A stretch of DNA of 50,938 nucleotides, from positions 1 to 50,938 of the forward strand of contig JAFTUI010000020.1 in the NCBI GenBank assembly GCA_017466345.1, written 5' to 3'. Of this stretch, positions 1 through 50,938 are shown one piece after another. Positions within the stretch are counted from its first letter, which is position 1. Each line of letters starts with the position of its first letter. A model generated the notes under the pieces. That model saw only the letters and a list, made by a program, of their open reading frames with translations, was not told the DNA's origin and made no database searches. This DNA comes from Tidjanibacter sp. Lineage in GTDB: Bacteria; Bacteroidota; Bacteroidia; Bacteroidales; Rikenellaceae. Position numbers and translations under genes: made by a program.

Positions 1-155
1 AAATTGAAAATTGAAAATTGATAATTGCGGTGCACATTCTGTGCAGAAGTTTACTACTTTTCTGTGTTAGAGAAGACACTATTGACGGAATGTGCGCTGG
101 CGAATTGAAAATTGAAAATTGAAAATTGAACATTGCGGTGCACATTCGGTGCGGA
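1..155. repeat. AT-rich tandem repeat (AATTGAAA type) with short hairpins
   Basis: Two runs of the unit AATTGAAA/AATTGAGA (about 1-27 and 104-135) are each followed by a short GTGCAC-type hairpin near positions 29-47 and 137-155. The same AT unit, in either orientation, recurs in many intergenic gaps of this window. No gene is visible in 1-164. It forms the left flank of the four-helix-bundle gene, whose right flank (533-578) carries the inverted copy. Confidence 0.75.
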
Positions 156-164
156 GTTTACACA

Positions 165-518
165 ATGAATAGAGATAACATCGTTGTAACAAAGAGTCAG
201 CAGTTTGCTATTCGCATTGTTAGATTTGCTAAGTTCATACGCAAAGAGGGCGTAGATACTATTCTTGTCCGTCAAATACTCAAAAGCGGAACGAGTATAG
301 GTGCCAATATACGAGAGAGTATAAATGCTCAGAGCAAAGATGATTTTATACATAAGTTATCCATTGCATTGAAGGAAGCTGATGAAACCGCATATTGGTT
401 GGAATTGTTGGTTGGTGCAGAGGAGATATCCAAAAATCAATTTGACTCTTTGTGTATAGACCTCAGAGAGATTATCGCCTTGCTCACATCCATAATAAAG
501 ACCAGCAAAGGAATATGA
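165..518 (+). CDS. Four-helix-bundle protein (23S rRNA intervening-sequence / S23 type)
   Basis: The 117-residue product resembles the four-helix-bundle family (TIGR02436) encoded in some 23S rRNA intervening sequences and found as stand-alone genes in many Bacteroidetes. Seen features are the central GTSIGANIRES segment and the ALKEADETAYWLELL helix, both typical of the family. The ATG at 165 is chosen over 126 because the extra upstream codons come from the AT-rich repeat and do not match the family. The role of these proteins is not established; RNA binding is often suggested. The gene stands alone and is flanked by inverted copies of an AT-rich repeat, which may reflect mobility. Family assignment is strong; function is unknown. 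Confidence 0.85.
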   Translation: MNRDNIVVTKSQQFAIRIVRFAKFIRKEGVDTILVRQILKSGTSIGANIRESINAQSKDDFIHKLSIALKEADETAYWLELLVGAEEISKNQFDSLCIDLREIIALLTSIIKTSKGI

Positions 519-532
519 AACATTGAAAAATA

Positions 533-578
533 AACACTGCGCCATAGGCGCACATTCAATTTTCAATTTTCAATTTAA
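533..578. repeat. Short hairpin (GCC-ATA-GGC core) plus AT-rich repeat
   Basis: Positions 538-552 form a perfect 6-bp hairpin, TGCGCC-ATA-GGCGCA. It is followed at 556-578 by CAATTTT-type repeats that are inverted relative to those at 1-135. The same arrangement (hairpin with GCC-N3-GGC core, then AATTTTC repeats) recurs near 16987, 19834 and 29811 with different but still complementary stem bases. Confidence 0.7.
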
Positions 579-585
579 CTAAGCA

Positions 586-2541
586 TTGAGAGTGAAACGA
601 TTAGCAGTTATACTTGCCGCTTTGTTGGCGCTGTGCGGAGGCAGTGACGCCTTTGCGCAATACAACAAACGCTACATCGCTTGGGCGAGCAGGAATATGC
701 TCGCCTCGGATAACTACAAGGATGCTATCGATATTCTCAATGTGCTGATTCGCTCCGATAGGGAGTCCTACGAGGCGTACTACCTCAGGGGCTATGCCAA
801 GTTGGGCTTGGGCGACCTTGTGGGTGCCGAGGTGGACCTTTCGAGGGCTATCGAGATAAATCCCGTCTATACCGAGGCGTTCCACTATCGTGGCATCGTC
901 AATGCCGAGATGGGCAACTACGAGGATGCTGTGAGGGACCTCTCGACAGCCATCGAACTGCGCCCCGACATTGTGGGGTCGTACTATTCGAGGGGCGTGA
1001 CGCACCTGAGGAATAAGCAGTGGGTAAAGTCGCTTGTGGATTTCGATATGGTTTTGCGCTTTACGGACAAGGATGCGCAGACACACATCAACCGAGGTAT
1101 AGCACTGCTTGGTGCACGCGATACGCTCGGTGCTCACGAGAGTTTCGACAAGGCAATACGCACCAACCGCGACTACACCGAGGGCTACAATCAGAAGGCT
1201 CTGCTGCTGATGCAGGAGGAAAAGAACAAGGAGGCTCTTGTGATGTTCGACAAGGCGATAGAGTGCGACAGCACCTATCTGCAACCCATCTTCAACCGAG
1301 GCATTGTCTACTGCAACTTGGAGCAGTACGATAAGGCGGCAGAGGATTTTGAGCGTGTGTTGGAGATAGACCCCTACGTTACGGGCGCATATTTCAACCT
1401 CGCCATCATCTACTCCATAGAGCGCAACTTCCCGAGGGCTCTCGACTACTACAATAAGGTGGTGGAGCACGCACCCGAGAATGTCAAGGGTTACTACAAT
1501 CGTGCGGGAGTGCTGATGGCTATGGATAGGGATATGGAGGCATTGGGCGACTACTCGAAGGCGATAGAACTCTATCCCGACTTTGCGGGTGCCTATCTGC
1601 AAAGGGCGGTGGTTAAGGATAAGATACGCGACTTGGCAGGTGCTTCGCGCGACAGGGCTATTGCCGAGCGTAAGATTGCCGAGTATGAGGCTCGCTTGGA
1701 GGAGGACCCCGAGGGAATGATGCTCTATGCCGACACCTCGCGCAGATTTAACCAACTTGTGTCGTTCGAGTCGAGGCTTGCCGAGCGCAAACTCGCCGCC
1801 GAGAGCGCATCGGATGCCACACTGAGGGACCTCTTCTGCTGGAAACCCTCAGCCCCCGAAGCAACCTCTGCACACCACTACTACACACCACTTATCAACG
1901 AGGCACCGGTGGCTGCCGAGGGTAATATATCGTTCTCCTCCGCTCCCACCACTCTCTCCGAGGAGGAGGTGGCAGCACTCAACAGCGAGTATGAAGCACA
2001 CGCCTACGAGAGTGTGGAGTCGCTCTTCCGCTACTCCATATCGCAACTCGCTATGAGGCAGTACACATCTGCTCTGGGTATACTCTCGGAGGCTATACGC
2101 CTTGCGCCCGAGGATGCTATGCTCTATCTCAATAGGGGCGTTGCAAGGGCTCAGATGATAGACTTTATATCGTCTGTGGGGCTCTCGGAGCGCATATCCT
2201 TAGACTCGGATATGGCTCTACGCTCCACGTCAAAGCGCACCTACAACTACAATGACGCCATTGCCGACCTTTCGCGGGCTGCTGAACTCGCCCCCGAGGT
2301 GGCATATATATACTATAATCGTGGTAACCTCTATGCGCTCTCGGGCGATATGCCCGCGGCATACGAGGACTACACAAAGGCTCTCTCGCTTGCCCCCTAC
2401 CTTGCCGAGGCATACTTCAACCGAGGACTTGTGCAACTCTATATGAAGGATACTCAGAAGGGTATGATGGACCTCAGCAAGGCTGGCGAGTTGGGCATTA
2501 AGGAGGCTTATGGTATTCTTAAACGATACCGAAAGAATTGA
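586..2541 (+). CDS. Secreted tetratricopeptide-repeat (TPR) protein
   Basis: A 651-residue protein with an N-terminal signal peptide (basic start, hydrophobic stretch, cleavage likely after DAFA near residue 24). Residues about 30-350 carry roughly nine or ten consecutive TPR units with the usual pattern of AY/YY-RG, G, A and DP/P positions. A less ordered linker covers about 370-465, and three or four further TPRs follow to the C terminus. TPR arrays are protein-interaction scaffolds; this one should act in the periplasm or at the envelope, but its partner cannot be read from sequence. No ATG fits: an in-frame stop (580-582) precedes TTG at 586, with GTG at 592 as the alternative start. A repeat-borne hairpin follows the gene. 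Confidence 0.85.
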   Translation: MRVKRLAVILAALLALCGGSDAFAQYNKRYIAWASRNMLASDNYKDAIDILNVLIRSDRESYEAYYLRGYAKLGLGDLVGAEVDLSRAIEINPVYTEAFHYRGIVNAEMGNYEDAVRDLSTAIELRPDIVGSYYSRGVTHLRNKQWVKSLVDFDMVLRFTDKDAQTHINRGIALLGARDTLGAHESFDKAIRTNRDYTEGYNQKALLLMQEEKNKEALVMFDKAIECDSTYLQPIFNRGIVYCNLEQYDKAAEDFERVLEIDPYVTGAYFNLAIIYSIERNFPRALDYYNKVVEHAPENVKGYYNRAGVLMAMDRDMEALGDYSKAIELYPDFAGAYLQRAVVKDKIRDLAGASRDRAIAERKIAEYEARLEEDPEGMMLYADTSRRFNQLVSFESRLAERKLAAESASDATLRDLFCWKPSAPEATSAHHYYTPLINEAPVAAEGNISFSSAPTTLSEEEVAALNSEYEAHAYESVESLFRYSISQLAMRQYTSALGILSEAIRLAPEDAMLYLNRGVARAQMIDFISSVGLSERISLDSDMALRSTSKRTYNYNDAIADLSRAAELAPEVAYIYYNRGNLYALSGDMPAAYEDYTKALSLAPYLAEAYFNRGLVQLYMKDTQKGMMDLSKAGELGIKEAYGILKRYRKN

Positions 2542-2555
2542 GTGGTCAGTAGTTA

Positions 2556-2610
2556 GCGATACGAAGTATCGCATAAAAATTTTTGGGCGACTTTTTATAA
2601 AAAGTCGCAA
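2556..2610. repeat. Paired-hairpin repeat upstream of the MFS gene
   Basis: A 7-bp hairpin (GCGATAC-GAA-GTATCGC, 2556-2572) is followed by ATAAAAATTTTTGG and a perfect palindrome with 11-bp arms (GCGACTTTTTA, 2587-2608). The same block recurs upstream of infB (29609-29742) and nusA (31261-31298). Here it could end transcription of the TPR gene, but its repeated placement before genes suggests a dispersed element or leader structure. Confidence 0.7.
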
Positions 2611-2661
2611 AACAAAAGAGAAAACTCAAACTAATAATTCATAAAAAACAACAAAAAACTT

Positions 2662-4023
2662 ATGGTACAACAAATTCAAAGGAAACTCAACGACTCGGCG
2701 CTGGCTCGCTGGGCGGCACTGATTCTCATCGCGCTGATGATGTTCTTTGCCTATATGTTTGTGGATATGCTCTCGCCCCTCAAGAGCCAACTCGAAACGG
2801 ACTTGGGCTGGAATAGCACCACCTTCGGCACCTACGCTTCGAGCGAGTACTTCCTCAACGTGTTCTGTTTCTTCCTCATCTTTGCGGGCATCATCCTCGA
2901 CAAGATGGGCATCCGCTTTACGGGTATACTCTCGGCTTCGCTGATGGTTATCGGTGCGGCTATCAAGTTCTACGCAATGAGCGACCTGTTCATCGGCAGC
3001 GGCTTGGAGGCTTGGATGAACTCGTGGTGGGTAGCACTCCCTGGCACTGCTAAACTCTCGTGCCTTGGCTTTATGATTTTCGGTTGCGGCTGCGAGATGG
3101 CTGGTACAACTGTGTCGAAGGCTATTGCTAAGTGGTTCAAAGGCAAAGAGATGGCTATGGCAATGGGCTTGGAGATGAGTATCGCTCGCTTGGGCGTATT
3201 TGCTGCTATGTGGCTCTCGCCCCTTGTGTATGAGAAATTCGGCTCGGTAGTGTCGGCACCCGTAGGCTTTGGCGCAATTCTTTTGCTCATTGGTCTTATC
3301 TTCTACTCGGTATTTGTTGTGATGGATAAGAAGTTCGACAAACAGTTGGCGGCTTGTGGCGAACTCTCCGAGGAGGCAAACGAAGAGGAGTTTAAGTTCA
3401 AAGACCTTGGTAAGATTTTTTCGAGCAAGATGTTCTGGTTGGTGGCTCTCTTGTGTGTGCTCTACTACTCGGCAATCTTCCCCTTCCAGCGTTACGCTCC
3501 CGACTTCCTGAATACCACCCTTGGCGTGGAGAATGGTGCGCAACTTTTCAGCTGCTTCCCAATCCTCGCAATGGTGCTCACCCCCTTCTTGGGCGCATTT
3601 ATTGATAATAAAGGTAAGGCAGCCTCGATGCTTATGTTGGGCTCGCTTGTGATGATTGCTTGCCACCTTTCGTTTGCGTTCTTACTGCCCGCATTCCCCT
3701 ACAAGTGGTTGGCTGTAACTATCGTGGTTATCCTCGGCGTGTCGTTCTCGTTGGTGCCTGCGGCTTTGTGGCCCTCGGTACCCAAGATTATCGACAACCG
3801 CATCCTCGGCTCGGCATACTGCATCATCTTCTGGATTCAGAATATCGGTCTGTTCGCAGTGCCTATCCTCATTGGTAACGTGCTCGACAAGACCGGCGGC
3901 TACACCCTGCCTATGGTTATCTTCTCCTCGTTTGGCGTGTTGGCACTCTTGTTCAGCCTCTGGCTCAAACGCGAGAACCGCAAGCAAAACTTTGGTTTGG
4001 AGGAGCCAAACATTAAGAAATAA
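2662..4023 (+). CDS. Major facilitator superfamily (MFS) transporter
   Basis: A 453-residue inner-membrane protein with about 12 hydrophobic helices in two halves, split by a charged cytoplasmic loop around residues 225-250 that is rich in Glu and Lys. The first half has the MFS loop 2-3 signature in the form DKMGIRFTG (near residues 80-88), and the family pattern of an early acidic/aromatic helix (YMFVDMLSPL) recalls MFSD1-like bacterial members. Secondary transport of a small solute is expected; the substrate cannot be predicted. It stands alone and ends in a strong stem-loop shared with the convergent obg gene. It is preceded by a paired-hairpin repeat instead of a recognisable TAnnTTTG promoter. 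Confidence 0.85.
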   Translation: MVQQIQRKLNDSALARWAALILIALMMFFAYMFVDMLSPLKSQLETDLGWNSTTFGTYASSEYFLNVFCFFLIFAGIILDKMGIRFTGILSASLMVIGAAIKFYAMSDLFIGSGLEAWMNSWWVALPGTAKLSCLGFMIFGCGCEMAGTTVSKAIAKWFKGKEMAMAMGLEMSIARLGVFAAMWLSPLVYEKFGSVVSAPVGFGAILLLIGLIFYSVFVVMDKKFDKQLAACGELSEEANEEEFKFKDLGKIFSSKMFWLVALLCVLYYSAIFPFQRYAPDFLNTTLGVENGAQLFSCFPILAMVLTPFLGAFIDNKGKAASMLMLGSLVMIACHLSFAFLLPAFPYKWLAVTIVVILGVSFSLVPAALWPSVPKIIDNRILGSAYCIIFWIQNIGLFAVPILIGNVLDKTGGYTLPMVIFSSFGVLALLFSLWLKRENRKQNFGLEEPNIKK

Positions 4024-4067
4024 GAGAAAAAGAGAGCTCGGCAGTGTTGCCGAGCTCTCTTTTTCTC
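4024..4067. terminator. Bidirectional intrinsic terminator between MFS gene and obg
   Basis: A perfect 20-bp stem (arms 4024-4043 and 4048-4067) with a 4-base GTGT loop. The core is GAGAGCTCGGCA and its complement, bounded by A-runs on the left and T-runs on the right, so it works in both directions. It starts directly after the MFS stop codon and lies downstream of obg on the other strand. Confidence 0.9.
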
Positions 4068-4068
4068 T

Positions 4069-4104
4069 TGTCCAACGTCTAAGGTCTAACGTTGATAGTC
4101 CTAA
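4069..4104. repeat. GTCTAAC tandem-repeat family copy
   Basis: Short run of the 7-bp unit GTCTAAC (with one variant) followed by a TAGTCCTAAG block. It reads on from the T-run of the terminator and reaches the obg stop codon. Other copies lie at 11645-11692, 14712-14732, 21411-21441 and 50851-50900. Confidence 0.65.
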
Positions 4105-5087
4105 GAATTCAGCACATTCCAGAGTGCGTCTTTCAGTTCCACAATGCCCTGCATAGCCACCGAAGAGATGAAGTAGGCAGGGATACCCTTGGGGAGTGTG
4201 GTACGGAGGTGGTCAATAATCTCCTCATCAACCATATCGCACTTAGTAATCGCCAGCAGTCGCTGTTTATCCAAAAGTTCGGGGTTGTACTCCCTCAGCT
4301 CGCCCAGCAAAATCTCGTATTCGCGCTCAATGTCGTCCGAGTCGGCAGGTACCATAAAGAGCAGCACGGAGTTGCGCTCAATGTGGCGCAAAAAGCGCAT
4401 ACCCAAGCCTTTACCCTCGTGTGCACCCTCGATAATACCGGGGATGTCTGCCATAACAAACGAGTGCGAGTCCCTAACCTCAACAATGCCGAGGTTGGGC
4501 TCCAAAGTCGTGAAGGCGTAGTTGGCGATTTTGGGTTTAGCCGCCGAAACAACACTCAGCAGTGTGGATTTACCTGCATTGGGGAAGCCCACCAAGCCCA
4601 CATCTGCCAAGACTTTCAGTTCGAGGATGAAAGCGCCCTCCTGTCCCTCCTCGCCGGGCTGGGCGTAGCGTGGAGCCTGATTGGTAGCAGTCTTGAAGTG
4701 CCAATTGCCCAAGCCACCCCTACCGCCTTTGAGCAGTACGAGTTCCTCGCCGTGGGCTGTAACCTCGCCCACAATCTCGCCCGTCTCGGCATTGCGTGCA
4801 ACCGTACCGAGGGGTACCTCGATAATCTGGTCGGCAGCTGTCTTGCCCGACATACGCGAGCCACCGCCTGCCTCGCCATTCTGTGCGAAGACGTGGCGGG
4901 CATATTTGAGGTGTATGAGCGTCCAATACTGGCTATTGCCACGCAGGATGACACTACCACCTGCACCGCCATCGCCACCATCGGGACCGCCATAGGCGAC
5001 AAATTTCTCCCTACGGAAGTGAGCACTACCTGCGCCACCCGCACCCGAGCGGCAAAATATCTTGACGTAATCTACAAAGTTCGACAT
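4101..5087 (-). CDS. obg: GTPase Obg (CgtA)
   Basis: A 328-residue essential ribosome-associated GTPase acting in 50S subunit maturation and stress control. The N-terminal glycine-rich Obg fold spans about residues 1-158 (repeated GG motifs such as [12 protein letters not shown]). The G domain follows with P-loop GFPNAGKS (167-174), switch segment FTTLEP (192-197), DIPG (214-217) and TKCD (281-284) in the place of NKxD. There is no C-terminal OCT domain, as is usual in Bacteroidetes. The start at 5087 ([10 protein letters not shown]) is chosen over 5117 because it matches the family N terminus. A promoter with TATCTTTG lies just upstream, inside the end of the preceding gene. Confidence 0.97.
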
Positions 5088-5114
5088 ACCTATATTTCCT
5101 TTATTTTCTGGGCA

Positions 5115-5145
5115 CAAAGATAGTTATTTTTCGCTATGTGGCAAA
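5115..5145 (-). promoter_or_regulatory. Bacteroidetes-type promoter for obg
   Basis: On the minus strand TTTG (5142-5145), a 19-base spacer, then TATCTTTG (5115-5122), matching the TTTG-N19-TAnnTTTG consensus of the primary sigma factor in Bacteroides. It lies about 28 bases upstream of the obg start, and its -33 element is inside the 3' end of the DUF5689 gene. Confidence 0.75.
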
Positions 5146-5894
5146 ACATCATCGGGCGAGGCAAGCAGCAGTTGGTAGCCATCGTTGAAGTAGTCGAGTA
5201 CCCCGAAGAGCGTACATTCGCCCTCTGGGATGATATGGTTTGCAAAGTCGCTACGTCCCGACAGTCTCACAGCAAGCGTATCGCCCTCCGAGGCGCAATC
5301 CACCAAGTGGCGAGTGGTGTCGCATTGCATTGGTGCCCACTCTTCGCCCGCCTCCACAAACCTCACAGAGCACAGCATTAGGCGCGTGGAGAGGTAGCGC
5401 GGAGCAATATCGCCTATCGAGAGCGAGTGTCGGGGTAGACTCTCGGCAATGCCCACAGTGCGGTAGTGTTCCTTCCAGCGGGCTTTGCTCAGTGGTTCAA
5501 CCTCGCGGTTTGTGCCCTCTGCGCCAAGCCTTATGGAGCCACCGTAGCCGCCCAACGTCAGACCTCTGCACTCCACCCTCACTCTATCGCCCATACGATG
5601 AAGCAGAAAGAGCGAGTCGCTTTTGACCTCAATTATCACGCCACCCGAAGAGTCCTCTATTGCGACCTTATGGCGAAACTCCCCGTGGCGGTCGTTGCTG
5701 ATGACAACACCCTCTATGGTGTAGCCCTCGGTAAGCAATCGTGGGTAGCCATCGTAGAGGGCACGCAGCTGGCTTATGGAGATAGCGCCGCCCTCTCCAT
5801 CGCTTGGCACCACAGCCCCATTGCAGCCCACCATAAGGAGTAGGCACACCGTCACAATTCCCACAAGAGGTCTACTCACTCTGCTCAACATCAC
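5124..5894 (-). CDS. DUF5689 (OB-fold) lipoprotein
   Basis: A 256-residue predicted lipoprotein: hydrophobic signal followed by the lipobox LMVGC (Cys near residue 24). The rest matches the DUF5689 pattern: an ISISQLRALY start, an EGVVISNDRHGEF strand pair, VAIEDSSGGVIIEV, and GDRVRVECRGLTLGGYGG. DUF5689 is regarded as OB-fold-like, a fold often used for nucleic-acid or oligosaccharide binding. It is the last of three genes (receptor-like barrel, DUF5689, DUF5689) with overlapping ends: its start overlaps the stop of the preceding gene by 23 bases, so translational coupling is likely. It is probably a surface or periplasmic binding partner of the barrel; the ligand is unproven. Confidence 0.8.
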   Translation of the reverse strand: MMLSRVSRPLVGIVTVCLLLMVGCNGAVVPSDGEGGAISISQLRALYDGYPRLLTEGYTIEGVVISNDRHGEFRHKVAIEDSSGGVIIEVKSDSLFLLHRMGDRVRVECRGLTLGGYGGSIRLGAEGTNREVEPLSKARWKEHYRTVGIAESLPRHSLSIGDIAPRYLSTRLMLCSVRFVEAGEEWAPMQCDTTRHLVDCASEGDTLAVRLSGRSDFANHIIPEGECTLFGVLDYFNDGYQLLLASPDDVLPHSEK

Positions 5895-6660
5895 TCCTCA
5901 CTCTGGGTTTTATCACATACTTTTCTCCCGTCTTATAGAGTATTCCGCGCACCCTAAGCTCGCCTTCGGGTATGACTACCGAGGCAAAATCGGCATTGGA
6001 ATGGGTGCGTACCTTCACACTACTCCCCTCTGAGTCCGCCATCACGCGGTCGGCGTTGCCCACATACTCCACCGAGCCCCAAGTCTCCTCTTCGCCCTCG
6101 TAGCGCAGCCCCTCTATCTCCACCAATCGACCACAAAGACTCTCGCCAAGTTCCGCAATAGTAACTCGCAGTGGCTCCTGTGTGGGCTCGCACTTTGCCA
6201 CAACCTCCACACGCGAGAGCACCTCGCTACGGGGAGCAATGGGCTCTAATGCCCCACCCGACCAGCCATAGACCTCTCTGCCAATGGTAAGCACTCCGTC
6301 TGTGCGAACAACCCGCAAACCTCCGCAACGCACCACCACCTCGCTACCTGAGGGGTAGAGTGCACTAAGGTTGTAGAGTGCGAGTCTAAGCTCAACGCCC
6401 ACATCCTCGCCCTCTAAGACTACTGCACGATAGAAGTTGCCCGAAGAGTCGTCTGCCACCACCCTACCCCTTATGATAGCCCCCTCAGGAAGCCTCGCGC
6501 CACTCTCCTCATAGGAGGATAGTTGCGAGAGGTGGAGTGTGGATACCACCCTCTCGAAGCGAGGCTCCACAGCCTCGTGACTGTCGTAGCCGCAACCCAC
6601 AAGCAACAGCCCCACGAGAAGGTATAACAATATGCCAAAGCGTTTAGAACTCATATCCAA
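5872..6660 (-). CDS. DUF5689 (OB-fold) lipoprotein
   Basis: A 262-residue lipoprotein with signal and lipobox LLVGC (Cys near residue 23). The DUF5689 pattern is clear: LHLSQLSSYE, GAIIRGRVVADDSSGNFYRAVVLEGED, GSEVVVRCGGLRVV and a C-terminal VIPEGELRVRGILY block that is shared with the next gene (IIPEGECTLFGVLDY). The two are thus tandem paralogues. It overlaps the end of the barrel gene by 17 bases and the start of the next gene by 23 bases, so all three should be co-translated. The likely role is binding a substrate for the adjacent outer-membrane barrel. Start could also be the Met at residue 3. Confidence 0.8.
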   Translation of the reverse strand: MDMSSKRFGILLYLLVGLLLVGCGYDSHEAVEPRFERVVSTLHLSQLSSYEESGARLPEGAIIRGRVVADDSSGNFYRAVVLEGEDVGVELRLALYNLSALYPSGSEVVVRCGGLRVVRTDGVLTIGREVYGWSGGALEPIAPRSEVLSRVEVVAKCEPTQEPLRVTIAELGESLCGRLVEIEGLRYEGEEETWGSVEYVGNADRVMADSEGSSVKVRTHSNADFASVVIPEGELRVRGILYKTGEKYVIKPRVRSDVEQSE

Positions 6661-8968
6661 GACTCATTAATACATAGCGTGGGTAGATATGTTGGTAGCG
6701 TGGAGAGTGGGGAGTATAGGTATTAGTTTGGTTGCTCTCGCGCACCCTCATACGCGAGGGTTGGTAACCGTCATAGTAGCCATCGGTATGGTTTAAGAGG
6801 TTGCCCACCGAGAGCGAGAGGGTAAAACGTCCCACGTTGCGGTATGCAAAGAGATTTAGTGAGTGCGCCGCCCCAAGAGGCTGGGAGGTGGTAATGTCGT
6901 TGCGCACCTCTGGCGACAGGTCGCGAGAGAGCACCTCATCGGAGCAGAGGAAGAGCGCAGGCTCCATATATCTCAGCCCCACAATGCTCCACTCGGCACC
7001 CAGCACCACATCGTAGGGGGCACGATAGCGCACCTCCAAGCCCGCAGCGGCAAGTGGCGAAGAGGAGGTCGTTAGTCCTTCAACTCTCAGAGGTAGTGCC
7101 TTGGCGAGAGGTTTCCCGTTGTCGAACGACACCACATCGCCCACAGCATCGGACACATAGCGCGAAGAGAGGAGTGTGGTATGCAGCGTTGCCGATATTT
7201 TCTTGCCCACTGCCACCAGAGCCGACAACTCCACACCATAGCAAAACGAGTCGAAACAACCAGCCAGCAGTGCCGCATAGCACCCCGCAAAGTCGTTCCA
7301 AAAGTGTTCCACCTTGCTTGACGCATTGCGGTAGCGAGCAAAGAGGGTTGAGTGGAGCGTGAGCCTACCCATAGTTCTCACTCCCCACAGCTCCGCCGCA
7401 ACACTATGAGTACTCTCTGCATAGGGATTGCGGGTCATTGCCCCATCGGCAGAGCCAAAGACCGCACTCCAATGTGGTGGCTCGTAGGCATAGCGTAGAT
7501 TACTACCTACTGACGCCCCATCGCCCACAGAACGACTCCAACGAGCCACCACATCTGCTGTCAGAAATTCCCTTGTGGCCCTACGACCACTCGTGGCAGA
7601 GTCATAAGCCAATCGCACGCCACCCATCTCTGCCGCAAGCGACAGCGTACCCCAATCGGTGCTCTTTTGGTGTGTGAAGTAGAGTTCCCACGCCGAGTGT
7701 CCAAGCGAGTAGTCGTAGAGCCCTATGCCCTCGCCGAGTGCATTGCCACCCAGCAGGTCGCGTGGTGCGTTGTGGTTGTTGGTGGTGTGGAGAGAGAGTC
7801 TCACACCAAGTCTCATATCGTGTATGCCCACAAAGGCTGCCGAAGCATCCACCTTTGCCGACACAACATCCGCCATCTCCTCCAAGAGTGCATAGCGCAC
7901 ACCGCCCACCGAGAGTGCATTGCTATCATAGAGTCCCTGCCAATCTATCTGCGTAAATCTCTCCTCGCCTCGTAGCCACGCCTCCTCGGCGAGCAGGGCC
8001 ACCTCAGGATCGCTCTGGGCACTCGGCAGGTAGAGGTAGTAGTCGGGCAGAGGGTTGGGAGCATCCGCCCAACTGAGCTTTGTGCGGCTCTTACGCCCCG
8101 CGCTAAGCAGCGTAGAGATGTTCAGGTTGGAGAGGATGTAGCTATCGTCTATATTGAACGAGGCGTAGAGCGCGGGTACGCACTCTCGCCTTACGCGCGA
8201 GGAGCGCACCTTGCCCTGCTGATAGCCCCAATAGGAGTTGTAGTGATTGTCGCCCGCAAGCTCGAAAACCTCATCGGAGTTCCAGCTACGCCCAGAGCGC
8301 ATCGTTGGGGCGACCATAAGTGCCATTTGCAGGCTTCGGCGGACTCCTTCGCCCCAGCACCTCTCTGCCGAGAGCCACAACTGCTCCTCCTCGGTAAAGA
8401 CGCCCTCTATGTTACCATCGCGTCCCCACCTGCCACCCACCAACAGCGAGTAGCTCCAAAGGCTATCGAGCCGCCCCACCGAAGAGTAATAACTCCCCAA
8501 GCGGTAGGAGCGTGAGGAGAGTTGCACCCTTAGGCGATGACGCTCCGAAAGGGCACTCGGCGAAGGAGCAAAAACCTCCGAGCGCACATCGGCACCCCAC
8601 TCAGAGTGGGCATTGCTCCACAGGTCGGTGTGGCGTGCGGGAATGCGCCTGAGTAGATTTAGAAGTGTGTAGTTGGGGTAACTATCGAGCGGACTTGCAA
8701 CATCCACACCGCCAAGCCTTGTGGTGAGCGAGTTCTCGCTCTCGCCCCTGAACCCATAGGAGACAAACGAAAATCCCCAACGAGCATACTGCTCGAATGG
8801 GGAGTTGAGTATTTGGGGCATAGAGCGGTATTCCCCCTCCTGCACCCATAACTCCGGATCCAACCAATCGGGATTCTCGCGGTAGTAACTCTCGCTCAGC
8901 ACCTGCGCCACTGCCGACAACATAGGCAGCGAAGCCAACAAAACGAGTATCATAACACGTTTGAGCAT
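6644..8968 (-). CDS. TonB-dependent-receptor-like outer-membrane barrel
   Basis: A 774-residue outer-membrane protein with a signal peptide (cleavage near residue 21, SAVAQ). It has a plug-like start (FVSYGFRGESENSLTTRLGGVDV, about residues 69-91) and a long series of amphipathic beta strands ending in aromatic YEF, the usual barrel terminus. The plug and barrel landmarks parallel the receptor at 43702-46599 (RNRGYD..IIYLNGVEM; LPDYYLYLP against PDYYRNLP). The N-terminal carboxypeptidase-regulatory domain of that paralogue is missing, and no clear TonB box is seen. It heads a three-gene unit with two DUF5689 lipoproteins, so import or capture of a shared ligand is inferred. Confidence 0.75.
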   Translation of the reverse strand: MLKRVMILVLLASLPMLSAVAQVLSESYYRENPDWLDPELWVQEGEYRSMPQILNSPFEQYARWGFSFVSYGFRGESENSLTTRLGGVDVASPLDSYPNYTLLNLLRRIPARHTDLWSNAHSEWGADVRSEVFAPSPSALSERHRLRVQLSSRSYRLGSYYSSVGRLDSLWSYSLLVGGRWGRDGNIEGVFTEEEQLWLSAERCWGEGVRRSLQMALMVAPTMRSGRSWNSDEVFELAGDNHYNSYWGYQQGKVRSSRVRRECVPALYASFNIDDSYILSNLNISTLLSAGRKSRTKLSWADAPNPLPDYYLYLPSAQSDPEVALLAEEAWLRGEERFTQIDWQGLYDSNALSVGGVRYALLEEMADVVSAKVDASAAFVGIHDMRLGVRLSLHTTNNHNAPRDLLGGNALGEGIGLYDYSLGHSAWELYFTHQKSTDWGTLSLAAEMGGVRLAYDSATSGRRATREFLTADVVARWSRSVGDGASVGSNLRYAYEPPHWSAVFGSADGAMTRNPYAESTHSVAAELWGVRTMGRLTLHSTLFARYRNASSKVEHFWNDFAGCYAALLAGCFDSFCYGVELSALVAVGKKISATLHTTLLSSRYVSDAVGDVVSFDNGKPLAKALPLRVEGLTTSSSPLAAAGLEVRYRAPYDVVLGAEWSIVGLRYMEPALFLCSDEVLSRDLSPEVRNDITTSQPLGAAHSLNLFAYRNVGRFTLSLSVGNLLNHTDGYYDGYQPSRMRVRESNQTNTYTPHSPRYQHIYPRYVLMSLGYEF

Positions 8969-9021
8969 CTGGTTGGGTGGAGTTAGTTTGGGTTAGATTG
9001 GATTGGACTGTGGAGTGGAGG

Positions 9022-9795
9022 TTACAACTTTATTTTGCAGATGGGGATGGGCTCCATCTTGTGGCGGTTGGCACGGTTGCGGCGGGTGTAAATCTCCATA
9101 ACCTCGCGCTCTCTGCCCTCGAAGTCCTCGACCATTGCGCCCCTCTCGTACTGCTCCATAGCCCACTCCAATTCGGGGTAGGTGGCACCTATCTGATCCT
9201 CATCGCTCCTGTCATCGCCAAATAGTCCATCGGTGGGTTTGGCAGAGAGTATGGAGTCGCAAACACCCAAGTAGGCACCCAGCTCAAAGACCTCAGTCTT
9301 TGTCAAGTCGCCAATGGGGCTAATATCCACACCACCATCGCCCCACTTGGTGTAGAAGCCGATGCCGAAGTCCTCTATCTTGTTGCCCGTACCTGCCACC
9401 AATGCGCCCCTCAGACCTGCATAGAAGTATAGGGTGGTCATACGCAATCGTGCACGGGTGTTGGCAGTCGTAAGTTCAAAGTTCGAGCCCTCCTTGGGCA
9501 GTGCCGCAAGCAGGCTCTCGTAGGGCTCGGTAAGTTCTGCCCTTGCGCACTCCACATTGGGATACTCCGCCACAAGGTTTGCTATATGCTCATCGGCACG
9601 ACTCACCTGCGAGGCGGCTTGGTGGATGGGGAGTGTCACGCAAAGCGTGGGAAGTCCCGTGCGGGCACACAGAGCCGACACCACAGCCGAGTCCACACCT
9701 CCCGAAATGCCCACAACAAAGCCCTTCGAGCCACATCCCGCAGCGTAGCCACTGAGCCAACTAACGATATATTCCGCAACTGCCTTACAATCCAT
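9022..9795 (-). CDS. nadE: NH3-dependent NAD+ synthetase
   Basis: A 257-residue cytoplasmic enzyme that converts deamido-NAD+ to NAD+ with ATP and ammonia, the last step of NAD synthesis. The ATP pyrophosphatase P-loop SGGVDS is at residues 31-36. Further family motifs are TTANTRARLRM, VAGTGNKIEDFGIGFYTKWGDGGVDISPIGDLTKTEV and SAKPTDGL. The length fits the short NadE form; there is no N-terminal glutaminase (nitrilase) domain, so ammonia must come from another source. It sits between two outer-membrane protein genes with gaps of 53 and 43 bases, and could be co-transcribed with them although the functions look unrelated. Confidence 0.95.
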   Translation of the reverse strand: MDCKAVAEYIVSWLSGYAAGCGSKGFVVGISGGVDSAVVSALCARTGLPTLCVTLPIHQAASQVSRADEHIANLVAEYPNVECARAELTEPYESLLAALPKEGSNFELTTANTRARLRMTTLYFYAGLRGALVAGTGNKIEDFGIGFYTKWGDGGVDISPIGDLTKTEVFELGAYLGVCDSILSAKPTDGLFGDDRSDEDQIGATYPELEWAMEQYERGAMVEDFEGREREVMEIYTRRNRANRHKMEPIPICKIKL

Positions 9796-9838
9796 ATATT
9801 TCTGACAATTAATTGGTTATTTCTATTGTTACACATCG

Positions 9839-11500
9839 CTAAAAGGTCATCCTTGCGCCGAGGCGGAAGCCTGCACCGAGAGCGCGGTAGGTTGCCCAAT
9901 GGTAGATGGGCTGCCCCAAGAGGTTATCGCCCCTTAGCCACAGCGAAAGGCGTTCACTCCACAGCCACTCTGCCGAGAGTCCCAAATCAACATACGAGGG
10001 GAGTTCCAAGATGGTGTCGGCAGCAGCCTCTCTCACCGTAACCTCCATTGCGCTACGCCACTCGCAACGAGCCACAAGGCTCAACCTCTCCATCGGTTGC
10101 CAGCGCACATTGCCCTCCACACGCCACTTGCGGGGCTGATAGTGGTCGGTGGCATTATCTGCCCTACCAAGTGCGGTAAAACCCGCGCGAGCCGTCACAT
10201 CGAACCTCTCCGAGGGGCGGTAGAGCATCTCGGCGTCTGCATACCACACTCGCTGTCCGCCACTTCGACCATAGGTCAGCAGTGGCGAGCCCTCAACAGC
10301 CACCTCGTAGAAATAAGACGAGAACCAGCGCGAGGAGCCCGAGAGTTTGTAACTCCACTTTTGGGACTCACCCCTAACACCCACCTCGGCAAGGAATACC
10401 TTGCGCGAATCAACAGGAAGCATAGTCATATAGGGGTTGCGCCACAGTCCATCGCGCGTGACTTTGGTCTGCACATCGTTGGCAACCGTGAGGTAGGGGG
10501 TAATATATGGCGAGCGGTCGAAACTTGCCGAGAGCGAGGCAACAACACCACTCAGCGAGTTCTTGGCACCCTTGTATATCATATGGTCGTAGCCCACCAT
10601 AGCCTCAACGGGTATCCACTTGCCAATCCTGAACCTCCACTCGGGAACGAAGGTTATGGAGGTGTCGTAGTAGTCATCTTCGGGGAGCAGGCACCTCGAC
10701 TGCACACCCGAATAGTGGAGCGTCACACGCTCAGGGAGCCACCCTTTGATTTTATTGAGTCCGAGAAGACCGAAGTTCAGGTTAAAACGCCACACATTCT
10801 CACTTTGGCTATTCCACGCATAGAGTCCCATAGCGTTGGCATCGTAGCCCAATGGGGAGTTCTTGCCAAAGTCGCCCGTAAGGTTTAGGTTGGCATCCAA
10901 GTCGTGGGCACCCACAAAGGGACGTTCGCCAATAACGCCCACACCGCCATAGCTATCGCCCAGCGTACCACAATAGTTCACACCTGCCGAAAAAGAGGTG
11001 CGTTTGCCTATGAGGGTGGAGTATTTCACACCCGCCTTGTTGCGCAAAGTTGTTGCCCTTATGCGCTCCTCGCTGAGGTTGGAAACCTTGCCCATTGTAC
11101 CCTCGTGGTTGAGCCACAGCGAGAGGTGCGAGCGGGAGTTCTGCACGGGGCTCCAATAGAGGTCCGCCTCGCTCTGCAAGGGCACTCCTCCGCCCACATT
11201 GAGGTACACCTTGTGGGGCACAGCCCACTCGGCAGTCGCAATGCTTATGGGGCGTAGCGAAGATGTCGCAAAGTCGGTCAGGTGCGCCGTAGGACGTATG
11301 CGGTAGGAGAGTTCGGGGCGCACGATGGTGGTATCCAACAGAGCCACCTCGCCCTCTATGCGCTCGGCACTCCTAACGACCACCTCGTACTCCTTCTGCA
11401 CCTCTATCTGCTTGGTAAAACCCTCCTCTTGGGCGTAGGCGGCTGTGCCACAAACACCCAACACAAAGGTCGCTATTGCTATGTATCTTCTTACATTCAT
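9839..11500 (-). CDS. Outer-membrane beta-barrel protein, TonB-receptor-like
   Basis: A 553-residue exported protein with a signal peptide (cleavage near residue 23, AAYAQ). A short N-terminal segment (KQIEVQKEYEVVVRSAERIEGEV, then LSYRIRP) resembles the preamble of a Bacteroidetes barrel family often annotated as TonB-dependent receptor but without a full plug. The rest is regular amphipathic strands ending in RLGARMTF, a typical terminal beta-signal Phe. The next gene upstream encodes a large secreted TPR protein. This pairing of barrel and TPR protein suggests a joint envelope function, but no substrate or activity can be named. The 198-base gap to the TPR gene is filled with repeats. Confidence 0.65.
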   Translation of the reverse strand: MNVRRYIAIATFVLGVCGTAAYAQEEGFTKQIEVQKEYEVVVRSAERIEGEVALLDTTIVRPELSYRIRPTAHLTDFATSSLRPISIATAEWAVPHKVYLNVGGGVPLQSEADLYWSPVQNSRSHLSLWLNHEGTMGKVSNLSEERIRATTLRNKAGVKYSTLIGKRTSFSAGVNYCGTLGDSYGGVGVIGERPFVGAHDLDANLNLTGDFGKNSPLGYDANAMGLYAWNSQSENVWRFNLNFGLLGLNKIKGWLPERVTLHYSGVQSRCLLPEDDYYDTSITFVPEWRFRIGKWIPVEAMVGYDHMIYKGAKNSLSGVVASLSASFDRSPYITPYLTVANDVQTKVTRDGLWRNPYMTMLPVDSRKVFLAEVGVRGESQKWSYKLSGSSRWFSSYFYEVAVEGSPLLTYGRSGGQRVWYADAEMLYRPSERFDVTARAGFTALGRADNATDHYQPRKWRVEGNVRWQPMERLSLVARCEWRSAMEVTVREAAADTILELPSYVDLGLSAEWLWSERLSLWLRGDNLLGQPIYHWATYRALGAGFRLGARMTF

Positions 11501-11537
11501 ATTTTTGAGTTTTCGGTTGTCAGTTTTTAGTTTTTTA

Positions 11538-11692
11538 CAGACCTCTCCCGCGCTATGCGCTCCCTCCCCTGACTTAGGGGAGGGATATGGTTGTGGGTTT
11601 ATCCCATATCTCTCAGTCCTCCCATATCTCCCATAAGCCTTATAAGCCTTAGGACTATTGACGTTGGACGTTAGACGTTAGACGTTGGACAA
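11538..11692. repeat. Repeat cluster: CTCC-ACTT-GGAG hairpin and GTTAGAC tandem repeat
   Basis: Positions 11562-11584 form CCCTCCCCT-GACTT-AGGGGAGGG, a 9-bp stem with a 5-base loop, preceded by CAGACCTCTCCCGC. Copies with altered but complementary stems are at 14781-14820 and 22437-22485. At 11645-11692 follow TAAGCCTTAGGACTATT and GACGTTA-type 7-bp repeats, inverted relative to the copy at 50851-50900. No gene is seen in this gap. Confidence 0.7.
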
Positions 11693-11698
11693 TAATTT

Positions 11699-14600
11699 TC
11701 AATTATTGAGGCTCTCGACTCTCTGACGAGCCTCCTCCACAATACCGTCTGTGGTGTCGGAGTAACCATCCACAACGCTCTGGTAGGTAGCCCTTGCTTG
11801 GAACAGGTCGCCACGCGAGGTGTAGACATCGCCCAGCAGCAAGAACGCCTTTGCGAGCCAATAGGCGTGTGGGGTATTCTTGTCGGCAAACTCGTAGACA
11901 AGGCTCTCGGCCTTCTCGAAGGAGCCATATTTGAATGCTGTTTCGATGATGCGGTAGGCACTCTCGGCACCCTCCACATTCGATACATCCTCGCTCAGCG
12001 CAGAGTAGATTGCCACCGCAGGGTTGCGTTTGCCGCTCTTTTCGAGAGCCTTAGCCTTCTCGAAGCGAGCCTTGCGCACAAGCTCTGCGTTTGCCTCTTT
12101 GTGCGCTGCCACATAGTCCGCCACAGCCACTATCTCGCCACCATCGCCCGAAGCAACCGTTGTTGAGAGGTAGCCTTCGAGAGCCTTGCGAGCATCGGCT
12201 GTGGTGGTGGCCATCTCGGCAAGAGCTTTATAAGCCCTTGCTGCGGCTCGCCAATCGGCACCTGCTGCCGCGAGGCTTGCCAAACGCTCGTAGCCACGCT
12301 GGGTGTAGGGGTTGTAGTAGAGCGAAGTGAGTCGCACGAGTCTTTCGCGTGCGCCGAGTGTATCGCCCAGCGAGGTGTAGCACTCTGCCGAATAGTAGAG
12401 CGCAGCAGGCGAGTAGACACCCTCGGGATTCTCGCCTATATATTTGTCGAAAGCCTCCGAAGCCGCCCTCTTGTCGCCCGCAATATAGAGCCTTTGGGCT
12501 GCCACAAAACTGAGCGAGTCGCGCTGTACACCTCCGAGGTCGCCACTCATACCCACACCATCGGCATAGGCAAAGAAGCCATCTACATCGTTGCGTTCGA
12601 TATAGATGTTGCGTATCTCACCCAGGGCATTATGAGCCGCCAGGGAGCCTTTGTTGGTCGCAACAATACGTTTGTAGGTCGTCATTGCTGCATCGTTGTT
12701 GCCCGTATTGCGGTATGCAAGTCCTAAGTCGGCAAGTGCCGAGATGTAGTCGCGCGAGGCAGGGTAGCGTTCCACAAAGTCGCCGAGCACCTCCACAGCA
12801 CGTTCATAGTTGCCCGCACCAAGCAGTGTGTTGCCGAGTTCGTAGTGAGCCCTTGTGACATAGTTGCCCTTGCCAAGCGCAAGGATCTCCTCCAAAGCCT
12901 CAACCCTCGCCACAACATTACCAGCCATACCCTCCATCAGCGCTACGCGGTAGGCGCCATAGTAGCGTTCGGAGGTCTCTGTTTGGGCACTCTTGCGGTA
13001 GTGTTGTGCCGCCTCGGAGTACTCCTTCTGTGCCGCCTTCGCATCGCCCATACGATTGTAGGCATCGGCATATAAGTTATCCCTCTTGTCGCTACTCCTA
13101 ACATCTATAAAGTCGGCAAAATCATCGTAGGCTGCCGCCCAGCGCGAAGAGTTGAAGTTTGCGTAGCCCATATTGTAGAACGCCATAGCGTATTCGCTCT
13201 GGTGCGTCATCTCCATTGAGAGGTATTGGTCATACATAGAGGCCGCCTCCTTGTAGCGTCCCTGCTGGTAGTCTATCTCGCCGAGCAGGTAGAGCGAGAG
13301 GGCCGCCACCTCCTCGTCATACTCCTTGTGGTCGAGAGCGTAGCCCAGATACTCCTCAGCCTCCGCCCAATCGCCACGCGAGTAGCACTCTGCCGAGTGG
13401 TAGTAGGCAATCTTCTGCATCGCCTCGCTAACCTTACCGCCCGAAGTCGCAAACTCCTTCAAGACGAGGTATGCACCCCTGAGGTCGTTGGCAGCATAGC
13501 AAGCCGAAATGAGGTAGCCCTCAATCTCGGTGCGGTGTGCCGAGCGTGGGTAGCGCACAAGGTAGCTGCGGAGCGACTGTATCTCCTCGTTGAACGATGA
13601 GCCACCGAGTTCCACTTGCAACTTGCAGTAGTTGTAGTGTGCGTCCTCGCTTATGGGGTCGCTGTCGGCACCGCCGTATGCCATCGAGAAGCACTGCATA
13701 GCACCCTTCTTGTCGCCCCAGCGCAGCAGGCAATCTGCCAAGTGATAGGCAGCATTGCGAGTGAGTGCATCTTCGCCAGAGCAGGCACCCCTGAGGTATT
13801 CGGCTGCCCTCTCCCACTCGCCCAGCGAAAAGAGTGCGTAGCCAGCAATATAATTCTCCTCGCGCGAGAGGGTTGCACCCTCCTCGTCCCTAAGGGAGGC
13901 TATGTGGCGTTCTGCCTCGCTCCACTCCTCGTTGCGGAAGGTGCTCTGGGCGGCAATGCGGCGCACCTCCCCACGCCTTGCGCCCTCCAAGCCCTCCAAC
14001 ACCCTATCGGCATTGCGGGCAACATAGAGGTCATTACCCAGACGGTGCTCCACATTCAGCAGGTAGTAGGGCACCACGGCTCCATATTGTCCGCTCTCGG
14101 CAAGAGCCCCAAAGCGTTCCTTAGCACCCTTATAGTTGCCGTCCGAGTACTCAATCATACCGAGCAGATATTGTGCGTGGTGGTAGTGGTCGCCCTCGCG
14201 CTCCACCTTCGAGAGCCACTGATGAGCCGTAGCGTTGTCGCCCAGCTGATAGTAGGAGTGACCGCACTCGAAGCAGAGTGTGGAGAGGCTCCTGTCGTCA
14301 ATCTTCCCTATGACGACACCCTCGAAGGCTGTTGTGGCGTCCAACCACCTACCCCACTCGTAGTGCTCCTTGCCCAACTCGAAGAGTGCATCGTTGATGT
14401 AGGGCGAGGTGGGGTAAGCCTTCACAAAAGCCGCCACCGCCTCGGCACCATCGCCCAGCTGAGCCTCGCACTGTGCCGAGAGCCACGCCGCATCGGTAGC
14501 CACCACCGGCGAGAGCCTGCGCAAAGCAGTAGCCTTAGCCACTGCACGCTCCGCCTCTGCCTGAGCCTCGCGATAGAAGCCTTTGCCATAGAGGTCGTGC

Positions 14601-14704
14601 GAACGCAAGAGGTGCTCTTCGATGGTGCGCTCCTGAGCCACAGCCTTTGGAGCGACAAGCATCGCAAGCGCACAAATTGTTATGAATAAACGGTTTCGTT
14701 TCAT
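11699..14704 (-). CDS. Large secreted TPR protein
   Basis: A 1001-residue protein with an N-terminal signal peptide (cleavage near residue 23, KAVAQ) and TPR-like helix pairs along almost its entire length. Many units show the YbgF/BamD-like pattern (ALFELGKEHYEWGRWLDATTAFEGV; YYSAECYTSLGDTLGARERL; YELGNTLLGAGNYERAVEVLGDFVERYP). Such proteins are scaffolds in the periplasm, often paired with outer-membrane assembly or transport. It starts at an ATG 10 bases from a GTCTAAC repeat and lies upstream of the barrel gene at 9839-11500 on the same strand. The biochemical role is unknown; the TPR assignment is secure. Confidence 0.85.
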   Translation of the reverse strand: MKRNRLFITICALAMLVAPKAVAQERTIEEHLLRSHDLYGKGFYREAQAEAERAVAKATALRRLSPVVATDAAWLSAQCEAQLGDGAEAVAAFVKAYPTSPYINDALFELGKEHYEWGRWLDATTAFEGVVIGKIDDRSLSTLCFECGHSYYQLGDNATAHQWLSKVEREGDHYHHAQYLLGMIEYSDGNYKGAKERFGALAESGQYGAVVPYYLLNVEHRLGNDLYVARNADRVLEGLEGARRGEVRRIAAQSTFRNEEWSEAERHIASLRDEEGATLSREENYIAGYALFSLGEWERAAEYLRGACSGEDALTRNAAYHLADCLLRWGDKKGAMQCFSMAYGGADSDPISEDAHYNYCKLQVELGGSSFNEEIQSLRSYLVRYPRSAHRTEIEGYLISACYAANDLRGAYLVLKEFATSGGKVSEAMQKIAYYHSAECYSRGDWAEAEEYLGYALDHKEYDEEVAALSLYLLGEIDYQQGRYKEAASMYDQYLSMEMTHQSEYAMAFYNMGYANFNSSRWAAAYDDFADFIDVRSSDKRDNLYADAYNRMGDAKAAQKEYSEAAQHYRKSAQTETSERYYGAYRVALMEGMAGNVVARVEALEEILALGKGNYVTRAHYELGNTLLGAGNYERAVEVLGDFVERYPASRDYISALADLGLAYRNTGNNDAAMTTYKRIVATNKGSLAAHNALGEIRNIYIERNDVDGFFAYADGVGMSGDLGGVQRDSLSFVAAQRLYIAGDKRAASEAFDKYIGENPEGVYSPAALYYSAECYTSLGDTLGARERLVRLTSLYYNPYTQRGYERLASLAAAGADWRAAARAYKALAEMATTTADARKALEGYLSTTVASGDGGEIVAVADYVAAHKEANAELVRKARFEKAKALEKSGKRNPAVAIYSALSEDVSNVEGAESAYRIIETAFKYGSFEKAESLVYEFADKNTPHAYWLAKAFLLLGDVYTSRGDLFQARATYQSVVDGYSDTTDGIVEEARQRVESLNN

Positions 14705-15122
14705 ATATTTCTTGGTCTAACGTCTAATGTCTAATTTTTATGAGAGTTATGGGAGTTATGGGAGATATGGGGAACACACGCCCCCGCTGCTCCGCAGCAC
14801 CCCCTCTAACTTAGAGGGGGATTAATCCACAACTTTCAATTGACCACGCTTCGCGTGCTCTAAAATGCTCCCGCTCGGCATAGTCTGCAAGCAGCCTCTG
14901 CCCTCGCTTAATCGCATTTGCCTCAATTCGCAGCGAGTGCATATCGTGCCGCAGCGAGTGGGTTTTGTGGTGGGATTTTTGTGCCACCCCTCCCACCTCT
15001 GCGGGTGATTTATGTGAGGGGTTTTCAAGGCTTGCGTAGCGCGAGAAGCCGCAGTTTACTATGCGTAAATGAGGATTTCGAGCGCAAGCGTAACGCAGAA
15101 AACACCCACAGAAATCAGCCGC
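14705..15122. repeat. Gene-free 418-base gap filled with palindromic repeats
   Basis: No convincing gene is present. In order it holds a GTCTAAC run (14712-14732), GGGAGTTATG repeats (14740-14775), a CCCCCTCT-AACTT-AGAGGGGG hairpin (about 14799-14820), and a CCGCAG...CTGCGG hairpin (14949-15003). Last comes a nested palindrome (15001-15122) of the family also found at the ends of infB, nusA and rimP. Two small overlapping ORFs of about 60 residues in 14811-15028 are repeat-derived and not credited. Confidence 0.7.
15001..15122. repeat. Nested palindromic element at the 3' end of the DoxX gene
   Basis: Core CCGCAGTTTAC-TATGC-GTAAATGAGG (about 15049-15074). Outer arms pair in steps: TGTGAGGGGTTTTC (15014-15027) with GAAAACACCCACA (15098-15110), and GCGGGTGATTT (15001-15011) with AAATCAGCCGC (15112-15122). 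The right end touches the DoxX stop codon at 15123-15125. Confidence 0.75.
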
Positions 15123-16202
15123 TTATTTTAGGGCGGCAAGCGACACCTTCTGCATCACCACCCCCCTGCTAAGCGTCACCACTCCTGCGGGAGCACGGAG
15201 CAGTGCTCTGAGTGCCACAGCGTCCATATTGCAGAACTCCAAGCCCGGGAAGAGGCTCTCGGTGCGTCTGAGAGGCGAAGCGGTAACTATCACCACCCTA
15301 TCGCCCTTAGCCACGCAGTCGAGACCTATACGGCGCAGTTTGGCGAGTTCCTCAGGCGAGAGGCTCTCGACATTCTCCACGCACAGCAGTCGGCAGATGG
15401 GCATAAGGAGTATCTGGTCAGTAATCTCGAAGTTGCCCACCACAAGGCGGAAATCGCCGATACCAACGCTTATATCATCTCTCGCGGGACTCTCGGTGCG
15501 GACAAACTCCCACACCTCTTCGTTCCACCACTCTCTATCCTCAACCGAGAACTTACGTTCCTCGCCCGTAGTCACACTACGGCACACCACAAAGGTCATC
15601 GCAGCCTCGCGTTCCCTCTCGGCAACCATCTCCTCGGCTATGTTCACACCCTCGCCAAAGGGGAATTTCTCCACCACGGGGAGCATAATGAGCGAGTAGA
15701 GAGCAAAGAGCACCACACCCACTGTCAGCACTCCCACAGCGATACTACGCACCACCACGCCACGGTTTTGTGTTGCACCCTTCATCGCCACCAACGTAAG
15801 AGCCACCAGCACCACATTCTTGGCGAAGGTCTGCCAATTCGTAAGGTGTAGCACATCGCCAAAGCAGCCACACTCCGCAACGGGCTCGGCAATAGCCACC
15901 CACAGCGTGAAGAGCATAAACAGAGCGTTGAGAAGTAGTGCCACACGGGTAGTGATTGTGGGCAGTGCGCCCACCACAAGTGCCGCACCAACGAGCATCT
16001 CAAAGCCTATGAGCACCAACGCCAATGGCGTGGCAGCGTCAAGAGCCCACTCGGCACCCATAGCGTGGAAGTACTCCCCTATTTTCAGCACCGTACCGTA
16101 GGGGTCCAAGCCCTTAGCCACCGATGAGAACACAAGCACCGCTCCGACCACGATGCGGGCCACAATACTCACAATGTTATGTCTACTACCGCACATCTTC
16201 AA
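15123..16202 (-). CDS. DoxX/MauE-type membrane protein
   Basis: A 359-residue inner-membrane protein. About residues 10-170 form four or five hydrophobic helices of the DoxX/MauE type with the conserved CGCFGD motif at 111-116 (periplasmic side by family analogy), and the following TNWQTFAKNVVL. Residues about 190-359 form a soluble domain that may be a degenerate thioredoxin-like fold (CRLLC near 280-284). MauE-like proteins are linked to disulfide or quinone redox chemistry, but the activity of this Bacteroidetes branch is not established. It follows tmk with a 49-base repeat-filled gap. A nested palindrome touches its stop codon. The start could be residue 1 or the Met at residue 3. Confidence 0.75.
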   Translation of the reverse strand: MKMCGSRHNIVSIVARIVVGAVLVFSSVAKGLDPYGTVLKIGEYFHAMGAEWALDAATPLALVLIGFEMLVGAALVVGALPTITTRVALLLNALFMLFTLWVAIAEPVAECGCFGDVLHLTNWQTFAKNVVLVALTLVAMKGATQNRGVVVRSIAVGVLTVGVVLFALYSLIMLPVVEKFPFGEGVNIAEEMVAEREREAAMTFVVCRSVTTGEERKFSVEDREWWNEEVWEFVRTESPARDDISVGIGDFRLVVGNFEITDQILLMPICRLLCVENVESLSPEELAKLRRIGLDCVAKGDRVVIVTASPLRRTESLFPGLEFCNMDAVALRALLRAPAGVVTLSRGVVMQKVSLAALK

Positions 16203-16258
16203 TTCTCAATTCTCAATTCTCAAATCTCAATTATCAATTCTAAATTATCAATTATAAA
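16203..16258. repeat. AT-rich tandem repeat between DoxX gene and tmk
   Basis: Six to seven units of the type CAATTCTCAATTCTCAA and close variants (TCAATTATCAATTCTAAATT) fill the gap between the tmk stop codon and the DoxX start. Same family as 1-135 and 50902-50938. Confidence 0.7.
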
Positions 16259-16929
16259 AGTGGTTTTACCACTTCGGCTACGCGGCGGAAAATCTCCTCA
16301 GGCGAAGCCATATTACCCTCGCTATCGGAGCAATCGACAACCTTGAAGTCCTGCTCCTTAGCGGCAGCCTCCAAATAGACCTCGCGCACCCTGCGTTGCA
16401 GGTCGAGCGACTTCTCGTGGATGTCCTGACCGCCACCGAGGTAGTCCCTATCGGCACCCTCGCGCTGGGAGGTTAGTTTTGCCTCCGTGAAGCCAAAGGG
16501 GACATCCAAGAAGAGCGAGAGCGTGGGGCGGGGAATGCCAAACTCCTCGAACTCGGTCTTATAGATCCACTCGGCGAGTCTTTGACGTTCCTCCGCGCTC
16601 TCCACCTTGGCGCATTGGTAGCCAATGTTGGAGTAGACGTATCTATCAACAATCACGCACTTGCCCTCTGCCATCCACTCGCGAATCTGCCTCGCAGCGT
16701 CTGCCCTGTCGCCCGCATAGAGCAGAGCCACAAGGTAGGGGTTTACCTGCTCTACGGAGCCAAATTCGCCCCTTAGGAAGCGTGCAATCATATCGCCATA
16801 GACGGGCGCATCGAACCTCGGAAAGTGCAAATACTCGCACTCCCTGCCCGTAGCCTCGACCATCTGGCGCAAAAGTTTTATCTGGGTGGATTTACCGGCT
16901 CCATCCAAGCCTTCCAATACTATAAACAT
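16252..16929 (-). CDS. tmk: Thymidylate kinase
   Basis: A 225-residue cytoplasmic kinase that phosphorylates dTMP to dTDP, essential for dTTP supply. P-loop LEGLDGAGKST lies at residues 5-15; the DRYVYSNIGYQ segment (DRY type, near 93-103) and the LFLDVPF strand fit the family. The LID region carries REGADRDYLGG. The ATG at 16929 is chosen; the open frame continues 26 codons upstream through an AT-rich repeat and hairpin (residues such as FSIFNSQF), which is not part of the enzyme. It follows sufS on the same strand across a 93-base repeat-filled gap and may be read from the suf promoter. Confidence 0.95.
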   Translation of the reverse strand: MFIVLEGLDGAGKSTQIKLLRQMVEATGRECEYLHFPRFDAPVYGDMIARFLRGEFGSVEQVNPYLVALLYAGDRADAARQIREWMAEGKCVIVDRYVYSNIGYQCAKVESAEERQRLAEWIYKTEFEEFGIPRPTLSLFLDVPFGFTEAKLTSQREGADRDYLGGGQDIHEKSLDLQRRVREVYLEAAAKEQDFKVVDCSDSEGNMASPEEIFRRVAEVVKPLL

Positions 16930-16932
16930 AAT

Positions 16933-17022
16933 TCTTCCGAATTGAGAATTGAAAATTGAGAATTGAGAATTACTAAATATAAATGTTATGCCACAGGCAT
17001 ACCTCAATTTTCTTTCTTCAAT
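16933..17022. repeat. AT-rich repeat with TATGCC-ACA-GGCATA hairpin
   Basis: The gap between sufS and tmk holds AATTGAGAATTGAAAATTG-type units (16937-16972), the hairpin TATGCC-ACA-GGCATA (about 16987-17001) and a CTCAATTTTC run. It creates a false N-terminal extension of tmk beginning MRYACG. The gap at 19765-19896 has the same structure in the same orientation. Confidence 0.7.
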
Positions 17023-18240
17023 TTATTTCAACATTCTGACGGCTTTCCGCACTCCTGCCACCAATGCATCAACCTCTTCGTGGGTATTATAGAGCGCAAA
17101 GGAGGCTCGTGCCATACCCTGCACGCCGTAGTGTGCCATAACAGGGTCGGCACAGTGAGCGCCTGTGCGTATCGCCACACCGCTCCTATCTAAGACCGCT
17201 CCGAGGTCGAAGTTATGCACGCCCTCTACGTTGAAACTCACAATACTACACTTATCCTCTGCCGAGCCATATATCCTGAGCCCCTCAATCTTGGAGAGTT
17301 CATCGGTAGCGTAGTCCAAAAGTGCTCTCTCGTGCGCCAGCACTGACTCCCTATCGAGCGTGCGGAGGAAGCGTATAGCCTCCGCCAAGCCTATGGCGTC
17401 TATGTAGTTTGCCGTACCCGCCTCGAACTTCAAGGGGAGGTCGGCATAGGTAGTCTTGTCGAAAGTAACCTTCCTCACCATATCGCCACCGCCCAAAAAT
17501 GGGGGGATAGCCTCCAACCACTCCCTCTTGCCATAGAGCACGCCTACGCCATTGGGACCATAGAGTTTGTGGCTCGAAAAGGCATAGAAGTCGCAGTCGA
17601 GTTCCTTGACATTAACCTCGCTATGCACAAAGCCCTGGCAGCCATCGACCACCACCACCGCACCCACCGAGTGTGCTTTGTCGATAACGGGGCGAAGGTT
17701 GGGCATTGTGCCGAGGGTGTTGCTCGCCTGAGTGACAGCCACAACCCTTGTGCGCTCGTCAATGAGCGAGTCCAAGAGTTCCAACCTCAGGTTGCCCTCG
17801 TCATCGAAGGGCAGCACCCTCAGTTGCGCCCTCTTGCGCTCGCACATAAGTTGCCAGGGTACGATGTTGGAGTGGTGTTCCATCTCGCTCACCAGCACAT
17901 TGTCGCCCTCCGAGAGGTACCTTTCACAAAAACTGTAAGCCACCGTATTGAGTGCCGCCGTAGCACCAGCCGTGAAGACCACCTCGCCCATATCGCTTGT
18001 GCCCAGAGCCTCGCCCACCGTCCTGCGGGCATCCTCGTAGAGCTCCGTGCATCGTTCCGAGAGGTAGTGGACACCTCGGTGGATGTTGGCGTTCTCCTCC
18101 CTATACAGACGTGCCACACACTCTATAACCTGACGCGGCTTTTGTGCCGTAGCACCATTGTCCAAGTAAACCAGTGGCTTACCATAGACCTCGCGCGAGA
18201 GTATCGGGAACTCTTCTCGTATTTTCTTTACATCAAACAT
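17023..18240 (-). CDS. sufS: SufS-type cysteine desulfurase
   Basis: A 405-residue PLP enzyme that takes sulfur from cysteine to feed Fe-S cluster assembly on SufBCD. The PLP-binding Lys is K225 in SSHKLYGPNG, the PLP-contact motif EMEHHSNIVPW is at 119-129, and the persulfide-forming Cys is C363 in RTGAHCADPVM, the short active-site loop of group II (SufS) enzymes. Full family length. It is last in the order sufB-sufC-sufD-sufS, 58 bases after sufD. No sufE or sufU partner is seen nearby, so the sulfur-transfer partner must be encoded elsewhere. Confidence 0.96.
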   Translation of the reverse strand: MFDVKKIREEFPILSREVYGKPLVYLDNGATAQKPRQVIECVARLYREENANIHRGVHYLSERCTELYEDARRTVGEALGTSDMGEVVFTAGATAALNTVAYSFCERYLSEGDNVLVSEMEHHSNIVPWQLMCERKRAQLRVLPFDDEGNLRLELLDSLIDERTRVVAVTQASNTLGTMPNLRPVIDKAHSVGAVVVVDGCQGFVHSEVNVKELDCDFYAFSSHKLYGPNGVGVLYGKREWLEAIPPFLGGGDMVRKVTFDKTTYADLPLKFEAGTANYIDAIGLAEAIRFLRTLDRESVLAHERALLDYATDELSKIEGLRIYGSAEDKCSIVSFNVEGVHNFDLGAVLDRSGVAIRTGAHCADPVMAHYGVQGMARASFALYNTHEEVDALVAGVRKAVRMLK

Positions 18241-18298
18241 AATTTTTCTTTAAGGAGTTTAGGGGCTTTAAGGACTTTAAGGGCTTTAAGGCAGTATT
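18241..18298. repeat. GGCTTTAAGG tandem repeat between sufD and sufS
   Basis: About five imperfect units of GGGCTTTAAGGACTTTAAGG type fill the gap between the two genes. Similar TATAAGCC repeats are at 32570-32600 and near 11636-11650. No gene or promoter is seen. Confidence 0.55.
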
Positions 18299-18976
18299 TC
18301 AACTCTCAACTTTCAATTTCTCCTCGAACTCTGCTCTGAGAGCCTCGTCCTCTATCTTATCCAAAATCTCCTGCATAAAGCCACCGAGTTGCAATCTGCG
18401 GGCATCCATCTCCGACAAGCCCCTTTGGCGCATATAGTAAATCTGTTCCTCGTTCATCTGCCCCACCGTTGCGCCGTGTGAGCACTTCACATCATCGGCA
18501 TAAATCTCCAACTGTGGTTGGGTTTGGATGCGTGCCTCTGGCGAGAGGAGCACATTGCGGCTCTGCTGGTAAGCCTCGGTCTGCTGTGCATCGGGTGCCA
18601 CATAGACCAAGCCCTCGAACAAGCCGTAGCCATTGCCCGAAGCAACACCTCTGACTTGTTGATCGCTATGGCAGCGAGGAGCATTGTGGCGCATCTCGGT
18701 CTTAACCCTCGCCTTCTCATCCTCGCCCGCAACCATCAGTCCATAGACCTCGGCACTTGCACCCTCGCCCGAGAGGTCTATATGGTAGTCGTAGGATACA
18801 TCGCCCCCCGAAGCCGCCACAAAGACCACCTTAGCCTTTGCGCCCTCCGCCAAGTGGAGCGTCACGCTGTGGGAGCCGAGAGAACAGAGCTGGTAGAGTT
18901 CCAGGCTCTCGCCCGCAGCCACCATCCACTCGCCACCGCACTCTTCTCTTAAAACTATGATTTTCTTCTCTGACAT
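18299..18976 (-). CDS. sufD: SufD, unusually short
   Basis: A 225-residue product in the place of SufD, the scaffold partner of SufB and SufC in Fe-S cluster assembly. The C-terminal SufB/SufD signature is intact: ADDVKCSHGATVGQMNEEQIYYMRQRGLSEMDARRLQ (about 163-199) and the closing helix. The usual SufD is about 400-450 residues; here the N-terminal helical region and part of the beta-helix are absent. There is no upstream in-frame remnant: the frame above ATG 18976 (to 19039) runs through repeat DNA and then into sufC. The start is chosen at MSEKKIIVL. It lies 35 bases after sufC. Either a naturally minimal SufD or an internal deletion; the open frame and conserved C terminus suggest it is functional. 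Confidence 0.85.
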   Translation of the reverse strand: MSEKKIIVLREECGGEWMVAAGESLELYQLCSLGSHSVTLHLAEGAKAKVVFVAASGGDVSYDYHIDLSGEGASAEVYGLMVAGEDEKARVKTEMRHNAPRCHSDQQVRGVASGNGYGLFEGLVYVAPDAQQTEAYQQSRNVLLSPEARIQTQPQLEIYADDVKCSHGATVGQMNEEQIYYMRQRGLSEMDARRLQLGGFMQEILDKIEDEALRAEFEEKLKVES

Positions 18977-19011
18977 AAGAGCAATTTCAATTTTGAATTT
19001 TGAATTTTGAA

Positions 19012-19764
19012 TTACTCCTTGTAGTCTGCGATGAGCCAATCGTAGCCCTCCTTCTCCAATTTCAGGGCGAGTTCCTTGCCACCCGAGTAGATGATGCGTC
19101 CCTTGTAGAGAACGTGCACATAGTCGGGCACGATATAGTCCAGCAGTCGTTGGTAGTGGGTGATGAGCACCGTTGCATTCTTCTCCGAGCGCAAGCGGTT
19201 GACACCCGTAGCCACAATCCTCAGTGCATCTATATCCAAGCCGCTATCCGTCTCGTCCAAGAGCGAGAGTTTGGGTTCCAACATCGCCATCTGGAAAATC
19301 TCGTTTTTCTTCTTCTCGCCACCCGAGAAGCCCTCGTTCACTGCCCTATTCATCAGTTTGGCATCGAGTTCCACCACTGCCGCCTTCTCCCTCATATATT
19401 TGAGCATCTGACCCGCCGAAAGAGGTTCCAAGCCCTGAGCCTTCCTGCGCTCGGCAACAGCAAGTTTCATAAAGTTAGCCATACTGACACCAGGAATCTC
19501 TACGGGGTATTGGAAGCCGAGGAACAAGCCCTCGCGAGCCCTATCCTCAATGCTCATTGAGAGCAAATCCTTGCCCTCATACTCCACCTCTCCCTCGGTG
19601 ACGGTAAATTTCTCGTTGCCCGCCAGCACCGAGGCAAAAGTACTCTTGCCCGAGCCATTGGGACCCATTATGGCGTGCACCTCGCCCGCCTTAACCTCGA
19701 AGTCGATACCGCGCAAAATCTCTTTGCCGTCAACCTCTGCGTGTAAATTCTTAACTTTAAGCAT
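19012..19764 (-). CDS. sufC: SufC, Fe-S assembly ATPase
   Basis: A 250-residue ABC-type ATPase that powers the SufBCD scaffold. Walker A GPNGSGKST is at 34-42, the Q-loop FQYPVEIPGVS near 84-94, the signature FSGGEKKKNEI at 146-156 and Walker B LSLLDETDSGLDID at 166-179. These are diagnostic of SufC. The ATG at 19764 is chosen; an open 30-codon extension above it is repeat-derived (begins MRYACG, contains LNSQFSI). It lies between sufB (132-base gap with repeats) and sufD (35-base gap). Confidence 0.97.
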   Translation of the reverse strand: MLKVKNLHAEVDGKEILRGIDFEVKAGEVHAIMGPNGSGKSTFASVLAGNEKFTVTEGEVEYEGKDLLSMSIEDRAREGLFLGFQYPVEIPGVSMANFMKLAVAERRKAQGLEPLSAGQMLKYMREKAAVVELDAKLMNRAVNEGFSGGEKKKNEIFQMAMLEPKLSLLDETDSGLDIDALRIVATGVNRLRSEKNATVLITHYQRLLDYIVPDYVHVLYKGRIIYSGGKELALKLEKEGYDWLIADYKE

Positions 19765-19767
19765 ATA

Positions 19768-19893
19768 TCTTTCCCGAATTGAGAATTGAGAATTGAGAAT
19801 TATTTTATAACTACTATGCCGCTTTATAAATACTATGCCGCAGGCATACCTCAATTTTCCATTTTCAATTTTCTTGTTTTCAATTTCTTAATT
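19768..19893. repeat. AT-rich repeat with TATGCC-GCA-GGCATA hairpin
   Basis: The gap between sufB and sufC contains AATTGAGAATTGAGAATT units (19777-19802), an incomplete and then a complete TATGCC-GCA-GGCATA hairpin (19834-19848), and TCAATTTTCCATTTTCAATT runs. Apart from small changes it repeats the tmk/sufS gap at 16933-17022. Confidence 0.7.
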
Positions 19894-19896
19894 TTT

Positions 19897-21342
19897 CTAT
19901 CCTACACTTCCCTCCAATGAAATAGAGAGTAGTTTTTGGGCCTCCACCGCAAACTCCATAGGCAACTTAGCCAAAACCTCCTTTGCGTAGCCATTGACAA
20001 TCAAGCCCACAGCCTCCTCGGTGCCAATACCCCTCTGGTTGCAGTAGAAGAGTTGGTCATCGGAGATTTTGCTCGTTGTAGCCTCGTGTTCGACAATGGC
20101 AGAGGTGTTCTGGCAGTCGATATAGGGGAAGGTGTGGGCACCGCACTTATCGCCTATCAAGAGCGAGTCGCACTGCGAGTAGTTCCTTGCGCCCTCGGCG
20201 GCAGGCACCACCTTTACCAAACCACGGTAGCTATTCTCGCTCCTACCTGCCGAGATACCCTTCGACACGATGCGCGAGCGGGTATTCTTGCCGATATGTA
20301 TCATCTTCGTACCCGTATCTGCCTGCTGGAAGTTGTTGGTCAGTGCCACCGAGTAGAACTCGCCCACCGAGTTATCGCCTTTGAGGATGCACGAGGGGTA
20401 TTTCCAGGTGATTGCCGAGCCCGTCTCGACCTGAGTCCACGAGAGTCGAGCGTTGTCGCCACGACAGATGCCTCGTTTGGTCACAAAGTTATAGATACCA
20501 CCCTTACCCTCAGCATCGCCGGGATACCAATTCTGCACCGTTGAGTACTTAACCTCGGCATCTTTCTCCACAATAATCTCCACAACAGCGGCGTGCAGCT
20601 GGTTCTCGTCACGCATAGGAGCCGTACAGCCCTCCAAATAGCTGACATAGGAGCCTTCATCTGCCACAATCAGCGTGCGCTCAAACTGTCCCGTACCCGC
20701 AGCATTGATGCGGAAGTAGGTGGAGAGTTCCATAGGACATCTTACACCCTTGGGGATGTAGCAGAACGAGCCGTCCGAGAAGACCGCAGCGTTGAGTGCC
20801 GAGTAGAAGTTATCGCCTACAGGTACCACCGTGCCGAGGTACTTACGCACCAGTTCGGGGTACTCCTTCAAAGCCTCGCTCATAGAGCAGAAGATGATAC
20901 CCTTCTCCGCCAGCGTCTCGCGGAAGGTGGTCTTGACGGACACCGAGTCCATAACTGCATCGACAGCCACACCCGCCAGAGCCATCTGCTCTTCGAGTGG
21001 AATGCCGAGTTTGTCGAATGTTTCGCGCAATTTGGGGTCTACCTCGTCCATCGACTTTTTGTCGGGCTCCTTCTTGGGAGCGGCAAAGTAGATTATATCC
21101 TGAAAGTCGATGGGAGGAATACGAAGGTGTGCCCACTCGGGCAGTGGCATAGTGAGCCACTTGCGGTAGGCTGCAAGGCGGTATTCGAGCATCCACTCGG
21201 GCTCGCCTTTCAGGGCAGAAATCTGGCGCACAATATCCTCACTCAGCCCTTTGGGCAGGGTGTGAGTCTCAATATCGGTCACAAAGCCATATTCATACTC
21301 CTTGGAGGTTACCTCGCTAAGTATTTTATCTTGTTCTGACAT
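19897..21342 (-). CDS. sufB: SufB, Fe-S assembly scaffold
   Basis: A 481-residue protein of the SufBCD complex, on which new Fe-S clusters are built. It shows the family landmarks: [20 protein letters not shown], a SYLEGCTAP motif, the [20 protein letters not shown] segment, [35 protein letters not shown], and the C-terminal [22 protein letters not shown] shared with SufD. Length is normal. It is first in the operon. A TATTTTTG promoter element lies 30-37 bases upstream, overlapped by a perfect 32-bp palindrome. Confidence 0.97.
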
Positions 21343-21371
21343 AGTTTACGGTTACAATTTATATCAATCTA

Positions 21372-21403
21372 CAAAAATAAAAAAATAGTTGGATATATCC
21401 AAC
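21372..21403 (-). promoter_or_regulatory. Probable suf operon promoter
   Basis: TATTTTTG (21372-21379, minus strand) fits the TAnnTTTG -7 element and is 30 bases from the sufB start. About 19-20 bases upstream lies GTTGG, an imperfect match to TTTG. The -33 region falls inside the palindrome 21380-21411, so a protein binding that palindrome would block the promoter. Confidence 0.55.
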
Positions 21404-21411
21404 TATTTTTT
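21380..21411. terminator. Perfect 32-bp palindrome: terminator of the EamA gene or suf operator
   Basis: Perfect two-fold symmetric sequence with arms AAAAAATAGTTGGATA and complement, no spacer. The flanking A and T runs allow it to act as an intrinsic terminator in either direction; it lies 46 bases after the EamA stop codon. Its position across the -33 region of the suf promoter also fits an operator. The sequence alone does not decide between the two. Confidence 0.6.
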
Positions 21412-21441
21412 GTCCAACATCAAACGTCTAACGTCTAACGA
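21411..21441. repeat. GTCTAAC tandem-repeat family copy
   Basis: TGTCCAACATCAAACGTCTAAC and a second GTCTAAC unit, directly after the T-run of the palindrome and before the EamA stop codon. As at 4069 and 50851, the copy begins with TTGTCCAA right after a T-run. Confidence 0.6.
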
Positions 21442-21457
21442 CTTATTAAATTGGAAT

Positions 21458-22360
21458 TCAGACCAGACTGCCGTGGAGGAGGAAGTACAGACCAACCAAC
21501 AGCACACATAGTGCCAACGCCTTAGAGCGGAGGTTGCGTTCCTTGAAGAAGATGGCGCCCAGCGTGAACGACACAATAACCGAGCCACGCCTGATGAGCG
21601 AGATAACTGCCAGCAGTGCGCCCTCTTGTGCCAGAGCGTTGAAATAGCAGAAATCGGCAATGGAGAGAAAAATCGAGATGAGCACAATGCTCCAACGCCA
21701 CTCGAACTTGCTCTCCTTGCGTTTGGGGCACCAAATGATGAGCGTCAAAACGCCATAGAGCAGTGCGATATAGAGTCCGCACCACGCCTGCACCGAGGCG
21801 GGTTGGATGCCACGCATCAGTATCTTGTCGCAGAAGGCACTACCAACGCCCAGCAGCACCGCCATCATAAGGTAGAAAATACCCTTATTATTCGAGAAGC
21901 GTATGCCCTCCTTATGGCTCGAACGGTTCATCATATAGAACGCCACAAAAGCCACCACAACACCTATCCATTGGTACACATTGAGCCTCTCGCCAAAGAT
22001 GAGTATCGAGCCCAAAAGCACCAGCACAGGGCGCAGTGCGTAGATGGGCGACACGATAGTCAGCGGCAAGTACTTAACAGCCAGATAGCCAAACAGCCAC
22101 GTTGCAGCAACAATAACCGCTTTGAGAGCCACCAAGAGGTGTTGTTCCAAGCCCATAGGGGTGACGTGGAACATCGTACCCTCGGCAAACCAGCCGAGGT
22201 TGAACTCCGAAGAGAGTATGACGGGCAGAAAGAAGAGTGCCGAAATGGAGGTGGCAATGGTCAGTACGGGAAGTACCGCATTGCCCTCTACGGAGCGTTT
22301 CTTGGCAACGTCATAGAAGCCAAGCAACACCGAAGAAATCACTGCAAACCAAATCCACAT
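21458..22360 (-). CDS. EamA-family (drug/metabolite superfamily) transporter
   Basis: A 300-residue inner-membrane protein with about ten hydrophobic helices in two EamA halves (roughly 1-145 and 155-298). Each half ends in a Glu-containing pattern typical of the fold: LGSILIFGERLNVYQWIGVVV and LGAIFFKERNLRSKALALCVLLVG. The family exports or imports small metabolites; no substrate can be inferred. It is a single gene with its own promoter (TATCTTTG at 22388-22395) and a palindrome downstream that can end transcription before the suf operon. Confidence 0.85.
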   Translation of the reverse strand: MWIWFAVISSVLLGFYDVAKKRSVEGNAVLPVLTIATSISALFFLPVILSSEFNLGWFAEGTMFHVTPMGLEQHLLVALKAVIVAATWLFGYLAVKYLPLTIVSPIYALRPVLVLLGSILIFGERLNVYQWIGVVVAFVAFYMMNRSSHKEGIRFSNNKGIFYLMMAVLLGVGSAFCDKILMRGIQPASVQAWCGLYIALLYGVLTLIIWCPKRKESKFEWRWSIVLISIFLSIADFCYFNALAQEGALLAVISLIRRGSVIVSFTLGAIFFKERNLRSKALALCVLLVGLYFLLHGSLV

Positions 22361-22387
22361 AACGATTGTATCTTTGTTTTAGAGCGA

Positions 22388-22417
22388 CAAAGATAGTAAT
22401 CAAATTCAAAATGCAAA
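22388..22417 (-). promoter_or_regulatory. Bacteroidetes-type promoter for the EamA gene
   Basis: On the minus strand TTTG (22414-22417), an 18-base spacer and TATCTTTG (22388-22395). It lies 27 bases upstream of the start codon. Confidence 0.65.
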
Positions 22418-22436
22418 ATTCAAAATTCAAAATTGA

Positions 22437-22485
22437 CAGACCTCTCCCGCTGCTGCGCAGCACCCTCTCCTAACTTAGGAGAGGG
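22437..22485. repeat. CTCC-ACTT-GGAG hairpin repeat
   Basis: CAGACCTCTCCCGC, then a CGCTGCTGCGCAGC palindrome, then CCCTCTCCT-AACTT-AGGAGAGGG (about 22463-22485). Same order as at 11538-11586 and, in part, 14781-14820. Stem bases differ between copies while pairing is kept. Confidence 0.7.
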
Positions 22486-22640
22486 TTACAAGGGTTACAA
22501 GGGTTGCAAGGGTTGCAGGGGTTGCAAGGGTTGCAAGGGTTACAAGGGTTGCAGGGGTTGCAAGGAGTATTCCCTGTTATCCTTGTTATCCTTGTTATCC
22601 TTGTTATCCTTATTACCCCTGTTACCCCTGTTACCCTTGC
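22483..22640. repeat. Inverted array of 9-bp repeats (copy 1)
   Basis: About nine units of GGGTTRCAR (GGGTTGCAA and variants), a centre GGAGTATTCC, then about eight units of CTTGTTATC/CCTGTTACC, which are the same kind of unit in inverse orientation. The array could fold into a long imperfect hairpin. It leads into GCATACGAG and a CCGCAGTTTGC element. Copy 2 is at 26431-26592 in the same orientation; the two copies bracket a four-gene operon. Confidence 0.8.
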
Positions 22641-22701
22641 ATACGAGAAAGCGGCTCCGCAGTTTGCTTGACGCAAATGAGGAAGCCGCTTATCGAAGTA
22701 T
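22639..22701. repeat. Nested palindromic element near the end of the small barrel gene
   Basis: AAGCGGCT-CCGCA-GTTTGC-TTGAC-GCAAAT-GAGGA-AGCCGCTT. The inner stem differs from other copies at one base on each side (GTTTGC/GCAAAT against GTTTAC/GTAAAT), keeping the pair. The far outer arm is replaced by the 9-bp array. The barrel gene stop codon is 30 bases further. Confidence 0.7.
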
Positions 22702-22731
22702 AACGCCGAAATCGCCCACAAGGCGCATTCG

Positions 22732-23346
22732 CTAATGGTGGAACATAAAGCCTATGTAACACCTTATGCCCGAAGGGAAATCGAACTCTTTTCGCGAAAT
22801 GGAGAACATATAGTCGGTCTTAACGGTTAGCGACATACGCTCCGTAAGACCATATTCCACGCCCACAAAAGGCACTACAACACCCACCCCATAGTTGCGA
22901 TAGGAGATGTTCTCCTCGGGAAGGGTGTCCATTTGTGGTTCGGAGGTCAGGGTAAGGTTTTCCACCACTCCGCCGCCAATGGTTGCGCCAACATAGGGGG
23001 CAAAGCGTCCCACCTGCCACGCCCAATCGACCAGCAGACCACCCCACCCAATCGAGAGCGAGGAGCCATAGTCGCCATATCCGAGCGAAGAGGTGTAGCC
23101 CTCGGTACCCACTCTCAGGTGGTCGCCAAAGCGCACTTTCAGCGCACCTCCAATGCCAAGTGGCACACCCGAAAGAGCCTGTTGTGGCTCACCTCCAACT
23201 GCAATGTCGCCTCGGGCAACCCAACCTGCGTGGAGCATCATTCCGCCCGAAAAGCCACGATACGAAAGGTCAAAGCCTCCCCTATCGGAGGCGTGGAGTG
23301 TGAGTGCGCAAAGGAGCGCGAGGAGTACAAAAAGGCTCTTTTTCAT
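22732..23346 (-). CDS. Small outer-membrane beta-barrel protein
   Basis: A 204-residue exported protein with a signal peptide (cleavage near residue 19, LHAS). It has alternating amphipathic strands with glycine-rich turns ([70 protein letters not shown]) and ends in IGFMFHH. This is the pattern of an eight-stranded OmpA/OmpW-like barrel. It is the last of four genes in one direction, 9 bases after the preceding lipoprotein gene. Role unknown; it may anchor or export the lipoproteins encoded upstream. Confidence 0.7.
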
Positions 23347-23355
23347 AATGAGGTT

Positions 23356-23844
23356 TTATTCATTTTCGGGCACAGTCAATCCCTCAGCCGCATAGCGGAA
23401 AGGAGTGCCATCGTAGAGCACAACATCAACTTTCACGCCAATGGTGCCCGAGGCTGAGCGACTGAGGTATATGGTGCCCGATTGCAGAGGTCTGAGATGG
23501 GAGTAGTAGCACACGGGGTCTTCGTAGACAAAGATATAGTCATCGTTGTGATACTTATACTCAACATTCAACTCCTTACCCAGCAGGTCATTATGTACTC
23601 CCACAATGGCATAAGTAGTGGCTGTCATAACATCCTCTAAGGGCGATATTTTCAGCAGAAACTGCACACCTTCGGCGGTGGTGCAACTTTTCACTGCCAC
23701 CTCCTCATCGCCCAAATAGTAGTAGCCATAGGGGGTATTAGTCTTTGCGGGTTCGCCCTCCCCTACCCTTTGTTCGCACCCTACGAGGGTAAGCATCAGG
23801 ACGGCAAATACCATCCAGCGGCATATTTTATCTTCTCTCTTCAT
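23356..23844 (-). CDS. Small lipoprotein, unknown function
   Basis: A 162-residue predicted lipoprotein: basic start, hydrophobic stretch and lipobox TLVGC near residue 23. A single beta-rich domain follows, with the segment YAIVGVHNDLLGKELNVEYKY. That segment resembles YYFHIELSEELLGRNLDIQNL in the larger lipoprotein just upstream, so the two may share a domain. Packed between neighbours with gaps of 12 and 9 bases. The start could also be the Met at residue 11. I do not recognise a named family. Confidence 0.6.
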   Translation of the reverse strand: MKREDKICRWMVFAVLMLTLVGCEQRVGEGEPAKTNTPYGYYYLGDEEVAVKSCTTAEGVQFLLKISPLEDVMTATTYAIVGVHNDLLGKELNVEYKYHNDDYIFVYEDPVCYYSHLRPLQSGTIYLSRSASGTIGVKVDVVLYDGTPFRYAAEGLTVPENE

Positions 23845-23856
23845 AGCCCTAAATCA

Positions 23857-25176
23857 TTATTCTGTCAGGGTACAATCTCCCGAGTAGATGCACGAAAGGT
23901 CATCGTAACCCATAAACTCAAAGTTCAGCATTGGCGCCTCTTGGGGCGAGTCGAGGATTGTCAGCGATGCCCAGATGGTACCGCTATCGCCATTTACCTT
24001 GCTATAAGTACGCTCTTTGTAGGTCACTGTAAGGTTAGGACTCTGCGAGAAGCCCTTAGCCTCGCCCGTAAAGAAGTTTTCGGGAACGGTGGCAGTGAAG
24101 ACACTCTCGTCAGCAGCCGTAAGCGTCACAACCCACACATCGGTCGAGCAATCTACCGCTGCGCTAACAAGTGTAATCTCTTGTGCTTTATTTCCTTTAC
24201 CGTAGGTCAGGTAGTTGGTCTTAACCTCAGGGGCGAGAGCGTGGGAAACACACTTGCCCTCGAAAGTAATCTCGTAGGAGAGCTCGCCAATGGTCAGCTG
24301 CAACAATACGCGATAGGTCTCATCATCGAGCCTCTCCACAGAGCACGAGCCACTCGCGCCCTTCAAGTCGGACTCGCCAATGGCAAACGACTGTGTGGTG
24401 TCGGCATTGTCCACCAACTCAAAAGTAAATTTGCCGCCCTCAGGCAGATTTTGGATGTCGAGGTTGCGTCCCAGCAACTCCTCGGACAACTCTATGTGGA
24501 AGTAATAGGTAACAATCTCCAACTCCGAGAAGTAGTCTATGCCCGCAGGCGAAAACCACAGATTCACAGTTCCTTCGTCCTCTTTGGAGAAGGCCGAACG
24601 GAGAGGTTTCTCTACGCCACCGCGCACAATGACATTCTCGTTTATCTCAACCCTTGCCTCAGCCTCCATATTGACAGCCAACTCCGTACCATCGGCAAGC
24701 ACCAACCAGCCTACAAATGTCGCCTTACCCTCCTCGTAGGAGATTTGCACCTCGCCGCTGGTGGCCTCCTCTGGATAGTCGGGCGAAATACCCTCCAAGG
24801 GGGCTCCTACAAGTGTTGATGCGATGGTGAAGAGCTTCTGTTCGGTGGTAACATCAATCTTCTCGCCTACCAACAGAGGGCTCACAGCACCAAAAATATA
24901 CTCTTCGCACTCAAAGATACTCTCGGCACTGCTCACATTGGCGGTGGGAGTTGCAGCAATGACAAGGTTCTCGCCCAGCATCATTGTGGCAACACTACCG
25001 AAGGCATACTCCTTGCCATTGATGACATAGGTATTGACATTTTTTGCCTCAGGGTACTCAGGAGTGGGTGTTGGGGTGGGTGTTGGGGTGGGCTCTACGG
25101 GCTCCTCGCACGAGGTTACAACACCTGCAAAAAGTACGGCACAAAGGAGTGCCAAAAGACGTATTTTGTTTTTCAT
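23857..25176 (-). CDS. Multi-domain surface lipoprotein, unknown function
   Basis: A 439-residue lipoprotein with lipobox GVVTSC (Cys near residue 23) followed by EEPVEP and a Pro-Thr repeat spacer (about 29-40), as in surface-tethered proteins. The rest appears to be three related beta-rich domains: about 45-190, 200-310 and 315-425. The clearest marks are a tyrosine-containing opening (NTYVING; NLWFSPAGIDYFSEL; NYLTYGKG), a LLGRNLDIQ-type strand in the middle domain and a closing KxxFVG/ITFEG/ASLTIL strand. Acidic residues right after the lipid-bearing Cys fit the Bacteroidetes surface-export signal. No named family recognised. It lies 12 bases after the previous gene. Confidence 0.6.
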   Translation of the reverse strand: MKNKIRLLALLCAVLFAGVVTSCEEPVEPTPTPTPTPTPEYPEAKNVNTYVINGKEYAFGSVATMMLGENLVIAATPTANVSSAESIFECEEYIFGAVSPLLVGEKIDVTTEQKLFTIASTLVGAPLEGISPDYPEEATSGEVQISYEEGKATFVGWLVLADGTELAVNMEAEARVEINENVIVRGGVEKPLRSAFSKEDEGTVNLWFSPAGIDYFSELEIVTYYFHIELSEELLGRNLDIQNLPEGGKFTFELVDNADTTQSFAIGESDLKGASGSCSVERLDDETYRVLLQLTIGELSYEITFEGKCVSHALAPEVKTNYLTYGKGNKAQEITLVSAAVDCSTDVWVVTLTAADESVFTATVPENFFTGEAKGFSQSPNLTVTYKERTYSKVNGDSGTIWASLTILDSPQEAPMLNFEFMGYDDLSCIYSGDCTLTE

Positions 25177-25188
25177 ATTGTTTGTTTT

Positions 25189-26364
25189 TTATTTATATAT
25201 CAACACTTTATCTGACGCAATATGCACATCGGCAGCAATAGCAACAGGCTCCGAGGAGCAGTCGTAGAGGGTGCAGGAGAGGTGGTGGCTACCATCCTCG
25301 CCACGCTCCACAACGACCTCGCCACTGTCTATTCTGCCATAGAGTTCGCTCCACACACCCTCGGCATACTCCACATACCAGCTGCCCGACCAATATGGTG
25401 CCGTAAAGCAGTCGGGGAGTCCTGCAATAGCCCTGAAAGGTACAATTTTATCCTTGTCGATGGAGGTGTCGGGGTTGCGCTGCACGAAGGGATACCTGCC
25501 GGCAGGTACACCATCCTCCACACTGCTATCCCAAGGCACCAAAAGTTCCAAACGAAGCATCTTGCCATTACCCTCGGGTTTGCCCCATTGGTTGAATGTT
25601 ATACCATCCTCGACAACAAAGAGCAACAAACAGCGGTAGCTCTCGTCCATACGATAGAAACAATCGCCCTTGTCCTGCAACTGCATCTTCGAGAGTGTGG
25701 TGAGGTTCATATTGGAGGTTAGGGTGCTATTGGGAGTTTCAGGCTCGACATAGGATGTTGGCTCAATGTTGCCACTCCACTCAAAGTAGCGTTTGCGGCA
25801 CTTCTTGCCCACCATAACGCCCTCAATGGTAAACGTACCGTCCGTATTGCGGGTAATGGCTATCGCTCCGTCATCCAGAAGATCCACATCCATCTCGGTT
25901 GAGCCCTCGGCAATGTCGGCATAGAACGAACCATCCGCCCTCTCGTGGCGTCCATCGGGCAATTCTATGAAGTCCATATATCCGTCCACAAAGGAGTTCT
26001 CCCTAAAATCACCCGAGGAGGTCTGGGCTGTGTAGATACCGGGTAGGAGTGAGGTGTCTGCCTCCTGTGAGGGGTTGTAGGTAACATTCAGCAGCAGTTG
26101 CATTACGGCACCCTCGCCTATGGGGTTGCCGTAGTCGTCTATCTCCATATCCGTAAGGAACTTAACAACCCAGCCATCGGAAGTCTGCTCTCCCACATCG
26201 TCTCCCATATAGGAGAATGAGGCATTGGTAAAGAATACCTTTGGGGGTATAGGTTCCTCGAATTCTTTGGGCTCTTCGGGCACCTCGGGCGTACCGCACG
26301 ATGCCATCATCAACAAAGCCAAAAGCGAAAGGAGTGAGTGAAAGTTGTGATGTATTGTTCTCAT
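25189..26364 (-). CDS. Two-domain lipoprotein, unknown function
   Basis: A 391-residue lipoprotein with signal and lipobox LMMASC (Cys near residue 23), then an acidic, Pro-rich spacer (about 25-40). Two homologous halves follow (about 42-205 and 215-391). Each has a DxxGNPxGEG or NQWGKPEGNG element, a LPGIYTA/VPAGRYPF element, a FYADIAEG/WYVEYAEG element and a closing GAIAITRNTDGTFTIEG/GEVVVERGEDGSHHLS strand pair. The ATG at 26364 is chosen; the longer frame starts in repeat DNA. It is the first gene of the four-gene operon, with a TATATTTG promoter 17-24 bases upstream. Function unknown. Confidence 0.65.
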   Translation of the reverse strand: MRTIHHNFHSLLSLLALLMMASCGTPEVPEEPKEFEEPIPPKVFFTNASFSYMGDDVGEQTSDGWVVKFLTDMEIDDYGNPIGEGAVMQLLLNVTYNPSQEADTSLLPGIYTAQTSSGDFRENSFVDGYMDFIELPDGRHERADGSFYADIAEGSTEMDVDLLDDGAIAITRNTDGTFTIEGVMVGKKCRKRYFEWSGNIEPTSYVEPETPNSTLTSNMNLTTLSKMQLQDKGDCFYRMDESYRCLLLFVVEDGITFNQWGKPEGNGKMLRLELLVPWDSSVEDGVPAGRYPFVQRNPDTSIDKDKIVPFRAIAGLPDCFTAPYWSGSWYVEYAEGVWSELYGRIDSGEVVVERGEDGSHHLSCTLYDCSSEPVAIAADVHIASDKVLIYK

Positions 26365-26380
26365 TTTTGTCACATTTTTG

Positions 26381-26414
26381 CAAATATAGTTATAATTGTT
26401 GAGAGTTGGGCAAA
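26381..26414 (-). promoter_or_regulatory. Bacteroidetes-type promoter for the lipoprotein operon
   Basis: TATATTTG at 26381-26388 (minus strand) is an exact TAnnTTTG -7 element; TTTG at 26411-26414 is 22 bases upstream, slightly far. The start codon of the 391-residue lipoprotein is 17 bases downstream. No comparable element was seen before the other three genes of the cluster. Confidence 0.65.
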
Positions 26415-26430
26415 AAACAAGAAAAACAAG

Positions 26431-26592
26431 ACACAGGAGTGACAAGATCGACAAGGGTGACAAGGATAACAAGTGTCGCAGGGGTTGCAGGGGTTACAGG
26501 GGTTACAAGGGTTACAAGGGTTGCAAGGGTTGCAAGGAGTATTCCCTGTTATCCTTGTTACCCCTGTCACCCCTGTTACCCCTGAAACCCTT
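26431..26592. repeat. Inverted array of 9-bp repeats (copy 2)
   Basis: Left arm begins with degenerate GACAAG/GGTGACAAG units, then clean GGGTTGCAA/GGGTTACAG units, the shared centre AAGGAGTATTCCCTG, and about six units of CCTGTTACC type. It ends in CTTGCATACGAG, as does copy 1. Same orientation as copy 1 at 22483-22640. Confidence 0.8.
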
Positions 26593-26630
26593 GCATACGA
26601 GAGAGCGGCTCCGCAGTTTGCTAAGTGGCG
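26592..26630. repeat. Half copy of the palindromic element
   Basis: GCATACGAGAGAGCGGCT followed by CCGCAGTTTGC, matching the left half of the element at 22639-22701. The right half (GCAAATGAGG and beyond) is missing; the sequence runs on as TAAGTGGCGGTAGAGG. Confidence 0.65.
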
Positions 26631-26655
26631 GTAGAGGTTAAAAAAGGAGTGTATA

Positions 26656-26803
26656 GAAAAAGAAAAGAAAAACGCAGAGAGTGAGGTGGATTTTGTGCCA
26701 AACAAGAAGGCGAGTCCGCAGTTTACTTAACGTAAATGAGGAACTCGCCTTTGAAGTTTGGTGCAAAAGACGCCTTGCTATATGCGTTTTTACTTCTTTT
26801 TCA
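26656..26803. repeat. Nested palindrome whose outer arm mirrors the end of infB
   Basis: Centre CCGCA-GTTTAC-TTAAC-GTAAAT-GAGGA with stem GGCGAGT/ACTCGCC. The next arms are TTTTGTGCCAAAC (26691-26703) and GTTTGGTGCAAAA. The outer arms are GAAAAGAAAAACGCA (26662-26676) and TGCGTTTTTACTTC, the latter inside infB and covering its stop and last Lys codons. Confidence 0.8.
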
Positions 26804-29579
26804 CTTCGACTTGGTCGTAGGACTCAATTATATCTCCAATCTTAATATCATTGTACGACTCGATGTTAAGACCACACTCCATATTGAGTGTTACCTCCTT
26901 AGCATCGTCCTTGAAGCGTTTGAGAGAGCCAAGGCGACCGGTGTAGATAACAATACCGTCACGGATGACACGGATGGGCGAGGTGCGGGTAATTTTACCC
27001 TCGCGGACAATACCACCTGCAATGGTACCCACCTTGCTAATCTTGAAGGTTTCGAGAACCTCGACAGTACCCATAATCTCCTCCTTCATCTCGGGCTCCA
27101 ACATACCCTCGATAGCGTCTTTGATGTCGTTGATAGCATCGTAGATGATGGAGTAGAGGCGAATTTCGATAGCCTCACTCTCGGCAATCTTCCTTGCGCC
27201 AGCCGAAGGACGTACCTGGAAGCCCACAATAACGGCGTTGGAGGCAGCAGCGAGGAGCACATCGCCCTCGGTAATCTGACCCACAGCCTTGTGGATGACA
27301 TTTACCTGTACGGTCTCGGTGGAGAGCTTCAAGAGCGAGTCGGTCATAGCCTCAATGGAGCCGTCCACATCGCCCTTGACGATGATGTTGAGTTCCTTGA
27401 AGTTGCCGATAGCGATACGGCGACCAATCTCATCGAGGGTGACGTGTTTCTGGGTTTTGATACCCTGAATACGCTGCAACTGCTCACGCTTGGTGGCAAT
27501 CTCCCTTGCGCTGCGGTCATCGTCCATCACGTTGAATTTATCGCCAGCCTGGGGTGCACCATTCAGACCAAGCACCAATACGGGTGTTGCGGGACCTGCC
27601 TCGCTAACCTTCTTGCCGTGCTCGTTGAACATTGCTTTCACACGACCTGTATGGGTACCCGAAAGTATAACATCGCCGGTGCGGAGCGTTCCATTCTCCA
27701 CAAGCACCGTAGCCACATAGCCACGTCCCTTGTCGAGCGAGGACTCGATGACAGTACCCACAGCCTTCTTGTTGGGGTTAGCCTTCAAGTCCAAAAGCTC
27801 AGCCTCCAAGAGCACCTTCTCCAAGAGTTTGTCGAGGTTGATGCCCTGCTTTGCGGAGATGTCCTGCGACTGGTACTTACCGCCCCAATCCTCCACCAAG
27901 TAGTTCATATTGGCGAGCTGCTCCTTGATAGCATCGGGGTTGGCAGCGGGTTTATCTATCTTATTGATAGCAAACACCATAGGAACGCCTGCTGCCACAG
28001 CGTGGTTGATAGCCTCAACGGTCTGGGGCATAACCTTATCATCGGCAGCAACAATGATGATAGCCACATCGGTAACCTGAGCACCACGCGCACGCATAGC
28101 CGTAAATGCCTCGTGACCAGGGGTATCGAGGAAGGTGATGGTCTTACCCTCGTACTTCACGCTATAAGCACCGATGTGCTGTGTGATACCACCCGCCTCG
28201 CCGGCGATGACGTTGGTCTTGCGGATATTATCCAGCAGCGAAGTCTTACCGTGGTCAACGTGACCCATTACAGTGACGATAGGTGGACGTGCCACGAGGT
28301 CCTCCTCGTTGTCGGCAACATCCTCAATAGCCTCCTGAATCTCAACGCTCACAAACTCCACCTTGAAGCCATACTCCTCGGCAACAATGACGAGTGCCTC
28401 GGCATCCAGACGCTGGTTGATAGATACCATAAGACCGAGGTTCATACAGGTTGTGATAACGTCCGTAACGCCTACGTTCATCATCGTAGCCAAGTCGCTA
28501 ACGGTCACAAACTCGGTGAGTTTGAGAACCTTGCTCTCGCTCATCGACTGTTCAAATTCGGCCTCCATACGCTCCGCCACAGCCTGGCGTTTCTCCTTGC
28601 GGTGAACCGAGCCTTTGCTCTTGCCGCCCTTGGCCGTAAGTCTTGCCAGCGTATCCTTAATCTGCTTCTGCACCTCCTCATCGCTCACCTCGGGGCGAAC
28701 AACAGGTTTGGGAGCGTTCTTCTGTTTATTCTTCTTATCCTTCTTGGAGGTGGGTTGTTGGTTGCCATTCTGACCACCACCCTGCTGGGGTTTGCCGCCA
28801 CCGTGCTGAGGTTTATTCACATCCACCTTATCTTTGATACGTTTGCGTTTCTCGCGGTGCGAAGGCTCGGCACTCTTGCGCAAACTATCAACATCAATCT
28901 TACCGAGCACCTTGGGACCCGAGAGATTGTTGTTGTCCAAACGGAAGACCTCTTTGCTCTCTGCCAGACGCTCATCGTAGGTCTTATGCTGAGCCTCGGC
29001 ATCAGCCATAGGGCTCTTAGGAGCCTCAGGTGCTACCTGAGCGGCAGGCTTAGGCTGTGCCTTAACCTCCACCTTTGCGGGCTTGGGCTCCGCCTTGGGC
29101 TGTGGCTGTGGTTTGGGCTGTGGTTTGGGCTCGGAGGCAGCCTTAGGTGCAGCGGGTTGCTCGCTCACCTTCTGGGGCTGTGGCTTAGGCTCGGCAGGCT
29201 TCGCAGGAGCCTCAGGCTTGGGCGCAGGGGCACTCTTGGGTTCGAGGTCAATCTTACCCAGCACCTTGGGCTGTGGCACCTCGGTGCGGATGAAACTGCC
29301 GCTCTTGATGACCACCTCCTGCTCCTCGTGAGCGTGCTCCTTCTTGTCGCCCAGCGACACACTCTCCTGTTTGAGGTTCATACGCTCGCGTACGCTATCC
29401 CTCTCACCACCAAGATGATTGCCGCCAAACTCCTTCTCCAACAAAGCATAGACATCACTCTCCACCAACGTGTTGGATGCTACGTCCTTGATACCTTTCT
29501 TTTCGAGAAATTCGGTAATGGTGCCCAGACCAACCTTGAACTCTCTTGCAACCTGTACGAGTCTCAGTTTTTTCTCCAT
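26790..29579 (-). CDS. infB: Translation initiation factor IF-2
   Basis: A 929-residue GTPase that places initiator tRNA on the 30S subunit. Residues 1-60 carry the N-terminal IF2_N helix domain ([26 protein letters not shown]). A Pro/Ala/Lys-rich linker spans about 113-190 and a Gly/Gln-rich basic one about 255-290. A second IF2_N domain lies around 355-425, followed by the G domain: P-loop GHVDHGKT (439-446), DTPGHEAF and NKIDKP. Domains II-IV follow to an acidic/basic end (EVKKK). Long linkers are normal in this phylum. The leader holds a palindrome with GCGACTTTTTA arms; the stop codon is inside another palindrome. Confidence 0.98.
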
Positions 29580-29996
29580 TTGCTATATTTTTTTGTTGTT
29601 TTTCTTTTGCGACTTTTTATAAAAAGTCGCCCAAAAATTTTTAGTGTAGCCTTTGCTACGCCCTATATTAGCATTCCCAGCACAAAAGTGCCACTCTGGC
29701 ACAAAAGTCGCCCAAAAATTTTTATGCGATACTGCGTATCGCTTTTTAATTGAAAATTGATAATGGAAAATGGAAAATTAAGGTGCTCCCTTTGGTCGCA
29801 GTTTTATATTCGTGCCGAAGGCACACCGCAACTTTCAATTTTTAATTTTCAATTTTCAATTCTTCCTCCCCAATTTGCTGTATATCGTGGAGGGATTTTT
29901 GTGCCAAGCAAGGTAGCAAGTCCGCAGTTTACAATGGTAAATGAGGAACTTGCTATCCGCAGGTTGGTGCAAAAAGCACCCACGAGATGCAGCAAA
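29580..29996. repeat. Gene-free 417-base gap between nusA and infB, made of repeats
   Basis: From the infB side it holds the GCGACTTTTTA palindrome (29609-29630), a GGCACTTTTGTGCC-type hairpin region (about 29679-29705), and a GCGATAC-TGC-GTATCGC hairpin (29726-29742). Next come AT-rich repeats (29750-29865) with a CGTGCC-GAA-GGCAC hairpin (29811-29824), and last a nested palindrome (29872-29998) ending at the nusA stop. No gene and no clear TAnnTTTG promoter were found. Confidence 0.7.
29609..29742. repeat. Paired-hairpin repeat upstream of infB
   Basis: Palindrome with 11-bp arms GCGACTTTTTA (29609-29630), followed on the plus strand by CCAAAAATTTTTAGTGTAGC. A second CCCAAAAATTTTTATGCGATAC block with hairpin GCGATAC-TGC-GTATCGC lies at 29709-29742. 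Read from the minus strand this is the same order of parts as at 2556-2610 before the MFS gene. Confidence 0.7.
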
Positions 29997-29998
29997 TT
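29872..29998. repeat. Nested palindromic element at the 3' end of nusA
   Basis: Centre CCGCA-GTTTAC-AATG-GTAAAT-GAGGA with stem TAGCAAGT/ACTTGCTA. Middle arms TTTTTGTGCCAA (29896-29907) and TTGGTGCAAAAA. Outer arms AATTTGCTG (29872-29880) and CAGCAAATT (29990-29998), the latter overlapping the nusA stop codon (29997-29999). Confidence 0.8.
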
Positions 29999-31223
29999 AC
30001 TCGAACTCGGCGCGGAGTATACGCACAACCTCCTCAATAGTCTCCTCTTCGAGGTCGGTACGCTTAGCAAGTTCCTCGTTCGAGAGTTGCAAGACGCTCT
30101 TAGCGGTGTCGCAGCCGATACGTTTGAAGGTGTCGATAATCCACTGCTCGATCTCGTCATTGAACTCATCGAGGTCCACATCCTCCTCGTCTGCATCGCG
30201 GAATACGTCAATGTCGTAGCCCGTAAGCATCGTTGCCAAGCGGATATTCAGACCGCCCTTACCGATAGCAAGCGACACCTCGCTGGGTTTGAGATAGACC
30301 GAAGCGGTCTTCTTAGCCTCATCGAGCGATATGGAGGTAATCTTTGCGGGGTTGAGAGCCCTCTGGATGAGCAGTGTGGTGTTCGATGTCCAGTTCACAA
30401 CATCGATATTCTCGTTCTTCAACTCCTTAACTACTGAGTAGATACGCGAGCCCTTGACGCCCACACAAGCACCTACGGGGTCGATGCGGTCGTCATACGA
30501 CTCCACAGCCACCTTAGCCCTCTCGCCGGGGATGCGGACAATCTTCTTGATGGTGATAAGACCATCGAAAATCTCGGGTACCTCAGCCTCGAAGAGCCTC
30601 TGCAAGAACTCGGGAGCGGTACGCGAAAGGATAATCACAGGGTTGTTGTTGTTGCGCATCTCAACCTTCGACACAATGGCTTTGATGTTGTCGCCCTTGC
30701 GGAAGAAGTCGCTGGGGATCTGCTCGCCTTTGGGCAACACGAGTTCGTTACCCTCGTCATCGAGCACCAAGATCTCCTTTTTCCACACCTGATATACCTC
30801 GCCCGAGATAATCTCGCCCACCTTCTCGCTATACTTCTCGAAGAGGTTGGCCTTCTCCAAGTCGAGGATGCGCGATGCCAAGTTCTGGCGGAGCGAAAGC
30901 ACTGCACGGCGACCGAACGATGCCATTTCGAGTTGGTCGGACACCTCCTCGCCTACCTCGTAGGTAGCATCGAGCTTGCGAGCCTCGCTGAGGGCAATCT
31001 GCTGATTGGGGTTCTCCACTGCGCCATCCTCAACGATGACACGGTTGCGCCAAATCTCCAAGTCGCCCTTCTCGGGGTTGATGATGACGTCAAAGTTCTC
31101 GTCTGTCTCGTAGGTTTTTTGGAGGTAGTGGCGGAATACATCCTCCAAAACACCAATCATTGTACTTTTGTCGATGTTTTTCAGCTCCTTAAACTCGGCA
31201 AAATTGCTAATCAAATTCTCCAT
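29997..31223 (-). CDS. nusA: Transcription termination/antitermination factor NusA
   Basis: A 408-residue RNA-polymerase-binding factor controlling pausing, termination and antitermination. The N-terminal domain (about 1-125, LISNFAEFKELKNIDKSTMIGVLEDVF) is followed by an S1 domain (about 130-205, ISGEVYQVWKKEILVLDD) and two KH domains. KH1 contains DPVGACVGVKGSRIYSVVKEL and KH2 contains VSLAIGKGGLNIRLATMLTGYDIDV. The C terminus (EELAKRTDLEEETIEEVVRIL) is a short helix-hairpin region. It lies in the classic rimP-nusA-infB order, but 285 bases after rimP and 417 bases before infB. Confidence 0.97.
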   Translation of the reverse strand: MENLISNFAEFKELKNIDKSTMIGVLEDVFRHYLQKTYETDENFDVIINPEKGDLEIWRNRVIVEDGAVENPNQQIALSEARKLDATYEVGEEVSDQLEMASFGRRAVLSLRQNLASRILDLEKANLFEKYSEKVGEIISGEVYQVWKKEILVLDDEGNELVLPKGEQIPSDFFRKGDNIKAIVSKVEMRNNNNPVIILSRTAPEFLQRLFEAEVPEIFDGLITIKKIVRIPGERAKVAVESYDDRIDPVGACVGVKGSRIYSVVKELKNENIDVVNWTSNTTLLIQRALNPAKITSISLDEAKKTASVYLKPSEVSLAIGKGGLNIRLATMLTGYDIDVFRDADEEDVDLDEFNDEIEQWIIDTFKRIGCDTAKSVLQLSNEELAKRTDLEEETIEEVVRILRAEFE

Positions 31224-31508
31224 TTGTCGTTATATTTTAGTTTTTTGTTGTTTCTCTTTTGCGACTTTTTATAAAAAGTCGCCCAAAAATTTTTAGTGTA
31301 GCCCTTGCTCTACCCTAATGGGAGTAATGAGAGTTATGGGAGATATGGGATTGCCTTCAATTTTCAATTTTCAATTTTCAATTCAGCGAGTGGGTTTTGT
31401 GGAGGGATTTTTGTGCCACGCAAGAGAGCAAGTCCGCAGTTTACTCTGCGTAAATGAGGAACTTGCGAGTCACAGCGTGGTGCAAAAAGCACCCACAAGG
31501 CACGCTCG
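31224..31508. repeat. 285-base repeat-filled gap between rimP and nusA
   Basis: Holds the GCGACTTTTTA palindrome (31261-31282) 38 bases from the nusA start, then GTGTAGCCC and GGAGTAATGAGAGTTATGGG repeats (31319-31350), an AT-rich repeat (31357-31383) and the nested palindrome at 31385-31510. No gene seen. Confidence 0.7.
31261..31298. repeat. Paired-hairpin repeat upstream of nusA
   Basis: Same palindrome (11-bp arms GCGACTTTTTA, 31261-31282) and the same CCCAAAAATTTTTAGTGTAGCC tract as before infB, at a similar distance from the start codon (about 38 bases here, 30 before infB). Confidence 0.75.
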
Positions 31509-31510
31509 CT
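31385..31510. repeat. Nested palindromic element at the 3' end of rimP
   Basis: Centre CCGCA-GTTTAC-TCTGC-GTAAAT-GAGGA with stem GCAAGT/ACTTGC. Middle arms TTTTTGTGCCACGC (31409-31422) and GCGTGGTGCAAAAA. Then GTGGG/CCCAC, and outer AGCGAG (31385-31390)/CTCGCT (31505-31510), which overlaps the rimP TAG stop. Confidence 0.8.
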
Positions 31511-31976
31511 ACTTGAAGTCAAGATACTCCTTCACCCATTTAATCTCCGAGAAAGCGTGGAAATCCTCCACCTCAACCTCCACCTTGCGTTTCTTGCCCT
31601 CTATGAGTTTGCGCTCGGTGTAGGAGAGGGTGATACCCTCGGGCGACACCTCTCTGAGTGTGGCGAGCATCTTCGTGCCACTTGTGAGCAACACCTCAAC
31701 GCTCTCGCCAACGAGTTTGTAGTATTGGCGGAGCAGTTTGAGAGGCTGACCCACACCTGCCGAGAAGACCGAGAGTTCGTAGTCCTCCTGCTCCCTGTCG
31801 AAAGCCTCCTCAATCTTGCGACTCAGCTCCACGCAAGCGTCCAAATCGACACTACTATCGGCGTCTATCACTACCTCAATCTCGTTTGCGGGCGAGCACT
31901 TCACATCGACCACAAAGCGGTCTGTGCCCTCCAACGCCGCCTCAGCGACCTCGCGTATCTTTACTACATCTATCAT
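31509..31976 (-). CDS. rimP: Ribosome maturation factor RimP
   Basis: A 155-residue protein (163 if the upstream in-frame ATG at 32000 is used) needed for 30S subunit maturation. N-terminal alpha/beta domain: FVVDVKCSPANEIEVVIDADSSVDLDACVELSRKIEEAFDRE. Then YELSVFSAGVGQPLKLLRQYYKLVGESVEV, equivalent to the family SSPGxxRPL region, and a C-terminal SH3-like beta domain. Start 31976 (MIDVVKIREV) is preferred because it matches the family length. It heads rimP-nusA-infB and has a near-consensus promoter about 75-105 bases upstream, with a hairpin in the leader. Confidence 0.93.
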   Translation of the reverse strand: MIDVVKIREVAEAALEGTDRFVVDVKCSPANEIEVVIDADSSVDLDACVELSRKIEEAFDREQEDYELSVFSAGVGQPLKLLRQYYKLVGESVEVLLTSGTKMLATLREVSPEGITLSYTERKLIEGKKRKVEVEVEDFHAFSEIKWVKEYLDFK

Positions 31977-32010
31977 ACTCAGCGAATTACTTACTATCAT
32001 ACTACGAAAT

Positions 32011-32036
32011 TCGGGGACTCATCTGGTCCCCGAACA
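32011..32036 (-). promoter_or_regulatory. Hairpin in the rimP leader
   Basis: Inverted repeat TTCGGGGAC / GTCCCCGAA, a 9-bp stem with a loop of about 7 bases, lying between the predicted transcription start and rimP. No U-run follows on the minus strand, so it is not a standard terminator. It could stabilise or regulate the leader. Confidence 0.5.
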
Positions 32037-32050
32037 TCGTTTCGTTGGTG

Positions 32051-32081
32051 CAAATATACAACTTTTAGCACAAACTGCAAA
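32051..32081 (-). promoter_or_regulatory. Bacteroidetes-type promoter for rimP-nusA-infB
   Basis: TTTG (32078-32081), a 19-base spacer and TATATTTG (32051-32058), a full match to the TTTG-N19-TAnnTTTG consensus. It lies only about 30 bases after the last gene of the phage-like cassette on the same strand, and no terminator is seen between them. Confidence 0.8.
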
Positions 32082-32111
32082 TTTTCCCATATAAAAATAT
32101 GTATCCTACGG

Positions 32112-32528
32112 TTATTTCGCACCGCCAAAGAGCGATGAGATGCGCCGACCGAGTACTGCTATGGCGTCCCTAAAACGGTTTTCGCCCGTCAGTGTGGTGG
32201 CATTTTCGAGGTAGCTCCAAAACTCCACACCGCACACAAACCCCGTAAAGAGGTTTGCCAAGCGCAGGTTTACAAACGGAAGCAGCAACGAGTCGAGCAT
32301 CCAAGCGAGCATTATGCCCGCCATAACGAACGAGAGTTTCCTTACCGTGCGCCATGCCTTGCGGCTCTCGAAGTGCCACTCGCAACCTGCGGCACGCACC
32401 TTCTGGCGGTCGGCAAGTATGCCGGTAACGAAATCAACAGTGATGAATGCCAATGCTATCACAAGCAGTGGTTCTACCGGAGCAAAGAACGACAGTACTC
32501 CGGCGATAAGTCCTGAAATGTACTTCAT
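32112..32528 (-). CDS. Phage holin
   Basis: A 138-residue membrane protein with a holin (phage_holin_4 / toxin-secretion type) look. It has a hydrophobic first half (ISGLIAGVLSFFAPVEPLLVIALAFITVDFVTGILADRQK, with the family VDFVTGI-type motif), a basic cytoplasmic loop, a second hydrophobic span (LSFVMAGIMLAWMLDSLLLPFV) and a basic tail. Holins make pores that release lysins or allow export. It is last in the cassette, 66 bases after the connector-like gene, with no endolysin beside it. The next downstream gene on this strand is rimP. Confidence 0.8.
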   Translation of the reverse strand: MKYISGLIAGVLSFFAPVEPLLVIALAFITVDFVTGILADRQKVRAAGCEWHFESRKAWRTVRKLSFVMAGIMLAWMLDSLLLPFVNLRLANLFTGFVCGVEFWSYLENATTLTGENRFRDAIAVLGRRISSLFGGAK

Positions 32529-32594
32529 ACGAATTGAGAATTGAGAATTGAGAGTTGAGAGTTTTTCCTATAAGCCTTATAAGCCCTATAAGCC
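32529..32594. repeat. AT-rich and TATAAGCC repeats
   Basis: AATTGAGAATTGAGAATTGAG units (32529-32556) and three TATAAGCCCTATAAGCC-type units (about 32570-32594) lie between the holin and connector-like genes. Host-type intergenic repeats are therefore present inside the phage-like cassette. Confidence 0.6.
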
Positions 32595-33065
32595 CTATAT
32601 GACCACTCCGCCAACAATGCGATGCAAACGCTGAGCGGGATTGTAGGAGGGATAGAGTTCGGGGTGGGAGGCGAGGTGGGAGGTGGCACGAGCGAGGAGT
32701 CTATCGGCATCGGCACGCATACGGACAACAGCCCTATGGAGCGTGGCGTCATCGACCACCTCGAAGCTCTCGCCCGCAAGTCTCACAACGCCTGCCGAGC
32801 CAAACCTTACTGCGAGCGTAGGCAGCAGGCGCGAGGCAACATAGAGCGCAAGAGGTTGTTTGAGGTATTCGAGGGCGAGGTTTTGGAGCACCTCATCGCC
32901 ACCATCGGCCTTCAACGCCTTGTAGAGTTCCTCGCCCAAGGCGGGGAGCAGGTAGCTCTCCTCAGCCGAGAGGATGGCGTGGGGTGGAACAGCCCCCTCT
33001 TCGAGGGTGTGGGTGGTGCCGAAGGCGAGCGAGAGCACCTCGGAGGGTGTAACAATAGTTTTCAT
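32595..33065 (-). CDS. Phage head-tail connector-like protein
   Basis: A 156-residue helical protein directly after the portal gene (4-base gap). It begins TIVTPSEVLSLAFGTTHTLEEGAVPPHAILSAEESYLLPALGEELYKAL. That pattern (a helix pair with a hydrophobic Y-L-x-P-A-L-G core) recalls head-tail connector/adaptor proteins such as the DUF6712-type proteins of Bacteroidetes phages. The ATG at 33065 is used; the frame open to 33182 overlaps the portal gene. Assignment rests mainly on size and position beside the portal. Confidence 0.6.
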   Translation of the reverse strand: MKTIVTPSEVLSLAFGTTHTLEEGAVPPHAILSAEESYLLPALGEELYKALKADGGDEVLQNLALEYLKQPLALYVASRLLPTLAVRFGSAGVVRLAGESFEVVDDATLHRAVVRMRADADRLLARATSHLASHPELYPSYNPAQRLHRIVGGVVI

Positions 33066-33069
33066 AGTT

Positions 33070-34314
33070 CTAAGCGTTGTGGGTTGAATGGTCGGATTGT
33101 TTGATTTGCGCCAAGAAGAGCTGTTGTGCAGGATCGGTGGGATCGTAGTCCAAGCCATCTGCCATACGAGCCTCCCAGACACGCATATAGTCGGGTTTGG
33201 AGCGCGAGGGCGGGCGGTTTACGATGTCGAGCGAAGAGCCATCCTCGCCCAAAATCTCGCTTATGAGCAGACGTATGGGATCGAGGAGTTCCTCCTGCTC
33301 GCCGAGGATGACGGTATTCAGAGCGACCTCCCATTCGTGCAGGATGCGCTCCGAGGAGAAGCCTGTGGCGTAGTCCAGACCGCTGATACTGCGGAACCAC
33401 GAGTGAGCAACGACAATATCGCTGAGTGACTGTTCGTGGAGCGTGGACCAATCGCCCTCGTTGGAGGCTGTGATGGGTATGAAGCGCGAGGAGTCGCCCT
33501 CGGCGCAGTCCTTGACCATAAACATCACCTGACCCGGCTTGCCCGCAAACTTGCGTTCGGCATTGCGCACAAACTCCTCAGCATCCTGCTCGTTATCCAC
33601 GCCACCATCGAGCAACATCACACCAGAGAGTTGGAAGGAGTTGTCCAGGCGCGAGATGTTCCAATTGTCGGTCTTGTAGGCAATGGTCGACACACCCATA
33701 CCTGCAATATAGGTAGGCACGCCATAGTGGGCGAACATAGGCTCGTAGTCCTTATAGTGGATGACGGAGTGGAGGTTGCCATCGGCACCCTGCTCGAAGA
33801 GAGGATAGAGTGGCAACGACACGCTATCGGAGGCGGTGTAGTGGCTCCAATCGTGGTGAAGAATGACGTGCTTGCCATCTTTGGCAAGGCGCACACGCGA
33901 GGCGTCTTGGTGGAAGAGTGCGAGGAAGGAGTGCTGCGAGTCGGTAACCACCTCCACAAAGGCGTTGCCGAAGAGGGTTTTGTCTATGGCGAGGTAGTTG
34001 AGTACCTGGCGGAGCGACTCGCCCGAAGAGTTGGCACGAGCAATAAATCCTCGTGTGCGCACAGCCTCATCTGCCACAATAAAACCCTTGCCAGAGATGT
34101 AGTCTGCCTTGTCGTTGATGATGCGGCGGTGGATGGTGGCTCGGCGGGCCAAGAGCGATAGCGCATTGGGGAAGAGATTGTCGCTACCCCATCGCCAAAA
34201 CTCGCCAGCCGACACCTGCGAAGCAGAGCCTATGGTAATAGCCACATCCAATGGCGAGGAGGCTGCGCGGGGAGAGAATATCTTGGGAGTGAATGATTTT
34301 TTATTCTTTTCCAT
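33070..34314 (-). CDS. Phage portal protein
   Basis: A 414-residue protein with the layout of HK97/SPP1-like portal proteins. It has an N-terminal segment with WRWGSDNLFPNALSLLARRATIHRRIINDKADYISGKG, then a wing region with LFGNAFVEVV, and a clip/stem region with GFSSERILHEWEVALNTVILGEQEELLDPIRLLISEILGE. The portal is the dodecameric channel through which DNA enters and leaves a capsid. Gaps are 4 bases to the connector-like gene and 85 to the preceding one. No terminase, its usual partner, is seen anywhere in the cassette. Confidence 0.8.
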   Translation of the reverse strand: MEKNKKSFTPKIFSPRAASSPLDVAITIGSASQVSAGEFWRWGSDNLFPNALSLLARRATIHRRIINDKADYISGKGFIVADEAVRTRGFIARANSSGESLRQVLNYLAIDKTLFGNAFVEVVTDSQHSFLALFHQDASRVRLAKDGKHVILHHDWSHYTASDSVSLPLYPLFEQGADGNLHSVIHYKDYEPMFAHYGVPTYIAGMGVSTIAYKTDNWNISRLDNSFQLSGVMLLDGGVDNEQDAEEFVRNAERKFAGKPGQVMFMVKDCAEGDSSRFIPITASNEGDWSTLHEQSLSDIVVAHSWFRSISGLDYATGFSSERILHEWEVALNTVILGEQEELLDPIRLLISEILGEDGSSLDIVNRPPSRSKPDYMRVWEARMADGLDYDPTDPAQQLFLAQIKQSDHSTHNA

Positions 34315-34399
34315 TAGTGGGACAAATTATTAAGCGGTTATCTTGTCGAAAAAACGTGGCAGAGAGGCGTATAAGCTTAAACCCCTCTGCCACCAAAGC

Positions 34400-34885
34400 C
34401 TACTCCTCGTAGTGGCACGCAAGGGAGCCATCCGTGGAGGAGAGAGTGAGGGTTGTAGAGGCTCTTTGCACTCGGCTTTGAGCACTGCTCAGCACCGCCA
34501 GAGAGAGCCTCAGGGGGTAGTCGGCTGCCGCCTCTGGCGAGTAGCCCACCAGCAACTTTTCGCCCTCTGGGAGCCCCACGACAGCCACCACACCGTCCAC
34601 CGAGAGCCCACGGAGTCTATCGGCCGCCTCGCGCTCTAAGCCCTGCATCCGAAAGCTGAGGTGGTGGCTAACGGTGCCGTCCGCCTCCACACGCTCCTCG
34701 AAGCAGGCGCCACCATCGGCAAAGAGCACCTCCGCAAAGTCACTCCCCTCGCGTAGTCTTAGACCCGAGAAGAGCCTTTGTGTGGAGTCGTACTCGACAG
34801 CCTCAATATCCACTGCCGACACCAAGCGGATGGACTCAACCCCTCCGAGATGTTTTGCACAAGTGATAGAAGAGCCCAACTCCAT
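34400..34885 (-). CDS. Small phage-cassette protein, unknown function
   Basis: A 161-residue beta-rich protein (alternating strands such as GSSITCAKHLGGVESIRLVSAVDIEAVEYD; HHLSFRMQGLEREAADRLRGLSVDGVVAVVGLPEGEKLLVGYS). Its start is one base from the stop codon of the capsid gene. Size and position between capsid and portal fit a capsid decoration, completion or tail-tube protein. The VVAVVGLPEGEKLLVGY stretch and acidic surface would be compatible with any of these; I do not recognise the family. Confidence 0.55.
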   Translation of the reverse strand: MELGSSITCAKHLGGVESIRLVSAVDIEAVEYDSTQRLFSGLRLREGSDFAEVLFADGGACFEERVEADGTVSHHLSFRMQGLEREAADRLRGLSVDGVVAVVGLPEGEKLLVGYSPEAAADYPLRLSLAVLSSAQSRVQRASTTLTLSSTDGSLACHYEE

Positions 34886-34886
34886 A

Positions 34887-36149
34887 CTACTTCAAGCCTT
34901 TGATTACAAACTCGCCGCCGAAGTGGCTCTTAGCGACAATCTCGTAGTGATCGACCTGCTGGTCGCCATCGTAGGAGATGCTACCCGCAGACACAGCCAT
35001 AGGCTCTTTCTCCACAACAACCTCGCCCGAAGGATTGATGAGGTTAAGGTAGAACGACTCCACCCAGCAGAGCTGCTCGCCAGCGCCCTCTACACCTGCA
35101 ATCATCGAGAATTGGTTCTCGCTAATCTGGCTCTCCAAGCCTACCAAGCCCACACCGAATGCCACAGTAACCAACTCAGGGAAGAGGAAGTCGCAACCTG
35201 CCATAAAGATAGCCCTCTGGCGGTTCTCCATCACATCGGGGTTGTACCACATACGCACCTCAGTGCCAGGGAAGTCGCTCGTATTGACCGCAAGTGCGAG
35301 GTTGCGGCGGTCGGTGAGGAATGCAAACGAGGTGGGCATATCGCCTGCCACCTTCGAGGCGTAGCCACTCAGGCGGAGGTCAATCACGGGGATGCCACGA
35401 TAGTAGAGAGCCTCCCTGCCGCTCTGTTTGGCGAGATAGGCGGCCTCGATAGCCACACCATCCAACTCCTCCTCGTAGGCATTGTAGACATCGGTGCTCA
35501 CGAAGAACGCCAACTGCCCCTCGGAGCGCAAAGCCCTGAGTTGGTCGGTGGAGTTGTCCCAGAGTTGCTTCAAGAGTGCCTCAGCCCAACCCTCTTTGTG
35601 GTTGGGGATGTAGCCCAAGCGCACCATTGCATTCTCGCCCGATACGGGATCTTCGGTGCAGTCGTCATCCATAAAGCGTTTGAGGAAACCATCGAAGGTG
35701 CCGAGCACACCCGAAGAGCGCAAGGTGTTGCCATACCACATAGTGGAGCGGATACTCTCGGCAATAGAAGCACGGAAGAGATTGGTCTCAGCCTCTTCGA
35801 GTTCGGTGCCCGAAAGGTCCTCGAAGTTCACATCCGAGCGTGCGGCAATAAGCTCAAAGACGGTCGAGAAGTAGTCCTCGGCGGAGTATGCCATTTCGGC
35901 TTTCACTTTGCTCAGGTTGATGGTCTTTTGCAGTTTGGTTGCGGGCTCACCACCGCTCCAACCGCTCGAAGTGTATTTGCGCAGGATGTCGCCATTGCGC
36001 TTCCAGAAGTGGAGAGTGGTGGGTACGGGGGTGTTGTACATCACCTTGATGCCGAGCTCTTCGGCATTCGCACCGGTGAGCATAGGGCGGAAGAAGATGG
36101 TGTCGAGGTTCTGTCCTTCGTAGGATTTGATTTGTTCGATTTTGCTCAT
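34887..36149 (-). CDS. Phage major capsid protein (HK97-like fold probable)
   Basis: A 420-residue protein, normal for a major capsid protein. It shows an extended N-terminal arm, YSAEDYFSTVFELIAARSDVNFEDLSGTELEEAETNLFRASIAESIRSTMWYGN (spine-helix type), and then a P-domain-like stretch with an AFFVSTDVYNAYEEEL strand-helix and GIPVIDLRL. It ends with a beta-rich domain. It follows the ClpP-like protease gene with a 48-base gap, the standard protease-capsid order. No long scaffold delta domain is visible at its N terminus. The HK97 assignment is by context and pattern. Confidence 0.75.
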   Translation of the reverse strand: MSKIEQIKSYEGQNLDTIFFRPMLTGANAEELGIKVMYNTPVPTTLHFWKRNGDILRKYTSSGWSGGEPATKLQKTINLSKVKAEMAYSAEDYFSTVFELIAARSDVNFEDLSGTELEEAETNLFRASIAESIRSTMWYGNTLRSSGVLGTFDGFLKRFMDDDCTEDPVSGENAMVRLGYIPNHKEGWAEALLKQLWDNSTDQLRALRSEGQLAFFVSTDVYNAYEEELDGVAIEAAYLAKQSGREALYYRGIPVIDLRLSGYASKVAGDMPTSFAFLTDRRNLALAVNTSDFPGTEVRMWYNPDVMENRQRAIFMAGCDFLFPELVTVAFGVGLVGLESQISENQFSMIAGVEGAGEQLCWVESFYLNLINPSGEVVVEKEPMAVSAGSISYDGDQQVDHYEIVAKSHFGGEFVIKGLK

Positions 36150-36197
36150 AGTTTTTGGTTGTTTTTTGTGTAGTTAGAAAAATGTGATTGATTGCGC

Positions 36198-37163
36198 CTA
36201 TTTACCGCTACGGGCGAGGGCTGCACGCATACCCTCCACATCGGAGAGGTAGGCACTCTGGTTGGGTGTGAGGGCGGTAGTACCACTTGGGGCGGGATCT
36301 TCGCACTCTTTGGTTGTGGTCTTGCGGGCTGTGTGGAGCCTCGAAGGGGGAATGGGTGGAGCACCCACCTCCTCGCGCTCTGCCAGCGAGGGTTGTACCT
36401 TGTCAATCGAAGCCGAAGGGGTGGCGGCAGGTGGAGTCGTAGGGGCGATACCCAACCCCACGAGCATCCTATTCCAAGCCGCTGCCAAACGCTCCGAAAG
36501 AGGCTTTGGGGGCAGTGGTGTCAGTCCCAATGCTCTCACTTGCGAGCGTGCGTCATCGGTGATGGGCGAGGAGGCTATGATGCGGTCGGCAAGACCAGCC
36601 GCAACACACTCCTCTGGCGAGAGCCACACACCCTTGCCACTGTTGCGGTTCATCAGCTCCCTAAACTCCTCGACAGCACGCCCTGAGGCGAGAGCGTAAA
36701 TCTCCGCAAGCCTCTCATCGCTCTTATCGAGGAGCTCTTTGGTTGCCAAGAGCGAGTGGGTGTTACCCTCAACAGCACTCTCGCAGCAGTGAATAAGGTA
36801 GAGTGCATTTGCCGAGATCTCCCTGCACCCCTCCGATGCCGCTTGGGCGATGATGGTCGCTGCCGAAGCAACGTAGCCGTAGCAACGAGTGATGACCTCC
36901 ACACCGAGTGAGCGAGCCTCGTCATAGATGAGCAGCGCATCGGCAAGGCACCCTCCTGTGGAGCGGATGTTGAGCACCAAGCGTTCGATTTTGCCCTCGG
37001 CTTGGATGTCGCCGAGCACCTCCACAAATCGCTCATAGGTCGCCACCCTATTACCACACTCCTCTTCGCCAAACTGCTCCCACTCTGGGGTGCCCAAGAC
37101 GCCATCTATGTCGATGATGGCGACTCCTGCCGAGGATGATAATTTTTTCTTTGTTTCTTCCAT
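36198..37163 (-). CDS. ClpP-like prohead protease with C-terminal extension
   Basis: A 321-residue protein. Residues about 12-200 form a ClpP/S49-like serine protease fold: NIRSTGGCLADALLIYDEARS (oxyanion-forming GG), catalytic Ser S100 in GYVASAATII and catalytic His H125 in LYLIHCC. The Pro/Ser/Ala-rich tail (about 225-321) may serve as scaffold, as in phages whose protease and scaffold are fused. It would mature capsid proteins. The stop codon of the 90-residue HTH gene is 3 bases before its start, and the capsid gene follows. The active-site residues are intact, so loss of function is not apparent. Confidence 0.8.
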   Translation of the reverse strand: MEETKKKLSSSAGVAIIDIDGVLGTPEWEQFGEEECGNRVATYERFVEVLGDIQAEGKIERLVLNIRSTGGCLADALLIYDEARSLGVEVITRCYGYVASAATIIAQAASEGCREISANALYLIHCCESAVEGNTHSLLATKELLDKSDERLAEIYALASGRAVEEFRELMNRNSGKGVWLSPEECVAAGLADRIIASSPITDDARSQVRALGLTPLPPKPLSERLAAAWNRMLVGLGIAPTTPPAATPSASIDKVQPSLAEREEVGAPPIPPSRLHTARKTTTKECEDPAPSGTTALTPNQSAYLSDVEGMRAALARSGK

Positions 37164-37166
37164 AGA

Positions 37167-37439
37167 CTAATTCTTTGTGTTGTGATAAATGTAGGTGCGG
37201 ATGATAGACTCGGAGCATCCCAACTTCTCCGCAATCATTTTAATGGCAGTTCTCTTCTTCATACCACCATCCGTCAGTTTCTTGACTAATGTCCTTGCCA
37301 AAAATGCAAGGCACTTGCGCTTGGAGAGGAGGCCCAACGAGATAATTTTCTTGATGGTCCTCAGCGAGGACAACCCCTTGCAGCGGTTTACCAACAACTC
37401 GCAAGCCCTCTCCATATTCTTGTTTTCAATATCTTCCAT
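37167..37439 (-). CDS. Small basic helical protein with HTH-like C terminus
   Basis: A 90-residue, strongly basic protein with many Lys (KKIISLGLLSKRK; TLVKKLTDGGMKKRT) and a C-terminal AIKMIAEKLGCSESIIRTYIYHN that reads as a helix-turn-helix. It looks like a small DNA-binding protein, either a regulator or a remnant small-terminase-like protein. Its Lys/Ile-rich composition differs from the Arg/Glu/Ala-rich neighbours. It lies 39 bases after the tail-hub-like gene and 3 bases before the protease gene. Confidence 0.55.
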   Translation of the reverse strand: MEDIENKNMERACELLVNRCKGLSSLRTIKKIISLGLLSKRKCLAFLARTLVKKLTDGGMKKRTAIKMIAEKLGCSESIIRTYIYHNTKN

Positions 37440-37478
37440 AGTGTTTGGTTTCTGTTTTCGTAGACAAAAAAAATCAAA

Positions 37479-39830
37479 TTATACCGTCACAAAGAGCATC
37501 CTTACCGAAGGCTCGTTGGGATTGTAGTCGCAAATCCTCTCCAAACGACACAGCACCCTTTCGCCATCGACTCGCAGCATATAGAGCGAGCGGAAATCGA
37601 AGCCAATACCACTCGGATTGACAATCCACTCCACCTCTGCGGCAAGTAGTCGCACCCTGACACTCAGTCGGCGCGAGTGGTTGAGTGTGTCAACCCTGTC
37701 GTCCCACCACTTATGGAGCCCCTCTACCCCATCCCTATCCTCGAAGAGCAACGAGTGGGGAGCACCTCCGAGCGAGCCATCATCGAAGAACGTTAGGAGC
37801 GGATAGCGTTTATCGCCACTGCGAGGGTAGTCCCACAACTCGCCATCGGGCAGGTCACACATCCCCCTGAACGAGATGATTTTTGTGGGGAAATTGAGGT
37901 TTTGGACCGTTTCGTGCCCACGCTTCGAGTTGCTCTTGGTGGAGATGAGCGATGCCGAGGGTGCCAAGGCAACACCTCCCCTCTCCGATAGGGAGGCAAC
38001 AAAGAGGTTGTTTTCAAGGCTCCTTGCTCCATCCTTTGCAAAGAGGTTGTAGATGGGGGCACTCCACTCGCCAAACCTCTCTCCCGTCTGCCCCTTCCAC
38101 TCCTCGACAGCTTCATCGCCCAAGCGGTAGGCAAGGCGCAGGGTGCGCGAGGTGTCATCGCCAAGCTCCTCCACGACTATCGGCACCGAAGTATCTATGC
38201 GCTCCGTAAGATCCACCACCTCCCTATTGTAGAAGTTACAGCGTGGCTCTATGTACGCTACTTTGTACATCGGGTCGGTCAGCACGCACAAATCGAAGAG
38301 TCTTTGCAGGGCTGCCAGCAACTCCTCTCCCGTATATGGCAGGTCGGCAATGTCGCCACCTGTGAGGGTGCCTATGAGGGGAGGATGGGGATAGAAAACG
38401 GGCTGGATGCTGCATCCGGCAAGTACCGTAACCTCCATATCCTCCTCGCCACCGTAGAAGTAGAAGTCATCGAAATAGGCGGGGTTATCGGGCGAGCAGC
38501 TCACGGCCTGAGAGCGCACCGTCAGTTCCAACTCTGTCGTGCCCCTTTCGGTAACGCAACCGTCATAGATAGCCCAATCCACGAGCGCAGAGAACATCTC
38601 GCCATCTAACTCCAACTCCAAGCGAAGATTGCGCAAGGGGTTGGTGGTGGTTATCTGGAAGGGCGTGTAGCTCTCGGTGGTGGAGAGGAGTCTAATGGGC
38701 TGCACGCTACCATCCGACAACTGCTCGTCTGCGACAAGGAAGTAGGTCGCACCCTCTACCCTCTCGAAGAGCATCAGGTTGTAGAGATAATTCACACCGA
38801 GCGTCTCGTTGCGGAAGTCGTGGAAGTTGTTGACGAGGGGCACGCTCTCGCTATCGGTCAGACTGAATTTCACACTACTGAGTCCGATCAGTTCGGTGCG
38901 GCTCTTGATGCGGTACTCGGTACGCCAGCGAAGGTGGTAGTCGAATGCCACCTGAACGGGGCGTGTAGGTGTGAAGCAGATGCGCCCTGAGGACTCCTCT
39001 AAGCCAAAACAGCCCGCATTGAAAGCCCCTTCCACAGAGCCATCGGGCACCTCCACAAGGTTGCCGATGGTGTTGTAGTATTTGATTGGGCTGGCAAATA
39101 CCCTTCCGAAGTAGTGGGCCTTGACGGTTGGCGAGTCCTCACTACGCACCGCCTTGAAGTCCATCGCCGACTTCCACCCTTCGCTATTTATCTCTCTCCA
39201 TCTGCCACTCATATGGAGCGAGTTGAAAAAGTTGGAACCCATAAAACTCGAACTTACGGCATAGCCTGCCTCGGCGAACATCGCCCTGAGGAGTGAGCCA
39301 AGATGGATGAAGGGATGATAGTTTTCTGGCAGAAGTCTCGCGCGGTGGCCCACCGCATCGCTACCCGCACCTCGGCATACGGGCAGAAAGCGCACCATCT
39401 CTCCCGCTGTTGTCCAGCCCTTGCGGAGCGAAGTGGAGGTTATCTCCCGACTCCAACTGCTCATCAGCGAGGCGATGGTGGTTTGTTTGAGGGTTTTGAG
39501 CCACTCTGCCCTCTCGGAGACAATCTCAAAGCAGTAGTAACCATCGTCACCAATTGCGGAGGCTGTCAGGTGGAGCCTTCCCTCGAAGAGTATGGAGCCA
39601 TCCACCTCCACCCTCGCGGTGTGCTCCTCTTGGTTGAACATTGCCTTTGAGTGGGGATGGGAGCAGTCGCCCATCAGTTGTCGGTTGCGGAGCGTGGCCG
39701 GTATGGTAATGGTCTTGGAGCAGACCACCTCCTCTACCCCATCGAGGGATGAGGGTACAGCCGCAGATATGGAGAGGTCGTTGGTGGGATCCCAATCTGC
39801 TGGTTGATTGTCAATATAGAGTTCGGTCAT
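37479..39830 (-). CDS. Large phage tail-hub/baseplate-like protein
   Basis: A 783-residue protein without signal peptide. The start (TELYIDNQPADWDPTNDLSISAAVPSSLDGVEEVV) and the following KTITIPATLRNRQLMGDCSH fit the opening of phage tail-tip/hub proteins (gp27-like). It has several beta-sandwich-like stretches, LHLTASAIGDDGYYCFEIV, and aromatic-rich strands up to RVLCRLERICDYNP. This would place it at the tail end of a phage or tail-like particle. It is the largest gene of the cassette. Function by pattern and context only; a carbohydrate-binding fibre is an alternative. Confidence 0.5.
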   Translation of the reverse strand: MTELYIDNQPADWDPTNDLSISAAVPSSLDGVEEVVCSKTITIPATLRNRQLMGDCSHPHSKAMFNQEEHTARVEVDGSILFEGRLHLTASAIGDDGYYCFEIVSERAEWLKTLKQTTIASLMSSWSREITSTSLRKGWTTAGEMVRFLPVCRGAGSDAVGHRARLLPENYHPFIHLGSLLRAMFAEAGYAVSSSFMGSNFFNSLHMSGRWREINSEGWKSAMDFKAVRSEDSPTVKAHYFGRVFASPIKYYNTIGNLVEVPDGSVEGAFNAGCFGLEESSGRICFTPTRPVQVAFDYHLRWRTEYRIKSRTELIGLSSVKFSLTDSESVPLVNNFHDFRNETLGVNYLYNLMLFERVEGATYFLVADEQLSDGSVQPIRLLSTTESYTPFQITTTNPLRNLRLELELDGEMFSALVDWAIYDGCVTERGTTELELTVRSQAVSCSPDNPAYFDDFYFYGGEEDMEVTVLAGCSIQPVFYPHPPLIGTLTGGDIADLPYTGEELLAALQRLFDLCVLTDPMYKVAYIEPRCNFYNREVVDLTERIDTSVPIVVEELGDDTSRTLRLAYRLGDEAVEEWKGQTGERFGEWSAPIYNLFAKDGARSLENNLFVASLSERGGVALAPSASLISTKSNSKRGHETVQNLNFPTKIISFRGMCDLPDGELWDYPRSGDKRYPLLTFFDDGSLGGAPHSLLFEDRDGVEGLHKWWDDRVDTLNHSRRLSVRVRLLAAEVEWIVNPSGIGFDFRSLYMLRVDGERVLCRLERICDYNPNEPSVRMLFVTV

Positions 39831-39878
39831 AGGTTGAAGTTTTGTCGGTTAAGTATCTTTCGGTACATTTAGGGGTGG

Positions 39879-40868
39879 CTACTTGCTCACACAAAGACTC
39901 TTGGCAGAGCGAACAGAGAGGGTTATGCGCCTTGCACCCTCGCCTTCCAAGAGGAGCTCGGAGGAGAGCAGGATTTGGGGCTCGATGCCCTCGTTGCTAC
40001 AAATCCACAGGTTAGCAGAGGAGAACAGCTCGGAGAGTTGGTCGGTTTGGGCTTGGGAGAGCACTTCGCTCTGCAAAGTTTGCTCCACCCACGACTCCGC
40101 ACTCACAACCTCTCGTCCCAAAGATGAGGCGCACTCCACAGAGGAGCGGTGGAGTCTCCTTTCTGCAAGTCGGAAGGTGTGGTAGCTGATGCCACCCTCG
40201 CGGTTGAGCCACGCCAAGCGCACATCGGAGTGGTGGGGACTCCGCAGGCGATATTTTATCAGGGCGCACAATCTGCCGCCGATGGCAAAACGCAGCTCGA
40301 AGGCGGAGGAGTCGGCAGCGAGAGGTGCACGCGAGAGAATGTCGTCTGCCGACAGTGCAAAGAGCACCACCCCTTTGGTGGTTGCGGTAAAACTACCCAA
40401 CATCTGCGACCTACCACCAGCTGACACGTTGGCTACTATGGTCGCTCCCTCCGAGAGGCAGAATGCCACCTCATCACATTCGCCGGGTGCTATGGTGCGC
40501 CACTGCTCCCAGCTGCCCATAATGGAGTTGGCGGTGTGGTTGTGGTGTGAGGAGGTAAAGAGTATCATCGGGGTAAGCCCCTCGCCACCATCGTACTCCA
40601 ACGAGAGCATCGCATCCCTACCCTCAGGACGTAGGAACCCACTTTGGGTGATGTTGGCAAGCGGTGCGGGCGAGAGCATTCGGAGCAGGATAGATTTGGG
40701 CGATGTGTCGATACTATTGCAGCCAACATAGCGGCGTATGGCCACCATCTCGTCATTGGCATTGTAGTAAATCAACTCTTGGAGAGAGGTCTCATCTACA
40801 TCCACAAACGAGAAGAGATTGTCGGCGTGTGCCGAAGCAAAATCGGCAGGGGATTTGGTCAATTCCAT
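39879..40868 (-). CDS. Phage-cassette structural protein, unknown
   Basis: A 329-residue beta-rich protein without signal peptide or membrane helix. It opens with ELTKSPADFASAHADNLFSFVDVDETSLQELIYYNANDEMVAIRRYVG. A central strand-rich region (SFTATTKGVVLFALSADDILSRAPLAADSSAFELRFAIGG) is followed by SPHHSDVRLAWLNREGGISYHTFRLAERR, and it ends with ARRITLSVRSAKSLCVSK. Location between the 136-residue and hub-like genes suggests a tail or fibre component. No named family recognised. Confidence 0.5.
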   Translation of the reverse strand: MELTKSPADFASAHADNLFSFVDVDETSLQELIYYNANDEMVAIRRYVGCNSIDTSPKSILLRMLSPAPLANITQSGFLRPEGRDAMLSLEYDGGEGLTPMILFTSSHHNHTANSIMGSWEQWRTIAPGECDEVAFCLSEGATIVANVSAGGRSQMLGSFTATTKGVVLFALSADDILSRAPLAADSSAFELRFAIGGRLCALIKYRLRSPHHSDVRLAWLNREGGISYHTFRLAERRLHRSSVECASSLGREVVSAESWVEQTLQSEVLSQAQTDQLSELFSSANLWICSNEGIEPQILLSSELLLEGEGARRITLSVRSAKSLCVSK

Positions 40869-40894
40869 AGTTCATTAATTTAACTTACAACTTG

Positions 40895-41305
40895 TTATAA
40901 ACTACACTCCACGCTCTCCACTTCGGCACTCAGCGACACAGCCACTTCGCCCGCAATGGTCAGCACCTCGCCTATGGGAGCAATCTCCGAGATGGCAACC
41001 GAGAAGATGTGGGGCTCGGAGCTAAGGAGCGAGCAAAACTTCTCGGCGTGGGTAGCAAGTGCGGCTATCGCCTCGGCGCGTTCTTGGTCGCTCAACACAT
41101 TTTTGCTCAAAAACTTAACAGACAGGCGACAGGTGGTGGGGCTGCCGGCATTGCCACTCGGAGAGATGATGGTGGGAGGGGCAAAGAGGGCTATTGGGAA
41201 ACCCTCGCGGTGGAGCGTTGTGTGCAGCCCTTCGGGGAGCGTTGGATGGTAGCCAAGCGAGATGGCAACCTCGAATGCCGAGTTCAAAACGGAGCTATAA
41301 TTCAT
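40895..41305 (-). CDS. Small phage-cassette protein, tail-completion-like
   Basis: A 136-residue protein, the first gene of the cassette. The ATG at 41305 is used; the longer frame runs over the promoter. It has a mixed alpha/beta pattern (NSAFEVAISLGYHPTLPEGL, TCRLSVKFLSKNVLSDQERAEAIAALATHAEKFCSLL, IGEVLTIAGEVAVSLSAEVESVE). Size and pattern loosely fit tail-terminator or tail-completion proteins. A TACTTTTG promoter element lies about 48-55 bases upstream. Confidence 0.5.
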   Translation of the reverse strand: MNYSSVLNSAFEVAISLGYHPTLPEGLHTTLHREGFPIALFAPPTIISPSGNAGSPTTCRLSVKFLSKNVLSDQERAEAIAALATHAEKFCSLLSSEPHIFSVAISEIAPIGEVLTIAGEVAVSLSAEVESVECSL

Positions 41306-41352
41306 AGTAGGCAGTTGTTGAAAGGGTTTATATTTATGGTTCAATTTCTGAA

Positions 41353-41384
41353 CAAAAGTAGTATCTGAGCACCCCTTTGTCAAT
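41353..41384 (-). promoter_or_regulatory. Bacteroidetes-type promoter for the phage-like cassette
   Basis: TACTTTTG (41353-41360, minus strand) matches TAnnTTTG; ATTG (41381-41384) lies 20 bases upstream at the -33 position. The start codon of the first cassette gene is about 48 bases downstream. It is the type of promoter used by host housekeeping genes here. Confidence 0.6.
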
Positions 41385-41603
41385 ACCAATTTTTCCTTTG
41401 GGTGTCCCTTTTTTCCTCTCCTATTTCACAAACAACACCATCTCAGCAAGATAGACTCCAATAAATTTTTGAACTTTTCTGATAATTTGAACTTCCGTAC
41501 AACGCCACTTGCTTACTCCCCCACCCTCACGTCATACTCCCTCCAACTTCGGACGGCAGGAAGGAGGATATGATCCAAATTTTTCTTCTCGCCACTTTTG
41601 TTG

Positions 41604-41611
41604 TATCTTTG
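41604..41611 (+). promoter_or_regulatory. -7 promoter element for the YeiH gene
   Basis: TATCTTTG, a TAnnTTTG match, 25 bases upstream of the ATG at 41637. The -33 position is T-rich without a clear TTTG. Confidence 0.6.
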
Positions 41612-41636
41612 CGGGGAGAAAAATCATACAACATTT

Positions 41637-42590
41637 ATGGAAAAACCAAAGACTGCCGAGGATTTTCGCCGCGAGCGAACAACCAACATTGCGCGACTGA
41701 TGCTCTATTGGGTATGCGCCATAGGGTCGTTGTGGGCAAAGCCCGCAGTGGCTCTCTTTTTGGGTATTGCCATAGCACTTACCATAGGTGCACCCTACCC
41801 AAAGAGCAACAAAAAGGTATCGAAATACCTCTTGCAGGCGTCTGTTGTGGGGTTGGGTTTTGGTATGAACCTCCACAGCGCACTCGCATCGGGCAAGGAG
41901 GGTATGCTCTTTACCATTGTGTCGGTTGTGGGTGTGATGATTGTGGGTGTGGTGCTCAGCAAACTGCTGAGGGTTAATCCCAAGAACGCCTACCTCATCT
42001 CTTCGGGTACGGCAATATGCGGCGGCAGTGCCATTGCTGCTGTTGCGCCCATCATTGACGCCGATGATAACGACACATCGCTTGCGCTGGCAACAATCTT
42101 CATCCTCAACGCCATCGCCCTCTTCATCTTCCCTCCCATTGGCGAGGCTTTGGGGCTCACGCAGCAGCAGTTTGGCACTTGGGCAGCCATAGCCATCCAC
42201 GACACCTCCTCGGTGGTGGGTGCAGGTGCAGCCTATGGCGAGGAGGCTTTGCAGGTGGCTACGACCATCAAACTCACACGAGCACTGTGGATATTCCCCC
42301 TTGCGCTGGTGTCGGTGCTTATCTTCCGCTCCAAGGGAAAGAGGGTGGCAGTGCCTTGGTTCATCCTCTTCTTTATCCTTGCAATGGTGGCTAATACCTA
42401 TATTAATATACCCTCCGAGGTTTCGGGCACTATTGTCGCCATAGCAAGGAGGTCACTGAGCCTAACGCTCTTTCTGATTGGTTGCGGACTCTCGCTCTCG
42501 GCAATCCGAAAGGTGGGCGCAAAACCCCTCATTCTGGGCGTTGTGCTGTGGGCTCTAATCTCGGTAGTGACTCTCTTGGTGGTCGTGTAG
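41637..42590 (+). CDS. YeiH / UPF0324 family membrane protein
   Basis: A 317-residue inner-membrane protein with about nine or ten hydrophobic helices. Family marks are VGLGFGMNLHSAL, a GTAICGGSAIAAVAPII motif, WAAIAIHDTSSVVGAGAAYGEEALQVATTIKLTRALWI, and the closing RSLSLTLFLIGCGLS. This is the UPF0324 family (YeiH of E. coli), annotated as putative sulfate exporter. The ATG at 41637 is used; the frame open to 41598 runs across the promoter. A single gene ending in a strong terminator. Confidence 0.92.
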   Translation: MEKPKTAEDFRRERTTNIARLMLYWVCAIGSLWAKPAVALFLGIAIALTIGAPYPKSNKKVSKYLLQASVVGLGFGMNLHSALASGKEGMLFTIVSVVGVMIVGVVLSKLLRVNPKNAYLISSGTAICGGSAIAAVAPIIDADDNDTSLALATIFILNAIALFIFPPIGEALGLTQQQFGTWAAIAIHDTSSVVGAGAAYGEEALQVATTIKLTRALWIFPLALVSVLIFRSKGKRVAVPWFILFFILAMVANTYINIPSEVSGTIVAIARRSLSLTLFLIGCGLSLSAIRKVGAKPLILGVVLWALISVVTLLVVV

Positions 42591-42616
42591 CCAAGCGGAG
42601 AGGGCAGATAAAAAAC

Positions 42617-42649
42617 AAGGAAGACAGGACAAATTGTCCTGTCTTCCTT
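42617..42649. terminator. Bidirectional intrinsic terminator
   Basis: Perfect inverted repeat with 16-bp arms (AAGGAAGACAGGACAA, 42617-42632, and complement at 42634-42649) around one central A, bounded by A- and T-rich tracts. It serves YeiH on the plus strand and the DUF5689 gene (end of the nuclease operon) on the minus strand. Confidence 0.88.
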
Positions 42650-42672
42650 ATTTTGGTATATTCGGGGTAAAA

Positions 42673-43674
42673 CTATTTTACCACTACATCTTCGTGGCTG
42701 TTGAGCACAAGTTGGTAGGTGCTGTCGTAGATAGTGAGGATTGCGGTGATGTCGCAAATTGCGCCATCGGCAGGAATCTCCTCCAAAGCGAACCTCGAAT
42801 AGCCGCTGGTACGAACTACAAAGGGTTTGCCACCGAGCGTGAAGGCTGCCGAGCCATAGAAGAAGAGGTTGTCGTAACTATAAGCCCAGGTTGCAGGCAG
42901 GTCGTAGTCTGCAAAGTCCTTGTTATAGTTGCTGGTACCCTTGTCCTTGTCCTCATCATTGATCTGCTCGCCATTCTTGGTCACCTCATCGTCAGAGTCC
43001 TGGAACGAGGGGTAGAAGTTGGTGTAGCCACCAACTTGGAGTGTACCCCAAGTGCTCTCCAAGCCCTCGAAGCGGCAGAGCCTACCGATATACTTCTTGT
43101 AGTTACCAACCACCTCGGCAACATTCGAGGAGTTCACAACGAGCACCTCGGCACCAACCATCTCGCCGGGGAGAAGTTTCTCGTCAATGATGGTCTGGAT
43201 GTCGATGAAGCCATTAGAGTAGGAGGTGTCGGACGAGGGACCACCCAAGCCGAGCGAGTTGCGATAGTTGCCCAAGATGAGTCCATCGCACTTGATGTAG
43301 AGCTTCTGACCGGGTTTATAGACGGTGTACATAGAACCTTTGCCCACCTTAACCTCCAAACCACCAGCCTCGGTGCTGGTTGCATCCTGAACGTAGAGCG
43401 ACTTATAGGTATTACCCAACTCATCGGAACTTACAACAACCGTTTCGAGAGCCACCTTGTCGTTAATCGTAACGCCCTTGATGGTCTTGCCGGGGTCGGG
43501 GAGTTCGTTATAGAAGTACTGATCTTTGAACTCGGTGATAGTAATAAACGTGTAGCCCTCAGCCTCGATAGCGGCTCGGGTTGCAGGCTCCCTTTTGGGG
43601 ACATTGTCCCACTCTTTCTCGCACGCAGTGAGGACTGCAAGTGCGGATACCATTAATATAATATACTTTTTCAT
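42673..43674 (-). CDS. DUF5689 (OB-fold) lipoprotein of the nuclease locus
   Basis: A 333-residue lipoprotein with lipobox VLTAC (Cys at residue 18) and following EKEWDN. The DUF5689 pattern is clear: TFITITEFKDQYF, ALETVVVSSDELGNTYKSLYVQDATSTEAGGLEVKV, GQKLYIKCDGLILGNYRNSLGLGG. A second beta domain runs to the end (about 215-333). DUF5689 is OB-fold-like and often encoded beside TonB-dependent receptors. It lies 27 bases downstream of the receptor gene and is the last gene of the locus. By analogy with SusD-type partners it would bind the imported ligand; in this setting nucleic-acid fragments are the best guess. Confidence 0.85.
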   Translation of the reverse strand: MKKYIILMVSALAVLTACEKEWDNVPKREPATRAAIEAEGYTFITITEFKDQYFYNELPDPGKTIKGVTINDKVALETVVVSSDELGNTYKSLYVQDATSTEAGGLEVKVGKGSMYTVYKPGQKLYIKCDGLILGNYRNSLGLGGPSSDTSYSNGFIDIQTIIDEKLLPGEMVGAEVLVVNSSNVAEVVGNYKKYIGRLCRFEGLESTWGTLQVGGYTNFYPSFQDSDDEVTKNGEQINDEDKDKGTSNYNKDFADYDLPATWAYSYDNLFFYGSAAFTLGGKPFVVRTSGYSRFALEEIPADGAICDITAILTIYDSTYQLVLNSHEDVVVK

Positions 43675-43701
43675 ATCTCTCTTTTGCTCTTTGGGGTTGG
43701 T

Positions 43702-46599
43702 TTAGAAACGGAAGTAGATATTGAGGTAGTAGTTCGTACCGTAGAGGTAGAAATACTTGGAGTCGAAACGCGAGTAGCGAGTACCCACAGTCTGTTCGTA
43801 CTCGTCATCCGAGAAGAGTCGCATCTGCTCGAAACCACCCGTGCGGCAGACATTGTTGGTGAGGTTCTTAATCTCGAAGCTGAAACCAATCTGGTTCGAG
43901 CCCACATACCAAGTCTTACCAATAGAGGCGTTGAAGATAAGTGCAGGCGTGAATTTCTCTTGGTCCACAAGCTGCCTGAGTGCAATATCTTGTCCGTCAA
44001 TAGCAGCCCTTTGGATAACCTCCTCGGCAGTGCCCTCAAAACGATAATCAATTATTCCTTCTTTAATACGTCCGCTCATAGCACCGAGAGTGCGGTAGAG
44101 GGGGTTCATCGAGAGGTACATATTGTCGAAGTACTCAGCATCCACCGAGAGGTAGATGTTGTTGCCTGTGCGGTAGTTCAGACCGAGGCTCAGAGCTGTC
44201 TGAGGAGTGCTCTCCACCTTCATACCTTTCCAATATACCCTTGCGTTCTCAACCAATACGGCTGCGGTGTTGTCACGAGTCTGAGTGAAATATGGGTTGG
44301 AGGTGTAGGTGTAGTCGCCAATGCTGGCAGCACCTTGCAGGCTCAAATCTGCCATCAGAGGAATCTTGAAGCCCAACTCTACGCCATAGTAGCGGCTATC
44401 AATACCGCTGAGCGACATATTCGAGAAGGCAGCCCACACGTCATCGTAGAAGCTGATGAGTTTCGACTGATCTTTGATGGTGGTGTAGTAAACCGAAGCA
44501 CGCAACGACAACCAGGGAGCTTTGAAGGTATATGCAGCGTCAAAGCTAAGCACCTTCTCGGTGGTGAGGTGGGGTGCTACGGTGTTGCGGGTGCGGGGCG
44601 ACACGAAAGCGTCCTGGAAGTAGGGCGCATTCTGCTGTGCCACAGCCGAGAGCTGGATGCTATTGGAACCCGTAGGCTCATAGGTAAAGTTACCTTTCAG
44701 GTTGTAGCCGAAGAATTTGAGGTGTTCGCTATCGCCATAGGAGTCGTTGGCAAACAAACCCTTCTGATAGAGGCCCTCGCGCCAGAAGGTGGTGTAGGAA
44801 GCCTCGCCAGCCAAAGCCAACTTGTAGTGACCAACCGAGAGGTTGTAAGCACCCCAAAGTTTGCCCACCGTGGAGTGTGCGTAGTAGTCGTAGCCATACT
44901 TCTCGCCCTCGCGAACGATGTAGTTATCGCCATTGCCACTAATATCATTGAGGGTCTTGATGCGGTCGGCGGTTCCGTGCACATCCCTCTCGGCGAAGTT
45001 ATCCACGTTCACCCAATAGTCGCCACCCAAGAGGTCCTTGATGGAGGTGTAGTACTCGGTGCGGTTGCGGCGGAAGTCCAAGCCACCCACAACATTCATA
45101 TATTTGTTCAAGGTGCGCTCTACCTGCAACTTCACGCGCAAATCCCTCTGGTCGGTGTGACGCTCCGAGATGATGTAGCGCGAGCGGTTGAGATTGGCAA
45201 CACTCTGCTCCACCTCCGTACCCGCATAGTTCAGGGTAGGACGGTCGCCATTGGCAGCGTTGGAGTTGTAGTTCACGTTGTAGAGTTTGTCGAAGTCGAT
45301 ATATTTCAACTTTGCCCAATCCTTCTTCCAAGCCTCGGCAAGCAGGTCGTGGTGTGCGATGTCGCCCTTTGCGTACCAATAACTTGGCAGATTGCGGTAG
45401 TAGTCGGGGCGGGGGTCGGCAGCCGAGTTCCAGTCGAGAGCCGAGTAGCCATTCTGACCGAAGCGGAAGAGTACAGCTGCGGTCACTTTGGTCTTGTCAT
45501 CGGGAGTATAGAACCAGTTTGCCATAGCCACAGGCTCGTGGTAGCTCCTCACGCGAGCATTACGCAACTTACCGTTCTGCATACCCACGTTGGGGTTGTA
45601 CCAATAGTCGCCATTTTCGCCTGCGAGCGAATAAGCCTCCTGAGTGGCAGCCATCTGCGCCCCCCTCTCGGTGGGAACACCAAAGAATGTGAAAGAGAGT
45701 TGGTGTTTGCTGTTGATGCGTTTTTCTGCCGAGAGGAAGTATGCCCAAGCGTTATAGGTCACACCCTCCACGAAGTCGTTGCCACCCAAACGTGCCGACA
45801 CGCTGGCAGCATATGCCCAACCGTTGTCCTGCATACCGCTGGTGTAGGTTGCCATAACGCGGTGGCGGTAGGAGCCACTCGAAGTCACAAAACCTGTGCG
45901 GAAGCCCTGGCGCATCTGCGAGGCGCGAGCCAAAATGTTGGTAGTACCATTGATACCACCCACACCACTCGTACCTACCGAGGTGGCGTATGTAGCCTCT
46001 TGGTTGCGGGTAGCCTCATTAAGACCACTCCACAGCGACCAAGTACCGTTGCCGCTATTGGCATCGGTCATCTCCACACCATTGAGGTAGATAATCTCGG
46101 TGTTCTGGTCGTAGCCACGATTGCGGAACCTAAGGGGGCTGAATTTGTAGCCTGCGATATTGTTGAACACATCCTTCGAGGCACTCAGCGACACAGGCGT
46201 AGATTGCGACTCGTTCTCCAACTCGCTGTCGAACTCTGCAAAGTTACCATCATCGAGCAGGAAGTCGTTTGCTGCCTGCATATCGGGCGAGAGCGAGATG
46301 TAGTTGATGTCCTTCAACTCCTGATCCACCTTCACATTCACACTTGTGGGCTGGAAGCCAGCGGCCTCAACCTCAACTGTCACAAAACCGAAGGGGATGT
46401 CGGTAAAGGTAAATGTACCATCGTTGGAGGTGGTCATCGTTTGGGTGGGGGTGCCGACAAGTTTTACGGTTGCCTGCTCGATAGGCTCACGGCCCACACG
46501 CGAAACAACCCTACCGGTAACCACTCCCACACTCACTTGTGCCAAAGCGCCACTTACAACGCTCGCCACAAAGAGAATAGTTAGTAATAGTCTTTTCAT
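43702..46599 (-). CDS. TonB-dependent receptor with carboxypeptidase-regulatory domain
   Basis: A 965-residue outer-membrane transporter. Signal peptide (cleavage near residue 21, GALAQ); CarboxypepD_reg-like domain at about 25-110 (GVVTGRVVSRVGREPIEQATVKLVG, with DGTFTFTDIPFG). The plug follows at about 135-270 (YKFSPLRFRNRGYDQNTEIIYLNGVEM). The rest is a long barrel ending in NIYFRF, a terminal beta-signal. Such receptors import large nutrients with energy from TonB. No SusD partner is present; the neighbours are three nucleases and an OB-fold lipoprotein, which suggests nucleic-acid-derived cargo. It is 47 bases after the exo/endonuclease gene. Confidence 0.9.
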   Translation of the reverse strand: MKRLLLTILFVASVVSGALAQVSVGVVTGRVVSRVGREPIEQATVKLVGTPTQTMTTSNDGTFTFTDIPFGFVTVEVEAAGFQPTSVNVKVDQELKDINYISLSPDMQAANDFLLDDGNFAEFDSELENESQSTPVSLSASKDVFNNIAGYKFSPLRFRNRGYDQNTEIIYLNGVEMTDANSGNGTWSLWSGLNEATRNQEATYATSVGTSGVGGINGTTNILARASQMRQGFRTGFVTSSGSYRHRVMATYTSGMQDNGWAYAASVSARLGGNDFVEGVTYNAWAYFLSAEKRINSKHQLSFTFFGVPTERGAQMAATQEAYSLAGENGDYWYNPNVGMQNGKLRNARVRSYHEPVAMANWFYTPDDKTKVTAAVLFRFGQNGYSALDWNSAADPRPDYYRNLPSYWYAKGDIAHHDLLAEAWKKDWAKLKYIDFDKLYNVNYNSNAANGDRPTLNYAGTEVEQSVANLNRSRYIISERHTDQRDLRVKLQVERTLNKYMNVVGGLDFRRNRTEYYTSIKDLLGGDYWVNVDNFAERDVHGTADRIKTLNDISGNGDNYIVREGEKYGYDYYAHSTVGKLWGAYNLSVGHYKLALAGEASYTTFWREGLYQKGLFANDSYGDSEHLKFFGYNLKGNFTYEPTGSNSIQLSAVAQQNAPYFQDAFVSPRTRNTVAPHLTTEKVLSFDAAYTFKAPWLSLRASVYYTTIKDQSKLISFYDDVWAAFSNMSLSGIDSRYYGVELGFKIPLMADLSLQGAASIGDYTYTSNPYFTQTRDNTAAVLVENARVYWKGMKVESTPQTALSLGLNYRTGNNIYLSVDAEYFDNMYLSMNPLYRTLGAMSGRIKEGIIDYRFEGTAEEVIQRAAIDGQDIALRQLVDQEKFTPALIFNASIGKTWYVGSNQIGFSFEIKNLTNNVCRTGGFEQMRLFSDDEYEQTVGTRYSRFDSKYFYLYGTNYYLNIYFRF

Positions 46600-46646
46600 A
46601 AGCTTTTGGTAATCTATTTGTTTCTATTATTTTTTCCCGTTTGGAG

Positions 46647-47696
46647 TTATTTCACAATGTAGATATAGACGGGCAAGTGGTCCGACCAGCCAGCCTGGAA
46701 GTTGTTGCCAACGTATGTACGCAAGGGGTAACCCTTATACTGTCCCTCTTTCTGGAAGAGGAATTCGGGCTTGAAGATGTGACCATAGTACTCTGCCTTC
46801 TTGGGTTTCCACAATTCGAGTGTGCCTGCGGGGGCGTTGGCGAGGTTGTCGCTCACTACGATGTTGTCGAAGAGGTTCCACAGGTCGTTATAGACGAGCG
46901 TACCATAACCATCCTTGTGCATCTGCCAGAAGGGGTTGAACATATCGCCCTTTTTGAGTTTGTTCTTTTTGAGTTTTGCGCCGAGGCACTCCGAAACGCT
47001 CTTGTCGCCTGGGTCATCGTTGAAGTCGCCCATAACAACCACCTTGATGTTGGGGTTTTGCCTGCGAGCCTCGTCACAGATACCCTTGATCTGTGCTGCC
47101 AAGCCCTCGCGCAAGTAAGCCGAAGCACTCTGACCACCCCTGCGGCTGGGCCAGTGGCTCACTATGAATAAGAAGTCCTCGCCATCAATCTTGCCCCACA
47201 TTGTCAGCAGGTCGCGGGTGCGGAAGTTCTCCCTTGCACCTGGGATGTTTGCCTTAATGGACTTGCTACCCTCGTATTGGAATTGGTCGGGGCGGTAGAA
47301 GAATGCCACATCCACACCACGAGCATCAGGACCATCATAGTGGCAAATCTGGTAGTTTGCGGGAAGGAGTTTGTCGAGCGATGCGATGTCCTCCAACACG
47401 TTGCGGTTCTCCACCTCGCTCACGCCAATAACGGTGGGATAGGCTTTGTTGTTCTGAGCCACCGAGTAGAAGAGTTTTTCGAGGTTGTCGAGTTTCTTGT
47501 TGTACTTTGCCGAGTTCCACTGCTTCACGCCGCTGGGGATAAACTCGGTGTCGTAGATTGTGGGATCCTGAATGGTGTCAAAAAGGTTCTCCACATTGTA
47601 GAACAAAACGGTGTAGCGTTTGCTCTGTGCGGTGGCGTTGCCAATCGACAGGAACATCGCCACAATTACGCTGATTACAAAAATGTTACGCTTCAT
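46647..47696 (-). CDS. Secreted endonuclease/exonuclease/phosphatase family protein
   Basis: A 349-residue exported enzyme of the EEP (DNase I-like) superfamily. Signal peptide from MKRNIFVISVIVAMFLSIGNATAQ. Active-site motifs are in order: YNVENLFD (metal-binding Asn), SEVENR (catalytic Glu), SHWPSRRGG (catalytic His), GDFNDDP (Asp and Asn) and SDHLPV near the end (closing Asp-His). All expected residues are present. The start at 47696 excludes repeat-derived codons. No lipobox, so periplasmic or secreted. It sits between the BACON-OB nuclease and the receptor gene; as a phosphodiesterase it could trim or degrade nucleic acid. Confidence 0.92.
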   Translation of the reverse strand: MKRNIFVISVIVAMFLSIGNATAQSKRYTVLFYNVENLFDTIQDPTIYDTEFIPSGVKQWNSAKYNKKLDNLEKLFYSVAQNNKAYPTVIGVSEVENRNVLEDIASLDKLLPANYQICHYDGPDARGVDVAFFYRPDQFQYEGSKSIKANIPGARENFRTRDLLTMWGKIDGEDFLFIVSHWPSRRGGQSASAYLREGLAAQIKGICDEARRQNPNIKVVVMGDFNDDPGDKSVSECLGAKLKKNKLKKGDMFNPFWQMHKDGYGTLVYNDLWNLFDNIVVSDNLANAPAGTLELWKPKKAEYYGHIFKPEFLFQKEGQYKGYPLRTYVGNNFQAGWSDHLPVYIYIVK

Positions 47697-47732
47697 ATAA
47701 TTTTGCATTTTGAATTTTGCATTTTGAATTGC
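47697..47732. repeat. AT-rich repeat between nuclease genes
   Basis: Two to three units of TTTTGCATTTTGAATTTTGC type between the BACON nuclease stop codon and the EEP gene start. Nothing else is seen in it. Confidence 0.5.
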
Positions 47733-49532
47733 CTACAAGCCCCAATCGCTTGGGTTGAGTGTGCTCTTTGGCGCATTGGGCACATTCACAAAGAATGTAA
47801 AGCCCGTGAGTTTTTCGAGCTCCGCAACGCTCATCATCTCACTTCGGGTTACCTTCTGACCTTTGGGGGTAGAGTGGGAGCGCACGAAGGCTACACATTT
47901 AAGTTCGCTCGCCGAACAATCAAACACCGACTTGCCCGAACTACCCTTCTTGGTGCGCAACAATACGCAGTAGAACATTGTTGGAAACGAAACATCACTC
48001 CTACCACCAAACGAGATTTTCTTGGGCGATGCGCTCCTGCCATAACCATCGGTGTAGCGATCGAAGTAGCAACCAATAACCTGATAGAGGGTGTCAGCGC
48101 AAGACTGACCATCTACCCAATCCTCCAAGGTATTCCAGCCACCGCCACCAGTGTTAAATGTATCAGATAGCTGTGGAGCAATGTTGGTGTAGTAGAATGC
48201 TTGCTTATTTGTGGCAGTGGAACTCAGGCGCTCTGCCGAGCCAAGCATATGACCTTTGTTGCAACCGCCACCGGTCGATTTGCTGTCATATTGAATGTCA
48301 GCAGGAATTTTGGGGTCTTTCGCGTAGGCATCGGTTCTCTTTGCGCCACTCTCGTAGCAGTCGTGACGAGGTGCCGCAACCCACATAGGAACGTGGTGCT
48401 CGGCACTGAAACATACGGTGAAGTTTCGAGCCTTGCCGTTGCGCTGTGCGTTCTTCTCGCCACCTGCGCAGAGGTGCGATGCGTAGTAGAGGGTGCTATT
48501 GTTGTCGTGGATACCATCGCCATTGGCATCAACTATGGCGGGCAACTCTGCCCAACGGCTGTGTTTGCCACTATTGGCACCGCCATTATCGCCACTATTG
48601 CCGCCTCCGGTGTTACCACCGTCATCATTGCCGCCATCATCATTTCCACCGTCATCGTTTCCACCATTTGCTTTCACAATCGAAACAATGTGGTTGGGAG
48701 TGTTGATTTCGGGTTTGGTGCTTTGGTAGAGCAACAGAGGACCATAAATAACGACCTCATCGCCTACGCTAATTTGGTTTGAAGATGTGAATTTCTCGTT
48801 ATCGAGGTAGTTGCCACGATAGACATAGAGTTGTGAGTTGTAGGTAGCTCCGTTGTTCGAGATGTAGTATTTGGCGTTACCCTTCGAGAGGTCAACCTGC
48901 TCAATCTCGGAGATTACACCCCTTGTATATACAGCGGTCTCATCATATGCCAACTGATTGATGATGTCGAGTGCGCGGATCACATCGTAGGGCGAGGATG
49001 CTGTGCCATCGCCACTGCCCGCAAACTCACTATCGTCACCGCCATTATTACCGCCCTCGTTACCAGAGCCTTCGCCCGAACCACCCTCGTTACCAGAACC
49101 TTCGCCCGAACCGCCTTCGTTACCGGAGCCTTCGCCGCCGATGTCGCCATTGTCATCGTAGCTGCCACCGGAGTTCTTGCCACGCTGGGTGATGAGCACC
49201 TCGGCGGGGTTAGCAGCGCCCTCCACTTTGGGCTCCACCTTTACGATTGCGGAGCGGCTTTTATCCTGCTCGTTTGCCGAGTAGTTTACAATAACATTGG
49301 CAACACCGCTAAACTCGGTATCGCCAAGCGTAACCCACTCTGCCGAACAAGAGATTTTCCAATCCACATTACTATCGACCTCCACAAAGAAGTAACCCTT
49401 CGTGTGGTCGAGTTGCAGCGATGTGGTAGCCACTGTCAGGTACCCCTGATCGCCCGAAGGCATAGGGACCTCATCGCACGAAGCGAAGCACAGAGCCATA
49501 ACCGCAGCCAAAAAATAGCCAAATCTCTTCAT
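47733..49532 (-). CDS. Lipoprotein with BACON, OB-fold-like and non-specific nuclease domains
   Basis: A 599-residue lipoprotein (lipobox ASC, Cys 19, then DE). A BACON domain covers about 28-118. Next is a Gly-rich linker with three 10-residue GSGEGSGNEG-type repeats (about 131-162), an OB-fold-like segment (about 178-287; YTRGVISEIEQVDLS, KYYISNNG, GDEVVIYGPLLLY) and a second linker of GGNDD repeats (289-308). The C-terminal domain (about 325-599) is a DNA/RNA non-specific endonuclease. Its key motif reads NKGH (425-428) in place of the usual DRGH; His 428 and the metal-ligand Asn 450 in TNIAPQ are kept. The start 49532 is set by the signal peptide. It should cut nucleic acid at the cell surface. 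Confidence 0.85.
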   Translation of the reverse strand: MKRFGYFLAAVMALCFASCDEVPMPSGDQGYLTVATTSLQLDHTKGYFFVEVDSNVDWKISCSAEWVTLGDTEFSGVANVIVNYSANEQDKSRSAIVKVEPKVEGAANPAEVLITQRGKNSGGSYDDNGDIGGEGSGNEGGSGEGSGNEGGSGEGSGNEGGNNGGDDSEFAGSGDGTASSPYDVIRALDIINQLAYDETAVYTRGVISEIEQVDLSKGNAKYYISNNGATYNSQLYVYRGNYLDNEKFTSSNQISVGDEVVIYGPLLLYQSTKPEINTPNHIVSIVKANGGNDDGGNDDGGNDDGGNTGGGNSGDNGGANSGKHSRWAELPAIVDANGDGIHDNNSTLYYASHLCAGGEKNAQRNGKARNFTVCFSAEHHVPMWVAAPRHDCYESGAKRTDAYAKDPKIPADIQYDSKSTGGGCNKGHMLGSAERLSSTATNKQAFYYTNIAPQLSDTFNTGGGGWNTLEDWVDGQSCADTLYQVIGCYFDRYTDGYGRSASPKKISFGGRSDVSFPTMFYCVLLRTKKGSSGKSVFDCSASELKCVAFVRSHSTPKGQKVTRSEMMSVAELEKLTGFTFFVNVPNAPKSTLNPSDWGL

Positions 49533-49584
49533 AGATTGAATGTTTTTGTTTCCCAACTTATGCATTTTGCTTTATTGTTTCATA

Positions 49585-50736
49585 TTACAATTTCCAAAAA
49601 CGGTTATCCACAGCAGATTCAACCTCCACTTCTATATCATCTGGCAAATTGTGGAAAAAGTCTATACCTGTGCGCTCTTCGAGCTGGTCGATAGTGATGA
49701 TGTCGTCCATTGTTGCCGAGCCTGTTGCGGCTTTGTGGGGCACCCAGATGGCAAGAGCGTGGTAGGACCTCACATTTCCCGTGATGTGCAGTTGCAGGAG
49801 TGCCTTATAGTAGTAGTTTGGCACTGCCACATCCTTGCTGCTATCGCTCTTGCAGTAGGCGTACGACACCGACTCGTTGCCACCTACGGTCTTGAAGACT
49901 GCGCCCGTAACCACATAGAGCGTGTCGCAGCCGCTACCCCAACTGCGCACCTTATCCTCTATGTCTTTCCACTTATGCTGATTAAGACCGCTCAATTGGG
50001 GGCTCATATTGGTGGGGTAGAAGGTGGGGCTATTGTCCGTGCGAGTCTTTGCCCTCGACGCCGAGGGGAGCATATGACCTCGGTCGTAGGAACCCTGATA
50101 GGAGCTCTTCATATAGAGCTGTTTCTCTGTGGGGATGTTGGGGTCGAAGATGCCCCAATCGTCTGTGCGGTTGCCACTACCGATAACTTCGCGATAGAGT
50201 GGATATGCCACCCAATGGGAGTGGTAGATGTCGCTGTCGTAGAGGAGTGAGAAACTTCGAGCAGTGTTCCCCGAAGAGGGGAGCATATGTTTCGAGAAGT
50301 AGGTGCGCTCGCCATCAGCCTCGAAAGCGGGGAGTTCGAGCCATCCGCTGAGGTTTGGCTTCTCGGAAGAGAGCTGTGTGAAGAGTAGCGTCACCTCCTC
50401 GCCGGGGAACTTGACAATGATGTTGAGCGAACGATCCTCGCCGAGGGTATTCTTGCCGAAGGTCATTATCACATTTTCGCTACCCATACCACGCTCCATA
50501 CTCAACGAGCACCAGCCCTCTACACCCTCTGGTGTAAGGTATTCGATGTCGATGCTCCACTCTTGCTCGGAGGCGATGGACAAGAATTGATATTGGTCGG
50601 AGCTTGCCAACGTTGCGCCTGTGCCGAATGTAACATCGTTGGGCATTGTGGGCGTGGAGGATAGGAATGTGCAAGCCGCAGCCATCACTGCCACCGCCAT
50701 TGCCATTACCATTGTCGCTAACCTACTAATTTTCAT
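49585..50736 (-). CDS. DNA/RNA non-specific endonuclease lipoprotein with BACON-like domain
   Basis: A 383-residue lipoprotein (lipobox AAAC, Cys 22). Residues about 35-122 form a BACON-like domain (QYQFLSIASEQEWSIDIEYL, LNIIVKFPGEEVTLLFTQLSS). The C-terminal domain (about 130-383) is a NucA-type nuclease with DRGHMLPSASR (DRGH at 218-221) and metal-ligand N243 in YPTNMSPQ; H221 is the catalytic His. Start 50736 is chosen for the signal peptide; the frame open to 50814 covers upstream sequence. First gene of the nuclease locus, 52 bases before the second nuclease. A weak TAACTTTA or TGTATTTG element upstream may be its promoter. Confidence 0.9.
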   Translation of the reverse strand: MKISRLATMVMAMAVAVMAAACTFLSSTPTMPNDVTFGTGATLASSDQYQFLSIASEQEWSIDIEYLTPEGVEGWCSLSMERGMGSENVIMTFGKNTLGEDRSLNIIVKFPGEEVTLLFTQLSSEKPNLSGWLELPAFEADGERTYFSKHMLPSSGNTARSFSLLYDSDIYHSHWVAYPLYREVIGSGNRTDDWGIFDPNIPTEKQLYMKSSYQGSYDRGHMLPSASRAKTRTDNSPTFYPTNMSPQLSGLNQHKWKDIEDKVRSWGSGCDTLYVVTGAVFKTVGGNESVSYAYCKSDSSKDVAVPNYYYKALLQLHITGNVRSYHALAIWVPHKAATGSATMDDIITIDQLEERTGIDFFHNLPDDIEVEVESAVDNRFWKL

Positions 50737-50850
50737 AACATTACTCTCATTTTTATCGTTCCTTGCGCCAAATACACTCTTTACAGCAGGGTATTGGGCG
50801 GTAAAGTTACGCATTTTATTTGGAAATTACCCCTGTTATATGTGTTTTTT

Positions 50851-50900
50851 TGTCCAAGGTCTAACGTCTAACGTCTAACGTCAATAGTCCTAAGGCTTAT
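50851..50900. repeat. GTCTAAC tandem repeats with TAGTCCTAAGGC block
   Basis: After a T-run and TGTCCAAG there are three GTCTAAC units, then GTCAATAGTCCTAAGGCTTATAGG. The copy at 11636-11692 is its reverse complement almost base for base. Confidence 0.7.
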
Positions 50901-50901
50901 A

Positions 50902-50938
50902 GGAGAATTGAGAATTGAAAATTGAAAATTGAAAATTG
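50902..50938. repeat. AT-rich tandem repeat at the window end
   Basis: Four units of AATTGAGAATTGAAAATTG type run off the end of the window. Same family as positions 1-27. Confidence 0.7.

Follow-up and report, generated by a model that had tools for sequence, protein, structure and literature searches.

Gene transfer agents (GTAs) are characterised in the available part of PMC9662315 by six features: Caudoviricete-derived structural proteins; packaging of mostly random host DNA; full endogenization, often at several loci; a head too small for the element's own genes; vertical inheritance with co-diversification; and delivery of DNA to other cells. For the RcGTA type of the Rhodobacterales, the same source describes endogenization, vertical inheritance and host-congruent trees. 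For FpGTA of Faecalibacterium prausnitzii, particles and protected DNA were shown according to the accessible text of PMC12946183, and FpGTA I was present in all twelve Faecalibacterium genomes examined by its authors. A gut survey in the same text assigns 23 of 25 events of GTA-type packaging to Ruminococcaceae, Oscillospiraceae and Christensenellaceae. This text reports no event for Rikenellaceae, although by total DNA the family belongs to the most abundant ones, and does not mention Alistipes, which counts against a GTA in this family. No report of a GTA of Rikenellaceae or Alistipes was found in the open-licence literature (without preprints).

The window, i.e. the whole stretch of 50,938 nucleotides analysed here, is one contig of a Tidjanibacter genome (1.82 Mb, 30 contigs). 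Its phage-like cassette (locus 1) and a second locus elsewhere in the genome are best explained, at a probability of roughly 0.7, by a Rikenellaceae phage which was domesticated, is vertically inherited, was split into two loci and works as a GTA-type particle. Known here from sequence alone, the element is termed GTA-like and not regarded as a proven GTA; judged on this basis, three of the six features listed in the available part of PMC9662315 were found, namely the structural proteins, endogenization (two loci among host genes and a capsid found in no isolate phage) and vertical inheritance with co-diversification.

The nearest functional parallel to this element is FpGTA. Shared features (PMC12946183, accessible text) are a gut commensal as host, two unlinked operons and genes for head, portal, terminase, holin and endolysin. 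In that text, FpGTA I holds the terminase and head genes and FpGTA II the tail and lysis genes, whereas in Rikenellaceae the holin is grouped with head and tail-type genes, and the terminase with muramidase and repressor at the other locus; the host of FpGTA belongs to a different phylum, and the comparison is one of features. RcGTA, likewise compared by features, differs in that its production needs the activator GafA (PMC6363796, available part), whereas the Rikenellaceae element has a phage-type repressor and one operator at both loci. The Bacteroides fragilis phages B40-8 and vB_BfrS_UZM3 are among the nearest named terminase matches, with identities of 45-50% across the 20 matches listed; they differ in being free phages of 45-46 kb. 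PBSX of Bacillus subtilis is a conserved defective phage, and the Rikenellaceae portal resembles the PBSX portal family TIGR01540, though below the cut-off of that model. PBSX is, however, encoded at a single locus, with a gene order unlike that of the Rikenellaceae cassette.

The structural cassette (locus 1)

The cassette consists of ten intact ORFs on the minus strand, reading from 41305 down to 32112 (Table 1). Profile searches recognised five of the ten proteins (holin, DUF6712, portal, capsid, ClpP-type head protease) and assigned no curated family to the other five. The protease has a Ser in YVASAA and a His in LIH, which we take to be the catalytic residues, and the portal alignment of 15 family members has a mean column identity of 70%. 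The initial annotation is confirmed in part: the intact ten-gene phage-like cassette that it had proposed, with holin, portal, capsid, a protease with Ser and His, and a host repeat inside it, is real. Neither a terminase nor an integrase, which it took as the mark of an ordinary prophage remnant, was found among the ten proteins by profile search, nor was a lysin or repressor; a direct repeat of at least 16 nt bracketing the cassette was not found either. No tape measure or small terminase was recognised, which counts against a GTA.

Table 1. Features of the two loci.
Feature	Position	Strand	Description
Bacteroidota-type promoter-like pair	41353..41383	minus	TTGACA (41383-41378) and TACTTTTG (41360-41353)
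Operator, 15-bp palindrome	41339..41353		GTTCAGAAATTGAAC on the minus strand; pattern RTTCARWWWYTGAAY; also at locus 2
p136	40895..41305	minus	First cassette gene; without family; related genes at the equivalent place in many relatives
p329	39879..40868	minus	Two Ig-like domains and C-terminal tail-tube-type domain; like uncharacterised Bacteroidota phage proteins
p783	37479..39830	minus	Large, family-conserved, fold without match; putative tail tip/hub, from position
p90	37167..37439	minus	Small; weak helix-turn-helix match (best E 0.0017, below cut-off)
ClpP-type head maturation protease	36198..37163	minus	PF00574 4.9e-25; phrog_94 4.9e-32
Major capsid protein	34887..36149	minus	phrog_1623 5.3e-7
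p161	34400..34885	minus	Without family; between capsid and portal
Portal protein	33070..34314	minus	phrog_11226 1.8e-16; TIGR01540 2.2e-17, below its cut-off
DUF6712 protein	32595..33065	minus	PF20459 1.9e-12; putative head-tail connector, from position
Host TCAATT-type intergenic repeat	32532..32558	minus	Within cassette
Holin	32112..32528	minus	PF05105 1.6e-10; phrog_199 5e-7
Locus 2	G000:C17:357-3707		S24-type repressor, 122-aa protein, large terminase and muramidase as one open frame

The structure model of p329 is of an Ig-Ig-tube type and resembles proteins of Nonlabens, Flavobacterium and Polaribacter phages, which suggests some kind of tail. Its Foldseek list against the PDB consisted mainly of chains of antibodies and T-cell receptors, which reflects a common Ig fold, and was disregarded. 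Profile searches of the PDB with capsid, portal, p783 and p122 (the 122-aa protein of locus 2) gave nothing significant.

In relatives, the order p136, p329, p783, (p121), (p90), ClpP, capsid, p161, portal, DUF6712, holin is kept, with at least one small gene undetected or past the contig end in many loci. Like that of the window, the cassettes of 11 of 32 fetched loci adjoin rimP-nusA, so that the rimP-adjacent site pointed out in the initial annotation recurs in relatives; elsewhere the cassette has other neighbours, e.g. the genes of RNA polymerase beta and beta' in L044.

Terminase, repressor and muramidase (locus 2)

A genome-wide search, as had been suggested, uncovered a PF03237 terminase at a second locus. 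The earlier description of a cassette lacking packaging genes therefore holds for the cassette itself, but not for the genome, which has terminase, lysin and repressor at this co-regulated locus. Both loci together comprise ~12.5 kb. Locus 2 and the cassette lie on different contigs of the own genome, whose assembly is a draft with 4% contamination, which weakens the case for one element; both loci share a contig in G005 and G017, among others. The own-genome terminase is present on contigs C17 and C26, which are identical over the 5,171 bases compared.

A trio of repressor and, divergently oriented, a ~122-aa protein and the large terminase is conserved in 20 fetched stretches (including the duplicate pair of the own genome; the truncated L071 shows the terminase alone). 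The repressor (~228 aa, HTH and S24-peptidase, phrog_4 1e-34) is of the CI/LexA-like, self-cleaving type. Its Ser139 and Lys182 are present in 13 of 13 sequences and Ala103-Gly104 in 12 of 13; self-cleavage is likely because of this Ser-Lys pair and Ala-Gly site. In 12 of 12 sequences, the large terminase (phrog_38 4e-84) retains K48, D149, D150, D310, D313, E366, D442 and D445, which we read as motif residues. No PHROG match was obtained for p122 in any of 18 members; that it might be the small terminase, given its position, is only a guess. Neither an integrase nor a replication gene was found among the 10 cassette proteins or the 8 scanned proteins of L060 (locus 2).

The own-genome terminase shares its reading frame with a downstream N-acetylmuramidase (PF11860 1.2e-65, residues 503-675 of 682). 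This frame is open in seven genomes, as single ORFs in G000, G005 and G019-G022 and, called from a 704-aa frame with adjacent matches, in G023. G013, G014 and G017 encode the muramidase separately, on the far side of the repressor. Of 148 loci searched, 34 (some genomes counted twice) have another endolysin (phrog_873, 3e-44) behind the holin, and no rimP-site locus is among these 34. A lysis enzyme was thus retained, but its type was exchanged.

In seven loci (L045, L049, L144, L156, L158, L162, L171; L045 and L171 are the same genome), all titled or placed as Rikenella, Millionella or uncultured relatives, no more than about 2.5 kb separates the terminase from ClpP. The element is thus unsplit in one branch and split in that of the window. 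As another candidate terminase, a 324-aa ORF of the own genome matched phrog_2 weakly (E 3e-4); it was discarded, similar ORFs being present in genomes without cassette. Stronger phrog_2 matches on longer frames in G016 and G007 are probably separate prophages. No PF04466 match above cut-off was obtained in 37 genomes.

Shared operator and putative promoter

The element pair upstream of the cassette was read as promoter-like by comparison with what we take to be the Bacteroidota promoter consensus (TTGAC...TAnnTTTG), and its box TACTTTTG touches the operator. At locus 2, a copy of the palindrome RTTCARWWWYTGAAY sits between repressor and p122. The window by itself does not make the operator significant, since 11 of 100 shuffles contain a match with at most one mismatch; it gains its weight from the genome-wide counts. 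The exact palindrome was found at 22 places in the 24 genomes of the genus, spread over 13 genomes; one of the 22 is a duplicate, on the repeated contig end in the own genome. At the two control regions lie 21 of these; the remaining one (G016) is inside the repressor gene. The reversed pattern, used as a control, did not occur in the 24 genomes. The first cassette gene was undetected in G017 and G014, where the site precedes p329 by 488-489 bp, just as it does in the window.

Using a matrix built from 18 locus 2 sites and a shuffle p ≤ 0.01 as threshold, a significant site was found before 11 of 22 cassettes (11/16 of the genus, 0/6 of other genera), including all seven rimP-site cassettes with upstream sequence, among them that of the window. 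The sites of L021 and L023 are at other distances than the rest. A significant site was not obtained for L026, L028, L029, L032 and L033 of the genus or for L040, L041, L043, L046, L047 and L048 of other genera, which, like the restriction of exact sites to 13 of 24 genus genomes, counts against the GTA reading. In rimP-site cassettes, the TTGAC...TAnnTTTG pair precedes and touches the operator site; at most locus 2 sites, the TAnnTTTG box follows.

Distribution, selection and inheritance

The capsid protein was present in 33 of 61 genomes searched, i.e. the own genome, 22 of 23 further genus members (the sole miss being a genome 59% complete), 10 of 13 from other Rikenellaceae genera and 0 of 24 from other families. 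PF03237 showed the same pattern, being detected in all but one of the 23 genus genomes (own included) and in none of 14 genomes of other families; the exception was the 59% complete genome, which lacks capsid and nusA too. In a wider draw of Rikenellaceae (completeness at least 80%), the capsid was detected in 190 of 201 genomes (107 of 111 better ones), with a single copy in nearly all of the 190, and the terminase in 187. Both genes were found in 183 genomes, the capsid only in 7, the terminase only in 4 and neither in 7 (Fisher p 4e-7, which is optimistic since the genomes are related). The seven with neither are all drawn members of three genera (g10, g12, g44); the 11 with one gene alone are possibly due to assembly gaps. 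Weaker terminase matches (G105, 6e-34; G083, G102, G104 and G176, about 1e-111 to 1e-126) may be split genes or terminases of other phages. In a draw over the order, 6 of 197 genomes had a capsid match. Three of these belong to the window's genus; a genome from another family matched partially (E 3e-41), and the other two matches were distant, at about 1e-9 and 1e-11.

Between-species dN/dS was calculated according to Nei-Gojobori for pairs with dS under 1.8, and the values are rough because many pairs are near saturation. At locus 1, medians were 0.16 for portal, 0.15 for holin, 0.24 for capsid, 0.30 for ClpP, 0.36 for p783 and 0.40 for DUF6712; at locus 2, they were 0.17 for terminase, 0.07 for repressor and 0.18 for muramidase. 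For the host genes nusA and rimP, 0.08 and 0.10 were obtained. The dN/dS check thus indicated purifying selection. The fast evolution of p329 (0.56, the fastest), p161 (0.49) and p122 (0.46, up to 1.1) is a point against a GTA. Internal stops were counted in matches with at least 60% coverage, by which frameshifts would be missed and some genomes were counted twice: none were found in 29 portal, 29 ClpP, 24 terminase and 21 repressor matches, one each in 32 capsid and 28 p783 matches (both L043) and two in 22 p329 matches (one gene, two overlapping loci).

As the host reference for vertical inheritance, nusA alone was used, in 17-19 genomes from a single genus. Distances correlated between portal and terminase (r=0.83), nusA and portal (0.70) and nusA and terminase (0.61) in 19 genomes, each with a Mantel p at the floor of 0.0005. 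The trees of locus 1, locus 2 and nusA have 8-9 of 14 splits in common (17 genomes), compared to about 0.3 under permutation, and none of 2000 permutations reached the observed sharing. In the terminase tree, the 29 Rikenellaceae sequences group as one clade, separate from the three phages included (100/100).

Alternative explanations

The main rival is a PBSX-like or tailocin-like killer particle, i.e. a phage-derived, conserved and damage-induced element which packages host DNA or none, does not deliver it, and kills relatives or lyses its producer. The same parts list would fit, p329 evolves as fast as expected for parts meeting other cells, and the same doubt is raised for FpGTA in the accessible text of PMC12946183. 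Against this, selection constrains terminase, portal and capsid more strongly than the tail-type genes, and a killer without head would need none of these three. The argument has its limit in that PBSX itself retains a head, so that constraint on the head genes would also suit a killer. On balance, we consider a killer particle unlikely.

An ordinary, very widespread prophage or its slowly decaying remnant is very improbable. It would explain the phage-type repressor, the packaging genes, the internal stops in a few frames and the terminase matches in 2341 of 50,697 phage records, the best of which, to B. fragilis B40-8-like phages, show about 50% identity. However, the capsid matched just one of these records, an unannotated 7.4-kb faecal contig bearing the same cassette, and no isolate phage. 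The near-constant single copy across the family, the two loci, purifying selection and host-congruent trees also argue against a prophage; neither the integrase nor the attachment repeats of a temperate prophage were seen at the scanned loci, and the restriction to single strains with flanking att repeats that the initial annotation associated with a remnant was not observed.

A capsid-forming satellite using a helper's packaging, or a nanocompartment packaging proteins, would suit the window taken alone, which has no terminase, but is equally improbable because the genome has a co-evolving, co-regulated terminase besides portal and lysis genes, and encapsulin-type nanocompartments consist of a capsid without portal or terminase. 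Of the options in the initial annotation, these two lose support, and a domesticated, GTA-like element, being family-wide, vertically inherited and under purifying selection, is best supported.

Proposed mechanism and significance

For the GTA-type particle, the following mechanism is proposed. The repressor would bind across or next to the TAnnTTTG box and so silence both promoters, and its self-cleavage, upon DNA damage (RecA-type signal) or another stress, would switch on both loci in some cells. Heads would assemble and mature via the ClpP protease, the terminase would fill them with chromosomal DNA, and holin and muramidase would lyse the cell. Particles might then reach related cells, in which the DNA would be taken up and recombined. 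DNA packaging is likely, given the invariance of the terminase motif residues and the constraint on portal and head genes. As replication, excision and integrase genes were not found at the two loci and terminase and capsid are not linked, the particle is unlikely to carry its own genome, and chromosomal DNA is the expected cargo.

More tentatively, at somewhat less than even odds, the Rikenellaceae including Alistipes would possess an old, family-wide and functional GTA, the first in Bacteroidota according to our searches, with one LexA-like switch over two loci. One branch would tie packaging to lysis by its terminase-endolysin fusion, and in some Alistipes a link to the DNA-uptake gene comEC would join donor and recipient functions. 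If functional, the element would give a major gut family a built-in route of DNA exchange and extend GTAs to Bacteroidota; one operator with one repressor would be a simple switch for studying GTA control, and the fusion would raise the testable question of a protein being both packaging motor and cell-wall hydrolase. Prophage finders would miss such an element because it is split and without integrase. The two-locus logic, i.e. a terminase matching a structural cassette in phyletic pattern and operator, could reveal other systems.

Occurrence in databases

A search of IMG/VR with capsid peptide patterns gave no relative. The portal alignment detected 17 contigs, seven at 59-67% with the same cassette order and ten at 25-35%. 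For contigs MT838736 and MT838805 (human faeces, Mexico), the link sought to the particle virome of PMC8361208 could not be established from the available part of that source. Scanning named genome contigs with the capsid profile yielded 240 relatives, of which 80 loci were kept. These belong to Tidjanibacter, Alistipes, Rikenella, Millionella, Rikenellaceae and two entries named 'Bacteroidales bacterium', and several duplicate contigs of the genus and family genomes (e.g. G023:C290 = JAGBYS010000293.1). Many of the 80 loci come from ruminant and bird guts.

ComEC-type genes and faecal contigs

Shortly downstream of the cassette and on the same strand, a ComEC-type competence gene was found in 8 Alistipes-titled loci out of 148 loci searched, and the assignment was checked by Pfam PF03772 in L154, L157 and L232. 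In the RcGTA system, the gene transfer agent type of Rhodobacterales, DNA uptake requires ComEC. L232 (MT838805) and L092 (MT838736) originate from human faeces in Mexico and are recorded, without annotation, as 'Bacteriophage sp.'; both contain the cassette and look like pieces of Alistipes-type chromosomes. If both were derived from purified particles, they would be consistent with host DNA packaging.

Terminase-muramidase frame and capsid

At the second locus of the own genome (L060), the terminase large subunit and an N-acetylmuramidase share a single open frame, as in six other genomes; in sister genomes they are two separate genes. From its sequence, the frame is a predicted packaging-plus-lysis fusion. 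The capsid has a length of ~405-433 AA in the clade with the cassette at the rimP site and in some others, versus ~323-338 AA in many relatives; a decoration domain is one possible identity of the additional C-terminal part.

Location of the features
Feature	Position	Context
ComEC-type gene	L137, L149, L150, L152, L154, L157, L166, L172	shortly downstream of cassette, same strand
ComEC-type gene	L232:1775-3253	faecal contig MT838805; downstream of cassette, same strand
Terminase/N-acetylmuramidase frame	L060:1659-3707	
Additional C-terminal part	about residues 331-420	window capsid

Further copies, assembly and repeats

Genome G021 carries a second, more divergent cassette copy on another contig (G021:C22, L050; capsid 44% identical), which is perhaps contamination or a second element. 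In the own genome, 5,171 identical bases are common to the start of contig C17 and the end of C26; this overlap is a contig end duplicated in the assembly. TCAATT-type intergenic repeats (7-bp unit) are spread across the window (1-50938), with 31 matches versus 0 in shuffles when up to 2 mismatches were allowed and overlapping matches counted.
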